Assembly (NCBI GenBank): GCA_030019025.1
Contig: JASEFR010000012.1
Coordinates: 1 to 51,536 of the forward strand
Origin: a bacterium
Lineage (GTDB): Bacteria; Hydrothermota; Hydrothermia; UBA1063
Direction: 5' to 3'
Length of the DNA: 51,536 nt
Positions 1-51,536 of this stretch are shown one piece after another. The position numbers and the translations under genes were made by a program. The notes below the pieces were generated by a model. That model saw nothing but the letters and a program-made list of their open reading frames with translations, was not told the DNA's origin and searched no databases. Each line of letters begins with the position of its first letter. Position 1 is the stretch's first letter.

Positions 1-1148
1 TACAAACTCCTTACCCTGGAGATGTTACAACCTGCTTTAAACGAAAACTCGGCGCACAGCCAGAAGCACCAGTTGAAGAACAAGTTCACTTTCTCAAGAA
101 AATATATTACAATGAAAAATTTATTCTTCTTGCGAAATTCATTGAAATAACTAAAAGAGCCTTAGCAGAAGTTTTAGAATATCCCGATGCTCAGCGAAGA
201 TGGTATCCTTATGCTGTGGAAGCTGGAAGCAGGCTTTTAAGTACTGAGCCCTTTGATGCAATAATTAGCACTGCAGATCCATTTACATGCCACTTAATCG
301 CTAAAACACTTAAAAGGAATTTCAAAATTCCCTGGATTGCCGACTTTCGAGACCTCTGGACTCAAAATCATTATTATCGCTTCAGTCCAATAAGACGCTT
401 AATCGAAAGAAGTCTCGAGTTAAAGACATTAAGGTTAGCTGACGCACTGGTAACAGTGTCAGAACCATTAGCGCAACAACTCAGAACACTTCATAAGGAA
501 AAGCCTGTATATACAATAACGAACGGATACGACCCTGATGATGTTAAGAAAAAACCATTAACGAAGGAATTCACCATTACTTACACCGGATATCTTTACA
601 AAGGTAAAAGGGATCCTGAATCTCTTTTTAAAGCAATATCTGAACTTTTAAATGAAGGAAAGCTCGATAAGCATCTTGTAAAAATTCGTTTCTATGGAGT
701 TACAGAATATTACTGGATTGAAAACAAAATTAAGAAGTACCATCTTGAAGACGTGGTTTTACTGAACCCGAAAGTTCCAAGAGACACCGCCTTAGATAAG
801 CAAAGGGAATCACAAATCTTACTTCTTTTAATGTGGAACCATCCTGAAGAGGTAGGAGTATACACGGGCAAATTATTTGAATACCTTGCAGCGAGACGGC
901 CCATTTTGGCTGTGGGGGGACCACGAGGCGTTGTTACCGAACTGCTTGAGGAAACTGGAGCTGGTGTACATCCGCCAAACCATGAAGAGTTGAAAAAAGC
1001 ATTGTTAGAATTTTATAATGATTACAAGACTTACGGATATGTACCATACAAAGGTAATGAAGAGAAAATATCAAAATACTCCCATCTCGAAATGGCAAGA
1101 CAATTCGCAGAGCTACTAAACGCCGTTACGGAAAAATTAAAAAGTTGA
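1..1148 (+). CDS. Glycosyltransferase, GT4-like (5' end outside window)
   Basis: The frame is open from the left edge to the stop, so the gene starts upstream of the window. At least 381 codons are visible. The N-terminal half contains DAQRRWYPYA and, further on, WIADFRDLW, both typical of GT-B enzymes that build cell-surface polysaccharide. The C-terminal half carries the nucleotide-sugar-binding part, with YTGYLYKGKRDPESL and the late GKLFEYLAARRPILAVGG, which matches the usual E-x7-E/EYLAA region. No membrane segment is seen, so it is probably a cytoplasmic enzyme on the inner membrane face. It converges on the WecG-like gene with a 65-nt gap. Donor and acceptor sugars cannot be inferred. 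An internal GTG at 216 is not the likely start because coding similarity continues upstream of it. Confidence 0.85.
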   Translation, partial: QTPYPGDVTTCFKRKLGAQPEAPVEEQVHFLKKIYYNEKFILLAKFIEITKRALAEVLEYPDAQRRWYPYAVEAGSRLLSTEPFDAIISTADPFTCHLIAKTLKRNFKIPWIADFRDLWTQNHYYRFSPIRRLIERSLELKTLRLADALVTVSEPLAQQLRTLHKEKPVYTITNGYDPDDVKKKPLTKEFTITYTGYLYKGKRDPESLFKAISELLNEGKLDKHLVKIRFYGVTEYYWIENKIKKYHLEDVVLLNPKVPRDTALDKQRESQILLLLMWNHPEEVGVYTGKLFEYLAARRPILAVGGPRGVVTELLEETGAGVHPPNHEELKKALLEFYNDYKTYGYVPYKGNEEKISKYSHLEMARQFAELLNAVTEKLKS

Positions 1149-1213
1149 AATGCACCATAATTCCATTTTGCTTAAAAATATCTTTCCCGCATTCTATTTT
1201 AATTTTGAGATGC

Positions 1214-1987
1214 TTATTTTTCCCTAAAATACAGATAAAAGAACTTCGGTCCGGACACAAACACCCTTTTCCACAATCTCCTGGGCTCCAGAACAAGCCT
1301 CGGGAGCCACTCAAGGCCAATTGCTCTGAAAATCTTTGGACTCCTCTTTTTAACACCAGCAAACCAGTCAAAGGCAGCACCAATAGCACCTGCAAACTTC
1401 ACGCTTAATTTTTTAAGATGGTCAAGATTCTGGTAAATCCAGAGCTCCTGCTTAGGTGCGGTAAGTCCAACCCACACTATATCGGGCCTTGCAGATTCAA
1501 TAGCCTGTAAAATTTTTCTATTTTCCTCTTCTCCAAAATACAGCCCCTTCACAAAGGGAGGTGAATAAGTGCCAGCAATCTTTTGCCGTGGAAATTCTTT
1601 ACCAAACCTCTCCACAATTTTTTCCAGCGTCTCTTCTGTGCTTCCGAGAAAGAAATGGTTATAAGAAATTCCCGCTCCCTCCAGATATCTGCAAAAATTT
1701 TCAAAGAAATCAGGTCCCGGTAATCTTTTTCTAATTTCCCCTCTGCGAAGCCTTGATGCAATTACCACACCAATACCATCGGGCACAATAATTTGAAAAC
1801 TTCTTAAAGCATTGTAAAATTCAGGTAATTCAGAGGCTGAGACAAGGGCATGAGGATTGGCACAGGCCATAACGATGGGCAAATTTTCAATGCCACTTCC
1901 CATAGCATTGACAAGTTCTCTAAAAATCGTATTAAAATCTTCTGTAACCACTTCTATTCCCAGAACTTGCTCCTTTCTGAGACTCAT
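1214..1987 (-). CDS. WecG/TagA/CpsF-family glycosyltransferase
   Basis: The 257-residue length is normal for this family (GT26), which adds the second sugar, often ManNAc(A), to undecaprenyl-PP-GlcNAc. Visible family marks are NPHALVSAS followed by VPDGIGVVIASRL, then RLPGPDFFE, the central FLGSTEETLEKI and the C-terminal WVGLTAPKQELW and GAAFDWFAG stretches, ending in an amphipathic basic tail expected to touch the membrane. The start is placed at the ATG at 1987 because a GGAGGAG Shine-Dalgarno sits 7-8 nt upstream; a longer frame starting at 2026 has no such site. It overlaps the 3' end of the ligase gene by 56 nt and is the last gene of the operon. A WecA/TagO-type enzyme that could make its acceptor lies at 6841-7884. 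Confidence 0.9.
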   Translation of the reverse strand: MSLRKEQVLGIEVVTEDFNTIFRELVNAMGSGIENLPIVMACANPHALVSASELPEFYNALRSFQIIVPDGIGVVIASRLRRGEIRKRLPGPDFFENFCRYLEGAGISYNHFFLGSTEETLEKIVERFGKEFPRQKIAGTYSPPFVKGLYFGEEENRKILQAIESARPDIVWVGLTAPKQELWIYQNLDHLKKLSVKFAGAIGAAFDWFAGVKKRSPKIFRAIGLEWLPRLVLEPRRLWKRVFVSGPKFFYLYFREK

Positions 1988-3209
1988 TTTTTTGCTCCTC
2001 CATGAAAAGTTTATAGTTCTGAACAATGGCTAAAGCGGGTAAAAAAAGTAGTAAATCAATACCGTAAAAGGCTGAAGTAGACTCCACAAAAGCCCTTGCC
2101 ATTAAAAAAACAAGAACACCAACAGCCTCAAGGAAGGTATTATCAACCTTTTTAGTACCACGAAACTGCTTTTGATACTTAAGAATAACCCGTCCTATTA
2201 AGAGCAAGGTGAGCAGAAAAGAACTTGTAAATAAGAGAAAACCAAAAATACCACTTTGGATAAAGGCATGAAGAAAAGCATTATGCATGTGTTCTCCTTC
2301 TAAGAGGAGTCTGTCTGCATGAAAACCGAACCCTGTCAGCGGATTTGACAACGCAACTTCTATAGTCTTACGCCATGTATACTCTCTTCCCGAAAGATCA
2401 AAAAGGCCTTCTAACTCACCCCCTGCCCTCCACTTAAAAGCCGAAAGATAGAAAAGATAGAAAACAGGTGGAAGGGTAAAAAGCAGCTTCCACTTTAATC
2501 CATAAAAGGCACCGGCAAGAAATCCTACAAAAGCAAGAGCAATTATGCCACCGTAAAGTGCAGAGCGGGATTCAGAATATACCACATTGGTTATGGAAAT
2601 CAGAAAAATGAAAAGATACAAAATTCCTCTTTTGATCCCTTTTCGCCAGACCCTGGTAAGTGATACGATAGCCGCAACTATTCCAAATCTGCCTACACCA
2701 TTGGCCGTTTGCGTACCAAGAGAAAAAGGAAGCTCATACAACCTTCTATTGGGAGCTCCCAAAAGGATATCTTTAATTGGTCCAAAGAAAATGACAAGAG
2801 AGAAAAATACCATCAGGTAAAAATTTACTTCAAAAATCTTTTTAAGACCGGTGTAAGCATCTTTTGATTCAAATAAAGCGTAAATAACGGAAAATGGTGC
2901 TATGTAAACCGAAGCCCAGTAAAGTGCTTCTAATGGTGAGGGCGAGAGGAAGAAAAAAACAAGCCCAAAAAGGCCATACAGAAAAAGAAGCAAAAATGGT
3001 CCAGCCCGATTGTACTCGGCTTTGTTATTGCTATAATTGGTATTACTTAGCTTAAAATAATATAAAATACCAAGAAACAAACCAAAAATCGGTAAAAATG
3101 CCCGCAAAGCATGTATTCTGTCAAATATTGTATAAATTTCATGCCACTTGTAAAGCCCAGTATATATGCCTCCCCAGATTAACAACCATAAGAAAAGTAA
3201 GGTTTTCAT
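1932..3209 (-). CDS. O-antigen ligase / Wzy-like polymerase membrane protein
   Basis: This 425-residue, very hydrophobic protein has roughly ten to twelve membrane segments. Its large extracytoplasmic loop in the last third, containing the GFGFHAD and HMHNAFLHAFIQSGIFGFLL stretches, is the signature of the O-antigen ligase/WaaL-Wzy (Wzy_C) family. Such proteins polymerise lipid-linked repeat units or attach polymer to an acceptor on the outer face of the inner membrane. The start ATG overlaps the stop of the upstream GT4 gene by 4 nt, so translation is probably coupled. Polymerase and ligase cannot be told apart from sequence alone. A second member of the family is at 33443-34879. Confidence 0.82.
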   Translation of the reverse strand: MKTLLFLWLLIWGGIYTGLYKWHEIYTIFDRIHALRAFLPIFGLFLGILYYFKLSNTNYSNNKAEYNRAGPFLLLFLYGLFGLVFFFLSPSPLEALYWASVYIAPFSVIYALFESKDAYTGLKKIFEVNFYLMVFFSLVIFFGPIKDILLGAPNRRLYELPFSLGTQTANGVGRFGIVAAIVSLTRVWRKGIKRGILYLFIFLISITNVVYSESRSALYGGIIALAFVGFLAGAFYGLKWKLLFTLPPVFYLFYLSAFKWRAGGELEGLFDLSGREYTWRKTIEVALSNPLTGFGFHADRLLLEGEHMHNAFLHAFIQSGIFGFLLFTSSFLLTLLLIGRVILKYQKQFRGTKKVDNTFLEAVGVLVFLMARAFVESTSAFYGIDLLLFLPALAIVQNYKLFMEEQKNESQKGASSGNRSGYRRF

Positions 3210-4444
3210 ACTGATACAATTTCCCGGTAATATCCTTCAATTCTCTCCGCAAGCCTGTCCCAGAGGTAATATTCCTCAACCCTCTTCCTTGCCCTTTCCC
3301 CAAGGGAAATCCTCAACTTTTCATCCTTATAAAGTTTTTCCAGAATTTCTGCGGTGTTTTCAATGACTACCGAAGGGGCAGCAGGTTCAATTAAAAAACC
3401 CCAATCGGGCTTGATATGAAAACCCGGACCTCCACTTTTCAGGGCCACCACGGGAAGACCCGCACCCATCGCCTCAACTACCACTGCACCACCACCGTCC
3501 CTAAAACTCAGAAAAACAAAGACATCCGCCCTTGTATATTCTTCTAAAAGTTTTTCTCTGGGTAACCAGCCCGCAAATTTTACACTCTTTTCTATTCCGA
3601 GAGTTTTCGTCAATTTTATGAGATTCTCCTTCTCTTCTCCATCACCAACAATGACGAGTTCACACTGCATTTCGCCAATTTTCTCTAAGAATCGAGCAAA
3701 AGCCTTAATAACAATCCCAAATCCTTTGAGTCGGTGCAATCTCCCTGCTGTCATCACCCTAAAGGGTGCACCCGGCTCTTTTCTTCCTTGAGAAAGCACA
3801 AGAAACTCCTCCCAGGAAAGTCCATTAACCGGGAAAAAATCTATTTTATGATGTAACTCAGGAGGAAAACATTCCTTCGTCTCCTTATTACAAACAAGGA
3901 TTTTTCTTGCCCTTTTAGCCGTCAGCTTTCTTGATATTAAAAAGTGGCGTCCAATAAACTGGGCAAAGTCTCTAACAAACTCTTTAAAATTGCCGGCAAT
4001 AGAATACTCTTTTTTGAGAGGGTGTGGCGTTTTTTGCCCACCCCCGATGGGACCCCACAAAAAGGGTTTTCCAAGGAAAGCACCAATAAAGCTTGGCATC
4101 CAGTCGTTGCCAAAGGTTAAGTGGTGTACAACGTCAAAATTATATTTTTTGTTCAACTTTCGCGCAATAAGATAGGCCTTTATTTGCCACAGATAGTAAT
4201 AGATTCTCCTCATGAAATCAATCCTGTAAAGCACCTCAAAAAGCCCAGGAATTCGCACATATACAACATGCATGTTGGGCGGAATGAATTCGTGCTTTAT
4301 CCTGTTGTAGGCTTCTGTAAGCACCCAGACTTCATGATTCTTTGCAACCCCTGTAGCGATTTCCCATCCCACCAAATCCTCTCCTGGATGAAGGGATAAA
4401 TCCCCACCTTTATTGCATGCATAAGCGGATATCAGTACCCTCAT
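3206..4444 (-). CDS. Glycosyltransferase family 4
   Basis: The 412-residue GT-B enzyme starts with MRVLISAYAC and an early EDLVGWE motif. A GPIGGGQ stretch lies near residue 135. The C-terminal Rossmann domain has VMTAGRLHRLKGF, VGDGEE and the donor-binding VVEAMGAGLPVVAL. These are typical of retaining GT4 enzymes of polysaccharide loci that use nucleotide-activated sugars in the cytoplasm. It is 3 nt downstream of the GT2 gene and overlaps the ligase gene by 4 nt, so it belongs to the same operon. The sugar specificity cannot be read from the sequence. Confidence 0.9.
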   Translation of the reverse strand: MRVLISAYACNKGGDLSLHPGEDLVGWEIATGVAKNHEVWVLTEAYNRIKHEFIPPNMHVVYVRIPGLFEVLYRIDFMRRIYYYLWQIKAYLIARKLNKKYNFDVVHHLTFGNDWMPSFIGAFLGKPFLWGPIGGGQKTPHPLKKEYSIAGNFKEFVRDFAQFIGRHFLISRKLTAKRARKILVCNKETKECFPPELHHKIDFFPVNGLSWEEFLVLSQGRKEPGAPFRVMTAGRLHRLKGFGIVIKAFARFLEKIGEMQCELVIVGDGEEKENLIKLTKTLGIEKSVKFAGWLPREKLLEEYTRADVFVFLSFRDGGGAVVVEAMGAGLPVVALKSGGPGFHIKPDWGFLIEPAAPSVVIENTAEILEKLYKDEKLRISLGERARKRVEEYYLWDRLAERIEGYYREIVSV

Positions 4445-4447
4445 GTT

Positions 4448-5341
4448 TCACCTCGACATCAAAATACCATAGATGTTACCAAGGGTCCTCATAAAATCAT
4501 ATTTTCTTCTATACCTCATAAAATCTAGGAGAGAAATAAAAGTTCTCACAAAAAGACCGAGATACGCACTGTAAACCGACAGCTCTTTGTGTTTTTTTAC
4601 AAAGTACAACCTGTTAAATATCTCTCTTTTCCCGAACTCAAAACCATTGCCCCTGCCAGATTGACCGGGAAGGTGTTCATACTTGCATTCCGGAAGAACC
4701 AGAAGTTTATAACCTTCTTTATATACAGAATAACTAAAATCCAGGTCTTCAAGGTATCCGTACCCCCTGAACCATTCATCAAATTGCACTTTATCAAATA
4801 TAAAAGATCGCCAGAATGTGCAGCCAGTGGGCAACCACTTTGTGTAAAGAGGCTCCTTTGGTGGTAAAATCATAGTTTGAAAACCCGATGGTGGAACATC
4901 ACCAGGAAAAGGTGAATAAAGACCAAGCCTGTTAACCACATATCTCCTTTTCCATTTTTCCATAAACATAGAAGGATGATTCACCATTGTAAAAGAAAAG
5001 CCTGCGACATCGGGATAGTGTTTTTCAACCATAAAAAAATTTTCAAGGCTGTCATCATACAGGATTATATCGTCATCCATAAATGCAATGAATTCGTATT
5101 TTCCCTTTGCTCTCTCAACTCCAAGATTTCTCTGGTAAGTAGAAGAGCTTATTTCTGAATAAATATATTCATAATGAAAATCCGGGGCTTCCTTTTTTAA
5201 GATTTCCTCCGCAAATCTCTCACCGCTTTCTACAACGATTAACGTAAAATTTTCATACCTCTGAGCCTTTAAACTTTTCAGAAATCTCTCAAACTCAACG
5301 GGCCTGTTCTTAGTTGCCACTACAATTGCTAATCTTTCCAT
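4448..5341 (-). CDS. Glycosyltransferase family 2
   Basis: The 297-residue GT-A enzyme opens with the nucleotide-binding stretch MERLAIVVATKNRPVEF. It carries the metal-binding FMDDDIIL near residue 90 and a later YLEDLDFSY element that resembles the ED acceptor-side motif. The C-terminus is basic and amphipathic and may associate with the membrane. It is an inverting sugar transferase of unknown specificity. Its start lies within the last 13 nt of the truncated glycosyltransferase fragment upstream, which suggests that a deletion brought the two together. The GT2 protein at 34860-35813 has the same layout (IDDDVYI, REDQDFSY). Confidence 0.88.
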   Translation of the reverse strand: MERLAIVVATKNRPVEFERFLKSLKAQRYENFTLIVVESGERFAEEILKKEAPDFHYEYIYSEISSSTYQRNLGVERAKGKYEFIAFMDDDIILYDDSLENFFMVEKHYPDVAGFSFTMVNHPSMFMEKWKRRYVVNRLGLYSPFPGDVPPSGFQTMILPPKEPLYTKWLPTGCTFWRSFIFDKVQFDEWFRGYGYLEDLDFSYSVYKEGYKLLVLPECKYEHLPGQSGRGNGFEFGKREIFNRLYFVKKHKELSVYSAYLGLFVRTFISLLDFMRYRRKYDFMRTLGNIYGILMSR

Positions 5342-5625
5342 CTTCCAAAATTCTTCTTGATTTTTTTCCTACCCTTGAGATAGGAAAAAGTTGAGGCAAA
5401 TCTCCGAGGAAATTTCAAACTAATAACTTCCAGATTCTCATAATTTATATCGGTTCTCCAGACTCTATTAAATTCAGATACGGGAAACATTTCGTGAGTT
5501 AAAAGAGCAGTTTTAACATTCAGGTCATTTGTGAGGAGTTCAAGCAAAACAGCAAGGCTAAACTCCGAACCACCTACTGCCCCCACCTGGGGGTGAACCA
5601 CAAGAACAGGTTTATCTTCTCTCAT
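5329..5625 (-). pseudogene. Truncated glycosyltransferase, N-terminal fragment only
   Basis: This 98-codon frame encodes only the first part of a GT-B enzyme: VLVVHPQVGAVGGSE followed by an alternating strand/helix pattern up to LKFPRRFASTF. The same layout, with VAVVHPLFGWGGTES and LKAPRFLGTSM, opens the complete 393-residue GT4 encoded at 32281-33462. The second domain with the donor site is absent, and the frame runs 13 nt into the start of the next GT2 gene. I read it as the 5' remnant of a GT4 gene left by a deletion. It keeps an ATG and could still be translated, and might couple translation to the GT2 gene. An independent function is unlikely. Confidence 0.65.
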
Positions 5626-5636
5626 TTAATTACATT

Positions 5637-6593
5637 TTATTTGCTCTTTACCATCTGTTCAATCCAGCGATAGGTCTTTTCAAGCCCCTCCTCTAAAGAA
5701 ACCTTTGGTCTCCATCCAAGAACCTTTTCCATAAGAGTGAGGTCCGCATTTCTTCCCCTCACACCCTGCGGTTTTGATGTGTCATATTTTTTGGTGATTT
5801 TCTTCCCTGATATTTTGATAATTATGTCCGCAAGCTCGTCTATGGTAACAAGTCTATCAGACCCAATATTTAATGGTTTATCAAAATCTGACTCCATAAG
5901 CCTTATTGTTCCTTCCACAGCGTCATCAATATAGCAGAAAGAACGGGTTTGCTTACCGTCACCCCATATCTCTATTTCACCGGGGTCGCTGGCAAGGGCA
6001 ACCTTCCTGCACAGTGCCGCCGGAGCCTTTTCCCTTCCACCTTCATAGGTACCCTCAGGACCATATATGTTATGATATCTGGAAATTCTCACTTCCAGCC
6101 CATAATCCTTGTGATAAGCTTCGCATAACTTCTCAGCATAAAGCTTTTCCCAACCATAGAAGGTATCAGGCTGTGCCGGGATTGCGTCCTCTTCTTTCAG
6201 AGGTGTTACCTCTTCATTTAATTGCTTGAATTCGGGGTATACGCAGGCCGAGGATGAGAAGAAGAACCTTTTTACCCCATTCTTAACAGAAGCTTCAAGC
6301 ATGTTTATATTTATTAGACTGTTATCATGCATAATTTCGGCCCCAACCTGCGTAATAAACCCTATTCCGCCCATGTTGGCAGCAAGATTGAAAACCCAGT
6401 CTATGTCCCTGGTCGCTAAAAGACAATTCTCGTAGAATCTGAGGTCTACTGTGAGCTTTTCATCATAGTATTTTTCCTGTATGTAGGGGTCCCATTTAAT
6501 GTCTGCTACTCTAACGAAATGCCCCCTTCTTTTAAGTTCCCGTGCCAGATGGCTTCCTATGAAGCCCCCTGCTCCTGTAACGAGTATTCTCAT
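5637..6593 (-). CDS. NAD-dependent epimerase/dehydratase, GDP-mannose 3,5-epimerase-like
   Basis: The 318-residue extended short-chain dehydrogenase makes or remodels a nucleotide sugar for the surrounding glycosyltransferases. The NAD-binding GAGGFIGSH is at residues 7-15. NLAANMGGIGF (about 69-79) and SSSACVYPE (113-121) closely fit GDP-mannose 3,5-epimerases, and the catalytic pair is Y146-x3-K150 in YGWEK. A substrate loop with REKAPAALCRK follows. The start has AAAGGAG a few bases upstream. It heads the left minus-strand operon, 11 nt before the truncated glycosyltransferase. The exact substrate is inferred from motifs; UDP-sugar 4-epimerase or dehydratase activity cannot be excluded. 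Confidence 0.85.
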   Translation of the reverse strand: MRILVTGAGGFIGSHLARELKRRGHFVRVADIKWDPYIQEKYYDEKLTVDLRFYENCLLATRDIDWVFNLAANMGGIGFITQVGAEIMHDNSLININMLEASVKNGVKRFFFSSSACVYPEFKQLNEEVTPLKEEDAIPAQPDTFYGWEKLYAEKLCEAYHKDYGLEVRISRYHNIYGPEGTYEGGREKAPAALCRKVALASDPGEIEIWGDGKQTRSFCYIDDAVEGTIRLMESDFDKPLNIGSDRLVTIDELADIIIKISGKKITKKYDTSKPQGVRGRNADLTLMEKVLGWRPKVSLEEGLEKTYRWIEQMVKSK

Positions 6594-6606
6594 GTTCTAA
6601 ACTCCT

Positions 6607-6801
6607 TTATTTTGCAAAATTATAAAGCCTTAGCCATTTTTTATAAAGATAAATGCTGAAAAATTGCAAAATTGGCACAGAACCTAAATATAAAATCATC
6701 GCTTTCCATACACCTTTAAAATTCTGCATCGCACCAACCGCTCGATTTTTGGGATAAACTTCTATATGCCTCAGGCGAATCGGAAAACGTCTCCCAAATT
6801 G
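6607..6801 (-). pseudogene. Possible C-terminal remnant of a lost gene (64 codons, no clear start)
   Basis: The interval between the WecA-like gene and the epimerase contains a stop-to-stop minus-strand frame of 64 codons. It includes FGRRFPIRLRHIEVYPKNR, then a hydrophobic stretch around ILYLGSVPILQFFSIYLY and a basic end KKWLRLYNFAK. The composition looks protein-like, resembling the membrane-associated tail of a polysaccharide enzyme. There is no ATG before residue 25 and no Shine-Dalgarno. An in-frame TAA lies immediately upstream, and another frame is open just before it, compatible with a frameshift. I did not recognise the family. A short real peptide starting at the internal ATG (MQNFKG...) is a weaker alternative. 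Confidence 0.35.
6619..6647 (-). promoter_or_regulatory. Candidate sigma-70-type promoter for the epimerase operon
   Basis: Read on the minus strand, TTTATA (-35, 6642-6647) and TATAAT (-10, 6619-6624) are separated by 17 nt. Transcription would begin near 6612, giving a leader of about 19 nt that contains the AAAGGAG ribosome site of the epimerase gene. The -10 is perfect and the -35 matches four of six positions. It lies inside the degenerate remnant frame, which is consistent with that frame being dead. Confidence 0.45.
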
Positions 6802-6840
6802 TTATAAATAATGCTCTCCCTTTCTCACACAAAACAGTTT

Positions 6841-7884
6841 TTAAAGAGTTTTTTCACGACTGCCGGAAAAAATAACCCTCTTATTCCTGAACCTCACTAT
6901 CCTCAGATAACTTATCACATAAACCACAAGGTACACCACGTACAGTCCTATCAGTGCCCTTGTGTTTGACCTTAAGAATAACGCTATGAGGCAGGTGATA
7001 AAGGTTCCTGCCCAGAAAAGGGGAGAGGTCTTTGCATTATTTCGTATGTATCTTTTAAATACCAATGAATGCATATGAAGGATGTCCGCATCCATTGCAT
7101 TTTTTCTCTTTGCAAAGCGCCTTCTATAAATGGAAAAGACCGTCTCCGTAAAGGGGTAAGCAACGGAGAGGAGTGGAAACCAAGGAGAAATGCCATCATT
7201 TCTATAAACAAGCAATACTGAAGTGGTTGCAATGAGAAATCCCAGAAAGTATGCCCCGTTGTCCCCAAGCAAAATTTTTCCGGATGGATAGTTTCTGATG
7301 AAAAATCCAAGAAGTGCAAAAAGTGTAAGGGCAGAAATCCCAAAAACAAACATATCCCCAACAAGATAAGAGGTTAAAGCATAAAATGCAAAAACCACAA
7401 TGCCAACACCGCTTGCAAGGCCATGAAGCCCATCAATTATGTTGAAAGAATTGGTAATACCTGCAACAGCAAACATGGTGAACATCAAGCCAAACAGGGG
7501 ATTGCTTAATATTGCATCAAATAATGGGATATCCACATGTGTTATATAAATGTCGAAAACAATTGAAAAAATTAATGCCGAAAAGAAAGCAATAATCAAC
7601 CTTATTGAAGGCCTGACTTTCTGGAAAGCATCCTCATATATGGCCACAAAAAAAACAGGTAAAGAAGTCAGAATAAGCAAAATCAAATCCTTGAAGCCTG
7701 CAACTAAAGCTGAAAGAATCAATGCCAATATAATGGCCACACCACCCATTCTTGACGCATTCTCGGGGTTGACCTTCTGTGGCCCGCTTCCCGGAAGGTC
7801 TTCAACACCTTTAAAAGTCGCAAAATGCTTACTGAACAAGAAGGCAACAATAAAAGAGATTACACAGCCTAAAAAAAACTTCAT
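6841..7884 (-). CDS. WecA/TagO-type undecaprenyl-phosphate GlcNAc-1-phosphate transferase (MraY family)
   Basis: The 347-residue polytopic protein has about ten membrane segments. It carries the family's catalytic loops: an early RMGGVAIILA, the central NSFNIIDGLHGLASG, GDNGAYFLGFL, and DADILHMHSL near residue 265, which corresponds to the HIHH-like metal loop of WecA. It transfers sugar-1-phosphate from a UDP-sugar to undecaprenyl phosphate and so starts a lipid-linked glycan. The peptide-dependent MraY features are not seen and there is no mur gene nearby, so a WecA/TagO role is favoured. It would supply the acceptor for the WecG-like enzyme of the downstream operon. A separate promoter is proposed upstream. 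Confidence 0.88.
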   Translation of the reverse strand: MKFFLGCVISFIVAFLFSKHFATFKGVEDLPGSGPQKVNPENASRMGGVAIILALILSALVAGFKDLILLILTSLPVFFVAIYEDAFQKVRPSIRLIIAFFSALIFSIVFDIYITHVDIPLFDAILSNPLFGLMFTMFAVAGITNSFNIIDGLHGLASGVGIVVFAFYALTSYLVGDMFVFGISALTLFALLGFFIRNYPSGKILLGDNGAYFLGFLIATTSVLLVYRNDGISPWFPLLSVAYPFTETVFSIYRRRFAKRKNAMDADILHMHSLVFKRYIRNNAKTSPLFWAGTFITCLIALFLRSNTRALIGLYVVYLVVYVISYLRIVRFRNKRVIFSGSREKTL

Positions 7885-7979
7885 TCTTAACCTATTTTCT
7901 GCCTTTACTGCAAACTAAAACGACTAAAAATGCACCAAACCCAAAACTAAAAAGCACTCTTGAAAAGTACATGGTATAA

Positions 7980-8008
7980 ATTATACATCTTGCTCGTTTT
8001 ATAGTCAA
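7980..8008 (-). promoter_or_regulatory. Strong candidate promoter for the WecA-like gene
   Basis: On the minus strand TTGACT (8003-8008) is followed after exactly 17 nt by TATAAT (7980-7985). This matches the sigma-70 consensus at 11 of 12 positions. Transcription would start near 7973, leaving a leader of about 88 nt before the ATG at 7884. The rest of the 273-bp divergent interval (7885-8157) shows no gene; I found no equally good plus-strand promoter for the ABC transporter genes. Confidence 0.65.
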
Positions 8009-8157
8009 TGAAAAGCTAAACTTATTGAATTTTTAATGTCAGGCTGGCAACAAAAATGAGGATGGCACGCTAATAAAACAAAGACCTTTACACAACGATA
8101 TTTAGAAATTCCGAAAATGTACCCGATGCTTTAAAATATTTATAAAATGGAGGGGAA

Positions 8158-8877
8158 ATGCCCGTTCTTGAAGTAAATTCACTTCAAAAATTCTATGGGA
8201 AGGTGCAGGCTTTAAAAGGGATTTCCTTTTATGCCGAGGAGGGGGAGATTTTTGGGTTAATCGGTCCCAACGGAGCCGGTAAGACTACTACCCTTAGAAT
8301 TGTTTCTACCCTCCTGACTTTGTCGGGAGGCGAGGTGAAAGTTTTAGGGTATGATGTACAGAAAGACGCCTCCAAGATCAGGAAATTTATAAGTTATTTA
8401 CCTGAAGAGGCTGGTGCTTACCGAAATCTGAGGGGGATCGATTACCTGAAGCTCATGGCTGAACTTTATGCTGATGAAAGAAAAGAAGCCGACAAAATGG
8501 TTCCCCGTGCCTTAGAAATTGCTAATCTTGGCGACAGGATATATTCAAAGGTTTCTACATACAGTAAAGGGATGACAAGGAAACTCCTACTGGCTCGAGC
8601 CCTTATGCATGAACCAAAGCTTGCTATCCTCGATGAACCAACATCGGGCTTAGACGTTCTCAATGCTCACGAAATAAGAAAAATTATAAAAGAGTTTGCG
8701 AAGGAAGGGAGAACTGTGCTCCTTTCGTCCCACAACATGCTGGAAGTTGAATACCTCTGCGATAGAGTCGCCTTTATTCATGAAGGTAAAATCGTAGAAC
8801 AAGGAGAACCGGAAGAACTTAAAAAGAAATATGGCGTCAAGAACCTGGAAGAAGTCTTTGTGGAGACGGTGAAATGA
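8158..8877 (+). CDS. ABC transporter ATP-binding protein, NatA-like
   Basis: The 239-residue ATPase has Walker A GPNGAGKTTT (about residues 36-45), an LPEE segment in place of the canonical Q-loop, the signature YSKGM, Walker B LAILDEPTSGLD and the switch histidine in SSHNM. The LPEE variant and C-terminal VKNLEEVF are common in the NatA/CcmA-like class of exporters. It pairs with the ABC-2 permease that overlaps it by 4 nt, forming an exporter of unknown substrate (Na+ in the namesake NatAB). The start ATG is preceded by GGAGGGG. The gene is divergent from the WecA-like gene. Confidence 0.92.
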   Translation: MPVLEVNSLQKFYGKVQALKGISFYAEEGEIFGLIGPNGAGKTTTLRIVSTLLTLSGGEVKVLGYDVQKDASKIRKFISYLPEEAGAYRNLRGIDYLKLMAELYADERKEADKMVPRALEIANLGDRIYSKVSTYSKGMTRKLLLARALMHEPKLAILDEPTSGLDVLNAHEIRKIIKEFAKEGRTVLLSSHNMLEVEYLCDRVAFIHEGKIVEQGEPEELKKKYGVKNLEEVFVETVK

Positions 8878-10139
8878 GAAAGTTTGCAGTACTCCTTATC
8901 AAAGAATTGAGGGAACTGATCAATAAACAACTTATCGTATCCTTTATCACAATCATCGTTCTGTTTCAGCTCATAGGAAAAATTGGAGAATCTGAAAGTA
9001 AAAAAATGGAAGAAAAAAGAGAGATTGGCCTTGTAATGCTGGATAACGGCAGATACAGTAAGACCATTGAGACAACCCTGCGGAGTATTTTCAATGTCTT
9101 TTCCATTGAAGGCAATTACCCTGAAGAATGGATGAAAAACGCCTATGAATCTGATATCAGAAACATCGTTGTTGTTCCCGAAGGATTTTCAAAGGAAATT
9201 GAAGCAGGGAAAAAAGCAAAAATTGAGGTCTATTCAATCACAAAATCCCTCGGAGTGAGGGAAAGAATTCAAAAAACTATACTTTCCAGCATCATTAAAA
9301 GTCTTAATGAATCCATATCCCGCGAACTTCTTATTGAAAAAGCAAAGGGACAGGATCCCGAGTTCCTGACAAAACCCGTCTCAACCGAAGAATACGTATA
9401 TATTAGGGGAAGAATAATAAAGGCTTCAGCGGATGCCATCTTCGCTCACATGATTCAGCAATCCATTTTCATACCAGTCATTCTATTTCTCTTATTGATT
9501 CTTACATCCCAGATGATTGCCACGGCCATGGGACAGGAAAAGGAAAACAAAACCCTTGAAACCCTTTTAACAACCCCCGTTTCCCGGGCATCGATCATCT
9601 TTGCCAAGATGATCTCTGCCATTATCATCTCCTGCATTTTTGCAGGCGCATACATGTACGGATTGAAGGGTTATATGTTTACGGGAACGGGGGGAGCATT
9701 GAGCGAACTTGCAAAAATTGCAAAAAATTACGACCTTACCCTACCTGTTCAGGGCGTAGTTCTCTTTGGTATCTGTATATTTTTATCTCTTCTCACAGGA
9801 CTTCTGATGACTACCATTATTTCCCTCTTTGTTGAAGATACTCGCTCTGCCCAATTGGCCATTACACCTGTTATGATCTTACTTTTTATTCCTTACTTTC
9901 TGAGTTTCACCGTTGACATCATGGAGCTAAGCCCCACAGCAAAAACCCTCTTATATCTCATACCCTTTACCCACCCATTTTACTTTTACCGATTCTACAT
10001 GCTTGGGTATATGAAGGAGGTCTTTCTTGGAATTGGCTACCTCACTTTGCTAAACATCCTTCTTATTTTCATCATCATTAAACTTTTCTCCACAGACCTT
10101 CTCCTTACTGCAACAATTAGCCTAAGGAGAAGGAGATAG
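8874..10139 (+). CDS. ABC-2 type exporter permease, NatB-like
   Basis: The 421-residue protein has one N-terminal membrane segment (about residues 20-35). A predicted extracytoplasmic domain of roughly 150 residues (REIGLVMLDNG through the VSTEEYVYI region) follows, and then five to six C-terminal membrane segments. The motif GQEKENKTLETLLTTPVSR before the second membrane block is diagnostic of the ABC-2/NatB family. Its start overlaps the ATPase stop (ATGA), so the two are co-translated. The C-terminus is an arginine-rich cytoplasmic tail. The substrate is unknown. Confidence 0.9.
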   Translation: MRKFAVLLIKELRELINKQLIVSFITIIVLFQLIGKIGESESKKMEEKREIGLVMLDNGRYSKTIETTLRSIFNVFSIEGNYPEEWMKNAYESDIRNIVVVPEGFSKEIEAGKKAKIEVYSITKSLGVRERIQKTILSSIIKSLNESISRELLIEKAKGQDPEFLTKPVSTEEYVYIRGRIIKASADAIFAHMIQQSIFIPVILFLLLILTSQMIATAMGQEKENKTLETLLTTPVSRASIIFAKMISAIIISCIFAGAYMYGLKGYMFTGTGGALSELAKIAKNYDLTLPVQGVVLFGICIFLSLLTGLLMTTIISLFVEDTRSAQLAITPVMILLFIPYFLSFTVDIMELSPTAKTLLYLIPFTHPFYFYRFYMLGYMKEVFLGIGYLTLLNILLIFIIIKLFSTDLLLTATISLRRRR

Positions 10140-10217
10140 AACCGCACGCAAACTTAGGAGAGTATTTTTTTCGTCCCTTCCCAACTTCTAAAACTTAAAT
10201 CTTTATTGCACAAATTC

Positions 10218-10246
10218 AAGTGTATAATTAAAGTGTATAATTAAAG
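10218..10246. repeat. 13-bp tandem duplication carrying two TATAAT elements
   Basis: The 13-bp unit gtgtataattaaa occurs twice head to tail (10220-10232 and 10233-10245). Each copy contains a perfect TATAAT on the plus strand (10223-10228 and 10236-10241), just upstream of the AAGGAGG of the lipoprotein gene at 10261. No -35 hexamer is well placed for either copy; TTGCAC at 10206-10211 is 11 and 24 nt away. It is probably a duplicated -10 region giving two possible start points. Confidence 0.6.
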
Positions 10247-10260
10247 CATAAGGAGGAATA

Positions 10261-11397
10261 ATGAATTTCACAAAAATAAGATACGTGATGTTCGTAGCAG
10301 TGCCTGCTCTGATTCTCATCCTCAGCTGCGCAAAAGAAAATGACAACAATATAATTCCCGAAAATGCGACCTTGAAATTTACCATTACAGGATATAAGCT
10401 ACTGGACATGGCAAAGGATGGGTCGTGGTTTGCAGGTTATGACGAAACCAACTACAAAGTAGCCGGCTTCAGTGGAACAAACGGAAGCAAAATCTGGGAA
10501 TATACTATACCAAAAGTTTGGATAGATACCTATGAGGGTCCTGAGGAGGTGCAGGACTGGATAAGTTGTGGAGCAAAAATCACCGATGATGGAAACTACA
10601 TCCTTTTGGCATGTGAATATACCACAAAAATACTGAACAAAACGGGGGAAGTGATCTTTAACGGCGAGAGTTTCACCTACAATAATTCAACCTACACATT
10701 CGGGGGACCTGCGGATATATCAGGAGACGGCTTTTACTTTGTACTCGGTAACCCTCTTTCCCTGTTCACCCGAGAAGGACAATTGGTATGGTGTAAAGCA
10801 GGTGACCAATACGGAAGTTCATCAAATTACGTTACTATCAGCAAAAACGGGAGTTACGTTGCAAGGGATATGGGAGACGTCTATCTTTACGACCTTTCAG
10901 GGAATCTTTTACTACAAGTACCTGATAATGATATCGCTGCGGATTTTATTAAATTTTCTCCCACCGACAACCTGCTTTTCTGGGGTGGGCTGGGGGGAGG
11001 CAAAGTGATAGATTTAACCGGAAACACACTTCATCTGGAAACGACAAACGATTACTACGGAGTTATGGATATGGCGATACCCGAGAACGATTCTCTTTTG
11101 TTTCTTGCCCTTGTGGGAAAGGTCAAACTCTATACGCTTTTGCCAACGTCCGATCTACTTTGGGAAAACGATTCTGTATCAGGCAGGGTTTTTTCTGTTG
11201 ATGTTAGTGGTGATGGAAGTTTGCTCGGTGCCATGGGCGACTGGGGTAATGTCTACATATTCAGTAGAGATGGCCAAATTCTTTTTACCGCCGATCAGGA
11301 CGGTAGCGCAAACGGAGTAATAAGACTTTCCGCCAATGGAAAATATTTTTGTGCTCAGGGAGACGGAGGCAAAATTTACTACTACGAGATGAAATAA
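10261..11397 (+). CDS. Beta-propeller (WD40/PQQ-like) lipoprotein
   Basis: The 378-residue protein begins with a lipoprotein signal ending in ILILSC, with C23 as the lipidated residue. The mature part is a run of about six or seven repeats, each with a GSY/GSLL or NYILLA strand and a nearby W, as in KIWEYTIP, LVWCKAGD and LLWENDS. Such repeats pack as blades of a propeller. No catalytic motif was recognised, so a structural or binding role at the periplasmic face is inferred. The start has a strong AAGGAGG. The radical-SAM gene begins 8 nt after the stop, but a functional link is not evident. Confidence 0.75.
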   Translation: MNFTKIRYVMFVAVPALILILSCAKENDNNIIPENATLKFTITGYKLLDMAKDGSWFAGYDETNYKVAGFSGTNGSKIWEYTIPKVWIDTYEGPEEVQDWISCGAKITDDGNYILLACEYTTKILNKTGEVIFNGESFTYNNSTYTFGGPADISGDGFYFVLGNPLSLFTREGQLVWCKAGDQYGSSSNYVTISKNGSYVARDMGDVYLYDLSGNLLLQVPDNDIAADFIKFSPTDNLLFWGGLGGGKVIDLTGNTLHLETTNDYYGVMDMAIPENDSLLFLALVGKVKLYTLLPTSDLLWENDSVSGRVFSVDVSGDGSLLGAMGDWGNVYIFSRDGQILFTADQDGSANGVIRLSANGKYFCAQGDGGKIYYYEMK

Positions 11398-11405
11398 ATC
11401 AGTTA

Positions 11406-12677
11406 ATGCAGGATAGTAAAAAGCTTGCTCTTGTCTTTTATTACTCCAGAAAACATAGATACAGTATAAACGCCCTTCTTGGTGCCATAGAACAGGACGA
11501 AGAACTCAAAACCATCAATACATTTCTCTTCGATAATACTCGGGATCTTTTGAGCGGCCTAAACGAAATTCAAGACGCTTACAAAAAAGTAATCCTTGGC
11601 ATTTCCTTTTTTACTACAGAACTCTGGGACATAATAGAACTTGTAAAATCAATAAAAAGAACTGCTAAAAACACCTTCCTAATTGCAGGTGGTCCCCATC
11701 CCTCCGGCGACCCGGAGGGTACACTCAAGATAGGGTTTGATGTCGTAGTAAAGGGAGAGGGAGAAGAAACCTTCAAAGAAATCCTCAAAAAGTTTTTAAA
11801 AGAAAAAGACTTTAAAGAAGTAAAGGGGATTTACTATCTTGAAAACGGCAAACCACACTTTACAGGGGCAAGAACCACTATCAACCTCGATTTATACTTT
11901 CCTTTCTCGCTAAAACATGCCAAATTCGGACCCATTGAAATTACCCGGGGATGTATGTATGGTTGCTACTACTGTCAAACGCCAAGAATATTTGGGGCAA
12001 AACTCCGGCACAGAAGTAAAGAACTGGTCTGGGAATATGTTAAACTGATGAAAAGCAGGGGGATGAAGGACGTCCGATTTATCACACCGAGTTTCTTTAA
12101 CTACGGAGCTTCAAACGGCGATTCACCCAATCTTGAAATAATTGAAGAACTCCTATCGGGCATAAGGGGGATATTGAAAGATGAAGGAAAAATTTTTGCG
12201 GGGACTTTCCCTTCAGAAGTGAGGCCCGAGCATGTAACACCAAGAAGTTTATCAATACTTAAAAAATACACGAACAATAACAACATAATAATTGGAATGC
12301 AGAGCGGAAGCGACAGGATTCTAAACCTCATTCACCGAAAGCACACGGTGGAGGATGGGATAAGGGCAGTCAGATACACCATAGAAATGGGGCTTACACC
12401 AAAGGTTGATTTTCTCTTTGGACTCCCCTTTGAAGAAGAGGAAGACCAGTTTAAGTCAATGGAAGTTATGAAAAAGCTTATAGAGATGGGGGCTGTGATC
12501 CATGCCCACACCTTCCTGCCCCTCACCGGAACGCCCTTCAGCAAGTACAAACCCTCAAAACTCTCACCCAAGTTAAAAGATTTTCTGAATTACTATTCTT
12601 CAAAAGGGCGGGTCTTTGGTGACTGGCGAGAGCAGGAGAAACTCGGCCTTAAAATTTCAGAATATGGTAATTCGTGA
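11406..12677 (+). CDS. B12-binding-domain radical SAM protein, MJ_1487-like (TIGR04013 type)
   Basis: The 423-residue protein has an N-terminal cobalamin-binding-like Rossmann region (GISFFTTEL, then IAGGPHPSGDPEGTL). A radical-SAM core follows with the cluster motif C-x3-C-x2-C in ITRGCMYGCYYCQTPR, near residue 182. The later GMQSGSDRIL and FLFGLPFEEEEDQ fit the MJ_1487 family, whose reaction is unknown. It presumably makes a 5'-deoxyadenosyl radical anaerobically. I chose the ATG at 11406, since the longer frame begins inside the lipoprotein gene. Its last 14 nt overlap the next radical-SAM gene. Confidence 0.82.
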   Translation: MQDSKKLALVFYYSRKHRYSINALLGAIEQDEELKTINTFLFDNTRDLLSGLNEIQDAYKKVILGISFFTTELWDIIELVKSIKRTAKNTFLIAGGPHPSGDPEGTLKIGFDVVVKGEGEETFKEILKKFLKEKDFKEVKGIYYLENGKPHFTGARTTINLDLYFPFSLKHAKFGPIEITRGCMYGCYYCQTPRIFGAKLRHRSKELVWEYVKLMKSRGMKDVRFITPSFFNYGASNGDSPNLEIIEELLSGIRGILKDEGKIFAGTFPSEVRPEHVTPRSLSILKKYTNNNNIIIGMQSGSDRILNLIHRKHTVEDGIRAVRYTIEMGLTPKVDFLFGLPFEEEEDQFKSMEVMKKLIEMGAVIHAHTFLPLTGTPFSKYKPSKLSPKLKDFLNYYSSKGRVFGDWREQEKLGLKISEYGNS

Positions 12678-13386
12678 AATAAGGGCAAAGAACATACTAA
12701 CCAAGTCAAAGGTATACGACTGGGTGCTCAACCCTTACATCGGTTGTGAACACGCTTGCACCTACTGCTATGCCCGATTTATGAAAAAGTTTACCGGGCA
12801 CAAAGAAAAATGGGGAGAATTTGTGGATGTGAAGATTAATGCCTCCGAACTTTTGGAAAATGAAATAAAAATGAAGAAAAAAGGTGAAATCTGGATAAGT
12901 GGTGTCTGCGACCCCTACCAGCCATTGGAGAAAAAATACCAGTTAACACGTAGGTGCCTTGAAATCCTCTCAAAATACGACTGGCCTGTGTTTATACAGA
13001 CAAAATCGCCGCTGGTTTTAAGAGACATTGATATAATAAAGAAATTCAAACACATAGATGTGGGCTTTTCCATCGGAACTGCCGATGAGGAAATGAGGAA
13101 AATCTTTGAGCCTCATGCACCTTCCATCTCTTCAAGGCTTAACGCCTTGAAAACCCTCCACGAGAATGGGGTAAGAACCTACGTGATGATAGCGCCGGTC
13201 TTGCCGGGAGCCGAAAAACTCCCGGAATTAATAAGAGACATTGTAGATTATATAATAATTGACAAGCTCAATTATCATTACGCGGATTGGGTATTTAAAA
13301 AATACAAGTTGTTAAAGATTAAAAATATAGAATTTTTAGTCCAAAGGTTAAAGAAAATCGGCCTGCCGGTGGAGGTAGTAGGGTAA
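12664..13386 (+). CDS. Radical SAM protein of the spore photoproduct lyase-like family
   Basis: The 240-residue protein has the cluster motif in NPYIGCEHACTYCYARF (C-x3-C-x2-C), GVCDPYQPLEKKYQLTR and QTKSPLVLRD. These are features of the SplB-related COG1533 group. True spore photoproduct lyases are longer and this organism shows no sign of sporulation, so DNA repair is only one possibility. The start chosen is the ATG at 12664 inside the 3' end of the preceding gene; a longer upstream GTG/ATG frame would run far into that gene. Close coupling to a B12-type radical-SAM enzyme suggests a shared pathway. Confidence 0.82.
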   Translation: MVIREIRAKNILTKSKVYDWVLNPYIGCEHACTYCYARFMKKFTGHKEKWGEFVDVKINASELLENEIKMKKKGEIWISGVCDPYQPLEKKYQLTRRCLEILSKYDWPVFIQTKSPLVLRDIDIIKKFKHIDVGFSIGTADEEMRKIFEPHAPSISSRLNALKTLHENGVRTYVMIAPVLPGAEKLPELIRDIVDYIIIDKLNYHYADWVFKKYKLLKIKNIEFLVQRLKKIGLPVEVVG

Positions 13387-13495
13387 TCACAGTTTCCTCT
13401 AACCATTCCCACCACCAGCAGGTATTACAATAACGTGGACGTTCCCTGCACTCTGCTTTTCACCTCACAAATTTTCAAAAATTAAGCAATTTCAT

Positions 13496-13524
13496 TTGTT
13501 TAAACACCCAAAATGGCTTTAAAT
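13496..13524 (+). promoter_or_regulatory. Weak candidate promoter for the lysS operon
   Basis: TTGTTT (13496-13501) and TTAAAT (13519-13524) are 17 nt apart in the 162-bp interval before lysS. Matches to consensus are three and four of six. The call rests mainly on spacing and on the position 25 nt before the ATG, which has AAGGAGGAG. The remainder of the interval shows no gene. Confidence 0.3.
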
Positions 13525-13548
13525 TAAGGATTGTCGTAAGGAGGAGAT

Positions 13549-15021
13549 ATGTCCGAGGAATTTGAGGTAAGGAAGGAAAAAATTCAGCAGTTGAGAAATT
13601 CAGGAATTGAGCCTTATCAATACAAGTTTTTGAAAACCCATGATTCAAAGACTATTAAAGAAAATTTTGAAGAATTTGAAAACAAAGAGGTTCTGATTGC
13701 TGGCAGACTTATGACCAAGAGGGTTTTCGGAAAACTCTCCTTTGCCCACATCCGGGATGAAAGTGGTGACATCCAGATTGCGGTTCAGCAGGGCAGTACG
13801 AAGATTCCGAGTTCCGACGAAGATGGTGCAAATTTCTTTAAAAAGTTCGTGGACATTGGAGATATAATTGGAATAAAAGGCAAAGTCTTCAAAACGAAAA
13901 CAGGGGAAATAACTGTTCTGGCTGAAGAACTTACCCTCCTCTCCAAGTGCCTGAGGCCATTGCCCGAGAAGTGGCATGGTCTCAAGGATAAAGAGATTAT
14001 CTACCGCGAAAGGTATCTCGACCTTATAATGAATCTTGAATCCAGAGAGGTTTTTAAGAAAAGAACAAAAATCATCAAATTTATCCGGAACTTTTTTGAT
14101 GAGAAAGGGTTCTTAGAGGTAGAAACCCCCGTTCTTCAGCCTGTTTATGGGGGTGCCTTTGCGAAACCCTTTGAAACTTATTCCAATGCTCTTGACACCA
14201 AACTCTACCTCCGCATAGCGGATGAACTTTATCTTAAAAGACTCCTCGTTGGCGGTTTTGAAAAGGTTTACGAGATCTCAAAAGACTTCAGAAACGAGGG
14301 GATTGATAGGCTACATTATCCCGAATTCACCATGCTGGAAGCATATGCTTCGTACTGGGATTACAACGATATGATGGCACTTACCGAGGAACTTTTTGAG
14401 AAGCTCGCCATTGAAATCTATGGCAACACAGAAATAAACTATTTTGACGAAACGATAAGTTTCAAAAGACCTTTTAAGAGATTGAGCTATCTTGACGAAC
14501 TGTCTTCAAAACTGGGCAAAGATCCACTCTCCATGAGTGAAGAGGAACTCAAAAAGGTTGGTATGGAAATAGGCCTCAAAAACGCCGCTAAACTGCCCGC
14601 CACAAGGTTAATTGACAAGATCTTCGATGCCCTCGTTGCTGACCACATCAAGGAGCCCACCTTTGTAATTGACCACCCTGCTCTTATTTCTCCCCTTGCC
14701 AAGAAACACAGGAAATTTGATGGGAGGGTAGAAAGGTTTGAGCTGTTCATTCTCGGCGTTGAATTCGCCAACGCCTTTTCGGAACTCAACGACCCCATTG
14801 ACCAGAGAAAACGCTTCGAAGACCAGATCAGGTACAGAGACGCAGGTGATGAAGAGATACCAAGGGAACTGGATGAAGACTTCCTGAATGCAATGGAGTA
14901 TGGTATGCCACCTGCAGGTGGAATTGGAATAGGAATTGACAGAGTCGTGATGCTTTTCACCGGCCAATATTCCATTAGAGACGTTATCCTTTTCCCTCAG
15001 CTCAAACCAAAATCTGAATAA
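13549..15021 (+). CDS. lysS: Lysyl-tRNA synthetase, class II
   Basis: The 490-residue protein matches the normal length of bacterial class II LysRS. An N-terminal OB-fold anticodon-binding domain occupies about residues 50-150 (VLIAGRLMTKRVFGKLSF). The catalytic domain shows motif 2 in FRNEGIDRLHYPEFTMLEA and motif 3 in GGIGIGIDRVVMLFTG near the C-terminus. It charges tRNA-Lys in the cytoplasm. The start has an AAGGAGGAG ribosome site. The stop TAA shares bases with the ATG of lolC, so lysS leads a six-gene operon with lipoprotein export and glycan genes. Confidence 0.97.
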   Translation: MSEEFEVRKEKIQQLRNSGIEPYQYKFLKTHDSKTIKENFEEFENKEVLIAGRLMTKRVFGKLSFAHIRDESGDIQIAVQQGSTKIPSSDEDGANFFKKFVDIGDIIGIKGKVFKTKTGEITVLAEELTLLSKCLRPLPEKWHGLKDKEIIYRERYLDLIMNLESREVFKKRTKIIKFIRNFFDEKGFLEVETPVLQPVYGGAFAKPFETYSNALDTKLYLRIADELYLKRLLVGGFEKVYEISKDFRNEGIDRLHYPEFTMLEAYASYWDYNDMMALTEELFEKLAIEIYGNTEINYFDETISFKRPFKRLSYLDELSSKLGKDPLSMSEEELKKVGMEIGLKNAAKLPATRLIDKIFDALVADHIKEPTFVIDHPALISPLAKKHRKFDGRVERFELFILGVEFANAFSELNDPIDQRKRFEDQIRYRDAGDEEIPRELDEDFLNAMEYGMPPAGGIGIGIDRVVMLFTGQYSIRDVILFPQLKPKSE

Positions 15022-16217
15022 TGAAAATCCATGTTCTTTTTGTTTTAAAAAATTACCTGAAGGCATCACGAAAAGGCCTTCTATCCTTTCTGTCTATTTT
15101 CTCCATCGCCGGAGTATTTATAGGTGTTTCTGCCCTCATTCTCGTAATTGGAATAATGACAGGATTCCAGCAGGAGTTGAGAAACAGAATTATAGGGATG
15201 ACCCCTCACATAATGGCTCACAAATTCTTCTTTGCGCCATTTCCGGAGAATTCAAACCACATTACTTACATAGAAAGAATAAAAGGAGTGAAATCCTGCG
15301 AACCATTTTTAGTGACAAAAACGGTACTCGTAAGGGGAGAAAACGCCGAGGGAGTTGTTCTAAAGGGCGTGAAAAGACTGCCTGACGGCGTCAGAATTGT
15401 AAGCGGAGACTCTATTTTTAAACAGGATAAAGTATACCTCGGCCTCAACATCGCCGCATCCCTTGGTGCTAATTCCGAAGACACCCTAAAGATTTATTCA
15501 CCTACAAAAATTAAAAAAACTCCCTTCGGAATGGTGATGAGTTCGGCAGAACTGCCTGTGGGGGGTGTGTTTGACGCAGGACTTTATGACTACAATACCT
15601 CTTTTTCCTTCACACACCTCAAAACTTTGCAGGAATTACTGGAGATGGGGGATAGTATCGCTGGATACGAAGTTTATCTGAAAGACCCTTTCATAGCCCC
15701 TTCAGTTCAAAAGGAGATCGAAAAAAAATTCGGGTATCCTTTTACAACCACAAACTGGATGGAACTCAACAGAACGGTCTTTCAGGCGCTGAAACTGGAA
15801 AAATTGGGAATGTTTCTTGTGCTTGCACTGACTCTAATTGTAGCATCCTTTGGAATAATTTCGGTCTTAATGCTTTTAATCACACAGAAAACAAGGGAAA
15901 TAGGTGTCCTGAGGGCGATGGGGTTTACAAAGAGAGACATAAGAAATACCTTTGTTGCTCTCGGTCTTACTTTCTCACTGATCGGTACCGCGGGTGGCCT
16001 GATAACGGGGGTTGGGTTATCATACCTCTCAAATAAATTCGGAATCTTCAGATTACCTCCCGATGTCTACTTCATTGACAGAGTTCCAATAGTGGTAAGG
16101 CCAATGGATGTTTTCTATATTGTCGGATTAACTCTCGTAATTTCCTTCATCGCGTCATTAATCCCCTCAGTAAGAGCCAGCAAAATGGAACCCGTTGAGG
16201 CAATAAGATATGAGTGA
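15021..16217 (+). CDS. lolC: Lipoprotein-releasing ABC transporter permease, LolC/LolE family
   Basis: The 398-residue protein has one N-terminal membrane segment (about residues 24-46, with GVFIGVSALI), a periplasmic MacB-like domain of about 220 residues and three C-terminal membrane segments. The last region contains TREIGVLRAMGFTKRDI and ends SLIPSVRASKMEPVEAIRYE, both diagnostic of LolC/E and FtsX-type permeases. With the overlapping LolD it would extract lipoproteins from the inner membrane and pass them to the outer membrane. Only one permease gene is present here, so it probably forms a homodimer, or a partner lies elsewhere. Confidence 0.9.
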   Translation: MKIHVLFVLKNYLKASRKGLLSFLSIFSIAGVFIGVSALILVIGIMTGFQQELRNRIIGMTPHIMAHKFFFAPFPENSNHITYIERIKGVKSCEPFLVTKTVLVRGENAEGVVLKGVKRLPDGVRIVSGDSIFKQDKVYLGLNIAASLGANSEDTLKIYSPTKIKKTPFGMVMSSAELPVGGVFDAGLYDYNTSFSFTHLKTLQELLEMGDSIAGYEVYLKDPFIAPSVQKEIEKKFGYPFTTTNWMELNRTVFQALKLEKLGMFLVLALTLIVASFGIISVLMLLITQKTREIGVLRAMGFTKRDIRNTFVALGLTFSLIGTAGGLITGVGLSYLSNKFGIFRLPPDVYFIDRVPIVVRPMDVFYIVGLTLVISFIASLIPSVRASKMEPVEAIRYE

Positions 16218-16890
16218 ATTTACTCTCATATTAGAAAACATCTACAAATCCTATAAGACACCCGTTGAAACTATTCGGGTTTTAAAAGGCACAAATCTTA
16301 AGGTTGCGAAAGGAGAAAGAGTCATCATCACAGGTCCATCAGGTTCAGGCAAAAGCACCCTTCTCCACATCGCAGGCCTCCTTGACACGCCAGATGAAGG
16401 CTTTGTTTATCTTAACGGCAAGAAGATTGATAAAAAAGGTGATGCCGAACTTTCGGAACTTCGCGCGAAACACATCGGGTTTGTTTTTCAATTTCACCAT
16501 CTACTTCCCGATTTCTCCATCCTTGATAATGTAGCTCTCCCTCTGATTATAAGAGGGGAAAAGCCCCAAAATGCACGAAAAAGGGCCTTAGAGGTCCTTG
16601 AAAAATTGAACATAAAGAATATTCACTATAAGCGGCCATCGGAAGTTTCCGGTGGTGAACAGCAAAGAACAGCCATAGCACGAGCAATTATAGGTAATCC
16701 CGATCTACTTCTTCTTGACGAGCCTACGGGAAACCTTGACAGACAAAACACCATGGAACTTATGGAAATTTTGAAACAATTAAACGAAGAATTGGGAATA
16801 ACTATCGTGATGGTAACCCACAACCTGAATTTGATTTACTATTTTGAAAAACATTATGCATTATACGACGGAACTTTAACCCAGGAATGA
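16210..16890 (+). CDS. lolD: Lipoprotein-releasing ABC transporter ATPase LolD
   Basis: The 226-residue ATPase has Walker A GPSGSGKSTL, Q-loop FVFQFHHLLPDFSILDN, the LolD/MacB signature VSGGEQQRTAIARA and Walker B LLLLDEPTGNLD. The switch histidine is in VTHN. The FQFHHLLP stretch is characteristic of LolD. Length is typical. It overlaps lolC by 8 nt and the FemAB-like gene by 4 nt. It energises lipoprotein release together with the LolC-type permease. Confidence 0.93.
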   Translation: MSEFTLILENIYKSYKTPVETIRVLKGTNLKVAKGERVIITGPSGSGKSTLLHIAGLLDTPDEGFVYLNGKKIDKKGDAELSELRAKHIGFVFQFHHLLPDFSILDNVALPLIIRGEKPQNARKRALEVLEKLNIKNIHYKRPSEVSGGEQQRTAIARAIIGNPDLLLLDEPTGNLDRQNTMELMEILKQLNEELGITIVMVTHNLNLIYYFEKHYALYDGTLTQE

Positions 16891-17735
16891 AGTTAGAAAA
16901 GATAAAAGACGCGGAAAACTGGAATCACTTTACAGGTGAGTTTACGAAATCTCTTTTTTACAAATTTGAGTGGTACGATGTTTTTAAGACTCTATGGAAA
17001 ACAAACCTGCTCGCAAGACTCGAGAATTGCTTTTTGCCTCTTCAATTAAATACAATAACGAGAACAGCCTACAGTGGACCCTGGGGAAGCTATGGGGGGC
17101 CTGTAGGGGATAAAAATCTGGCAGAAGCGGTTTTAAAGCAGGCAAAACGTGCACTTTTTTTGAGAAAAATCTTTATATACAGCGAAAAGGAACTAAATAT
17201 TAGCAATCTAAACTTTTCTCTCGAGAAAAACTATTCCGTTGTTGTAACCCTTGATGACGTTGAATCTATCAAGAAGAGACTGCATGAGAATCGAAAGAGA
17301 AATCTGAAAAAAGCCCTTGAAGGCAACCTTTATTTTGAAATAGCAAGAGGGGAAGAGGGGGCAAGAAGATACATTAAACTACTTGGGAGAGTGCTAAAAG
17401 AGAGAAAAGGCTACAAATTCCACGAGATTAGCCTCTTTAAGAAACTTGGCAAACTGAAGGAAGCCTTCTTTTGTTTTGCCGGGAAAGAGAAAGACGAATC
17501 CGCTGCATTAATAATTGAATCAGATACTGATACAATCCTTTACTGGCACGGTGTAAATTCAAAGGAAGCCCTCCAGCTACATATAGGTGACTTTCTCCAC
17601 TGGTCTATTATAGAATGGGGGCTTAAAAGGGGATTTAAGTTTTATAACCTCGGTACTTCACCCCACGGGGAACTATTAAATTATAAATTGTCCTGGGGCG
17701 GTGAAAGAAAAATCATTTACACATATGTAATATGA
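16887..17735 (+). CDS. FemAB/GNAT-fold transferase-like protein
   Basis: The 282-residue cytoplasmic protein resembles the FemAB/BioF2-like (acetyltransferase_6) group. The first half includes GPWGSYGGPVGDKNLAE, the middle has the basic KKRLHENRKRNLKKALEG, and the second half has AALIIESDTDTILYWHGVN and the typical end GFKFYNLGTSPHGELLNYKLSWGG. Such proteins transfer amino acids or acyl groups, and many sit in exopolysaccharide loci. Here the gene is followed by a glycosyltransferase and a flippase, so modification of a lipid-linked sugar or glycan is a reasonable inference. The substrate is unknown. Confidence 0.75.
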   Translation: MKLEKIKDAENWNHFTGEFTKSLFYKFEWYDVFKTLWKTNLLARLENCFLPLQLNTITRTAYSGPWGSYGGPVGDKNLAEAVLKQAKRALFLRKIFIYSEKELNISNLNFSLEKNYSVVVTLDDVESIKKRLHENRKRNLKKALEGNLYFEIARGEEGARRYIKLLGRVLKERKGYKFHEISLFKKLGKLKEAFFCFAGKEKDESAALIIESDTDTILYWHGVNSKEALQLHIGDFLHWSIIEWGLKRGFKFYNLGTSPHGELLNYKLSWGGERKIIYTYVI

Positions 17736-18892
17736 GGCTACTTATAATTTCGCCGTGGTGTGATGACATTGATCTGGAAACCTGCAAAGGGACTCCAGAG
17801 AATGCTTATCTCTTCAGAGAACTCTTAAAGAGGGAACATGAAATAATCTTCGTGTGTCAAGGCAAAGAAGCTGAAATTCCCGAGAACGTGAAAGGGAAAA
17901 TACGGTTTTACCCTATAAAACCCTTCCCATATTTGAAACCTTCAAAAGTTAACTACCTGACTTTTCCCCTAATCCACATCTTTTATGAAAAATACCTTGC
18001 CAAAACCCTGAAAAAAATACTTCAAAACCCAAAGGTAGATCTCATCTACAACATCGCCGGCTATGGCCATCCTGCCATTCTCAAATTGTGCAAGGAATAC
18101 AAAACTCCCTATGTGGTGAAAACGATGGGGACCATCCACTATGAGAAATACGTAACAACGATTTTAGGAAAATTCCTTTACTTTAAAGAACATCTAATTT
18201 TCAAACACAGTGCCGACCATTACCTCCTCGTGGATGACGGGACAAGAAGTTTTAAAGTCGCAAAATTTTATAAGATTCCTGATGAAAAATTAACCATCCT
18301 TCCAAACGCTAAGCCCAGTGTTGTTCCTACAAAATCCCCCTCACTAAAAAACACAATAGGATATTTCTCAAGGTTTGACAGGCTGAAAGGAACGGATTTT
18401 TTTATACGAGTTGCCGTTCAGTTAATTAACATAAATCCAAATATAAAATTTCTCATAGCGGGTGACGGACCGATGAAGCCTAAAATTCTTGAGTTTTCAC
18501 ATAAGTTCAGTAGAAATGTTAAGTATCTGGGCTTTCTTACTCATCTTGAAACCCAGAAGGCTTTTCAGGAAATAGATCTACTGATTTCAACTAACCGTTA
18601 CTCAAACATGACCCTTAATGTTATAGAAGCGCTGACTTATGGAATTCCCGTCGTTACCTTTGATACCCAGGATACTTCAAAGTTAATTAAAGACGGTGTT
18701 AACGGGTTCCTTGTCAAGCCCTTTGACACAAACGAAATGGTAAATAAAGTATTGCACATTTTTGAAAAGCCCGAACTCTTTTCACTGCTCCAAAATGGGG
18801 CGTTAGAAACCGCAAAAACTATCCCAACTTGGGAAGAAAGGAGCAAACTGGAAGTTAGAAAATTAGAGGAGTTGGTCAATGAAATACATTAA
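17732..18892 (+). CDS. Glycosyltransferase family 4
   Basis: The 386-residue GT-B enzyme opens with MRLLIISPWCDD. The C-terminal donor domain shows GYFSRFDRLKGTDFF, AGDGPMKP, YLGFLTHLETQKAF and NVIEALTYGIPVVTF, the E-x7-E-like region of retaining GT4 enzymes. There is no membrane segment, so it acts in the cytoplasm, presumably on a lipid carrier. It overlaps the FemAB-like gene by 4 nt and the flippase gene by 14 nt, so the three form one pathway unit downstream of lysS-lolCD. Confidence 0.9.
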   Translation: MRLLIISPWCDDIDLETCKGTPENAYLFRELLKREHEIIFVCQGKEAEIPENVKGKIRFYPIKPFPYLKPSKVNYLTFPLIHIFYEKYLAKTLKKILQNPKVDLIYNIAGYGHPAILKLCKEYKTPYVVKTMGTIHYEKYVTTILGKFLYFKEHLIFKHSADHYLLVDDGTRSFKVAKFYKIPDEKLTILPNAKPSVVPTKSPSLKNTIGYFSRFDRLKGTDFFIRVAVQLININPNIKFLIAGDGPMKPKILEFSHKFSRNVKYLGFLTHLETQKAFQEIDLLISTNRYSNMTLNVIEALTYGIPVVTFDTQDTSKLIKDGVNGFLVKPFDTNEMVNKVLHIFEKPELFSLLQNGALETAKTIPTWEERSKLEVRKLEELVNEIH

Positions 18893-20255
18893 AAACCTTG
18901 CGCTTTTTTACCTTGCCTTTGCCCTGAACTTTCTAATGGGCTTTATACTACTCAAAATTTTAGCTATATACGTTCCCCCGGATATTCTCGGAAAATATTT
19001 TTTCCTGAGTAATTCCGGTTTATTCGTGGGAGGTCTTCTACTCCTTGGTTTTCCGCTTACCTTTCAAAGATTTATTCCTATATACTTCAGAGACGGGAAA
19101 GATGAAAATGCTTACGCCCTCATCCATTTCCCATCTATCTTCCACTTTCTTGTGGGAATTTTAGTCTCCATTCCCATCCTAATTTTAAAAGGTCTGGATG
19201 CTTTCCTTATTTTTCTTGCCTTCTACATCGTTAACACAATAACTCTTTACCAGACCGCACTCATTTCCCGCGTGAAAATCCTTGAATACTCTCTCACATC
19301 CTTTGCAAGGCTTTTAACCATTATCTGTCTTCTTCTCATTTCCGCCCCCCTTCTAACCCTCAGAACCATAGGTATCATTAACTTAGCAGTTAACTTTGCT
19401 TTTTTACTCATTCTCTTTTCCCTGTTTCCTTTCAAGATAAAACCATGGAAAGAAGTATTCAGAGAGACCAGGGAATACTGGATTTACTCCCTCTTGACTC
19501 AGATCCTTTCCCCTTTTTTCCACTTCTTTGACTCACTACTAATACCCATCTACCTACCTTATTCTGAGCTCTCCCTCTTCCAGATTGCGAGGAAACTGGA
19601 CATGGGGGCAAAACAAACCCTTGAAGTTCCGCTCCAGCTCACCGCACCTATTATTAGCTTCAAAAGAACCGATGAGCTTTTGACGAAGGAATTCGCTGAA
19701 AAATACAGGGCATTCAGAACGTTCTATTTCTACCTGACTTTATTGTGGTTTTTGATCTTTGAATTCTTCGGAAAAAATCTCATTCTCCTTGTCTCAACGA
19801 ACCAATACTTAAGAGCACATCCTCATCTTATCGTACTCTCCTTTTCCCTTCTCGTTTCAACGCTTTATGCCACCGATGCAACCTTTGCGCGCTCAACAGG
19901 CAACATAAAACTGTTCTTTTATAAAGATTTAGTATGGGTTTTAACTTTCCTTTTAGCCTTTATAACACTCACACCAAAACTTGATCTTTTGGGCGTGACC
20001 ATCTCTTTCTTGACCGCCACAATCATAACCGCCACCTTCCACCTTTACAACTTTCCTGTCCTTCATCCCCTTGAGTACCTATTTGATGCCTTGAAAATCG
20101 TCGTTATAGGAACACAGGCTGTCATTTTTATTACAACGGGAAAAATCTTCTTGCCCCTTCTGCTTCTCATATTAATCATCGGCATTGATTTTAAACAGAT
20201 TAAGATGACCCTGAGCACTTTAAAAAACTACCTTTCCATTTCTAAAAAGCATTGA
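18879..20255 (+). CDS. Polysaccharide flippase, Wzx/MOP superfamily
   Basis: The 458-residue protein is hydrophobic throughout with 12-14 predicted membrane segments and short basic loops, the pattern of oligosaccharide flippases. N-terminal MKYIKNLALFYLAFALNFL and the conserved central FDSLLIPIYLPYSELSLFQIAR agree with that family. It would move lipid-linked sugar units across the inner membrane. It is the last gene of the lysS operon. No other flippase gene is visible in the window, so it may serve the other glycan loci as well. Confidence 0.82.
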   Translation: MKYIKNLALFYLAFALNFLMGFILLKILAIYVPPDILGKYFFLSNSGLFVGGLLLLGFPLTFQRFIPIYFRDGKDENAYALIHFPSIFHFLVGILVSIPILILKGLDAFLIFLAFYIVNTITLYQTALISRVKILEYSLTSFARLLTIICLLLISAPLLTLRTIGIINLAVNFAFLLILFSLFPFKIKPWKEVFRETREYWIYSLLTQILSPFFHFFDSLLIPIYLPYSELSLFQIARKLDMGAKQTLEVPLQLTAPIISFKRTDELLTKEFAEKYRAFRTFYFYLTLLWFLIFEFFGKNLILLVSTNQYLRAHPHLIVLSFSLLVSTLYATDATFARSTGNIKLFFYKDLVWVLTFLLAFITLTPKLDLLGVTISFLTATIITATFHLYNFPVLHPLEYLFDALKIVVIGTQAVIFITTGKIFLPLLLLILIIGIDFKQIKMTLSTLKNYLSISKKH

Positions 20256-20280
20256 AAAAACAAAAACGAATGCCGATTAT

Positions 20281-20309
20281 TTGACAGCACACTTTTAACT
20301 ATCTATAAT
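20281..20309 (+). promoter_or_regulatory. Perfect-consensus sigma-70 promoter for the lipoprotein-tRNA unit
   Basis: TTGACA (20281-20286), a spacer of exactly 17 nt and TATAAT (20304-20309) match the consensus at all twelve positions. Transcription would start near 20316, about 28 nt before the ATG of the small lipoprotein. The leader contains an AAAGGAGG ribosome site. No operator-like repeat was seen around it. Very strong constitutive expression is expected, as is usual for tRNA genes. Confidence 0.88.
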
Positions 20310-20343
20310 TTTAAAACTTACAAACAAAAGGAGGATGTGTAAA

Positions 20344-20514
20344 ATGAAAAAGTTGGCGCTCGTGCTCACACTAGTAGCGATGTTAACTGTTGCCTGCAAG
20401 AAGGCACAGCAACCTCAGCAGACAACAACACCTGCAGACACCACACAGGTTCAGCCTGCAGAGTCCACAGAGGTACAAGACACAACACAGCAAGATACAA
20501 CAGCAACAAAGTAA
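20344..20514 (+). CDS. Small threonine/glutamine-rich lipoprotein (56 residues)
   Basis: The frame encodes a 17-residue signal (MKKLALVLTLVAMLTVA) followed by C18, which fits a relaxed lipobox. The mature 39 residues are low in complexity: TTTP, PADTTQVQPAE and DTTQQDTTATK, rich in Thr, Gln, Asp and Pro. This resembles small surface-anchored lipoprotein linkers rather than a folded domain. It has AAAGGAGG before its ATG and lies directly under a perfect promoter, so it should be abundant. The tRNA-Ala gene follows 16 nt after the stop. I know of no specific function. Confidence 0.8.
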   Translation: MKKLALVLTLVAMLTVACKKAQQPQQTTTPADTTQVQPAESTEVQDTTQQDTTATK

Positions 20515-20530
20515 CATAGAAAACCTGCCT

Positions 20531-20603
20531 GGGGCCGTAGCTCAGCTGGGAGAGCATCAGGCTGGCAGTCTGAAGGTCGTGGGTTCAAATCCCACCGGCT
20601 CCA
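20531..20603 (+). tRNA. tRNA-Ala (anticodon GGC)
   Basis: The 73-nt sequence folds into a full cloverleaf. The acceptor stem pairs GGGGCCG with CGGCTCC and includes the G3-U70 wobble pair that identifies alanine tRNAs. The anticodon loop CTGGCAG gives GGC. The T arm is GTGGG-TTCAAAT-CCCAC. The discriminator base is A and CCA is not encoded. It follows the small lipoprotein gene on the same strand. Confidence 0.97.
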
Positions 20604-20646
20604 GGATTTAAACTGTCCTATTATATCCTCAGCATTAAACACCACG

Positions 20647-20727
20647 CGGGGGTGGCGGAACGGCAGACGCGCCAGATTTAGGATCTGGTGGGGGTAGCCC
20701 GTGCGGGTTCAAGTCCCGCCTCCCGCA
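20647..20727 (+). tRNA. tRNA-Leu (anticodon UAG)
   Basis: The 81-nt class II tRNA has acceptor arms GCGGGGG and CTCCCGC, a D arm ending in GACGC, anticodon loop TTTAGGA with anticodon TAG, and a long variable arm (TGGGGGTAGCCCGT) as expected for leucine. The T arm is GCGGG-TTCAAGT-CCCGC. The discriminator is A and CCA is not encoded. The downstream protein gene begins only 11 nt after its 3' end. Confidence 0.96.
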
Positions 20728-20738
20728 GAAAGAAAAAA

Positions 20739-21515
20739 ATGATTATTTCAGTGCTTTTGAACCTCCTTTTATCCTTTAGGTTTGTATCGCTTGTTCCCAG
20801 TGTTACGGAAATATTTTATCTTCTATCAGCCGAGGACAGCCTACTCGCTATCTCTTATTACTGTAACTATCCGGAGGCTACAAAGGAAAAATTTAAAGTT
20901 GGCGATCTTTTAAATCCAGATTATGAAAAGATAATTAGTTTAAAACCAGACTTTGTAATAATTTCTTTACCAATGCAAAAACAGGTTGAACAAAATCTGA
21001 AAAAGTTGAAAATTAACTACATTGCCTTTAATCCTGAATCGGTTTATGAAATACTAACTGTCATAGATTCAATTGGTAAACTTACCGGCAAGGTTGAAAG
21101 GGCGAAATTTGTTGTTGATTCGCTTAAAAATGTCCTAAAGGATCTAAAACCTCTCCCATCTAAACCCAAGGTTTATATTGAACTATCGGAAAACCCCATT
21201 TATACGGTCGGAAAAAGCAGCTTTATAAACGAAATAGTAGAACTTGCTGGTGGAATGAACATTTTTTGCGATAAGGAAATCTCTTATTTCTCACCTTCCC
21301 AAGAAGAAATTGTAAAAAGGAATGCCGAGATAATTTTACTCTTATATCCTGACGCAAATCCCGTAAAAGTTTCAAAACGTTATGGATGGAAAACAATCAA
21401 GGCAGTAAAAGCACACAACATTTTTGCCCTAAACCCGGATCAATTCACCCGTCCGGGTCCCAGAGTATTCGGCGCTACCCTTAAACTCAATAGATTACTT
21501 CAATCTTGCTTTTAA
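20739..21515 (+). CDS. BtuF-like periplasmic binding protein (ABC class, cobalamin/iron chelate type)
   Basis: The 258-residue protein begins with a hydrophobic signal (MIISVLLNLLLSF). It shows the class III binding-protein layout: LVPSVTEIFYLLSAEDSLLA, then ISLKPDFVIIS, the long connecting helix (SIGKLTGKVERAKFVVDSL) and a C-terminal lobe with NPIYTVGKSSFINEIVELAGG. This matches BtuF/FhuD-like proteins that bind corrinoids or metal chelates. No permease or ATPase for it lies nearby. The start is the ATG at 20739; an upstream frame would run through the tRNA-Leu gene. There is no Shine-Dalgarno, and its 3' end overlaps the convergent DUF3108 gene by 21 nt. Confidence 0.82.
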   Translation: MIISVLLNLLLSFRFVSLVPSVTEIFYLLSAEDSLLAISYYCNYPEATKEKFKVGDLLNPDYEKIISLKPDFVIISLPMQKQVEQNLKKLKINYIAFNPESVYEILTVIDSIGKLTGKVERAKFVVDSLKNVLKDLKPLPSKPKVYIELSENPIYTVGKSSFINEIVELAGGMNIFCDKEISYFSPSQEEIVKRNAEIILLLYPDANPVKVSKRYGWKTIKAVKAHNIFALNPDQFTRPGPRVFGATLKLNRLLQSCF

Positions 21516-22130
21516 AACCCCAAAAGATGTCTTAAACTGTAATTCCAGAGGCCTCCTTTCACCATCAGCCTCAAAAAGATAAATAAGTTCCCCCGGAGTT
21601 TTTGAGAGCTTTGGATCTCTTAAATCCAGGTAGATTTTTATCAGCTCCTTCCCTTTAACGAAAATTCTTTTCGGCCTTATGTTGACTTTAAAACTCCTTT
21701 TATCCACATGGTAATTCAACACAAGAGTTGAATCCAGGTTCTCCTTTTCTCTCAAAAAGAAAATCAGCGAAATAGGATCAAAAGTACCGCCTGAAATTGC
21801 AAATTTTGAACCATCATCGTAATAAACGGTATCACCTGAATAGATGGCCTTCGATCGGTCTCTATACTTGCCTTCGCTTATCTTTTTTTCATAAGAATAG
21901 GTGAAAAAGCTATCAGAGTGAAAAATCGAAACAATGGAATCGTAAACGGGGAACAATGAATTTATAATTCCTTCACTTTGTACTACGAGAGTAGCCCGCG
22001 AAAGGTTCACCCCATCAATACTCGTAAAGTTCTTTTCGTATCTTAACGTGCCCCTTCCTGCCCGAATACTCCCAAAATAAATATTGTAATTAAGTAACTC
22101 ACAGCAAATCAGAAGTGGTAAAAAAATCAA
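21495..22130 (-). CDS. DUF3108-type periplasmic protein
   Basis: The 211-residue protein has an N-terminal hydrophobic stretch (MIFLPLLICCELL) and then a beta-rich domain. The early YNIYFGSIRAGRGTLRYE, the middle YSYEKKISEGKYRDR and the late GELIYLFEADGERRPLELQF match the DUF3108 pattern of exported proteins found near lipoprotein and cell-envelope genes. Function is unknown. It is the last gene of the lepB operon and its start overlaps the stop of ackA by 4 nt. The two adjacent cysteines in LLICCELL could serve as a lipobox, though it is a poor one. Confidence 0.7.
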   Translation of the reverse strand: MIFLPLLICCELLNYNIYFGSIRAGRGTLRYEKNFTSIDGVNLSRATLVVQSEGIINSLFPVYDSIVSIFHSDSFFTYSYEKKISEGKYRDRSKAIYSGDTVYYDDGSKFAISGGTFDPISLIFFLREKENLDSTLVLNYHVDKRSFKVNIRPKRIFVKGKELIKIYLDLRDPKLSKTPGELIYLFEADGERRPLELQFKTSFGVLKARLK

Positions 22131-23440
22131 CCCTTCTTCCTTTTCTCCAATTCCTTCCTGTACTGCTCTTCTCTGAACTCATTGACATAGTCAGGGGACT
22201 CAAAGGAGTACTTGAATCTTTCTGGAATATCATAGCGTCCTTCAAGAATTGCCACTGCATCCTCAACAAGAACCAGCTCTTCATCAGTAGGAATTACAAA
22301 AACCTTCACTGGTGAGTTGTCAGTGGAGATTATAAATTCGTGATTTCTCGACATGGCTTCTCTATTGCGTTTCTTATCCAGAATTATTCCAAGATTCTCA
22401 AGCCCCTCAAGGGACTTTTCTCTAATTAACCAACCCTTTTCACCGACACCAGCTGTAAATACAATGGCATCGACACGTCCGAGGGCAGCCATATAAGCGC
22501 CAATGTAAAACCTGATTCTGTAAGCCTCCATTTCTATTGCGAGAATGGCCCTTTCATCTCCATGTTCAGCGGCGATTTCCACATCTCTCCTGTCTGTATA
22601 TTTACCTGTAATTCCAAGAATTCCACTTTTCTTGTTGAGTATATCCATTACCTCTTTCAAACTCAAACCAGTTTTTTCAATGATGTAAGGAATAATGGCA
22701 GGGTCAATGTCTCCCGACCTTGTTCCCATTATAAGACCCTGAAGAGGTGTGAATCCCATGGAATGATCATAGGCTTTCCCATTCTTTATGGCAGTTGCTG
22801 ATGCACCATTGCCTATGTGGAGTGTGATAAGATTTACTTCGTGGGGATCTTTTTTGAGAAGAGCTGCTGCCCTTCTTGAAACGTAGAGATGAGAAGTGCC
22901 ATGGAATCCATACTTTCTTACACCATACTTCTCGTACCACTCATAAGGCACAGCGTAAAGATAGGTATGTTTGGGCATAGTTTGAAGAAAAGCGGTATCC
23001 ATGACCGCAATATGAGGGATATCCGGCATTAAATTCATCGCCGCCTCTATTCCCATGACATTTGCTGGATTGTGAAGTGGCGCAAGAGGGTAAAGTTCTT
23101 TGAACGTTTTTATCACTTCTTCGCTAATAATGACTGATTTGGTAAATTTTTCTCCTCCATGAACTACTCTGTGAGAAACTGCGTTAATTTCCTTAACGTT
23201 CTGAATTACTCCATACTCTGGGTCAGTTATGGTCTTGATCACGAGTTCAATTGCTACTTTGTGGTCCGGACACTCATGGTCAATTTTTACCGGATCTCTG
23301 CCAGGAACTTCGTGCAGAATAAAGGAATTTCCTATGGTAACCCGCTCAACGATGCCCTTACAAAGAGGCCTCCTTTTTTCCCAATCATAGACCTGATACT
23401 TTACCGAAGAACTGCCACAATTTAGAGTCAAGATTTTCAT
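22127..23440 (-). CDS. ackA: Acetate kinase
   Basis: The 437-residue enzyme interconverts acetyl phosphate + ADP and acetate + ATP. Diagnostic features are LTLNCGSSSVKYQVYD at the N-terminus, AVSHRVVHGGEKF, HIGNGASATAI, and GFTPLQGLIMGTRSGDIDPA in the catalytic centre. It is some 35 residues longer than typical AckA because of a charged C-terminal tail (FREEQYRKELEKRKKG). It overlaps the Ptb-like gene by 4 nt, so the acyl-phosphate-forming and ATP-forming steps are co-translated. A fermentative role is inferred. Confidence 0.95.
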   Translation of the reverse strand: MKILTLNCGSSSVKYQVYDWEKRRPLCKGIVERVTIGNSFILHEVPGRDPVKIDHECPDHKVAIELVIKTITDPEYGVIQNVKEINAVSHRVVHGGEKFTKSVIISEEVIKTFKELYPLAPLHNPANVMGIEAAMNLMPDIPHIAVMDTAFLQTMPKHTYLYAVPYEWYEKYGVRKYGFHGTSHLYVSRRAAALLKKDPHEVNLITLHIGNGASATAIKNGKAYDHSMGFTPLQGLIMGTRSGDIDPAIIPYIIEKTGLSLKEVMDILNKKSGILGITGKYTDRRDVEIAAEHGDERAILAIEMEAYRIRFYIGAYMAALGRVDAIVFTAGVGEKGWLIREKSLEGLENLGIILDKKRNREAMSRNHEFIISTDNSPVKVFVIPTDEELVLVEDAVAILEGRYDIPERFKYSFESPDYVNEFREEQYRKELEKRKKG

Positions 23441-24357
23441 TTCCTCACTCCCTTTTTACCTGCCAAAAGGGCTGCTAAGGCAATGGACATAAACTTGGAA
23501 TCTTCGCTATCCGCTCTGGATGTTAATACACAAGGGGCAGTGGCACCCGCCACAACGGCAGCTATTCTACCATTACCAAGCTGAGTACAGGTTTTGAAGA
23601 AAACGTTACCCGTTTCTATATTGGGGAAGATGAGAATGTCTGCCTCTCCTGCGCCTTCACCCTTAAACCCTTTAATTTCTGCGCATTCCTTGGAAACAGC
23701 AATATCCAGGGCAACCGGCCCTTCAACCTTCGCCCCCTTAATCTGACCCCTCTCTGCCATTACCTTAATGATGGCCGCATCAACAGTTGAGGGCATCTTA
23801 GGATTGACGGTCTCAACAGCACTTATGAGAAAGGCATAAGGATTCTCAATACCAAGGGCATGGGCAACTTCAATGGTGTACTGCAGGATTTTTACCTTTT
23901 GCTCAAGATCAGGCAAAATTATCACGGCCACATCGGCAACGACAAGCAGTTTGGGATAAGTGGGGATTTCAACCACCGTAACATGGGATAAAATACCGCC
24001 CGGCGGTACAAGTCCATTTTCCTTATCAAGGATCGCTCTCATATAATCTGCAGTATTAACAAGCCCCTTCATCAAAATGTCACCTTCACCGTCCTTCACC
24101 ATCTTAACCGCCATTTTGAGAGCCTTCTTCTGATCTTTTTCATCTATAATCTGGAATATAGATGGATCTATTCCATGCTCTTGGGCTACACTCTTTATTT
24201 TATCTTCATTGCCAACCATTATAACATCTACGAGACCCTCATTCTTCGCCCTTGAAACCGCTTCTATAGTGTGAGGATCCTCCCCACAGGCAACAACAAG
24301 TCTCATTGAAGGCATTCCCTTAACCGCTTCAACAATATGATCAAGTTTTGTTATCAT
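23437..24357 (-). CDS. ptb: Phosphate butyryltransferase/phosphate acetyltransferase
   Basis: The 306-residue protein belongs to the phosphate acyltransferase family. It has VVACGEDPHTIEAVSRA near the start, GEGDILMKGLVNTADYMRA around residue 90-110, the HVTVVEIP strand and FPNIETGNVFFKTC near residue 240. Length fits Ptb (about 300) rather than long Pta enzymes. It would convert acyl-CoA + phosphate to acyl phosphate + CoA, which AckA and Buk beside it then use to make ATP. Butyryl versus acetyl preference cannot be read from sequence; the adjacent buk favours branched or C4 acyl groups. Confidence 0.9.
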   Translation of the reverse strand: MITKLDHIVEAVKGMPSMRLVVACGEDPHTIEAVSRAKNEGLVDVIMVGNEDKIKSVAQEHGIDPSIFQIIDEKDQKKALKMAVKMVKDGEGDILMKGLVNTADYMRAILDKENGLVPPGGILSHVTVVEIPTYPKLLVVADVAVIILPDLEQKVKILQYTIEVAHALGIENPYAFLISAVETVNPKMPSTVDAAIIKVMAERGQIKGAKVEGPVALDIAVSKECAEIKGFKGEGAGEADILIFPNIETGNVFFKTCTQLGNGRIAAVVAGATAPCVLTSRADSEDSKFMSIALAALLAGKKGVRK

Positions 24358-24369
24358 CTTCCTACCTCC

Positions 24370-25470
24370 TTAAAATATATCCCTATCCTCTATGATTTCC
24401 TTTTCATAAATTTTTGCCATTTCTTCTCCTCTCAAAACCCTAAGAGCTCCTTCGGCGAGAGCTCTCATTTCATCACCACCCGGGTACACTTTAATCGGCG
24501 CTATAAACTTTACCCTTCTTTCAACCCAGGATACAAAATCCTTGTAATAGGCAAGTCCACCGGTCAAGACGATGGCATCAACTTCACCCTCCAAAACTGC
24601 TGCCATCATGCCGATCCACTTAGCCACAGTATAGGCCATTGCTTCCATTATAAACCGGGCCTTCTTATCCCCTTTATTCACCATCTCTTCCGCAACACGC
24701 ATATCATTGGTTCCAAGGTACGCAATGACTCCGCCCTTTCCAGCAAGAAGTTTCTTGATTTCGTCCTTTGTATACTGTCCTGAGAAGCAGAGCTCCACGA
24801 GCTGCCAGGCGGGTAAACTACCTGCCCTCTCCGGCGCAATTGGTCCATCACCATTTAAAGCGTTATTCACATCCACAATTTTTCCCTTCTTGTGGGCTCC
24901 AATGCTAATCCCACCGCCAAGGTGAACCACAATGAGATTTGCTTCTTCGTACTTTTTTCCGAGGTCTTTTGCCGCTATCCTTGCAATTCTTTTTTGGTTC
25001 AAAGCGTGGAGAATGCTTTTTCTTTTAATAAAAGGTAATCCTGTAACTTTTGCAATTGGCTCCATCTCATCAACAACAACAGGGTCAACGATGTAGGCAG
25101 GAATACCCAGGGGTCTTGCAATAGCATCGGCAATAAGGGCACCAAGATTGGAGGCATGTTCACCGTTTACCCCCGCTCTTAAATCTTCGAGCATCTTTTC
25201 CGTGACAGTATAAGTACCACTTGGAATCGGCCTTAAAAGTCCCCCACGGGCTACCACTGCGGAAAGAGTTTCGGCTTTTTCACCCCTCTTTTCCAGTTCT
25301 CTCAGAATAATTTCTTTCCTAAAATCGTATTGGTCAATAATTTTGGGAAATTTTGCCAGTTCCTCGGCCGAATGGCTAATATTTACAGAGAAAATTGGTT
25401 CCTCGTTGTTAAACAAAGCAATCTTTGTTGAAGTTGAACCTGGATTGATAACAAGAATCCTATAATTCAT
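24370..25470 (-). CDS. buk: Butyrate kinase
   Basis: The 366-residue ASKHA-fold kinase has VINPGSTSTKIALF at the N-terminus, ARGGLLRPIPSGTY, VVHLGGGISIGAHKKGK and VLTGGLAYYKDF, all typical of butyrate/branched-chain fatty-acid kinases. Together with Ptb it forms ATP from acyl phosphates. The start ATG lies 9 nt after the Sua5-phosphatase fusion gene. Having both buk and ackA beside one ptb suggests that several fermentation or amino-acid-derived acids are handled. Confidence 0.95.
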   Translation of the reverse strand: MNYRILVINPGSTSTKIALFNNEEPIFSVNISHSAEELAKFPKIIDQYDFRKEIILRELEKRGEKAETLSAVVARGGLLRPIPSGTYTVTEKMLEDLRAGVNGEHASNLGALIADAIARPLGIPAYIVDPVVVDEMEPIAKVTGLPFIKRKSILHALNQKRIARIAAKDLGKKYEEANLIVVHLGGGISIGAHKKGKIVDVNNALNGDGPIAPERAGSLPAWQLVELCFSGQYTKDEIKKLLAGKGGVIAYLGTNDMRVAEEMVNKGDKKARFIMEAMAYTVAKWIGMMAAVLEGEVDAIVLTGGLAYYKDFVSWVERRVKFIAPIKVYPGGDEMRALAEGALRVLRGEEMAKIYEKEIIEDRDIF

Positions 25471-25479
25471 ACATACCCC

Positions 25480-26535
25480 CTATTTTTCCAATCTTTCCTC
25501 CATGTAATTTTTCCAGTAATTTTCAAGAAAATACAAAATCTTATCCCTGACAAATCGATAGGTGCTGACAGGCGACCCAATTGGGTCTTCCACATCCCCA
25601 CCTTCCGGATCAATTAATTTCGCTTTGTAGCGGTATTGTTCCGGTAGCCATTCTATATGCTCCTTCGCCATTGCAATGATAAGATCCGCCATCTCCACTT
25701 CAAACTCCGTAATAGCCTTTGGCACGTGGGTGTAGTTTTCAACCCCAACTTCCTTAAGAACCAACTGCGCATTCGGGTTTATTTGCCTTTCATTAACCTG
25801 TAATGTTCCCCTCGATATTATTTGCAGATTTTCATATTCTTTCATCATTTTAGAAAATAGGGCTTCTGCTATGGGACTTCTACAGGTATTGCCGGTACAG
25901 AGAAGCACAAGGGTAAATTTCTCCTTTTTGCTGAATTTTACCTTTCTGCCCGCTACCTCTTCAATTTCGAGGTAACTCAATAGCCCCTTTCTCAAAATTA
26001 AGGGCCTTTCCGATGAGACATCTACAACCGTTGAGGGGATATTTCCAGCCTCACCATCTACAATAAAATCCAGTTCCTTACCGAGGACTTCAGAAACAGC
26101 CTTTCCCGTTTTTATGGGTGGCTCACCAGAAATATTTGCACTGGTTGAAGCCAGAGGTTCATCAACGGCTTTCAAAAGTTCAAGAAGAAATACTGTGTTG
26201 GGAATTCGTATACCTATCTTTCCCTCCTCTGAGATGCAGGCTCGGGGAGCATGTTCCGAGGCCAAGGCAACGAGAGTTAACGGGCCAGGCCAGTACTTTT
26301 TCATCATATTCTCCGCATATTCGGGTAAATTCTTAAACAACTTCTTCGCAGTTTCAATATCCTTTACAAAACAGGGTAAAACTTTAACTTTATCCCTCTT
26401 TTTAATATCAAAAATTTTATCAACCCCTTTTTCTGAAGACGCCCTTGCAATAAGCCCATAAACTGTCTCCGTTGGGACAGCAACAACACCATCCTTTTTC
26501 AAAACATCTACTACTTTCTTCAAAAGGTCTTCCAT
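25480..26535 (-). CDS. Fusion: Sua5/YrdC threonylcarbamoyl-AMP synthase + low-molecular-weight phosphatase (arginine-phosphatase-like)
   Basis: One 351-residue chain holds two enzymes. Residues 1-195 are a Sua5/YrdC domain (VAVPTETVYGL, KYWPGPLTLV, STSANISGEPP) that makes threonylcarbamoyl-AMP for the t6A base of tRNAs. Residues 205-351 are a low-molecular-weight phosphatase: the loop is C213-T-G-N-T217-C-R219, and the general acid is D317 in EDP. Thr at the fifth loop position, with CTGNTCRSP, matches the arginine phosphatase YwlE rather than tyrosine phosphatases, which usually have Ile or Leu there. In Bacillus the separate ywlC and ywlE genes are close neighbours, so a fusion is plausible. 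Phosphoarginine activity remains inference. Confidence 0.88.
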   Translation of the reverse strand: MEDLLKKVVDVLKKDGVVAVPTETVYGLIARASSEKGVDKIFDIKKRDKVKVLPCFVKDIETAKKLFKNLPEYAENMMKKYWPGPLTLVALASEHAPRACISEEGKIGIRIPNTVFLLELLKAVDEPLASTSANISGEPPIKTGKAVSEVLGKELDFIVDGEAGNIPSTVVDVSSERPLILRKGLLSYLEIEEVAGRKVKFSKKEKFTLVLLCTGNTCRSPIAEALFSKMMKEYENLQIISRGTLQVNERQINPNAQLVLKEVGVENYTHVPKAITEFEVEMADLIIAMAKEHIEWLPEQYRYKAKLIDPEGGDVEDPIGSPVSTYRFVRDKILYFLENYWKNYMEERLEK

Positions 26536-26540
26536 ACCTT

Positions 26541-27173
26541 TTAAAAGGCAAAATTAAAGCCCCATATGATGGGGGGATACTTGTCGAAGGGAACCACTAT
26601 TTCCATGTTCATCCCGGAAGGAAACCTTATGGTTTCAAAATTCCTGAAGGAAATGCCCATTGCAATACCAAAAAAGTTGTTAAAACGTTTAACATCAAAA
26701 TAGTCTGAAATCTTGGCTAAATTCCTGTAATCCGGTGCATGATGGGCAAGAAGACCAAGGTAAAGCGATGAGTAGTATGAAATCTTTGCCGAACCAAGAA
26801 GTTCAACATCCCAAGAAAAGCCCTGAGCGAAAAAGTTATACCCAAAGCCACCCGCAAAAGCAAGGCTGAAAGGGGGGAGATGTAAAAATCTAAATTTCAT
26901 TTGTGGGCCAAGACCTTCAGCAAGATCATATCTCAGCCCAAAATCCATATATTCAGAAGCGCCAAAAATAACCATAGCACCCAGATTTGCCCTTGAATAA
27001 TAAGTTCCAGATGCCTTTGCATCATCTCTGTAATCCGTCGAATAGTAAAGGGGCAAATTGAAATACAAGCTTTTTTCAACATTGCCAGCGCCAACGGGCT
27101 CCGCGCTTCTGAAGGTCCCCAGAAAACACCCATTTAAAAACAAAAACGGGAGTAAAAATAGAATCCTCTTCAT
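26541..27173 (-). CDS. Hypothetical lipoprotein/outer-membrane barrel-like protein
   Basis: The 210-residue protein starts with a short signal and lipobox FLNGC (C16). The rest alternates polar and aromatic residues with frequent Gly, for example YYSRANLGAMVIFGASEYMDFGLRYD, as strands of a small beta-barrel would, and it ends with an aromatic residue (GFNFAF). Function unknown. It abuts trmB with no gap and precedes the Sua5 fusion by 5 nt. A lipid-anchored barrel is unusual, so the lipobox may be fortuitous. Confidence 0.6.
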   Translation of the reverse strand: MKRILFLLPFLFLNGCFLGTFRSAEPVGAGNVEKSLYFNLPLYYSTDYRDDAKASGTYYSRANLGAMVIFGASEYMDFGLRYDLAEGLGPQMKFRFLHLPPFSLAFAGGFGYNFFAQGFSWDVELLGSAKISYYSSLYLGLLAHHAPDYRNLAKISDYFDVKRFNNFFGIAMGISFRNFETIRFPSGMNMEIVVPFDKYPPIIWGFNFAF

Positions 27174-28121
27174 TTATACCTCCCCTGTATTTTGGAAAAT
27201 TATCTCTTTCCCAAACAAATTATAAATTTTGCCCGCAAGATCCTTGAATGCCTTTATCAAAAACTTAGAAATAATAACGTTGTTTTTATCGTCAAGTTCC
27301 ACAAAACCCTTGTCCTCATGAAAGCGGAGTACAAAGTAATACCTCTGATTTAAGAAGGGTTCAGAGTGAATCACCCTAAAAAGAAATTCCCTTTGCTGAT
27401 GTTCATATACCTTGTCAATTTTATAAAAAAAATCGCCGTCCTTAAATTCAATTGGAAGTATACCTTCAATCTTCTCCATAATATCAGCGGGCTTTTCTTT
27501 TATACTGAAAACCAAATTGGGCACTTCTTCAACTCCTAAATAAGGTACAAATACCCTGTCGTCCTGTTTTTCAATTATAAAGTAACTTATTGGTTTATTT
27601 AAACTTATCCACTTTCTTGCATATTTTGTTAAAAAGTCTTCGTAAGGCGATTCGGAGCTCTCTGTATAATTAACATCAATTTCCCGGAGCGATTTTCTTA
27701 AATAATCTTTGAGGATATCAGAGTCAGTGGCAATAAAAAGCTTTCCACCCTTTTTCAATCTCGAATAGTAAACCATTAAAGACCTTTTGGAAGTAAGCCT
27801 TTTATTTTCCTTTGAAGGTTTTTCCCACGGGTCAGGGAAATTTATGTAAATTGCCTGAACCAAGTTATCAGGAACAAAGAAGTATAATAAGGATCTCCCA
27901 TCACCCCTGTAAAGGTAAACATCCTTGACATTTTCTCGTTTGAGTTTCCTGTGGGCAAGCAGTACAAACCTGTTTGCGACTTCCGCACCTATAATCAATG
28001 CGCGGGGATACTTATTTCTCAAGTACTTCAAAAATTCACCGTTTCCAAATCCGAGTTCAAAAATTAAACCCTTTCCATCAAAAAGTTTCGATAAGGACAC
28101 AGGCTCTGTCAAAAAATTCAT
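27174..28121 (-). CDS. trmB: tRNA (guanine-N7-)-methyltransferase TrmB with C-terminal extension
   Basis: The first ~190 residues are a SAM-dependent methyltransferase that makes m7G46 in tRNA. Motif I is LIFELGFGNGEF (19-30), with the acidic GAEVANRF after it. The family-specific INFPDPWEKPSKENKRLTS lies mid-domain and FIATDSD follows. A further ~115 residues, without a recognised domain, extend the chain to 315; TrmB of thermophiles such as Aquifex also carries a C-terminal region. It overlaps lepB by 4 nt. Confidence 0.92.
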   Translation of the reverse strand: MNFLTEPVSLSKLFDGKGLIFELGFGNGEFLKYLRNKYPRALIIGAEVANRFVLLAHRKLKRENVKDVYLYRGDGRSLLYFFVPDNLVQAIYINFPDPWEKPSKENKRLTSKRSLMVYYSRLKKGGKLFIATDSDILKDYLRKSLREIDVNYTESSESPYEDFLTKYARKWISLNKPISYFIIEKQDDRVFVPYLGVEEVPNLVFSIKEKPADIMEKIEGILPIEFKDGDFFYKIDKVYEHQQREFLFRVIHSEPFLNQRYYFVLRFHEDKGFVELDDKNNVIISKFLIKAFKDLAGKIYNLFGKEIIFQNTGEV

Positions 28122-28810
28122 AAAAGAGGGATGAGCTTAAAAAACCTGTTAAATCTTATCTTTTTCCAAAGAGGTGCATCGAGGTCTATGGAAAAATAAA
28201 TTATAAGTGGTGTTCCTTTAAGGTACTTCAATGGAACAGGCCCAAAAAACCTCGAGTCAAAAGAGTAGTCTCTGTTATCGCCCATGGCAAAGAAATAGCC
28301 ATCGGGGACAACCACTGGACCAAAATTGTCCCTTACCCTTGGCTCTCGCATAAACTTACCCGATTCCCAGGCTTTCTGATAGTCTCTCTTTAAAATTTCA
28401 TTAGTTAATTCCACAAATGGAGGAATAACCGTTGGGTCTTTGTGAACGACGTATTTTTCATCCTGCTTTACCCCATTAATGTAAAGCACCTTATTTATTA
28501 TCTGAATTGTATCACCTGGAAGCCCAATGCACCTTTTCACATAATCCTGCTTTTTGGTAACAGGGTAAAGAAAAATTACTATCTCACCACGCCGAGGCTT
28601 TTTAAACTGAAAAAATTTAATACCAGTATAGGGAATTTCAAGTCCGTAGGTAAATTTCAGTGCAAGCAGGAAATCACCAGGAAGGAGTGTGTTCTCCATG
28701 GATCCCGAGGGCACAACATACCCCTGAATTACAAAGGATCTGAGCAGAAACACAATGAAAATGGTCCAGATAACGGATTCTACCGTTTTTCGAAATTTTT
28801 GATCTTTCAC
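28118..28810 (-). CDS. lepB: Signal peptidase I
   Basis: The 230-residue membrane protease has one N-terminal membrane segment (about 11-29). The catalytic Ser37 is in VVPSGSMENTLLPGD and Lys92 in DYVKRCIGLPGDTI. The conserved GYFFAMGDNRDYSFDSRFFG box completes the active-site fold. It removes signal peptides on the periplasmic side of the inner membrane. It starts with GTG, has no Shine-Dalgarno, and a TATAAT lies 6 nt upstream, which suggests a leaderless mRNA. It heads an eight-gene operon. Confidence 0.95.
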   Translation of the reverse strand: MKDQKFRKTVESVIWTIFIVFLLRSFVIQGYVVPSGSMENTLLPGDFLLALKFTYGLEIPYTGIKFFQFKKPRRGEIVIFLYPVTKKQDYVKRCIGLPGDTIQIINKVLYINGVKQDEKYVVHKDPTVIPPFVELTNEILKRDYQKAWESGKFMREPRVRDNFGPVVVPDGYFFAMGDNRDYSFDSRFFGPVPLKYLKGTPLIIYFSIDLDAPLWKKIRFNRFFKLIPLL

Positions 28811-28816
28811 AGTTTA

Positions 28817-28845
28817 ATTATAAATCAACGAATTCGGCATTACAA
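28817..28845 (-). promoter_or_regulatory. Promoter of the lepB operon, placed for a leaderless transcript
   Basis: On the minus strand TTGTAA (28840-28845), 17 nt, TATAAT (28817-28822). Only 6 nt separate the -10 from the GTG at 28810, so +1 would coincide with the start codon. No ribosome site exists between them. Confidence 0.6.
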
Positions 28846-28851
28846 AAGAAC

Positions 28852-28880
28852 TTTTAAATCCACTTTTTTACCATTAAAAT
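28852..28880 (+). promoter_or_regulatory. Weak promoter of the flavodoxin-ferredoxin gene, also leaderless in layout
   Basis: TAAAAT (28875-28880) lies 6 nt before the GTG start at 28887. A poor -35 (TTTTAA, 28852-28857) sits 17 nt upstream. There is no Shine-Dalgarno. The layout mirrors the divergent lepB promoter in the same 76-bp interval. Confidence 0.4.
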
Positions 28881-28886
28881 AACCCT

Positions 28887-29702
28887 GTGCAAAGGTTTAA
28901 CATCTTGATCCTCTACTATACTGGTGGTGGAAATTCCCTCATAGTTGCTTCTACCTTAAAGGATAGATTGTCAAAGGATGGTTACGAGGTTGAGTTAAAA
29001 AGGATAACTAAAAAAATCGGAGAAGTGGACCTATTGCCTTACAACCTTGTCATTCTTATTACACCGGTCTATGCTTACCACGCACCGGGAACGGTTTTAG
29101 AATTTGTAAGGTCATTAAAAGAGGGGGACAAACCCTTCTACCTTATTTTAACCAAAGGCCTTATTCTTGGAAACTCAGCTTATGAATTACAACAAATCTT
29201 GAGGAGTAAGGGTTATAAAGTCAAAGGATTTCACGACATTATTATGGCTGACACCCTTTTCCTCCTTTCAGCCCCCAAAAACGGCTTATTAGAGCGATTC
29301 TATCTCTTGCCTAACCGCATTTTTAATCACCACCTAAAATCCATTTATCGCTCCATCGTTAAAAGCCTTCACTCCGATAAGGAAATAAAATTGCGCAGAA
29401 AGGTTTACGGTTTTATTACAGAATTTATTGCGAGAAATTTCTGGAAAAAGGTGAACAAATGGAAATCAATGCTTTATGCGGACGATAAATGTAATCTCTG
29501 CGGTGTTTGCGTTAAAGTTTGTCCAAGAAACAATATAAAAATAGAAGAAGGAAAAGTAATCTTTGGAGAAGATTGCGAATTTTGTACTGCCTGCATCCAT
29601 AGGTGTCCCCAGGAAGCGGTTCAGGTTGGGAAAATGACAGAAGGGAAGGCACGGTACAAAGTGGGAAAGGAAGCGGAATATTTTAGGAGAGTTTTGAAAT
29701 AA
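28887..29702 (+). CDS. Flavodoxin-ferredoxin fusion protein (EFR1 type)
   Basis: The 271-residue cytoplasmic protein starts with a flavodoxin-like FMN domain (LILYYTGGGNSLIVA, ILITPVYAYHAPGTV; about residues 5-150). It ends with a two-[4Fe-4S] ferredoxin domain (CNLCGVCVKVCPRN and CEFCTACIHRCPQEA; about 205-245). Such EFR1-family proteins move electrons between flavin and iron-sulphur carriers in anaerobes; the partner is not known. The GTG start is preceded by no ribosome site. It is a single-gene unit ending at the strong terminator at 29706-29744. Confidence 0.87.
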   Translation: MQRFNILILYYTGGGNSLIVASTLKDRLSKDGYEVELKRITKKIGEVDLLPYNLVILITPVYAYHAPGTVLEFVRSLKEGDKPFYLILTKGLILGNSAYELQQILRSKGYKVKGFHDIIMADTLFLLSAPKNGLLERFYLLPNRIFNHHLKSIYRSIVKSLHSDKEIKLRRKVYGFITEFIARNFWKKVNKWKSMLYADDKCNLCGVCVKVCPRNNIKIEEGKVIFGEDCEFCTACIHRCPQEAVQVGKMTEGKARYKVGKEAEYFRRVLK

Positions 29703-29705
29703 TTC

Positions 29706-29744
29706 AAAAAAAGAGGGGGCCCCGTAGGGGCCCCCTCTTTTTTT
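29706..29744. terminator. Strong bidirectional intrinsic terminator
   Basis: An 11-bp perfect stem (29713-29723 with 29727-29737, GAGGGGGCCCC type) closes a 3-nt loop. It is flanked by seven A on the left and seven T on the right, so it works in both directions. It separates the convergent flavodoxin-ferredoxin gene and the FN3 lipoprotein gene. Its GGGGGCC core reappears in the terminator at 51481-51528. Confidence 0.95.
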
Positions 29745-29758
29745 CTACACCTCTAATT

Positions 29759-30541
29759 TTATCTTCCGATCACTTTGAGCCCAGAAATTTTCTGGATCTT
29801 GGCTTCAACAATCGTCGTTTGTGCACTTGAAACTCCACCAAGTTTCAGCGTACCATAATGCCAACCATCACTCCTTGTTACTTTAAAGCAATAAACCCCG
29901 TTGTCCTGAGCAAAATCTTTTTCAAGAGTGGGATCTTGTACAATTCCATTGGTTGGAGAAACCTTTAATATCTTGTTAACTCTCCACCCTGTTGTGGGTG
30001 CAGTAACTCTACCGGGGTCATTAGCTATCTGGTCTGCGGATGCCAGGTAGAGGTACGTGCCAGTATAGCCTGGCGCCCAGTCTGTGTAGTAAAAGTCTAT
30101 ATTTTCCTGTGGGTTTGTACCACTAACCGGGTAGCTGGTGCACTGGAACTCATCATTAAAGCCAAATCCAGCAGGACCATCTGGATTATTAAACTCATAG
30201 ACCGTTATGTTGGTAGATGTTACCGGGACTATTGAAGCAGTAACAGGATCCGACAGGGTATCTCCTTTATACCCGTAGAGTTTGTAAACATCCACGTATC
30301 CATTGGGATTATGTATATAACTGTTGATTGTAGGAGCAATTGTATCAACCACGGTATTCCCAAAATACAAAATGTAACCATCAACTTCATCTACTGGAGA
30401 TTCCCAGGTTAGCTTAACCTGTGTGCCGTCTCCATAAGCCTGTACTTCAAGATTGCTGGGGGTTATATCCCCAACTGGCTGGATACACGACACAAGCAAT
30501 AACATCACTGCAATTGGTAATGCATATAGTACCTTTCTCAT
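29759..30541 (-). CDS. Fibronectin type III-like lipoprotein
   Basis: The 260-residue exported protein has a lipoprotein signal ending in LLLVSC (C19). A fibronectin-III-like domain follows (about residues 26-108: PSNLEVQAYGDGTQVKLTW through YKLYGYKGDTLSDPV). The second half is beta-rich with no recognised family and includes CTSYPVSG and GVYCFKVTRSDGWHYGTLKLGG; the cysteines at these sites could form a disulphide. Probably a surface or periplasmic binding protein. It lies 11 nt downstream of the coiled-coil lipoprotein gene and shares its promoter. Confidence 0.72.
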   Translation of the reverse strand: MRKVLYALPIAVMLLLVSCIQPVGDITPSNLEVQAYGDGTQVKLTWESPVDEVDGYILYFGNTVVDTIAPTINSYIHNPNGYVDVYKLYGYKGDTLSDPVTASIVPVTSTNITVYEFNNPDGPAGFGFNDEFQCTSYPVSGTNPQENIDFYYTDWAPGYTGTYLYLASADQIANDPGRVTAPTTGWRVNKILKVSPTNGIVQDPTLEKDFAQDNGVYCFKVTRSDGWHYGTLKLGGVSSAQTTIVEAKIQKISGLKVIGR

Positions 30542-30552
30542 CTTACCCTCCT

Positions 30553-30864
30553 TTATTTCCTCTTTAGAACATCTACTGCGGTTCTTAATTCCTGATATTT
30601 CTTCTCCAATTCAGCAACATTTCTCTTTAAAGTCTGCACATCGGTTGAAACCTTTGCAAAATTTGCAGCGGAAACGCCCTGAGCGGTTGTCTCTGTCAAC
30701 TGTTCAATGGTTGCATTGAGAGAATCTATTTCTGCCTGAAGTGCAGTGATCTGTGCCTCCATCTCCCCCACCTTTTTCTGAAGCTCGTTGACCTGAGATG
30801 GACTGGCACAGCTCATAAGGAGCACTATTCCCCCGATTATCGCTATGCTTAAAAACTTCTTCAT
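30553..30864 (-). CDS. Small coiled-coil lipoprotein, Lpp-like
   Basis: The 103-residue protein has a signal ending in LLMSC (C19). The mature part is almost entirely heptad repeats: VNELQKKVGEMEAQITALQA, IDSLNATIEQLTET, and VQTLKRNVAELEKKYQELR. This predicts a long parallel coiled coil anchored by lipid at one end. It ends in KRK, as Braun lipoprotein ends in Lys for attachment to peptidoglycan. Covalent linkage is inference. The ribosome site is AGGAGG. A strong promoter with a possible operator lies upstream, so it is likely abundant. Confidence 0.8.
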   Translation of the reverse strand: MKKFLSIAIIGGIVLLMSCASPSQVNELQKKVGEMEAQITALQAEIDSLNATIEQLTETTAQGVSAANFAKVSTDVQTLKRNVAELEKKYQELRTAVDVLKRK

Positions 30865-30888
30865 TTACAACCTCCTGTTTGTATGTAA

Positions 30889-30917
30889 ATAATAGTCTTA
30901 CACTTCCGAAATGTCAA
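30889..30917 (-). promoter_or_regulatory. Strong promoter of the coiled-coil lipoprotein unit
   Basis: On the minus strand TTGACA (30912-30917) and TATTAT (30889-30894) are 17 nt apart, 11 of 12 matches to consensus. Transcription would start near 30882, 18 nt before the ATG, and the leader contains AGGAGG. Confidence 0.8.
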
Positions 30918-30926
30918 TGGGACATT
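30910..30926. promoter_or_regulatory. Candidate operator overlapping the -35 hexamer
   Basis: Six-base arms AATGTC (30910-30915) and GACATT (30921-30926) are separated by 5 nt. The left arm covers most of the TTGACA of the lipoprotein promoter, so a bound dimeric protein could block RNA polymerase. The short arms mean chance occurrence is possible. Confidence 0.35.
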
Positions 30927-31061
30927 AACAATCACACAAAATTGAGATACAAAATAAAAAATACTAACAGACTTCATTAAAAATCAACTAAAAGACACAC
31001 TTTCCGCTAAAAATCTCACATAAGACCTATTTTTCTAAATAAACTCATAAACTATTTTAAC

Positions 31062-32264
31062 TCAAATTGGAGACTTCATTGAGAGTAATTTTTCCAGTTC
31101 TATAACGAAATCTTCGAGTATATTTTCTCTTACCCTCTCTTTTTCAACAAAATCTCTTGCTCTTTTAGCCATTTCTTCTGCCTCTGTTGGTGAATCTATA
31201 ACTTTTTTAATGGCAAATGCAAGCGCTTCGGCGTCACCTGGCGGACAAACAACTGCAAGACCTTTTTCTTCAAGAAACTTTGCCAAAGGCCCCTGCCCAC
31301 AATAAACTACAGGTTTTCCCGCTGCCATATACTCCCAGACCTTTGAAGGTTCCGCAATTTGGCTAATTTCTCCCGGTCTAAGCAAAGAAACACACACTGT
31401 GGCTTTTTTGTAGTATTCTAATAGCATCTCGTGATGAACGTAAGGCATGAATTTGACATTACTCAAATTTTTTGACTGCTCCATTAGTCGAGCTCTCTCT
31501 GGTCCATCACCTATTAGTAAAAAGTCATATTCTGGAAGTTTTTTTGCCGTATCTATTAATGTTGAAAGGCCCTGCATGTAACCGAAAAGCCCGGCATACA
31601 GCACCAGAGGCCTTCCCTCTGAACTGTAAACTGGCAAATCTTTAACCTTCGCAAGAAATTCACTGGAAACCCCATTCGGTACAAGAAAGGTTTTACTATT
31701 AATCTCCTTAAAATAATTTACAATCCCCTGAACTGGTGCAACAATCATTCCGGCTTTTCGGGCTATTAGCTTCATCATCAACTCAAAGACTTTATCTACT
31801 CCAAAAGTTCTCTTCCCCGTATACCGTGGATAAAGCCAGGTCAGATCCCTTACATCCCATGCAAAAGTCATTTTTTTCAATTTTGACAATAAATAGCCGG
31901 CAGGGGCAAGGAGCATATAAGGGGTCGTCACCAGTAAGACGCGCGCCTTTTTCAGTTTGAGAGCAACAAAGAGCACTCTTAAAGAAAAAATAAATTCGGC
32001 AACAATTCTAAGAACGAGGTTCTCTCTCGGTACTAAAACTGGCTTCAAGCGCACTACCCTTACACCATTTTCAAAATTTATGTATGGGGTTTCCTGGTCA
32101 TATCCTTCGTAGATTTCATTAAAAGGATAATTGGGCAACGCCGTTATCACCGCCACTTTCCAACCTTTCTGTGCGAGAAACTCAGCAAAAGAGGTTGCCC
32201 TTTTGGCGCCAGCCCCCGTTTCAGGATAGTAATGACTGCTGATGATCAAAATGGACTTTTCCAT
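31062..32264 (-). CDS. Glycosyltransferase family 4 (WbuB-like)
   Basis: The 400-residue enzyme begins ILIISSHYYPETGAGAKR, ITALPNYPFNEIY, typical of WbuB/WcaI-type GT4 enzymes. The donor domain has LVLYAGLFGYMQGLSTLID, IGDGPERAR, MPYVHHEMLLEYYKKA, and WEYMAAGKPVVYCG. It adds an unspecified sugar, probably N-acetylated in this subfamily. It is the last gene of the long minus-strand array, and a 197-nt gap follows. An AGGGTGG ribosome site precedes the ATG. The interval 30865-31061 shows only the next unit's promoter. Confidence 0.9.
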   Translation of the reverse strand: MEKSILIISSHYYPETGAGAKRATSFAEFLAQKGWKVAVITALPNYPFNEIYEGYDQETPYINFENGVRVVRLKPVLVPRENLVLRIVAEFIFSLRVLFVALKLKKARVLLVTTPYMLLAPAGYLLSKLKKMTFAWDVRDLTWLYPRYTGKRTFGVDKVFELMMKLIARKAGMIVAPVQGIVNYFKEINSKTFLVPNGVSSEFLAKVKDLPVYSSEGRPLVLYAGLFGYMQGLSTLIDTAKKLPEYDFLLIGDGPERARLMEQSKNLSNVKFMPYVHHEMLLEYYKKATVCVSLLRPGEISQIAEPSKVWEYMAAGKPVVYCGQGPLAKFLEEKGLAVVCPPGDAEALAFAIKKVIDSPTEAEEMAKRARDFVEKERVRENILEDFVIELEKLLSMKSPI

Positions 32265-32280
32265 AGTTCCACCCTAAAAG

Positions 32281-33462
32281 CTAACTTAAAAAATCATTTA
32301 CTATCTTTCTAACTTCGCTAACAAAAATAAATTCTGAGAAAGTTTCTGCTTTGTGCAATACCTTAACCCTTAAATCCTTCTCCAAATCTGGATTTTGCAA
32401 AACGTGGGCAATTTTTTTAACAGCATCCTCGACATCATTATAACGAAGTTCCTCAATATCCACAATTTCAATCTGCCCTCCGCTATTATGAACAAAAGGC
32501 AAGGCCCCAAGTTTAATCATTTCTGCTATAGCGATACCAAAGTGCTCATTAACCTTGCCATGAATCCCATACCTATGGGAACCGATTAGCTTTATTAGCT
32601 GCTCTCTATCCAAATCCGTTTCGACAGATAACCAGTCTGTGTTTACCCTGGAAAGGGCAACCACCTCTTTGAAATACCTTTCATCCCCAGGTTTCCCAAC
32701 GATGTGAAGGTGTACGTTAATACCACTTTTTCTCACCTTTTTTATAATTTCAACGATCTCTAAATACCTTTTGGTCGGTTCAATCCTACCTACAGCAACA
32801 AACCCCATTTCACGATCTTCAACGGGTAAGGAACACTTCTCAACCTCTGAAGCAGGGACGGAGACGGGTGGGTAAAGAACCCGCGGTTTTACTTTATACG
32901 CCGATTCAAAAATCTGTGCCGTCCACATAGAATTCACAAGAGTCAAATTCTTCAAAACCTTATCTATATCAAAATTGCTTATTTTATGGCCGATAATTTC
33001 ATAAATTTTTCTCACAGGATTAGGCCTGTGATACCAGATTTTTGAGTAAGTTTCCTCCTTTAATCTTGAATAATCGTAGCCAACGAAAAAGGGGAAATGA
33101 ACATACTGAATGCCGCGCTTACCAAAATCCATTTCATTGTAGGTACTGAAAAAGACATCATACTTATCTTTTAATTGTTTACAAATTCTCATCATATAGT
33201 GCTGCCTGAGAAGGGCAAAACGCGACATACTCGTTCCCAGAAAACGAGGCGCTTTTAGTCGTAAAATTTCCACTTTCTCAGGGTCTATGCTACTCCCATA
33301 GAACTTATTCAGTCTCTCCAGGGTTACCTCTCTGTCGAAAGTCAAAAGTGTTACTTTATACTCTCCCTGTAAAGCCTGCAAAACCCAAGAACACACAGAT
33401 TCGGTGCCTCCCCAACCAAAAAGTGGGTGAACAACAGCCACCTTAAGGGGTAAGTTCCTCAC
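32281..33462 (-). CDS. Glycosyltransferase family 4
   Basis: The 393-residue GT-B enzyme opens with LKVAVVHPLFGWGGTESVC. The donor half carries GFVAVGRIEPTKRYLEIVE, IVGKPGDERYF and EHFGIAIAEMIKLGALPFVH, matching the archaeal/ALG11-like branch of GT4 (EHFGI in place of EAMA). The GTG start with GGAGGG upstream lies in the last 20 nt of the Wzy gene. Its first ~95 residues resemble the truncated fragment at 5329-5625. Confidence 0.88.
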   Translation of the reverse strand: MRNLPLKVAVVHPLFGWGGTESVCSWVLQALQGEYKVTLLTFDREVTLERLNKFYGSSIDPEKVEILRLKAPRFLGTSMSRFALLRQHYMMRICKQLKDKYDVFFSTYNEMDFGKRGIQYVHFPFFVGYDYSRLKEETYSKIWYHRPNPVRKIYEIIGHKISNFDIDKVLKNLTLVNSMWTAQIFESAYKVKPRVLYPPVSVPASEVEKCSLPVEDREMGFVAVGRIEPTKRYLEIVEIIKKVRKSGINVHLHIVGKPGDERYFKEVVALSRVNTDWLSVETDLDREQLIKLIGSHRYGIHGKVNEHFGIAIAEMIKLGALPFVHNSGGQIEIVDIEELRYNDVEDAVKKIAHVLQNPDLEKDLRVKVLHKAETFSEFIFVSEVRKIVNDFLS

Positions 33463-34879
33463 GTTTATCCCTCCAGAGTTTAGAAATGGAAAAAGAAAGA
33501 AAAATCAGCATAAACCTCCAAAGACTCCCGTCATAGAGAAATTGATCTGCAGAGAATAACATAATTACGTATAAAATAAATGCCACTGATACGATCTCTT
33601 CTTTTTTTACCTCTGAAGATTTGAGAAATTCAAAAAATTTTTCAAGAATCTTCTTAATCCCGACAATATAAGCCAGAAAAACTACTAAGAATGCTACAAC
33701 TCCCGATTCTATTAAAAGATTAATGAGAAAATTATGTGCGAAAGGAAGACCCAGTGACCCTTCAAAATAAAAAAAATTACCAGTGCCCACCGGAGAAAAT
33801 GGATTGGAAATGAAATAACGCAAAGAGTTCCTCCATAGCAAAATCCTTGAGAGTATGGATGTGTCGTATAACAACAATTTAGGGTTCAATCTGAACTGGA
33901 ACAAAATTCTTCCGAGCCTGTAAAATATGAAAAGGAATACCGTGCCCAGAATTGTAAATAAAATCCACTTATGTTTTTCATCCGATTTAAAGACAAAGAT
34001 GAGGAAAACAAAAGACGCCACCAAAGAGGAAATTAAACCATTTCGCGAGCCAGTGCAAAAAATGACCAATATAAGGATACAAGCAATTCCCAAAAAGAAA
34101 AAATTAAAAGGAACACGTTTTTTAAACCCAAGGTATAGAGAAAAAATTATTCCCATTCCTGCAAGAAAAGCTGGGGGATTTGGTGAGTTGAATCTACCAG
34201 CAGACCTTGCAAGCCATTTCCCAGACATAAGCATTCTCAAAGCTCTAAAATCAATCACATCAATAACTGTGAAAAGAATAAGAAGAACAAGCAGGATAAT
34301 TGTTATATCTTCATATTTTGCATCATCCCAAAATTGGAGAGAAAAGAAGAAAACGGCTAAGGAAAGCCCAAGATGAAGGCTTTGGAAAAATGTCCTCATT
34401 GGGTTAATTGCTGTCAAAATGGTAAAGAAATTTGAAATGACAAAAAGTATAAGAAAAAAAAGAGCTCCTCTAAATTTCACGGGCTTTCGCGATGCAACAT
34501 AGTAAATAATGTTAATTAAGATAAGGAACTCCATAAAACTGTAAATGTACAAACCATCCGGTCTTGCAAGAGAATTGTAGGGAGCGTAAAAATTAGCAGT
34601 TTCAACAAAAAATCCAGAGAAATTCCTATAAAAGGGTGTAAATAGTACAACTGCTGAACTGAAAGGTATAGTCAGTAAATATAACAGTAACTGCCATTTG
34701 GGATAATCTGATGAGATCAAACCCGCAATAACGAAGAAACAAAGTAAAGAAAGTTTAACACCGAGCTTTACATCACCTAAAAAGACTGTTGCAAGAGAAA
34801 TGCCCAAAAATAACAAAAAAATGCCCCAAAAGTAAAATAAAGAAAACCTTTTAGTAAACTTATTTACTAAGCTTTCCAT
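33443..34879 (-). CDS. O-antigen ligase/Wzy-like polymerase
   Basis: The 478-residue protein is polytopic, with about twelve membrane segments. A ligase-type extracytoplasmic loop shows NSLRYFISNPFSPVGTGNFF followed by LPFAHNFLINLLIESGVVAF. The H-N in AHNFLINLL is the conserved position of the family. It would polymerise or transfer the glycan started by the WbaP-type enzyme upstream. The ends overlap both neighbouring genes by 20 nt. Members of this family differ widely, so polymerase is favoured only because Wzz lies two genes upstream. Confidence 0.8.
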   Translation of the reverse strand: MESLVNKFTKRFSLFYFWGIFLLFLGISLATVFLGDVKLGVKLSLLCFFVIAGLISSDYPKWQLLLYLLTIPFSSAVVLFTPFYRNFSGFFVETANFYAPYNSLARPDGLYIYSFMEFLILINIIYYVASRKPVKFRGALFFLILFVISNFFTILTAINPMRTFFQSLHLGLSLAVFFFSLQFWDDAKYEDITIILLVLLILFTVIDVIDFRALRMLMSGKWLARSAGRFNSPNPPAFLAGMGIIFSLYLGFKKRVPFNFFFLGIACILILVIFCTGSRNGLISSLVASFVFLIFVFKSDEKHKWILFTILGTVFLFIFYRLGRILFQFRLNPKLLLYDTSILSRILLWRNSLRYFISNPFSPVGTGNFFYFEGSLGLPFAHNFLINLLIESGVVAFLVVFLAYIVGIKKILEKFFEFLKSSEVKKEEIVSVAFILYVIMLFSADQFLYDGSLWRFMLIFLSFSISKLWRDKREELTP

Positions 34880-35813
34880 AAAGTGGTGAAAAATCTCCCC
34901 TTTTAATGTGATTCCACTTATTTATAACGGAAAATACCGCATTAACAGTTTCGATGAAAATGGACCAGTTTCGGTTTTTAATCGCTTGGTGAATGCTTTG
35001 CAAAATCAACCCCAAAAGAGCCCATAGTAAGATTATCTTAGTTTTCCTTATATCAAAAAAGTACTTTCTGTAGTTTTTCAAAAGATTGTAGACAAAAATA
35101 TGGGTAAGAATTGCCCGTTTTAAACGGCCGCCTGGTGAGCGGAAATGTTTGAACTTTAACCTGGGGGTTATTAAAAGCTTAGGCCCGAACTTTCTATATA
35201 CAGCATAAGAGAAATCCTGATCTTCCCGATGAGAGTATAAAATCATACTTTCATCAAATTTTACGTGATCTATAAGACATCTTTTCATAAGTAATACTTC
35301 AGCACCCAAAAATTCGGCTCGGATGTCCGAATCCACTGCATAGGCCATTACCTTAGCCCCTGAAGGTAAGACAAACTGCTTATTTTTCTGATAGTGGTCA
35401 AGATAAAAGATTTTTCTAAGCATATTTTGGATTAGTGGAGGTCTTATCTTTCTATCTTCGACTCCCGCAACAATAAGGGCATCTTCCTCGTGCAATATTT
35501 TAAATCCTTCCGAAGCAAATTCTGGTGGTATATAAACATCATCATCAATCATCAACACAAGTGGAAAGGAAGCATTATAGAGCCCATTGTTTCTCTGTAC
35601 TGAAATTCCGCGCTTATTAGAAGTTATAAGTCTAATATTCTCCGTTGGGTATTCTTCCCTTAATTTTTCGAAAGTTTCCTGCGTTTCTTTATCGCCTTCA
35701 ACTGCTGAAATTATTATTTCAGCCGGTTTAAGAGTCTGATGCAGAAGGTTGTTTACACAACGCCTTAATTCACTACCTCTCTTATAAGTCGGAATCACAG
35801 CTGAGTAGTTCAT
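34860..35813 (-). CDS. Glycosyltransferase family 2
   Basis: The 317-residue GT-A enzyme begins MNYSAVIPTYKRGSELRRC. It has VMIDDDVYI-type metal motif (LMIDDDVYIP, about residue 90), SHREDQDFSYAVYRKF as the acceptor-side acidic motif, and a C-terminal segment (IILLWALLGLILQSI) that may insert into the membrane. It is a cytoplasmic inverting sugar transferase of unknown specificity. It is 5 nt downstream of the Wzz gene and overlaps the Wzy start by 20 nt. Confidence 0.87.
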   Translation of the reverse strand: MNYSAVIPTYKRGSELRRCVNNLLHQTLKPAEIIISAVEGDKETQETFEKLREEYPTENIRLITSNKRGISVQRNNGLYNASFPLVLMIDDDVYIPPEFASEGFKILHEEDALIVAGVEDRKIRPPLIQNMLRKIFYLDHYQKNKQFVLPSGAKVMAYAVDSDIRAEFLGAEVLLMKRCLIDHVKFDESMILYSHREDQDFSYAVYRKFGPKLLITPRLKFKHFRSPGGRLKRAILTHIFVYNLLKNYRKYFFDIRKTKIILLWALLGLILQSIHQAIKNRNWSIFIETVNAVFSVINKWNHIKRGDFSPLYGKLSK

Positions 35814-35818
35814 AAAGC

Positions 35819-36946
35819 CTATTTATTCAAAGAATTAAAAAATCCATCTAAAAGTCCGTTTTCCCTTAATTCACCAATAAAGAAAATGAGAATGTTGACA
35901 ATTGTACTCATGAAAAAGAAAAACATAACCAAAATTGTGCCTCTAGGATAGCTTTTATAATCAGGAACTTCTGCCCAGTGCATCAACGTAAAGGTTGGGG
36001 TGTCCTTCTTTTCTAAAATCTTCGCCTCTTCGTATTTCGTAAACAAAAACTTATAAACTTCCTCGTGCGCCTGAAGTTTAACAAGTAATTCCCCATACAC
36101 CTTTGCCAGTTCGGGTACTGTTCTTAAAGGAAAATTCAAAATCCTTGGTGTTTTTGATGTCTGCGAGTCGGCTTTAGATTCATTAGCGAAATCCCTTAGC
36201 TGTTTTTCGTATACCTCAAGTTCGTTTAGTTTCAAACTTAAAATGGGGCTTCCCGGAGAATAGATTTCACTTAAATAGTCGTATTCTGCCTTACTGATCA
36301 AATAACCCTTATAAATGTCAAAGTAAGCAGAAACCCATTCTTTATACTCTTCCTCAGGGAAAACAGTACCATACTTTTTCTGAAATTTTTCAAGTGAATC
36401 GCGAAGGCTGCCGATCAATATATCCTCTTCTTTCAACCTTTGTTCAAGAAATTCTCTCAACGCTTTACCTTTTGTCATAACCGTCTGTTTATTAAAGCGA
36501 TCTAATTCCCTTACAATAAGATTAACAATCTGAGCAGCAAACTTTGGATCTTTATCTTCGTAAGAAATCTCAACTATTCCTTCAGTATAAGACTTTATTT
36601 CAATTCCTTTAAGAAGTTTTCGATAAACTTTGATATAGCTTCGGGTTTTAAATTTCTGTTTAAGATTCAATGAGTCGATGACAGGATATAACACGGCTCT
36701 GGACTGAATAATTCTGGCATAGATATCCGAGGGAGAAACCATCAATCCAAGAAGAGGATTCAAATTTGCAAGAGAAGAGCCAATTGTCATCATCAATTCA
36801 GGCTCTAAATTCGGCATAATTTCGGCGGTTGCTTTATATTTTCTGGGTAATGTAAAAAAAAGGACAATAGCAATAAGGAAACCCAGAATATAGACAATCA
36901 CGAAAGTAACAAAATACTTAGAAATCACGGAATAAAATTTCTTCAT
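35819..36946 (-). CDS. Wzz-type polysaccharide chain-length determinant
   Basis: The 375-residue protein has an N-terminal membrane segment (about 10-32) followed by LPRKYKATAEIMPN, the typical start of Wzz periplasmic domains. A long helical region with several coiled stretches (LKEEDILIGSLRDSLEKFQ) follows, and the C-terminal membrane segment (about 340-360) is preceded by EVPDYKSYPRGT, the proline-rich motif. Such proteins set polymer length with Wzy. No tyrosine-kinase domain is attached. It starts with ATG, has no Shine-Dalgarno and has TATAAT 6 nt upstream. Confidence 0.88.
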   Translation of the reverse strand: MKKFYSVISKYFVTFVIVYILGFLIAIVLFFTLPRKYKATAEIMPNLEPELMMTIGSSLANLNPLLGLMVSPSDIYARIIQSRAVLYPVIDSLNLKQKFKTRSYIKVYRKLLKGIEIKSYTEGIVEISYEDKDPKFAAQIVNLIVRELDRFNKQTVMTKGKALREFLEQRLKEEDILIGSLRDSLEKFQKKYGTVFPEEEYKEWVSAYFDIYKGYLISKAEYDYLSEIYSPGSPILSLKLNELEVYEKQLRDFANESKADSQTSKTPRILNFPLRTVPELAKVYGELLVKLQAHEEVYKFLFTKYEEAKILEKKDTPTFTLMHWAEVPDYKSYPRGTILVMFFFFMSTIVNILIFFIGELRENGLLDGFFNSLNK

Positions 36947-36952
36947 AGGTTA

Positions 36953-36981
36953 ATTATAAACTACCACCAAAACCCGTTCAA
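36953..36981 (-). promoter_or_regulatory. Internal promoter before wzz, leaderless layout
   Basis: On the minus strand TTGAAC (36976-36981), 17 nt, TATAAT (36953-36958); only 6 nt remain before the ATG at 36946. It lies in the only sizeable gap (67 nt) of the 17-gene array, so the distal glycan genes may have their own leaderless transcript. Confidence 0.55.
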
Positions 36982-37013
36982 AAATAAAAAAGTGGTGGCT
37001 CTGATACCTAATT

Positions 37014-38372
37014 TTAATAAGCCCCCTTTCCACTCAAAACAACTTTTATTGTTTTGACAAATATAACAAAATCTAACCATAAAGACCAGTTTAGAACATA
37101 CCAGACATCCAGTTTCACGCGCTGTTCATAGTCCAGTTCATTTCTACCAGAGATCTGCCAGAGCCCTGTTATACCCGGGCGGACTTCAAAGTAATAGCGG
37201 GAAAATTCTCTATAATACTTCTCCAGCTCTTCTCTAAGAACCGGCCTCGGCCCCACAAAGCTCATTTCTCCTTTGAGAACGTTGAAAATCTGTGGTAGTT
37301 CATCAAGGGAAGTTTTTCTCAAAAATTTTCCTATCCTTGTTACTCGCGGATCATTTTTTAATTTGAAATATTTTGTCCACTCTTCACGTGCTTTTTCATC
37401 CTTTGCCAAAATCTCTTTAAGTCTTAAATCGGCATCTATGTACATTGTTCTGAACTTAAGACACTTAAAGGGTCTCCCGCCTCTACCTATTCTCTGCTGC
37501 GAGTAGAAAATAGGACCCTTCGAATCAAGGATTATTGCCACGCCAATTAGAAAAATCAATGGCAGTAAAACCGGCAGCAAAACCACAGCAAGAACAACTT
37601 CAATTATTCGCTTTAAAAGCATCCTCTTGGGGTCAAGTAGCTTGTTTTGTAATTCAAACATCGTTATACCTTTACCAACTGGAAAAACCGGCTTGAATTC
37701 TGAAACTAAGAAACGACCTCCATCGTCAAAAATATAAACGTATCGATAAACCTGTTGTAGTTCCCTCAATTTTTGATCGAAATCGTCTCTCGACGTTGAA
37801 AGAAATACGTACGATGCCGGTTCACCTAATTCAAAACCTGCATACTTATCTGAAAGAACCGTTTTCTCAAATTTTTCAAGACTTCTCTCACTTCCTATAA
37901 ACTGACACTTTTCCCTAATCCTCAGCTTGAACAGTAAAACGTTGATAAGATATCTAAATAGGGGAAAAAGGAAAACAAGGAATACAGGAACTAAAGCGAG
38001 CACCCCACGCGAAAATCGCGTAATACCATGAGTCAAACTCAGTATCGTAAATAGAAGGAAAAAGTATATAACTAAAGATTTTATGAATGCCCGGAACTCG
38101 TCCCAAAAATACCTGCGTTCAGTATAAAGCCCTTCAAAAGCCAGAACAAGAACAAACAAAAAAGGCAATCCCCAGAAAAAGGTATAGAGTTTAAGGCTTT
38201 GTTTAAAAGTAGTAAGTAAATTTGCTAACACCTTTCCTAAAAATGCTCGTGTGAGAAAAGCAAGGTATACGGAAAGGTAAAAACTGAAAAGGTCAGCGAA
38301 AATAAGTGCTAAAAATCTTACAAGATCTTTTAAAATCTTTTTCTTTGATATGGCCACACCTTTTCGTCCCAA
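37014..38372 (-). CDS. Polyprenyl-phosphate sugar-1-phosphate transferase, WbaP-like
   Basis: The 452-residue protein has four or five N-terminal membrane segments. A linker domain follows, and then the catalytic phosphoglycosyl transferase domain (about residues 250-450). Key marks are SKGPIFYSQQRIGRGG, FKCLKFRTMYIDAD, the DELPQIFNVLKGEMSFVGPRP block, RPGITGLWQISGRN and the end SGKGAY. It transfers hexose-1-phosphate to undecaprenyl phosphate and starts a glycan separate from the WecA-type one. The first codon is uncertain: a TTG at 38372 or the GTG at 38357, which has AAAAGGT just before it. Confidence 0.9.
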   Translation of the reverse strand: MGRKGVAISKKKILKDLVRFLALIFADLFSFYLSVYLAFLTRAFLGKVLANLLTTFKQSLKLYTFFWGLPFLFVLVLAFEGLYTERRYFWDEFRAFIKSLVIYFFLLFTILSLTHGITRFSRGVLALVPVFLVFLFPLFRYLINVLLFKLRIREKCQFIGSERSLEKFEKTVLSDKYAGFELGEPASYVFLSTSRDDFDQKLRELQQVYRYVYIFDDGGRFLVSEFKPVFPVGKGITMFELQNKLLDPKRMLLKRIIEVVLAVVLLPVLLPLIFLIGVAIILDSKGPIFYSQQRIGRGGRPFKCLKFRTMYIDADLRLKEILAKDEKAREEWTKYFKLKNDPRVTRIGKFLRKTSLDELPQIFNVLKGEMSFVGPRPVLREELEKYYREFSRYYFEVRPGITGLWQISGRNELDYEQRVKLDVWYVLNWSLWLDFVIFVKTIKVVLSGKGAY

Positions 38373-38375
38373 AAT

Positions 38376-40031
38376 TTATTCTTTCAGCATAGGTATTTTG
38401 AGGCCGTGTTTCTTTGCAGTCTCTATAGCTATCTTATAACCTGCGTCGGCATGCCTAACAACACCAATTCCCACATCGTTGGTGAGCACCCTTTCAAGTT
38501 TCTTGTGGGTTAACTCTGTTCCATCTGCAACAATAACCATACCTGCATGTAAAGAATACCCAATTCCTACTCCACCACCGTGATGGAAGGATACCCAGGT
38601 CGCACCAGAAGAGGCATTGAGTAAGGCATTTAAAATAGGCCAATCAGCGATAGCATCAGAACCATCAAGCATCGCCTCCGTTTCTCTGTATGGTGAAGCT
38701 ACAGAACCCGTATCGTGATGATCTCTACCAATTACTATTGGCGCCTCCAGTTCGCCCTTCTTTACCATTTCGTTAATTGCAAGACCAAATTCCATTCTTT
38801 CTCCCTGCCCGAGCCAACATATTCTCGCAGGTAAGCCCTGGAAATGAACTTTTTCTTTCGCCATCTTTATCCACTTTTTCAGATGTTCGTCCTGTGGGAA
38901 TAGTTCCAGGACCTTTTCGTCAGTTTTGTATATATCTTCAGGATTTCCTGAAAGAGCAACCCATCTGAAAGGTCCTTTCCCCTCTGAGAAAAGATCCCTG
39001 ATAAATGCTGGAACGTAACCCTGGATATTGAAAGCATCCTTAACTCCATTATCATAAGCAAGCCTTCTCAGGTTATTTCCATACTCAAAGGTAATTGCGC
39101 CCTTTTTCTGCATTTCAAGCATCGCCCCAACATGAATAGCCGCCGATTCACCAACCCTCTTTAAATAATCCTCAGGATTCTTTTTCCTCAACTCCGCCGC
39201 CTCTTCAACGGTAAACCCCTTGGGTATATAACCATTCAATGGATCGTGAGCAGCAACCTGGTCAGTAAGAAGGTCGGGGACAAATCCACGTTTTACAAGC
39301 TCGGGGTGAACTTCCGCTGCATTACCAAGGAGCCCTATTGAAAGAGATTTACCCTGTTTCTTTGCTTCATCAATCATTGAAAGGGCCTTATCTAAATTGT
39401 CAGTCCAGGTATCAAGGTAGCCCATCTTTAGTCTTCTCTCTATAGCCCAGGGATTAACCTCTACTGCGAGCATAATCCCATCGTTCATCGTCGCTGCGAG
39501 AGGCTGGGCACCCCCCATTTCGCCAAGCCCAGCAGTAAGAATTACTTTCCCCTTAAGTGAACCACCAAAATGTTTCTTAGCCGCCGCATAAAAAGTCTCG
39601 TAGGTACCCTGGAGAATTCCTTGAGTCCCAATGTAGATCCAGCTTCCCGCCGTCATCTGACCATACATTATAAGACCACGTTCTTCCAATTCTCTGAAGT
39701 ATTCCCATGTGGCCCATTTGGGGACGAGATTCGAATTTGCAATTAAAACCCTTGGGGCCCATTCGTGGGTTTTAAAAACTGCCACAGGTTTGCCTGATTG
39801 TACGAGAAGTGTCTCATCATTTTCAAGATTCTTTAGTGTCTCAACGATGGCATCAAAACATTCCCAGTTTCTAGCTGCCTTTCCTGTCCCACCATAAACG
39901 ATCAAATTAGCCGGGTCTTTTGCAACCTCGGGATCGAGGTTGTTCATTAACATTCTCATTGCTGCTTCCGTAAGCCAGCTTTTACAAGTTAACTGAGTCC
40001 CTCTCGGGGCTCTAACTACTCTTCCTGACAT
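38376..40031 (-). CDS. hutU: Urocanate hydratase
   Basis: The 551-residue length fits urocanase, which uses tightly bound NAD to hydrate urocanate to imidazolonepropionate in histidine breakdown. Seen are [15 protein letters not shown], the NAD-binding [30 protein letters not shown] with the catalytic Cys, and [13 protein letters not shown]. The ATG at 40031 follows a GGGGGG ribosome-like site; a GTG at 40040 would add three residues. No hutH, hutI or formiminotransferase gene is in the window, and the neighbours are envelope genes. Confidence 0.95.
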
Positions 40032-40052
40032 ACTTTTCACCCCCCAAAAAGT

Positions 40053-41015
40053 TTAGTCTGCTATTTTGATATCAAAACGAATTTTTAAAGGATTTTCCTC
40101 AATAAGTTCACTACCCTGTGAATAACTGATAAAGGTCTTACATACGCTCAATTCAAAATAAAAGGGACTCATCTTATATCCGAGGGCAAAGTCAATTCCT
40201 GGAATATAAGTGTCATCGACAAAACTCTTTTCTAACAAACCGCCAACTTTCAAAAAAGCCATGTCACGAAACGCATGGGATATTTCCAAAGATCCCACCC
40301 AGTAATCTTTAAGTGCTGCGTTAATCTTCGAAAATCGTTTGTAAAGAAGGTCAAAATGAATTTTAGCCCCTGATTTAACAGCGGGGTTGTAATATCCAGA
40401 GAAGACCAATTGATTAGGCAGTGAATAAAAGTTTTCATCAGGGAATTTCACCTTTGTTAAAAGTTGAACTAAAACACCGAAAGACTTAGAAGAATATCCG
40501 GCCGCACCCAATGCTCTTACAGATCTCTGAATCAAAGTAGGAGAATTTTTGTTTATCAAGCCAATCCCTGTCGCCACATTAAAGCCCGCAATATTGAGAG
40601 ATACTGCAAAGCCACCCTCAAAGATGTCACCTTTCCTCTCTTCCCTTATAGTATCCTCGACCAAGTAGCTTGAATTATATTGAATTTTTTCATAAAGGTA
40701 GTTTAAATCTGCTACCCCCCTTAAATAAAGGTAGGTTTTTACCCCCAAAAAAGCGTACCCTAAAGACAAACTTGGCTTAAGAAGGTAATAATTGTTTCTC
40801 TCGTATGTAATCTGCCTTCCAACGGTGTTGTTGTAGGAATCATAAAGGTACTGATACCTATATTCATTTACTAAGGCACTATTAAATGTAAAGGATACAT
40901 AATATTTTCCAAAAGAATCGAGGAATGGCAAACCTCTTAAGTCCAGCTGATCACCGTACGGAACACCCGTATAAAGGTTTGTTAATGATGTTACAATTAA
41001 GAGCAACAACCTCAT
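40053..41015 (-). CDS. Predicted outer-membrane beta-barrel protein
   Basis: The 320-residue protein has a short signal (MRLLLLIVTSLTNLYTG) and then many amphipathic strands with aromatic ends, such as YYVSFTFNSAL, LSLGYAFLGVKTYLYLRG, AVSLNIAGFNVATGIGL, and SPFYFELSVCKTF. It lacks a clear terminal Phe (it ends KIRFDIKIAD). Predicted to sit in the outer membrane; family unknown. The ATG at 41015 overlaps the lspA stop (ATGA); a longer frame would run into lspA. Confidence 0.62.
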   Translation of the reverse strand: MRLLLLIVTSLTNLYTGVPYGDQLDLRGLPFLDSFGKYYVSFTFNSALVNEYRYQYLYDSYNNTVGRQITYERNNYYLLKPSLSLGYAFLGVKTYLYLRGVADLNYLYEKIQYNSSYLVEDTIREERKGDIFEGGFAVSLNIAGFNVATGIGLINKNSPTLIQRSVRALGAAGYSSKSFGVLVQLLTKVKFPDENFYSLPNQLVFSGYYNPAVKSGAKIHFDLLYKRFSKINAALKDYWVGSLEISHAFRDMAFLKVGGLLEKSFVDDTYIPGIDFALGYKMSPFYFELSVCKTFISYSQGSELIEENPLKIRFDIKIAD

Positions 41016-41485
41016 TTTTGACTCCTTTTGGTAAAATACTCTTTTAATACCATTATAAAGTAAATGGCAAGTCCTATCGAAATACAAGAGTCTGCAACAT
41101 TAAAAACAGGCCACCTTAAGGTGGGCGAAAGGCCAATGTCAATAAAATCTATCACTTCTTTAAAATGGACCCTGTCTACAATATTGCCAGCAACCCCTGC
41201 CAGGATTACCGCGAAAAGGTTAGCATTAAAAACGTTCTTTGACTTAATAGAATCTAAAATCAAAGCAGTGAGAAAAACCACAGCAATTAAACCAAGAATC
41301 ACGTAGGGAAAATTCCGCCCGAGGGAAATACTCCATAGTGAATGTGGGTTTCGGACATGGGTAATTTTCACAAACTCTCCAATTACATTTACTTCCGCGC
41401 CATAAGGAAGAAGTTTTACGACAAGGTATTTGGTGATTCTGTCAATCGAAAAAAGTAAAGCAAAGAGAAAAATTACCGTCCTCAT
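41012..41485 (-). CDS. lspA: Signal peptidase II (prolipoprotein)
   Basis: The 157-residue protein has four membrane segments. Conserved elements are DRITKYLVVKLLPYG, FVKITHVRNPHSLWS, AGNIVDRV with one catalytic Asp, and FNVADSCISIG with the other. It cleaves signals of lipid-modified prolipoproteins, of which this window encodes several. The ATG shares bases with the TAA of the upstream membrane gene. It follows the four-gene unknown membrane cluster. Confidence 0.93.
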   Translation of the reverse strand: MRTVIFLFALLFSIDRITKYLVVKLLPYGAEVNVIGEFVKITHVRNPHSLWSISLGRNFPYVILGLIAVVFLTALILDSIKSKNVFNANLFAVILAGVAGNIVDRVHFKEVIDFIDIGLSPTLRWPVFNVADSCISIGLAIYFIMVLKEYFTKRSQK

Positions 41486-42129
41486 TAAACCAGCTTTAAC
41501 CAGTTATGAAGTAAGAAGTATATTCTACCAATTAAAAGAGAAATACGAGCCATTATCGTGTAACCAAAGGATGCGCCAAAGGTTATCATTAAGATTGTTA
41601 TGCCTACTTTCGAAGAAACACCCAATATTCCTTTGTGCTCCCGTGAAAAGTAGAAATATAGAATGGTGAATATTGTGCCCAAAACAATAATCCAATTGTT
41701 AAAAGTGTAGAGAATAGTCTCTCCCGCTGTTGAGCCCTTTACAAAGAGTGGGAGTATTGAAGCCTGAACCTGTGGTACTAAAAATCCCTGTGTCAAGCCT
41801 GTAATACCAAGACCTGCAGCCATACCCACGGTAAAAGCAATCGGCCAGCGGGAAAGCCAGGACAAAGGCTTTATAAATCTCAAAAGAATAAAGAGAGAAA
41901 GAATCAAAGGAATTATTAAGAGGTATCTCTGAACGCCCACTTTCTCAGTAAAACCAATAACCAGCTTTGGGTAGGCATCAAAAACCCAGACATACAAAAC
42001 CATGAAGGCTGCCGAACTCCCAACATAAACATGTTCGGCAAACTTATAAAAAGGATTGTCCTTATAAAGAAAGGACAAAATAGCTAAGGTGAAAAAGGCA
42101 GCTATCCACGTCCAGATAATGTTGCTCAT
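41485..42129 (-). CDS. Uncharacterised polytopic membrane protein (cluster member 4)
   Basis: The 214-residue protein has about six membrane segments. Conserved-looking features are YKDNPFYKFAEHVYVGSSAAFM near residues 23-44, the WLSRWPIAFTVGMAAGLGITG stretch around 95 and SREHKGILGVSSKVGI near 170. I recognise no known family. It overlaps the start of the previous gene product by 4 nt and shares one base with lspA, so it is translated in a chain of coupled genes. It may be the channel or anchor subunit of the system made by the four genes at 41485-44866. Confidence 0.75.
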   Translation of the reverse strand: MSNIIWTWIAAFFTLAILSFLYKDNPFYKFAEHVYVGSSAAFMVLYVWVFDAYPKLVIGFTEKVGVQRYLLIIPLILSLFILLRFIKPLSWLSRWPIAFTVGMAAGLGITGLTQGFLVPQVQASILPLFVKGSTAGETILYTFNNWIIVLGTIFTILYFYFSREHKGILGVSSKVGITILMITFGASFGYTIMARISLLIGRIYFLLHNWLKLV

Positions 42130-42950
42130 TTCTTTGTCCTCCTTAAAACAAGAAAACCAATATTACCAATTATTATAAAAGCAATAATTACCAGGTGTAT
42201 TACTGACTGTGGAAGCATTCCAATAGATGCCTGTCCTTTTATTCCCACAAGGGTCTCATAATCCGCCGCCCCTCTCAATCCTCCAATGACCGATATGACC
42301 TGGTTTGCCTGCAAGTAGGGATAGTAATCAGGGGTCATAACTGCAGTGGTCCCGAGGATTATAGGTAATCCATACCTTGCATATCCATACTGGATCCAGG
42401 AATCACCTACTGCACCCGCCTCAAGACCAAAAAGAAGCTTAATATCTTTATAATTCTTTACTCTTCTCATAAGCGGAAGAGAATCTATTGGCGTATATTT
42501 GTAGTCAGTTGAAAACACATTCCGTATCTCCTTGCCCATATTTATAATAACAGCAGCTACACCGGGACGATATCCAAGAAAAACATAGTCTACACCGTAA
42601 ACTTTGTTGTATTTCTTTGCCAAATCTTCCAACGCCTGTTGACCGAGAGGAAGACCTAAAGGCCAGTGACCAAGCATTATGACCTTTAGATTCTTGCGGA
42701 ATGCATGGTGCAAGAAAGTTTCCAACATGGGTTGAAGTTCAGGCATACTTGCAGCGTCGTAATCAATAGAAACCATCACTATTGTGCTTTCGGGCAAACT
42801 CTCGATATAGTTATAAGCCTTCACTACCTCAGGAAGAGGCTCAATTTTCATTGTTATCTTTGTCAAAATAGGAATTGCTGTGGCGAGGAAAACGGTAAGA
42901 TAAATTATTCTCCTATCAATCCTTGAAAGTTTCTCAAAAAATTCTCTCAT
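42126..42950 (-). CDS. Uncharacterised TM-soluble domain-TM protein (cluster member 3)
   Basis: The 274-residue protein has membrane segments at about 14-34 and 250-268 with a domain of about 210 residues between them. That domain looks alpha/beta: STIVMVSIDYDAAS then NLKVIMLGHWPLGLPL suggest parallel strands, with YRPGV at 127-131 and LGTTAVMTPDYYPYL at 199-213. RPGA and GTTAV recur in the same order in the DUF6754-like protein at 43766-44866. Function unknown. The ribosome site is AGGGGGA; it is 11 nt after cluster member 2. Confidence 0.75.
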   Translation of the reverse strand: MREFFEKLSRIDRRIIYLTVFLATAIPILTKITMKIEPLPEVVKAYNYIESLPESTIVMVSIDYDAASMPELQPMLETFLHHAFRKNLKVIMLGHWPLGLPLGQQALEDLAKKYNKVYGVDYVFLGYRPGVAAVIINMGKEIRNVFSTDYKYTPIDSLPLMRRVKNYKDIKLLFGLEAGAVGDSWIQYGYARYGLPIILGTTAVMTPDYYPYLQANQVISVIGGLRGAADYETLVGIKGQASIGMLPQSVIHLVIIAFIIIGNIGFLVLRRTKK

Positions 42951-42961
42951 CTTCTATCCCC

Positions 42962-43756
42962 CTATTTCATATAAGTTCTCTCTATGCCGAGAATTATTCT
43001 TATAGACATAGCTATACCACCCAGAGCAATTCCAATCATGATGCCTCTCTTTCCAGCCATCTGGGGCACGTTCATCAACCAATCGGAAAAGGAAGGTATG
43101 TGCTGTCTCAGATAAACCCATCCGATAGGGTATATCAAAACGACAAAGAGAATAGCAACCAAAATGTAAATAAGCTTTATTCTTGTCTCCGTGATTCCTA
43201 CAGCTTCTGAGTAAAAATACCATGCAAATATCAGGAAAATGATAGTAATTACGTAAGGAGCAGCACCCTGACCAAGAGGAATCCTGCCTAACATCACTAT
43301 TACCGCCGAAACCAGAAGCAGTGCCGAATTAAATTCTTTTGCTCTGAATGCCCGGTAAGCTGCACTGGCTATGAAAAAAGATAAAATTGCAAACATCGTA
43401 GACTGAAGTGGTACAAAAATCGAATTGTAAAAATATCTGGAAAAGGTTGATGAAGGCGAAAATGGATTGTGTTCAGGAGTTCTAATAATCTCAATTACTC
43501 CCCAGAGCAGGGTTAGAAAGAAACTCAAAATTAAAATGAGAGCGTAAGGAGCATCCTTTTCTTTGCGCCTTATTTTGCCAAAATTATATCCTAAAAGGCT
43601 ATCAATTCCAAGTAGCATAGTGAAACCGGAGACTATTATGTACCAGTCGTTGAATATCTCTTCAAGATTTCCAAAGGGCTTGTGGGGTATGAACAAGGCA
43701 AGGACGAGTAAAAACCCTGAAATAAAGGTTATTGCAAGTGGGATCTCTTTTTTCAT
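42962..43756 (-). CDS. Uncharacterised polytopic membrane protein (cluster member 2)
   Basis: The 264-residue protein has seven or eight membrane segments. Between them are charged loops, such as KIRRKEKDAPYAL and RTPEHNPFSPSSTFSRYFYNSIFVPLQ. The C-terminal part has MAGKRGIMIGIALGGIAMSIRIILGIERTY, with small-residue helix packing. No family recognised. It has a GGAGGGG ribosome site and 9- and 11-nt gaps to its neighbours, consistent with stoichiometric co-expression in one membrane complex. Confidence 0.75.
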   Translation of the reverse strand: MKKEIPLAITFISGFLLVLALFIPHKPFGNLEEIFNDWYIIVSGFTMLLGIDSLLGYNFGKIRRKEKDAPYALILILSFFLTLLWGVIEIIRTPEHNPFSPSSTFSRYFYNSIFVPLQSTMFAILSFFIASAAYRAFRAKEFNSALLLVSAVIVMLGRIPLGQGAAPYVITIIFLIFAWYFYSEAVGITETRIKLIYILVAILFVVLIYPIGWVYLRQHIPSFSDWLMNVPQMAGKRGIMIGIALGGIAMSIRIILGIERTYMK

Positions 43757-43765
43757 TATCCCCTC

Positions 43766-44866
43766 CTAAAAAATGTTGAAAAAGTTCACCAGCATATGGT
43801 TTCCAATCCCAAAGGTCTCCATCAGAGAGCCGATAAAGATAATTATAACAAGAACCATCTTGATGTAGTCCTCACCCTTTATCGTACCAAGCGAAAGGGC
43901 ATCTCGGGAAAGATAGGCGCTAGCAGCATACATCTCTTCCCCAATAAGGGTGTAATCCGTTGAGGCTATGAAGAAAGGAAGCTGAGTAACCGCGGTAGTT
44001 CCAGAAATTTGAATGGCTCCGATTGAATGGCCCGTTTCTGCAAGGATCAAAGATTCTGCGTAGAAATATCCTTGAAGAAAAACCGCACCAGGTCTCTGCC
44101 TCATCATAATACCGTCCACACCAGCGGCATAACCAAACTGATCAGATGTAAGGTAATAGATATTAGATTCCTTGTAAAGGTCAGGTCTTCCCGCTTCTAT
44201 ATAACCTTCTTTTACCGTTTCCTGTGCTGCAACCATTACGATGGGATCGTAGCAAGGGACAATAACATCTGCTTCGTATTCCGCGGCCTTGTAAGCTACC
44301 CTTTTCAATATAGCAAGAGAAGCTACCGTCGGAATATCACTTATAAAACCAAGACCCATAACGTAGAGAATAGGTCGGCCCATTTCCGTAGAACGCCCCA
44401 CAGCCTCGTCTATGGCTTCAAGCCCCGCGATTTTCCTTATGAAGAGATTTTTATCCACTCTCGCCCTCATAATGAAGTAGATAAGGAAGGCAGTATAAAA
44501 TATGAGGATAATTAAAACAGAAAGTCTTCTTGAATTAAACCACTGCGCTGTGCTTATTGCAGGCTGAGTAGTTTTACCCTCCGCTATCAACGAGTCTCCC
44601 TGATAGATTTGTACCCTGTAATAATAAGGAGTTTTATCGACAACTCCTAAGTCTTGAAACTGAGTTTCCACTTTAAAAAGGGTCTCAATTAATGTATCGG
44701 GAACGTTGGGGTCCTGGGTTCTGTAGATTTCTATCTTGCTTACCGCCCAGGTAGTGTCCAATCCCCAGGTTACTGTAATGCTTCCCCCAGCATCGTTAGG
44801 TGTATCATAGGCCCTAACATTTACTGGGGATGCTTGCCACAAAAGTAAGAGAATAGCAAGCTTCAT
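43766..44866 (-). CDS. FN3 + DUF6754-like membrane protein (cluster member 1)
   Basis: The 366-residue protein begins with a signal peptide (about 1-12). A fibronectin-III-like domain (15-103: GGSITVTWGLD, KIEIYRTQDP, PYYYRVQIYQGD) comes next, then a membrane segment (115-134). A soluble domain of about 200 residues has GRPILYVMGLGFISDIPTV at 163-181, RPGA at 258-261 and GTTAV at 289-293. A last membrane segment spans 336-354. The layout matches proteins labelled DUF6754, of unknown function. The soluble domain would be cytoplasmic if FN3 is outside. The ribosome site is AGGAGG; the ahcY stop is 9 nt upstream. Confidence 0.78.
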   Translation of the reverse strand: MKLAILLLLWQASPVNVRAYDTPNDAGGSITVTWGLDTTWAVSKIEIYRTQDPNVPDTLIETLFKVETQFQDLGVVDKTPYYYRVQIYQGDSLIAEGKTTQPAISTAQWFNSRRLSVLIILIFYTAFLIYFIMRARVDKNLFIRKIAGLEAIDEAVGRSTEMGRPILYVMGLGFISDIPTVASLAILKRVAYKAAEYEADVIVPCYDPIVMVAAQETVKEGYIEAGRPDLYKESNIYYLTSDQFGYAAGVDGIMMRQRPGAVFLQGYFYAESLILAETGHSIGAIQISGTTAVTQLPFFIASTDYTLIGEEMYAASAYLSRDALSLGTIKGEDYIKMVLVIIIFIGSLMETFGIGNHMLVNFFNIF

Positions 44867-44875
44867 AAGTACCTC

Positions 44876-46129
44876 CTATGTCCCTTCCCCCCAAGATTTT
44901 AAATATTTCTTCTGTTCATCTGTTAAATTGTCTATTGAAACTCCAAGGGTTTTCAATTTATATTCAGCAACTTTACGATCAAGGTCATCCGGTAGTGTGA
45001 AAACTCCAGATTTTAATTTCCCCGAATTTTCTAAAAGGTAAAGAACCGCGAGAAGTTGATTGGAAAAGGAAAGGTCCATCACATCCGCGGGGTGTCCTTC
45101 TGCCGCGGCTAAATTAACCAACCTTCCCTGAGCCAACAAATAAACAACTTTTCCACTTTTTAAAATAACTTTCTCAAGATTCTCCCTTATTTTTTCAATC
45201 TTAGCGGCATTTTCGTAAAGATATTTCACATTCACTTCAACATCAAAATGACCTGCATTGGCCAATATACAACCATCTTTCATGACTTCAAAATGCTTTG
45301 CGGTTACAACATCCTTACAACCTGTTGCAGTAACTACGACATCAGCAAACTTCACAGCCTCTTCCATAGGCATAACCATAAAGCCATCTTCAAAGGCCTC
45401 GAGAGCTTTAATGGGATCGACTTCGGTCACTATTACCCTTGCACCCATACCCCTTGCCCTCATGGCAATTCCTCTTCCACACCAACCATAGCCTGCAACA
45501 ACCATCGTAGTACTGGAAAGCAATATATTAGTTGCCCTTAATATCCCGTCTATCGTTGATTGACCTGTGCCGTAGCGGTTATCAAAAAGGTGTTTAGTTT
45601 GGGATTCATTAACCGCAATAACAGGAAACTTCAGAACTCCATCTTTTTCCATTGCCTTAATACGAATCACTCCCGTCGTGGTCTCTTCTGTTCCTCCCTT
45701 TATATTATGATACAATTTCTTTTCATGAACAAGTGTAGTAAGATCTGCGCCATCATCCATTATAATTTCCGGCGACCTTGAAGCCACTATATCAAGATTT
45801 TCATAGTAACTTTCTCTACTTTCGCCATGGACCGCAAATACGCTGATACCAAAATCTCTGACCAGTGACGCTGCAACATCATCCTGTGTAGAGAGGGGGT
45901 TGGAGGGCGAAAGGTAAACCTCTGCACCAAGTTCTTTCAACGCAATCACAAGATTAGCTGTCTCTGATGTAACATGTAAGCAGGCAGAAATTTGTATTCC
46001 GGAAAGAGGGTGTGCATCTTTTAATTCCTCTACAAACTTTCTCAAAACCCTCATCCGTGTTGATGCCCATTCAATCTTTTTAAGTCCGGAATCGGCAAGG
46101 CTAATATCTCTAATTTTATAATCAGTCAT
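44876..46129 (-). CDS. ahcY: Adenosylhomocysteinase
   Basis: The 417-residue NAD-dependent enzyme splits S-adenosylhomocysteine into adenosine and homocysteine, relieving product inhibition of methyltransferases. Conserved stretches are [27 protein letters not shown], the NAD loop [27 protein letters not shown], and [17 protein letters not shown]. The length is that of the compact form common in thermophiles and archaea. Its start overlaps the metK stop by 8 nt, giving a clean SAM-cycle pair. Confidence 0.96.
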
Positions 46130-47264
46130 TTAAAGCCTCTAAAAGATTTTTGGTGGAATCGGCAAATTCCCACGTAAATCCTTCCTCCTCCCTTCCGAAA
46201 TGACCGTAAACTGCAGTTCTATAGTATATGGGCTTCAAAAGGTCAAGTTTTTCAATTATTCCACGAGGTGTGAGGTCAAAGACTTTCCTTATTGCTTTAA
46301 CAATCTGCTCCTCAGGGTATTCAGAAGTGCCAAAAGTATCAACGTAAATAGCAACAGGTTCCGCAACACCAATAGCATAAGCCAGCTGGATTTCCACCTT
46401 TTTTGCGATACCCGCTTTCACAATATTCTTTGCAATATACCTCGCCATATATGCTGCAGACCTATCCACTTTCGTCGGATCCTTTCCCGAGAAACAACCT
46501 CCTCCGTGCCTCGCAAACCCACCATAGGTATCCACCATTATCTTCCTTCCCGTGACACCCGTATCTGCAACGGGACCACCCTGAACAAACCTGCCCGTCG
46601 GATTGATGTAGCACTTCATTTCACGGTCCCTCAACTCTTCAGGAATAACATGATTAATAACCAGTTCCCTCAAATCCTCGCGAAGCCTTTCTACTTTCAC
46701 CTCTTCATCGTGCTGAGCTGAAAGGACCACAGTATTAACCCTAAAAGGCTTACCAGTATTATCATATTCAACGGTGACCTGTGACTTTCCATCGGGCCTC
46801 AAATAGGGGAGAATACCATTCTCCCTCACCTCAGTAAGCCTCTTGACCAGTTTGTGAGCGAGAACAATAGGTAAGGGCATTAGCTCCGGTGTTTCATCGG
46901 TAGCGTAGCCAAACATTAAACCTTGATCACCCGCGCCGCCAACATCAACACCCATGGCAATGTCGTGGGATTGTTCCTGAATGGAAGTTATTACCGCAAC
47001 AGATTTATAATCAAACCCGTACTCAGGCCTCACGTATCCAGCCTTTTTAATAACCTCCCTTACCACCTCGGGGATTTCTACGTATGTAGAGGTGGTAAGC
47101 TCACCGGCGACCATTACAAGCCCTCTCGTAGTGAGGGCCTCTATGGCAACCCTACCTTTTTTATCATCCTTTAAAACAGCATCAAGAATGGCATCGGAAA
47201 CCTGGTCACAAATCTTATCTGGATGCCCCTTTGTAACCGACTCAGACGTAAACAGCCTTCCCAT
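46122..47264 (-). CDS. metK: S-adenosylmethionine synthetase
   Basis: The 380-residue enzyme makes SAM from methionine and ATP. The family marks are [20 protein letters not shown] near the N-terminus, [15 protein letters not shown], and [19 protein letters not shown] with the P-loop-like glycine-rich motif. Length and order of motifs match bacterial MetK. A ribosome site AGGAGGT precedes the ATG. It lies 10 nt after the barrel-protein gene and is followed by ahcY. Confidence 0.97.
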
Positions 47265-47274
47265 CTCTTACCTC

Positions 47275-48018
47275 CTAAAATTTAACTTTTAACCCGAGGT
47301 ATATCACACCCTCTGCCTCTCTATAACCTTTTCGGTCTATAGGCCTAAAACCTAAATAAATCATTCCCTCGTTACTAATACCACTCAACAATAACCCACT
47401 ATTCACTTCAATTTCAGGTGTTAAATTATAGTCCAAAGTCAAGCCACTGTAAAAACTTACATCTAAAAATGGCATAACTGTGTTTGAAACCGGATAGACG
47501 TAAAACAGATTAAACAATAAATCGAACTGGTTTGGGTTTCCAACAGTTAACCAAGGGATCTTCTCGTGACGAAGGTATGAACCAATCTCCAGACGGTAAT
47601 AAAAAAAACGTGGCTCCGTTTTAAGATTTAAGTTGCGATTGCTAAAAACAAACTTAAGTTTATTCCAATAAAGGCTTCTATCTACAAAAGTATCAATCTT
47701 GTGATAACAGGTATGATCAAGAAAAATTGCGTACCACTTATCATTGCTTATTGTTTTGAACCCGCCTCCCAGCAAATAGTCGGCCTCCTGAGGATCAAGC
47801 TGTATAGGCCCCACATCCCGGCCCATCCAGATGTTTTCAAAACCGTAGATAACAAGTCTGATCCTCCCCCACTGAAAGATGTCGGACTCCATACTTATTT
47901 TGCCCATAGCACTTCTTCTCTTAAGCGTGCCTCCAAACTTTCTCAGTTCACCAAATCCCTGAGTAGAAAAGAGAAGTTGGAAGTCAGACAATAAGGAAAG
48001 CATCAATAAAATTTTCAT
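47275..48018 (-). CDS. Predicted outer-membrane beta-barrel protein
   Basis: The 247-residue protein starts with a signal peptide (MKILLMLSLLSDFQLLFS). It then has amphipathic strands rich in Tyr, Phe and Trp (RIRLVIYGFENIW, FFYYRLEIGSYLR, FDLLFNLFYVYPVS) and ends GVIYLGLKVKF with terminal Phe, as BAM substrates do. Family unknown. Its ATG overlaps the stop of the AIR-synthase-like gene by 4 nt. Confidence 0.62.
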   Translation of the reverse strand: MKILLMLSLLSDFQLLFSTQGFGELRKFGGTLKRRSAMGKISMESDIFQWGRIRLVIYGFENIWMGRDVGPIQLDPQEADYLLGGGFKTISNDKWYAIFLDHTCYHKIDTFVDRSLYWNKLKFVFSNRNLNLKTEPRFFYYRLEIGSYLRHEKIPWLTVGNPNQFDLLFNLFYVYPVSNTVMPFLDVSFYSGLTLDYNLTPEIEVNSGLLLSGISNEGMIYLGFRPIDRKGYREAEGVIYLGLKVKF

Positions 48019-49013
48019 CCCAATACCTCCAGTATTTGGTCCCTTTCAAATGGCGCCAATTTTTTCAAAACTTGTTGTTTTTTAATTAAAATATCCGCCT
48101 CTTTTTCTCTTACCTCCCCGATTATCTCCGCTGGTATATTTTCTCTTCTAAGGTCATCGCAAATACGCTCCGCTTCCCTTTTTTCTGTAAAGACAATTAG
48201 CGAACCCGAAGCTATAAGTCCCAAGGGGTCAATGCGGTAATGTTCTGAGAGTTTTTTCGTTTCACTATAAATGATAATTCTATCTCCGTCAATAAACGCC
48301 CCAAGCCCTGAAGCCTGTATAGATTCAAATAGAGCGGTGACGATTCCACCTTCCGTTGGGTCGTGAAGATTGTGAATCTCATAGTTTTCAATCAACTTAA
48401 TACCAACATCAAAGAGGCAAATCCCAGGATCATACAGAAAGTCTTGACACCTTTTTACAAAGGGTTCTCCAAAAACTTTTACAAGTTCGTCTTGCTTTTC
48501 TCGGGAAATTATACTCGTACCCTCAATGGCAACGCCTTTAACTTGAACTATCACGTCCCCCACTCTAATCTTTTCAGGAGAAACCTCCCTAACAACCTGA
48601 CCCACCATAAATCCTGAAAGAATAGTACTTTTTAGACCGGGCGTTACCTCGGTATGGCCAGTTATTACCGAAACATTAAATTTCTTTGAGTAGGCTCCCA
48701 ACTCTTCAAAGGTATTTAAAACCTCCTCTTCAGTGGCTCCTTCATAAAAAAGTAAATTCACACTGAGATACAGAGGCCTGGCTCCCATGGAGATGAGGTC
48801 GTTAATGTTACAAGCCATAAGATAATAAACGCTATCCTTGGACGTGAAAGTTATGGGGTCAGAAGTCAGGGCAAGATGAGGATTTTTTACCTTAACAATT
48901 GCGCCATCAACACCGTATCTCGGCCCTATGAGAATATCTTCAGAACTCACTTCCAACTTCTCCAGGGCCAATTTTAACAAATCAGGTGGTACTTTACCGG
49001 GTTTTAATGGCAT
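48015..49013 (-). CDS. AIR-synthase/HypE-related protein
   Basis: The 332-residue protein has the AIR synthase-like two-domain fold. The N-terminal part has ALTSDPITF and MACNINDLISMGARPLYLS; VITGHTEVTPG and HDPTEGGIVTALFE follow in the second domain. These match HypE/COG0309-type proteins. HypE uses a C-terminal Cys (PRIC-like) to carry the thiocarbamate-cyanide group; here the chain ends FERDQILEVLG with no Cys, and no other hyp or hydrogenase genes are present. It may be a paralogue with a different ATP-dependent reaction. Its leaderless-type start heads the 17-gene array. Confidence 0.82.
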   Translation of the reverse strand: MPLKPGKVPPDLLKLALEKLEVSSEDILIGPRYGVDGAIVKVKNPHLALTSDPITFTSKDSVYYLMACNINDLISMGARPLYLSVNLLFYEGATEEEVLNTFEELGAYSKKFNVSVITGHTEVTPGLKSTILSGFMVGQVVREVSPEKIRVGDVIVQVKGVAIEGTSIISREKQDELVKVFGEPFVKRCQDFLYDPGICLFDVGIKLIENYEIHNLHDPTEGGIVTALFESIQASGLGAFIDGDRIIIYSETKKLSEHYRIDPLGLIASGSLIVFTEKREAERICDDLRRENIPAEIIGEVREKEADILIKKQQVLKKLAPFERDQILEVLG

Positions 49014-49020
49014 GTGTATA

Positions 49021-49026
49021 ATTATA
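49021..49026 (-). promoter_or_regulatory. -10 element of the 17-gene array, leaderless layout
   Basis: A TATAAT on the minus strand lies 7 nt before the ATG at 49013, and no ribosome site is present. No good -35 is visible at 16-18 nt (TATATT is the best), so strength is uncertain. The whole divergent interval to recJ is under 60 bp. Confidence 0.4.
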
Positions 49027-49072
49027 GGGCAAAAGATTGATTGAATATAGTTAAAACTTGAAAATTATTAAT

Positions 49073-50845
49073 ATGAAATGGCGTTACCGCAAACAGGAGT
49101 TTCCACCGGAGTGGTACGACTATCCTAAGATTATTTCTATTATTCTCTCCACACGAAAAATAACGCCCGAGGCTGCAGAAGAATTTCTATATGCACACAA
49201 AAGAACCTTCTATGACCCATTTAAATTAAAAAGCGTTACAAGAATTGTAGAAAGACTCGCAGAAGCCCTTGAGAAGAGGGAAAAGGTCCTAATTCATGGT
49301 GATTACGATGTGGATGGTATAAGTGGTGCCGCTTTACTCTTTCGCGGACTGGATAGATTGGGGTTTTATGTAGACCATTACATTCCCCACAGGGCTACTG
49401 AGGGGTATGGTGTCTCACAAAAAGCAATAGAGAAAGCGGCAAAAGAAGGCTTTAAAGTAATTTTAACGGTAGATACAGGTATTTCGGCCTTTGGTCCTGC
49501 ATACACTGCTAAATTCAAAGGATTAGACCTTATTATAACTGATCATCACGAACCCAAAAGAGCCAACATCAGCAATCCAAAAATCATTAAAAAGTTTGTT
49601 CACAAAAACCTTACCAAATTAGAAGAAGACTACAGGACGCCAAAATACATTTTACCCGAAGCCTACGCTATTTTAAACCCGAAGTTAGAGGTCTACCCCG
49701 ATCCAAACCTCGCAGGTGTAGGGGTTGCTTTCAAACTTCTTGAAGCACTCTATACCTATTTTGACGAAGATCCAGAGGAGCTATACAATGACCTCGACCT
49801 TGTGGCCTTGGGAACGGTTGGTGACATGGTTCCACTCGTCAAAGAAAATAGAATCTTTGTTAAAAAGGGACTCGAAGTCTTAACCAATTCAAATAAAGCC
49901 GGAATTAATGCTTTAAAGTTCGTTGCCGGAATTTCTGACGGCGAAATAAATCCTTTTCACATCTCCTTTATCCTGGCCCCACGAATCAATGCAGCAGGTA
50001 GGATATCCCATGCCAATGAGTCTTTCGAACTGCTCATTACAGAGGATGACGAAAAAGCCTTTATTCTTGCAGAGAATTTACAAAGACTCAATAATAAAAG
50101 AAGGGAAGAGGAAAGAGTAATTTTTGAAGAAGCAATGGAGCAGGCCCTTAAACTTGATTTGAAAGAAAATTACGTCCTTGTTCTGGCCTCAGAAAGATGG
50201 AACTATGGAGTTATAGGTATAGCGGCTTCAAAACTTGTGGAAGAATTTAGAAGGCCGGTGATCCTTGTCACCTTTGAACAAGATATCGGAAGGGGTTCCT
50301 GTAGAAGCATAGAAGAGTTTGATATGCATGACACTCTTTCAAGATTTAGCGACTATCTTGAGTCTTTTGGTGGACACAAACTGGCCTGTGGTTTAAAAAT
50401 CCGAAGGGAGAACTTTGAAAAATTTAAAGAAGATTTGAACCTGTACGCCTCAGAACTTCTTAGTGGTTTGGATCTCGAACCCGCTTTGGAAATTGACGGG
50501 GAAGTTCAGCTCCGTGATTTAAGGGAGAATATTACTGAATATTATAAATTACTTTCCCCCTTTGGTGTAGGTAATCCCGAACCGGTTTTCGTTCTTAAAG
50601 GAGTTTCTGCAGACAGGTCAAGCATCAAAATACACAGAGAAAAGCATGTATCCTTTTTGATAAATGGTCCAGAGGTAAAGTTAAGGGCAATTTACTTCAA
50701 CGGACAGGAAAAGTTGAAGATATTATCTGAAAGTGAAAAAGTAGACTTGGCTTTCTCTATTAACTTAAGAGAAAATGAAATAGAAAATGAAACCCCGATC
50801 TTTGAACTCAAAATTTTAGATCTTAAACCAAGCGGTGATGATTAG
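49073..50845 (+). CDS. recJ: Single-stranded-DNA-specific exonuclease RecJ
   Basis: The 590-residue protein carries the DHH phosphoesterase motifs in order: HGDYDVDGISGAALL (metal ligands), LTVDTGISAFG, ITDHHEPK, then LVALGTVGDMVPL. The DHHA1 domain with SFGGHKLACGLKI follows, and an OB-fold tail ends the chain. It degrades 5' single-strand ends in recombination and mismatch repair. I chose the ATG at 49073 (MKWRYRKQEF). A TTG at 49058 would add five residues and lies 6 nt after TATAGT, so it is also possible. No Shine-Dalgarno is seen for either. Confidence 0.94.
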   Translation: MKWRYRKQEFPPEWYDYPKIISIILSTRKITPEAAEEFLYAHKRTFYDPFKLKSVTRIVERLAEALEKREKVLIHGDYDVDGISGAALLFRGLDRLGFYVDHYIPHRATEGYGVSQKAIEKAAKEGFKVILTVDTGISAFGPAYTAKFKGLDLIITDHHEPKRANISNPKIIKKFVHKNLTKLEEDYRTPKYILPEAYAILNPKLEVYPDPNLAGVGVAFKLLEALYTYFDEDPEELYNDLDLVALGTVGDMVPLVKENRIFVKKGLEVLTNSNKAGINALKFVAGISDGEINPFHISFILAPRINAAGRISHANESFELLITEDDEKAFILAENLQRLNNKRREEERVIFEEAMEQALKLDLKENYVLVLASERWNYGVIGIAASKLVEEFRRPVILVTFEQDIGRGSCRSIEEFDMHDTLSRFSDYLESFGGHKLACGLKIRRENFEKFKEDLNLYASELLSGLDLEPALEIDGEVQLRDLRENITEYYKLLSPFGVGNPEPVFVLKGVSADRSSIKIHREKHVSFLINGPEVKLRAIYFNGQEKLKILSESEKVDLAFSINLRENEIENETPIFELKILDLKPSGDD

Positions 50846-50856
50846 ATCTAACTCAA

Positions 50857-51114
50857 CTATTCAGCTTGAGGGTAAACGGACACAAAAACTTTATTTTTTC
50901 TCCTTTCAAACTTCACGTAACCGTCAATGAGGGAGTAAATAGTATAATCCGCGCCAAGACCGACGTTATAACCAGGGTGAAACTTTGTGCCCCTTTGTCT
51001 TACCAGAATGTTTCCAGCTTTAACAAACTGCCCCTCAAAATTCTTAACACCCAGTCTCTTGGAAATAGAATCCCTTCCATTTTTCGATGAACCCATTCCT
51101 TTTTTGTGCGCCAT
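50857..51114 (-). CDS. rpmA: Ribosomal protein L27
   Basis: The 85-residue protein matches the family throughout: [16 protein letters not shown] at the flexible tail that reaches the peptidyl-transferase centre, KRLGVKNF, and the core [12 protein letters not shown]-like [18 protein letters not shown]. No N-terminal cleavage extension as in Firmicutes. It is not preceded by rplU, its usual partner; it has its own promoter and AGGAGGT ribosome site. It converges on recJ with a gap of 11 nt. Confidence 0.97.
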
Positions 51115-51137
51115 GGTTTACCTCCTGAAGTTCTCTT

Positions 51138-51166
51138 ATTTTAAGTTAAGCAGTTCGTATTTTCAA
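51138..51166 (-). promoter_or_regulatory. Promoter of rpmA
   Basis: On the minus strand TTGAAA (51161-51166) and TAAAAT (51138-51143) are 17 nt apart. Transcription would start near 51131, about 17 nt before the ATG, with AGGAGGT in the leader. Confidence 0.65.
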
Positions 51167-51226
51167 CCTGTAAAGGTCCAAAATCACAAAGCAAATTCAC
51201 TCTAAACAACAATATTAGAAATTGCT

Positions 51227-51255
51227 TTGATTTTACGCAAAAATCTCATTATAAT
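51227..51255 (+). promoter_or_regulatory. Promoter of rpmF
   Basis: TTGATT (51227-51232) and TATAAT (51250-51255) are 17 nt apart. Transcription would start near 51262, about 20 nt before the ATG, with AAAGGAGG in the leader. It is divergent from the rpmA promoter in a 167-bp interval. Confidence 0.7.
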
Positions 51256-51281
51256 TTTCAAACTTCCAAAGGAGGATTAAG

Positions 51282-51470
51282 ATGCCGGCACCGAAAAGAA
51301 AACATTCAAGGGCACGTTCAAGAAAAAGAAGGACACATTACAAAGTAAAAATGAAAACAGTTGTCACCTGTCCTAACTGTGGAGAACCAATAACTCCACA
51401 TACCGTTTGTCCGAATTGTGGGTACTACAAAGGCAAACCCGTAATGGTGGTTAAAACTAAAACTGAATAA
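51282..51470 (+). CDS. rpmF: Ribosomal protein L32
   Basis: The 62-residue protein begins MPAPKRKHSRARSRKRR, the basic tail typical of L32. It then has a zinc ribbon of four cysteines (C30, C33, C43, C46, in CPNCGEP and CPNCGYY). It belongs to the large subunit. AAAGGAGG precedes the ATG. The usual downstream partner genes (plsX, fabH) would lie beyond the window, but a terminator follows at once. Confidence 0.97.
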   Translation: MPAPKRKHSRARSRKRRTHYKVKMKTVVTCPNCGEPITPHTVCPNCGYYKGKPVMVVKTKTE

Positions 51471-51480
51471 AAAGTCTTCT

Positions 51481-51528
51481 CTGCGAAAGAAAAAGGGGGC
51501 CCATGCAGGCCCCCTTTTTCTTTCGCAG
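51481..51528. terminator. Long hairpin terminator after rpmF
   Basis: Two 21-nt arms (51481-51501 and 51508-51528) are perfectly complementary and close a 6-nt loop. The core is GGGGGCC with GGCCCCC, and the A-run and T-run (A5 and T5) lie within the stem. Because the repeat is symmetric it can act in both directions. The core matches that of the terminator at 29706-29744. Confidence 0.85.
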
Positions 51529-51536
51529 CCAAATCT

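Follow-up and report, generated by a model that had tools for sequence, protein, structure and literature searches.

It is well supported, on genomic grounds, that four consecutive genes in the analysed window (a stretch of 51,536 nucleotides, contig C12 of a 1.73 Mb genome that is 98.9% complete) encode the subunits of one membrane complex, because they co-occur almost perfectly in a fixed order, are separated by short gaps and have duplicated and diverged as a unit. Both the single complex and its status as an undescribed system, which the initial annotation had proposed, thus stand. The second of these is also well supported, since three of the four proteins (B, C and D) belong to no family and the literature search for DUF6754 or PF20539, the family of protein A, gave no paper. 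The system looks like a widespread cell-envelope machine across uncultured phyla, to which an ATPase is linked that has no known job there. Our main reading, to which we give a probability of roughly 0.36, is that the inner-membrane complex is an ATPase-coupled machine that transports or assembles something in the envelope; that the task is transport or assembly is a guess.

The unit A-B-C-D runs from 44866 to 41485 on the minus strand, between ahcY and lspA. Gene A (43766..44866) encodes 366 aa, gene B (42962..43756) 264 aa, gene C (42126..42950) 274 aa and gene D (41485..42129) 214 aa. A and B are 9 nt apart, B and C 11 nt, and C and D overlap by 4 nt. The spacing towards the flanks is equally tight, with 9 nt between ahcY and A and a 1-nt overlap between D and lspA. 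The upstream neighbour matches PF05221 and PF00670, as expected for ahcY, and the downstream one matches PF01252 and, above its cut-off, TIGR00077, identifying lspA. Among the matches listed, the closest named relatives of protein A come from candidate division WOR-3 and Stahlbacteria genomes. A general link between lspA and the cassette was considered and rejected, because the 9 loci that show it all come from relatives of the window.

Some other genes of the window are worth recording. Downstream of the lspA region, amid envelope genes, lies a complete urocanase (38376-40040; PF01175, PF17391, PF17392), alongside which no further histidine-degradation gene was noticed. Genes for an acetate kinase, a phosphate acetyl/butyryltransferase and a second member of the acetate/butyrate kinase family are consecutive at 22127-25470 (PF00871, PF01515, PF00871). 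A 351-aa ORF (25480-26535) by eye resembles a fusion of a Sua5/TsaC-type domain with a low-molecular-weight protein tyrosine phosphatase domain. The 271-aa protein encoded at 28887-29702 consists of a flavodoxin-like domain fused with a 4Fe-4S ferredoxin domain.

The arrangement of the four genes is conserved far beyond this genome. Families for B, C and D and the order of the genes were found by iterated HMM searches, in a sample of A loci made up of regions from the window's phylum and the best 80 of at least 577 relatives from named genomes. Of the 188 non-redundant A genes, 160 have B, C and D behind them on the same strand and in this order; among the other 28, 18 are truncated where a contig ends, which leaves 10 true exceptions, so that the order is present in 160 of about 170 copies with room for it to show. 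Median gaps are 9, -2.5 and -4 nt. Co-occurrence in other genomes, the check that the initial annotation had set beforehand, is therefore found in several phyla. Within the window's phylum (relatives of candidate division WOR-3/Stahlbacteria), DUF6754 is present in 140 of 147 genomes with at most 7 copies per genome, and D in 144 of 147, while C occurs in all 21 close relatives searched; none of 14 well-known control genomes has DUF6754. The named loci, again the best 80 of at least 577, come from WOR-3/Stahlbacteria, Zixibacteria, Latescibacterota, Poribacteria, Fermentibacteria/Aegiribacteria, Eisenbacteria, Coatesbacteria, Edwardsbacteria, TA06 and Cloacimonadota, labels that were taken from the records and are in part outdated. 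One record titled 'Proteobacteria bacterium OTbin.15' (JAACEC010000039.1) evidently stems from a WOR-3-type genome, since its GlmL match coincides in contig number, coordinates and bits with that of a genome of the window's phylum (G008).

Order and tight spacing are retained over several phyla at a mean identity of about 41-48%, while the outer neighbours change completely. Tandem ABCD arrays are common, with up to three consecutive cassettes in a single locus, and both tandem and dispersed copies have nearly always moved as ABCD. Two subunits point to the same nearest relative in 96-108 of 150 complete cassettes, and the divergence of paralogues within a locus correlates between subunits (0.70-0.88), although related sequences share ancestry and these correlations are hence not independent proof. 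Taken as wholes, the cassettes clearly move and diverge together. The window's own genome carries a second, divergent cassette that is split over two contigs, with A and an open-ended B at the end of contig C13 (G000:C13:49424-51131, or L003:7425-9132) and C and D at the beginning of contig C23 (G000:C23:1-1491, L239); given this split, the two contigs probably abut.

Protein A is a clear member of DUF6754 (375.1 bits with PF20539 against a cut-off of 27, covering 250 of 257 positions), and is the only one of the four with a Pfam match. It begins with a stretch that is signal-peptide-like in the alignment, followed by an FN3-like domain (residues ~18-100, 44567..44815), which matches the Fn3-like PDB chain 3mpc by profile (E=3e-4) and which is also recovered as an FN3 fold by Foldseek. 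The DUF6754 match (residues 106-355, 43802..44551) comprises a TM helix (112-137), a six-strand Rossmann-like domain (~149-322) and a second TM helix (323-351) in an AF2 model built from 78 sequences (pLDDT 93.2). Protein C, modelled from 73 sequences (pLDDT 96.4), has a TM helix at residues 13-30, a Rossmann-like domain at 40-235 and a further membrane helix at 240-273. In the models, the soluble domains of A and C are both doubly wound alpha/beta domains, each made up of six beta-alpha units and flanked by a pair of TM helices. Invariant residues are numerous in A (R144, R158, E161, Q243, R256, E271, E277, Q295, D304, E310 and E311), and in C they include E71, D121, D149 and E232.

By sequence, the PDB search gave no match for C, and for A it matched the FN3 part only. 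Pfam and NCBIfam likewise assign C to no known enzyme family, and Foldseek returns generic Rossmann matches alone (best E 3.5e-3, TM-score at most 0.36 by query length); the weak top matches are nucleotide-handling folds such as PpnN and dehydrogenases. The models of A and C show an identical order of elements, with a GTTAV stretch after strand 5 in both. Common descent of the two soluble domains was considered and is not claimed, because no profile method backs it: hhalign finds no similarity over the domains, and the best ungapped profile windows are structurally non-equivalent.

The lysine and arginine bias beside the TM helices places the domains on opposite membrane faces. About 6.5 such residues lie on the Rossmann-domain side of the first TM helix of A as against 3.5 on its outer side, and the tails of C, both short, carry 4.2 (N-terminal) and 3.8 (C-terminal). 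The Rossmann-like domain of A is therefore predicted to be cytosolic and its FN3 domain periplasmic, while for C a periplasmic domain and cytosolic N and C termini are predicted from hydropathy and charge. The initial annotation had envisaged a soluble domain on a single face of the membrane, which is probably wrong: there appear to be two Rossmann-like domains, one on each side, in addition to the FN3 domain outside. Its structural description otherwise (the four ORFs and their lengths, both flanking genes, the FN3 and DUF6754 features of A, and the layout of C with one domain between two TM helices) agrees with the results given above, as does the polytopic nature of B and D with those that follow.

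B and D are polytopic according to hydropathy and alignment. In the window copy of B there are about 8 hydrophobic segments, as against about 6 in most relatives, and the motifs SAAYRAFRA and KRGI..GIER of B are conserved. D has 5-6 TM segments and invariant residues at W8, D24, N25, E32, Q120, R195, S197, R202 and W210. Charged or polar invariant residues are present in all four proteins, and many of them are charged. No homology between B and D was found. Among the window proteins, B, C and D have no Pfam match and A to D have no NCBIfam match; scanned members of B, C and D match no classical cofactor family either. Known families that do turn up for these three proteins match one or two members each and were taken as chance. 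The main text of PMC10849945, which catalogues novel families from uncultivated taxa, does not mention WOR-3.

Outside the window's class, neighbour clustering and HMM searches show that the cassette often lies on the same strand as, and closely spaced with, three further genes, which encode a GlmL/MutL-type ATPase, a barrel-sandwich protein (c9) and a small protein (c2). In several phyla these form one operon with the cassette. Among the 80 named A loci (the best 80 of at least 577), the ATPase is found in 19, c9 in 20 and c2 in 16, while for one single-copy gene the chance expectation, as estimated from genome sizes, is about 0.3 in the 0.79 Mb of such loci. One locus (L247) reads gcvPB, c2, GlmL, c9, ABCD, ABCD, lplA, and another (L246) ABCD, c2, GlmL, a 246-aa gene, c9, ABCD. 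In much of the phylum, the GlmL-type ATPase gene, often together with c2, lies usually directly behind genes of glycine cleavage, namely gcvPB and in many cases also gcvT and gcvH (L247:172-1954; similarly in L222-L236). The associated ATPase scores 420 bits with PF13941, yet stays below the NCBIfam cut-offs both for GlmL proper (226.6 vs 475 bits) and for the ornithine protein (205 vs 600 bits). The c9 protein is very conserved and 373 aa long; its similarity to RnfC_N and Biotin_lipoyl (E ~3e-4) is below the Pfam cut-offs, and its middle part shows a weak likeness to RraA (E=0.003).

The ATPase and c9 are each present in 139 of the 147 genomes of the phylum. The two genomes of genus g67 (94-95% complete) are without A, D, the ATPase and c9 alike, which counts as one loss event. 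Another genome (G013) has the ATPase and c9 and is without A and D; since both are retained there, they may also serve a task that is independent of the cassette. Both genes are far from the cassette in the window's genome (C3:56056 for the ATPase, C2:22729 for c9), as in most of the phylum. Divergent GlmL-type ATPases are fused with c9-like barrel/RraA-like domains in WOR-3 genomes (L240:1260-4112, 950 aa, and L241:1584-4187, 867 aa), and because of this fusion the ATPase and c9 very likely act together. The neighbours of these fused paralogues give no consistent metabolic hint and include no aminomutase genes. Glutamate mutase E is the usual client of GlmL; it is absent from the window's genome (PF06368), and nothing exceeded the cut-off in 21 genomes of relatives. 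Service of the associated ATPase to glutamate mutase was considered and rejected, because this client is missing from the genomes searched. To our knowledge, the working mechanism of the GlmL/MutL family is still unknown.

Other neighbours of the cassette are bound to particular lineages. In some WOR-3 families it is followed by a DUF4388 gene, two small genes for cytosolic proteins and two for membrane proteins, and ExbB/ExbD/TonB. The DUF4388 (PATAN) gene and the two small cytosolic proteins, which by eye look roadblock-like and have no Pfam match, occur at 13 loci in two WOR-3 families. ExbB/ExbD/TonB genes lie downstream in several WOR-3 families and ExbB also in Fermentibacteria, an association that is likewise lineage-bound. 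In some phyla lplA and gcvP are found nearby.

According to our main reading, A, B, C and D would be the obligate subunits of a single complex in the inner membrane of uncultured diderm bacteria. Its membrane core would consist of B and D; A would expose its FN3 domain outside and its Rossmann-like domain in the cytoplasm, and C would hold a second Rossmann-like domain outside. On the cytoplasmic side, the ASKHA ATPase of the GlmL/MutL type and c9 may drive or gate the complex, the work of which could be to move or assemble something across or in the envelope. The gene unit with its conservation and joint duplication, the domain folds and the genomic tie to the ATPase and c9 are results of the analysis, while the physical complex, its topology and its coupling to the ATPase are inferred. 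This reading is favoured by the fixed order and joint divergence of the cassettes, the excess of the ATPase, c9 and c2 at A loci, the fusion of the ATPase with c9, the joint loss in g67, the missing glutamate mutase E, the many invariant charged residues and the ExbB/ExbD/TonB genes behind some cassettes. Against it count the distance of the ATPase and c9 from the cassette in most of the phylum, their retention in G013, the lineage-bound nature of the ExbB association and the generic Rossmann matches of C. For envelope transport or signalling, as suggested in the initial annotation, the gene neighbourhood gives indirect hints. More tentatively, ABCD with the GlmL-type ATPase, c9 and c2 could be seen as an ATP-driven transmembrane machine that has not been described before, with a Rossmann-like domain on either side of the membrane and near-universal in a group of uncultured diderm phyla.

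It could be imagined instead that the complex is a transmembrane signal relay, in which a ligand or the state of the envelope is sensed outside, by the FN3 domain of A and the Rossmann-like domain of C, and the signal reaches cytosolic partners through the cytosolic domain of A. The layout is indeed sensor-like, with domains predicted on both faces; up to seven copies per genome would suit several sensors, and the DUF4388 protein and the two roadblock-like small proteins at 13 loci could be such partners. However, no gene for a kinase, cyclase, GTPase or DNA-binding protein accompanies the cassette across phyla, its near-universality and strongly conserved intracellular domain would rather be expected of a housekeeping machine, and two obligatory polytopic subunits exceed the needs of a relay. 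We consider this explanation unlikely. We regard as improbable, to a similar degree, that the proteins form a membrane-bound enzyme, in which A, C or both use their Rossmann-like domains to bind a nucleotide-type cofactor or substrate and modify a lipid, sugar or cofactor at the membrane, with the lipid substrate held by B and D. The predicted Rossmann-like fold of both soluble domains, the nucleotide-handling nature of the weak top matches of C, and the numerous Arg, Glu, Asp and Gln residues that are invariant in A, like the Glu and Asp of C, would fit an enzyme, and so would lplA and gcvP nearby in some phyla. Against it stand the scanned members of B, C and D, which match no classical cofactor family, and the low TM-scores of C to known enzymes.

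Finally, the four could be unrelated housekeeping membrane genes that have been co-inherited by descent, without forming a system. Most loci do come from related candidate phyla. This is nevertheless hardly credible in view of an order and spacing that are held across several phyla while the outer neighbours change, and of copies that nearly always move as ABCD. The remaining probability goes to something else.

As components, FN3, Rossmann-like folds, DUF6754 and PF13941 are known, and it is the ABCD system that is new, in the sense that there is no known kind under which it could be filed rather than that of a proven new function. An unnamed four-subunit membrane complex in about 95% of the genomes of a phylum, in several other phyla and in multiple copies is rare, and it probably matters for the building or energising of the envelope in these uncultured bacteria. 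ABCD, the GlmL-type ATPase, c9 and c2 constitute a concrete gene set for joint expression and structure determination, and the cassette provides a setting for the GlmL/MutL family outside mutase pathways.

The known memberships that were tested are found for DUF6754 and the generic Rossmann-like fold alone. DUF6754 is itself a family without a known function and covers one of the four subunits. The GlmL/MutL family (PF13941) comprises accessory proteins of glutamate and ornithine mutases; the cassette-linked ATPase, encoded outside the window, is a strong PF13941 member, but scores too low for either GlmL proper or the ornithine protein in NCBIfam, and glutamate mutase E is missing. The similarity of c9 to barrel-sandwich proteins of the RnfC/NqrA type is weak, and Pfam finds no Rnf or Nqr membrane subunits among A-D. 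Genes for ExbB-ExbD-TonB outer-membrane transport follow the cassette in several lineages, but there is no match to ExbB or ExbD in either B or D, and none of these genes adjoins the window's cassette. ABC-type and PilMNOP-type assemblies combine a cytosolic ATPase or ASKHA protein with inner-membrane subunits that have periplasmic domains. No ABC ATPase is found among A-D or as a conserved same-strand neighbour across phyla. The likeness to PilMNOP lies in a cytosolic ATPase/ASKHA protein alongside inner-membrane subunits that bear periplasmic domains, although the outer domain of C is Rossmann-like, whereas the outer fold of PilN and PilO is ferredoxin-like.
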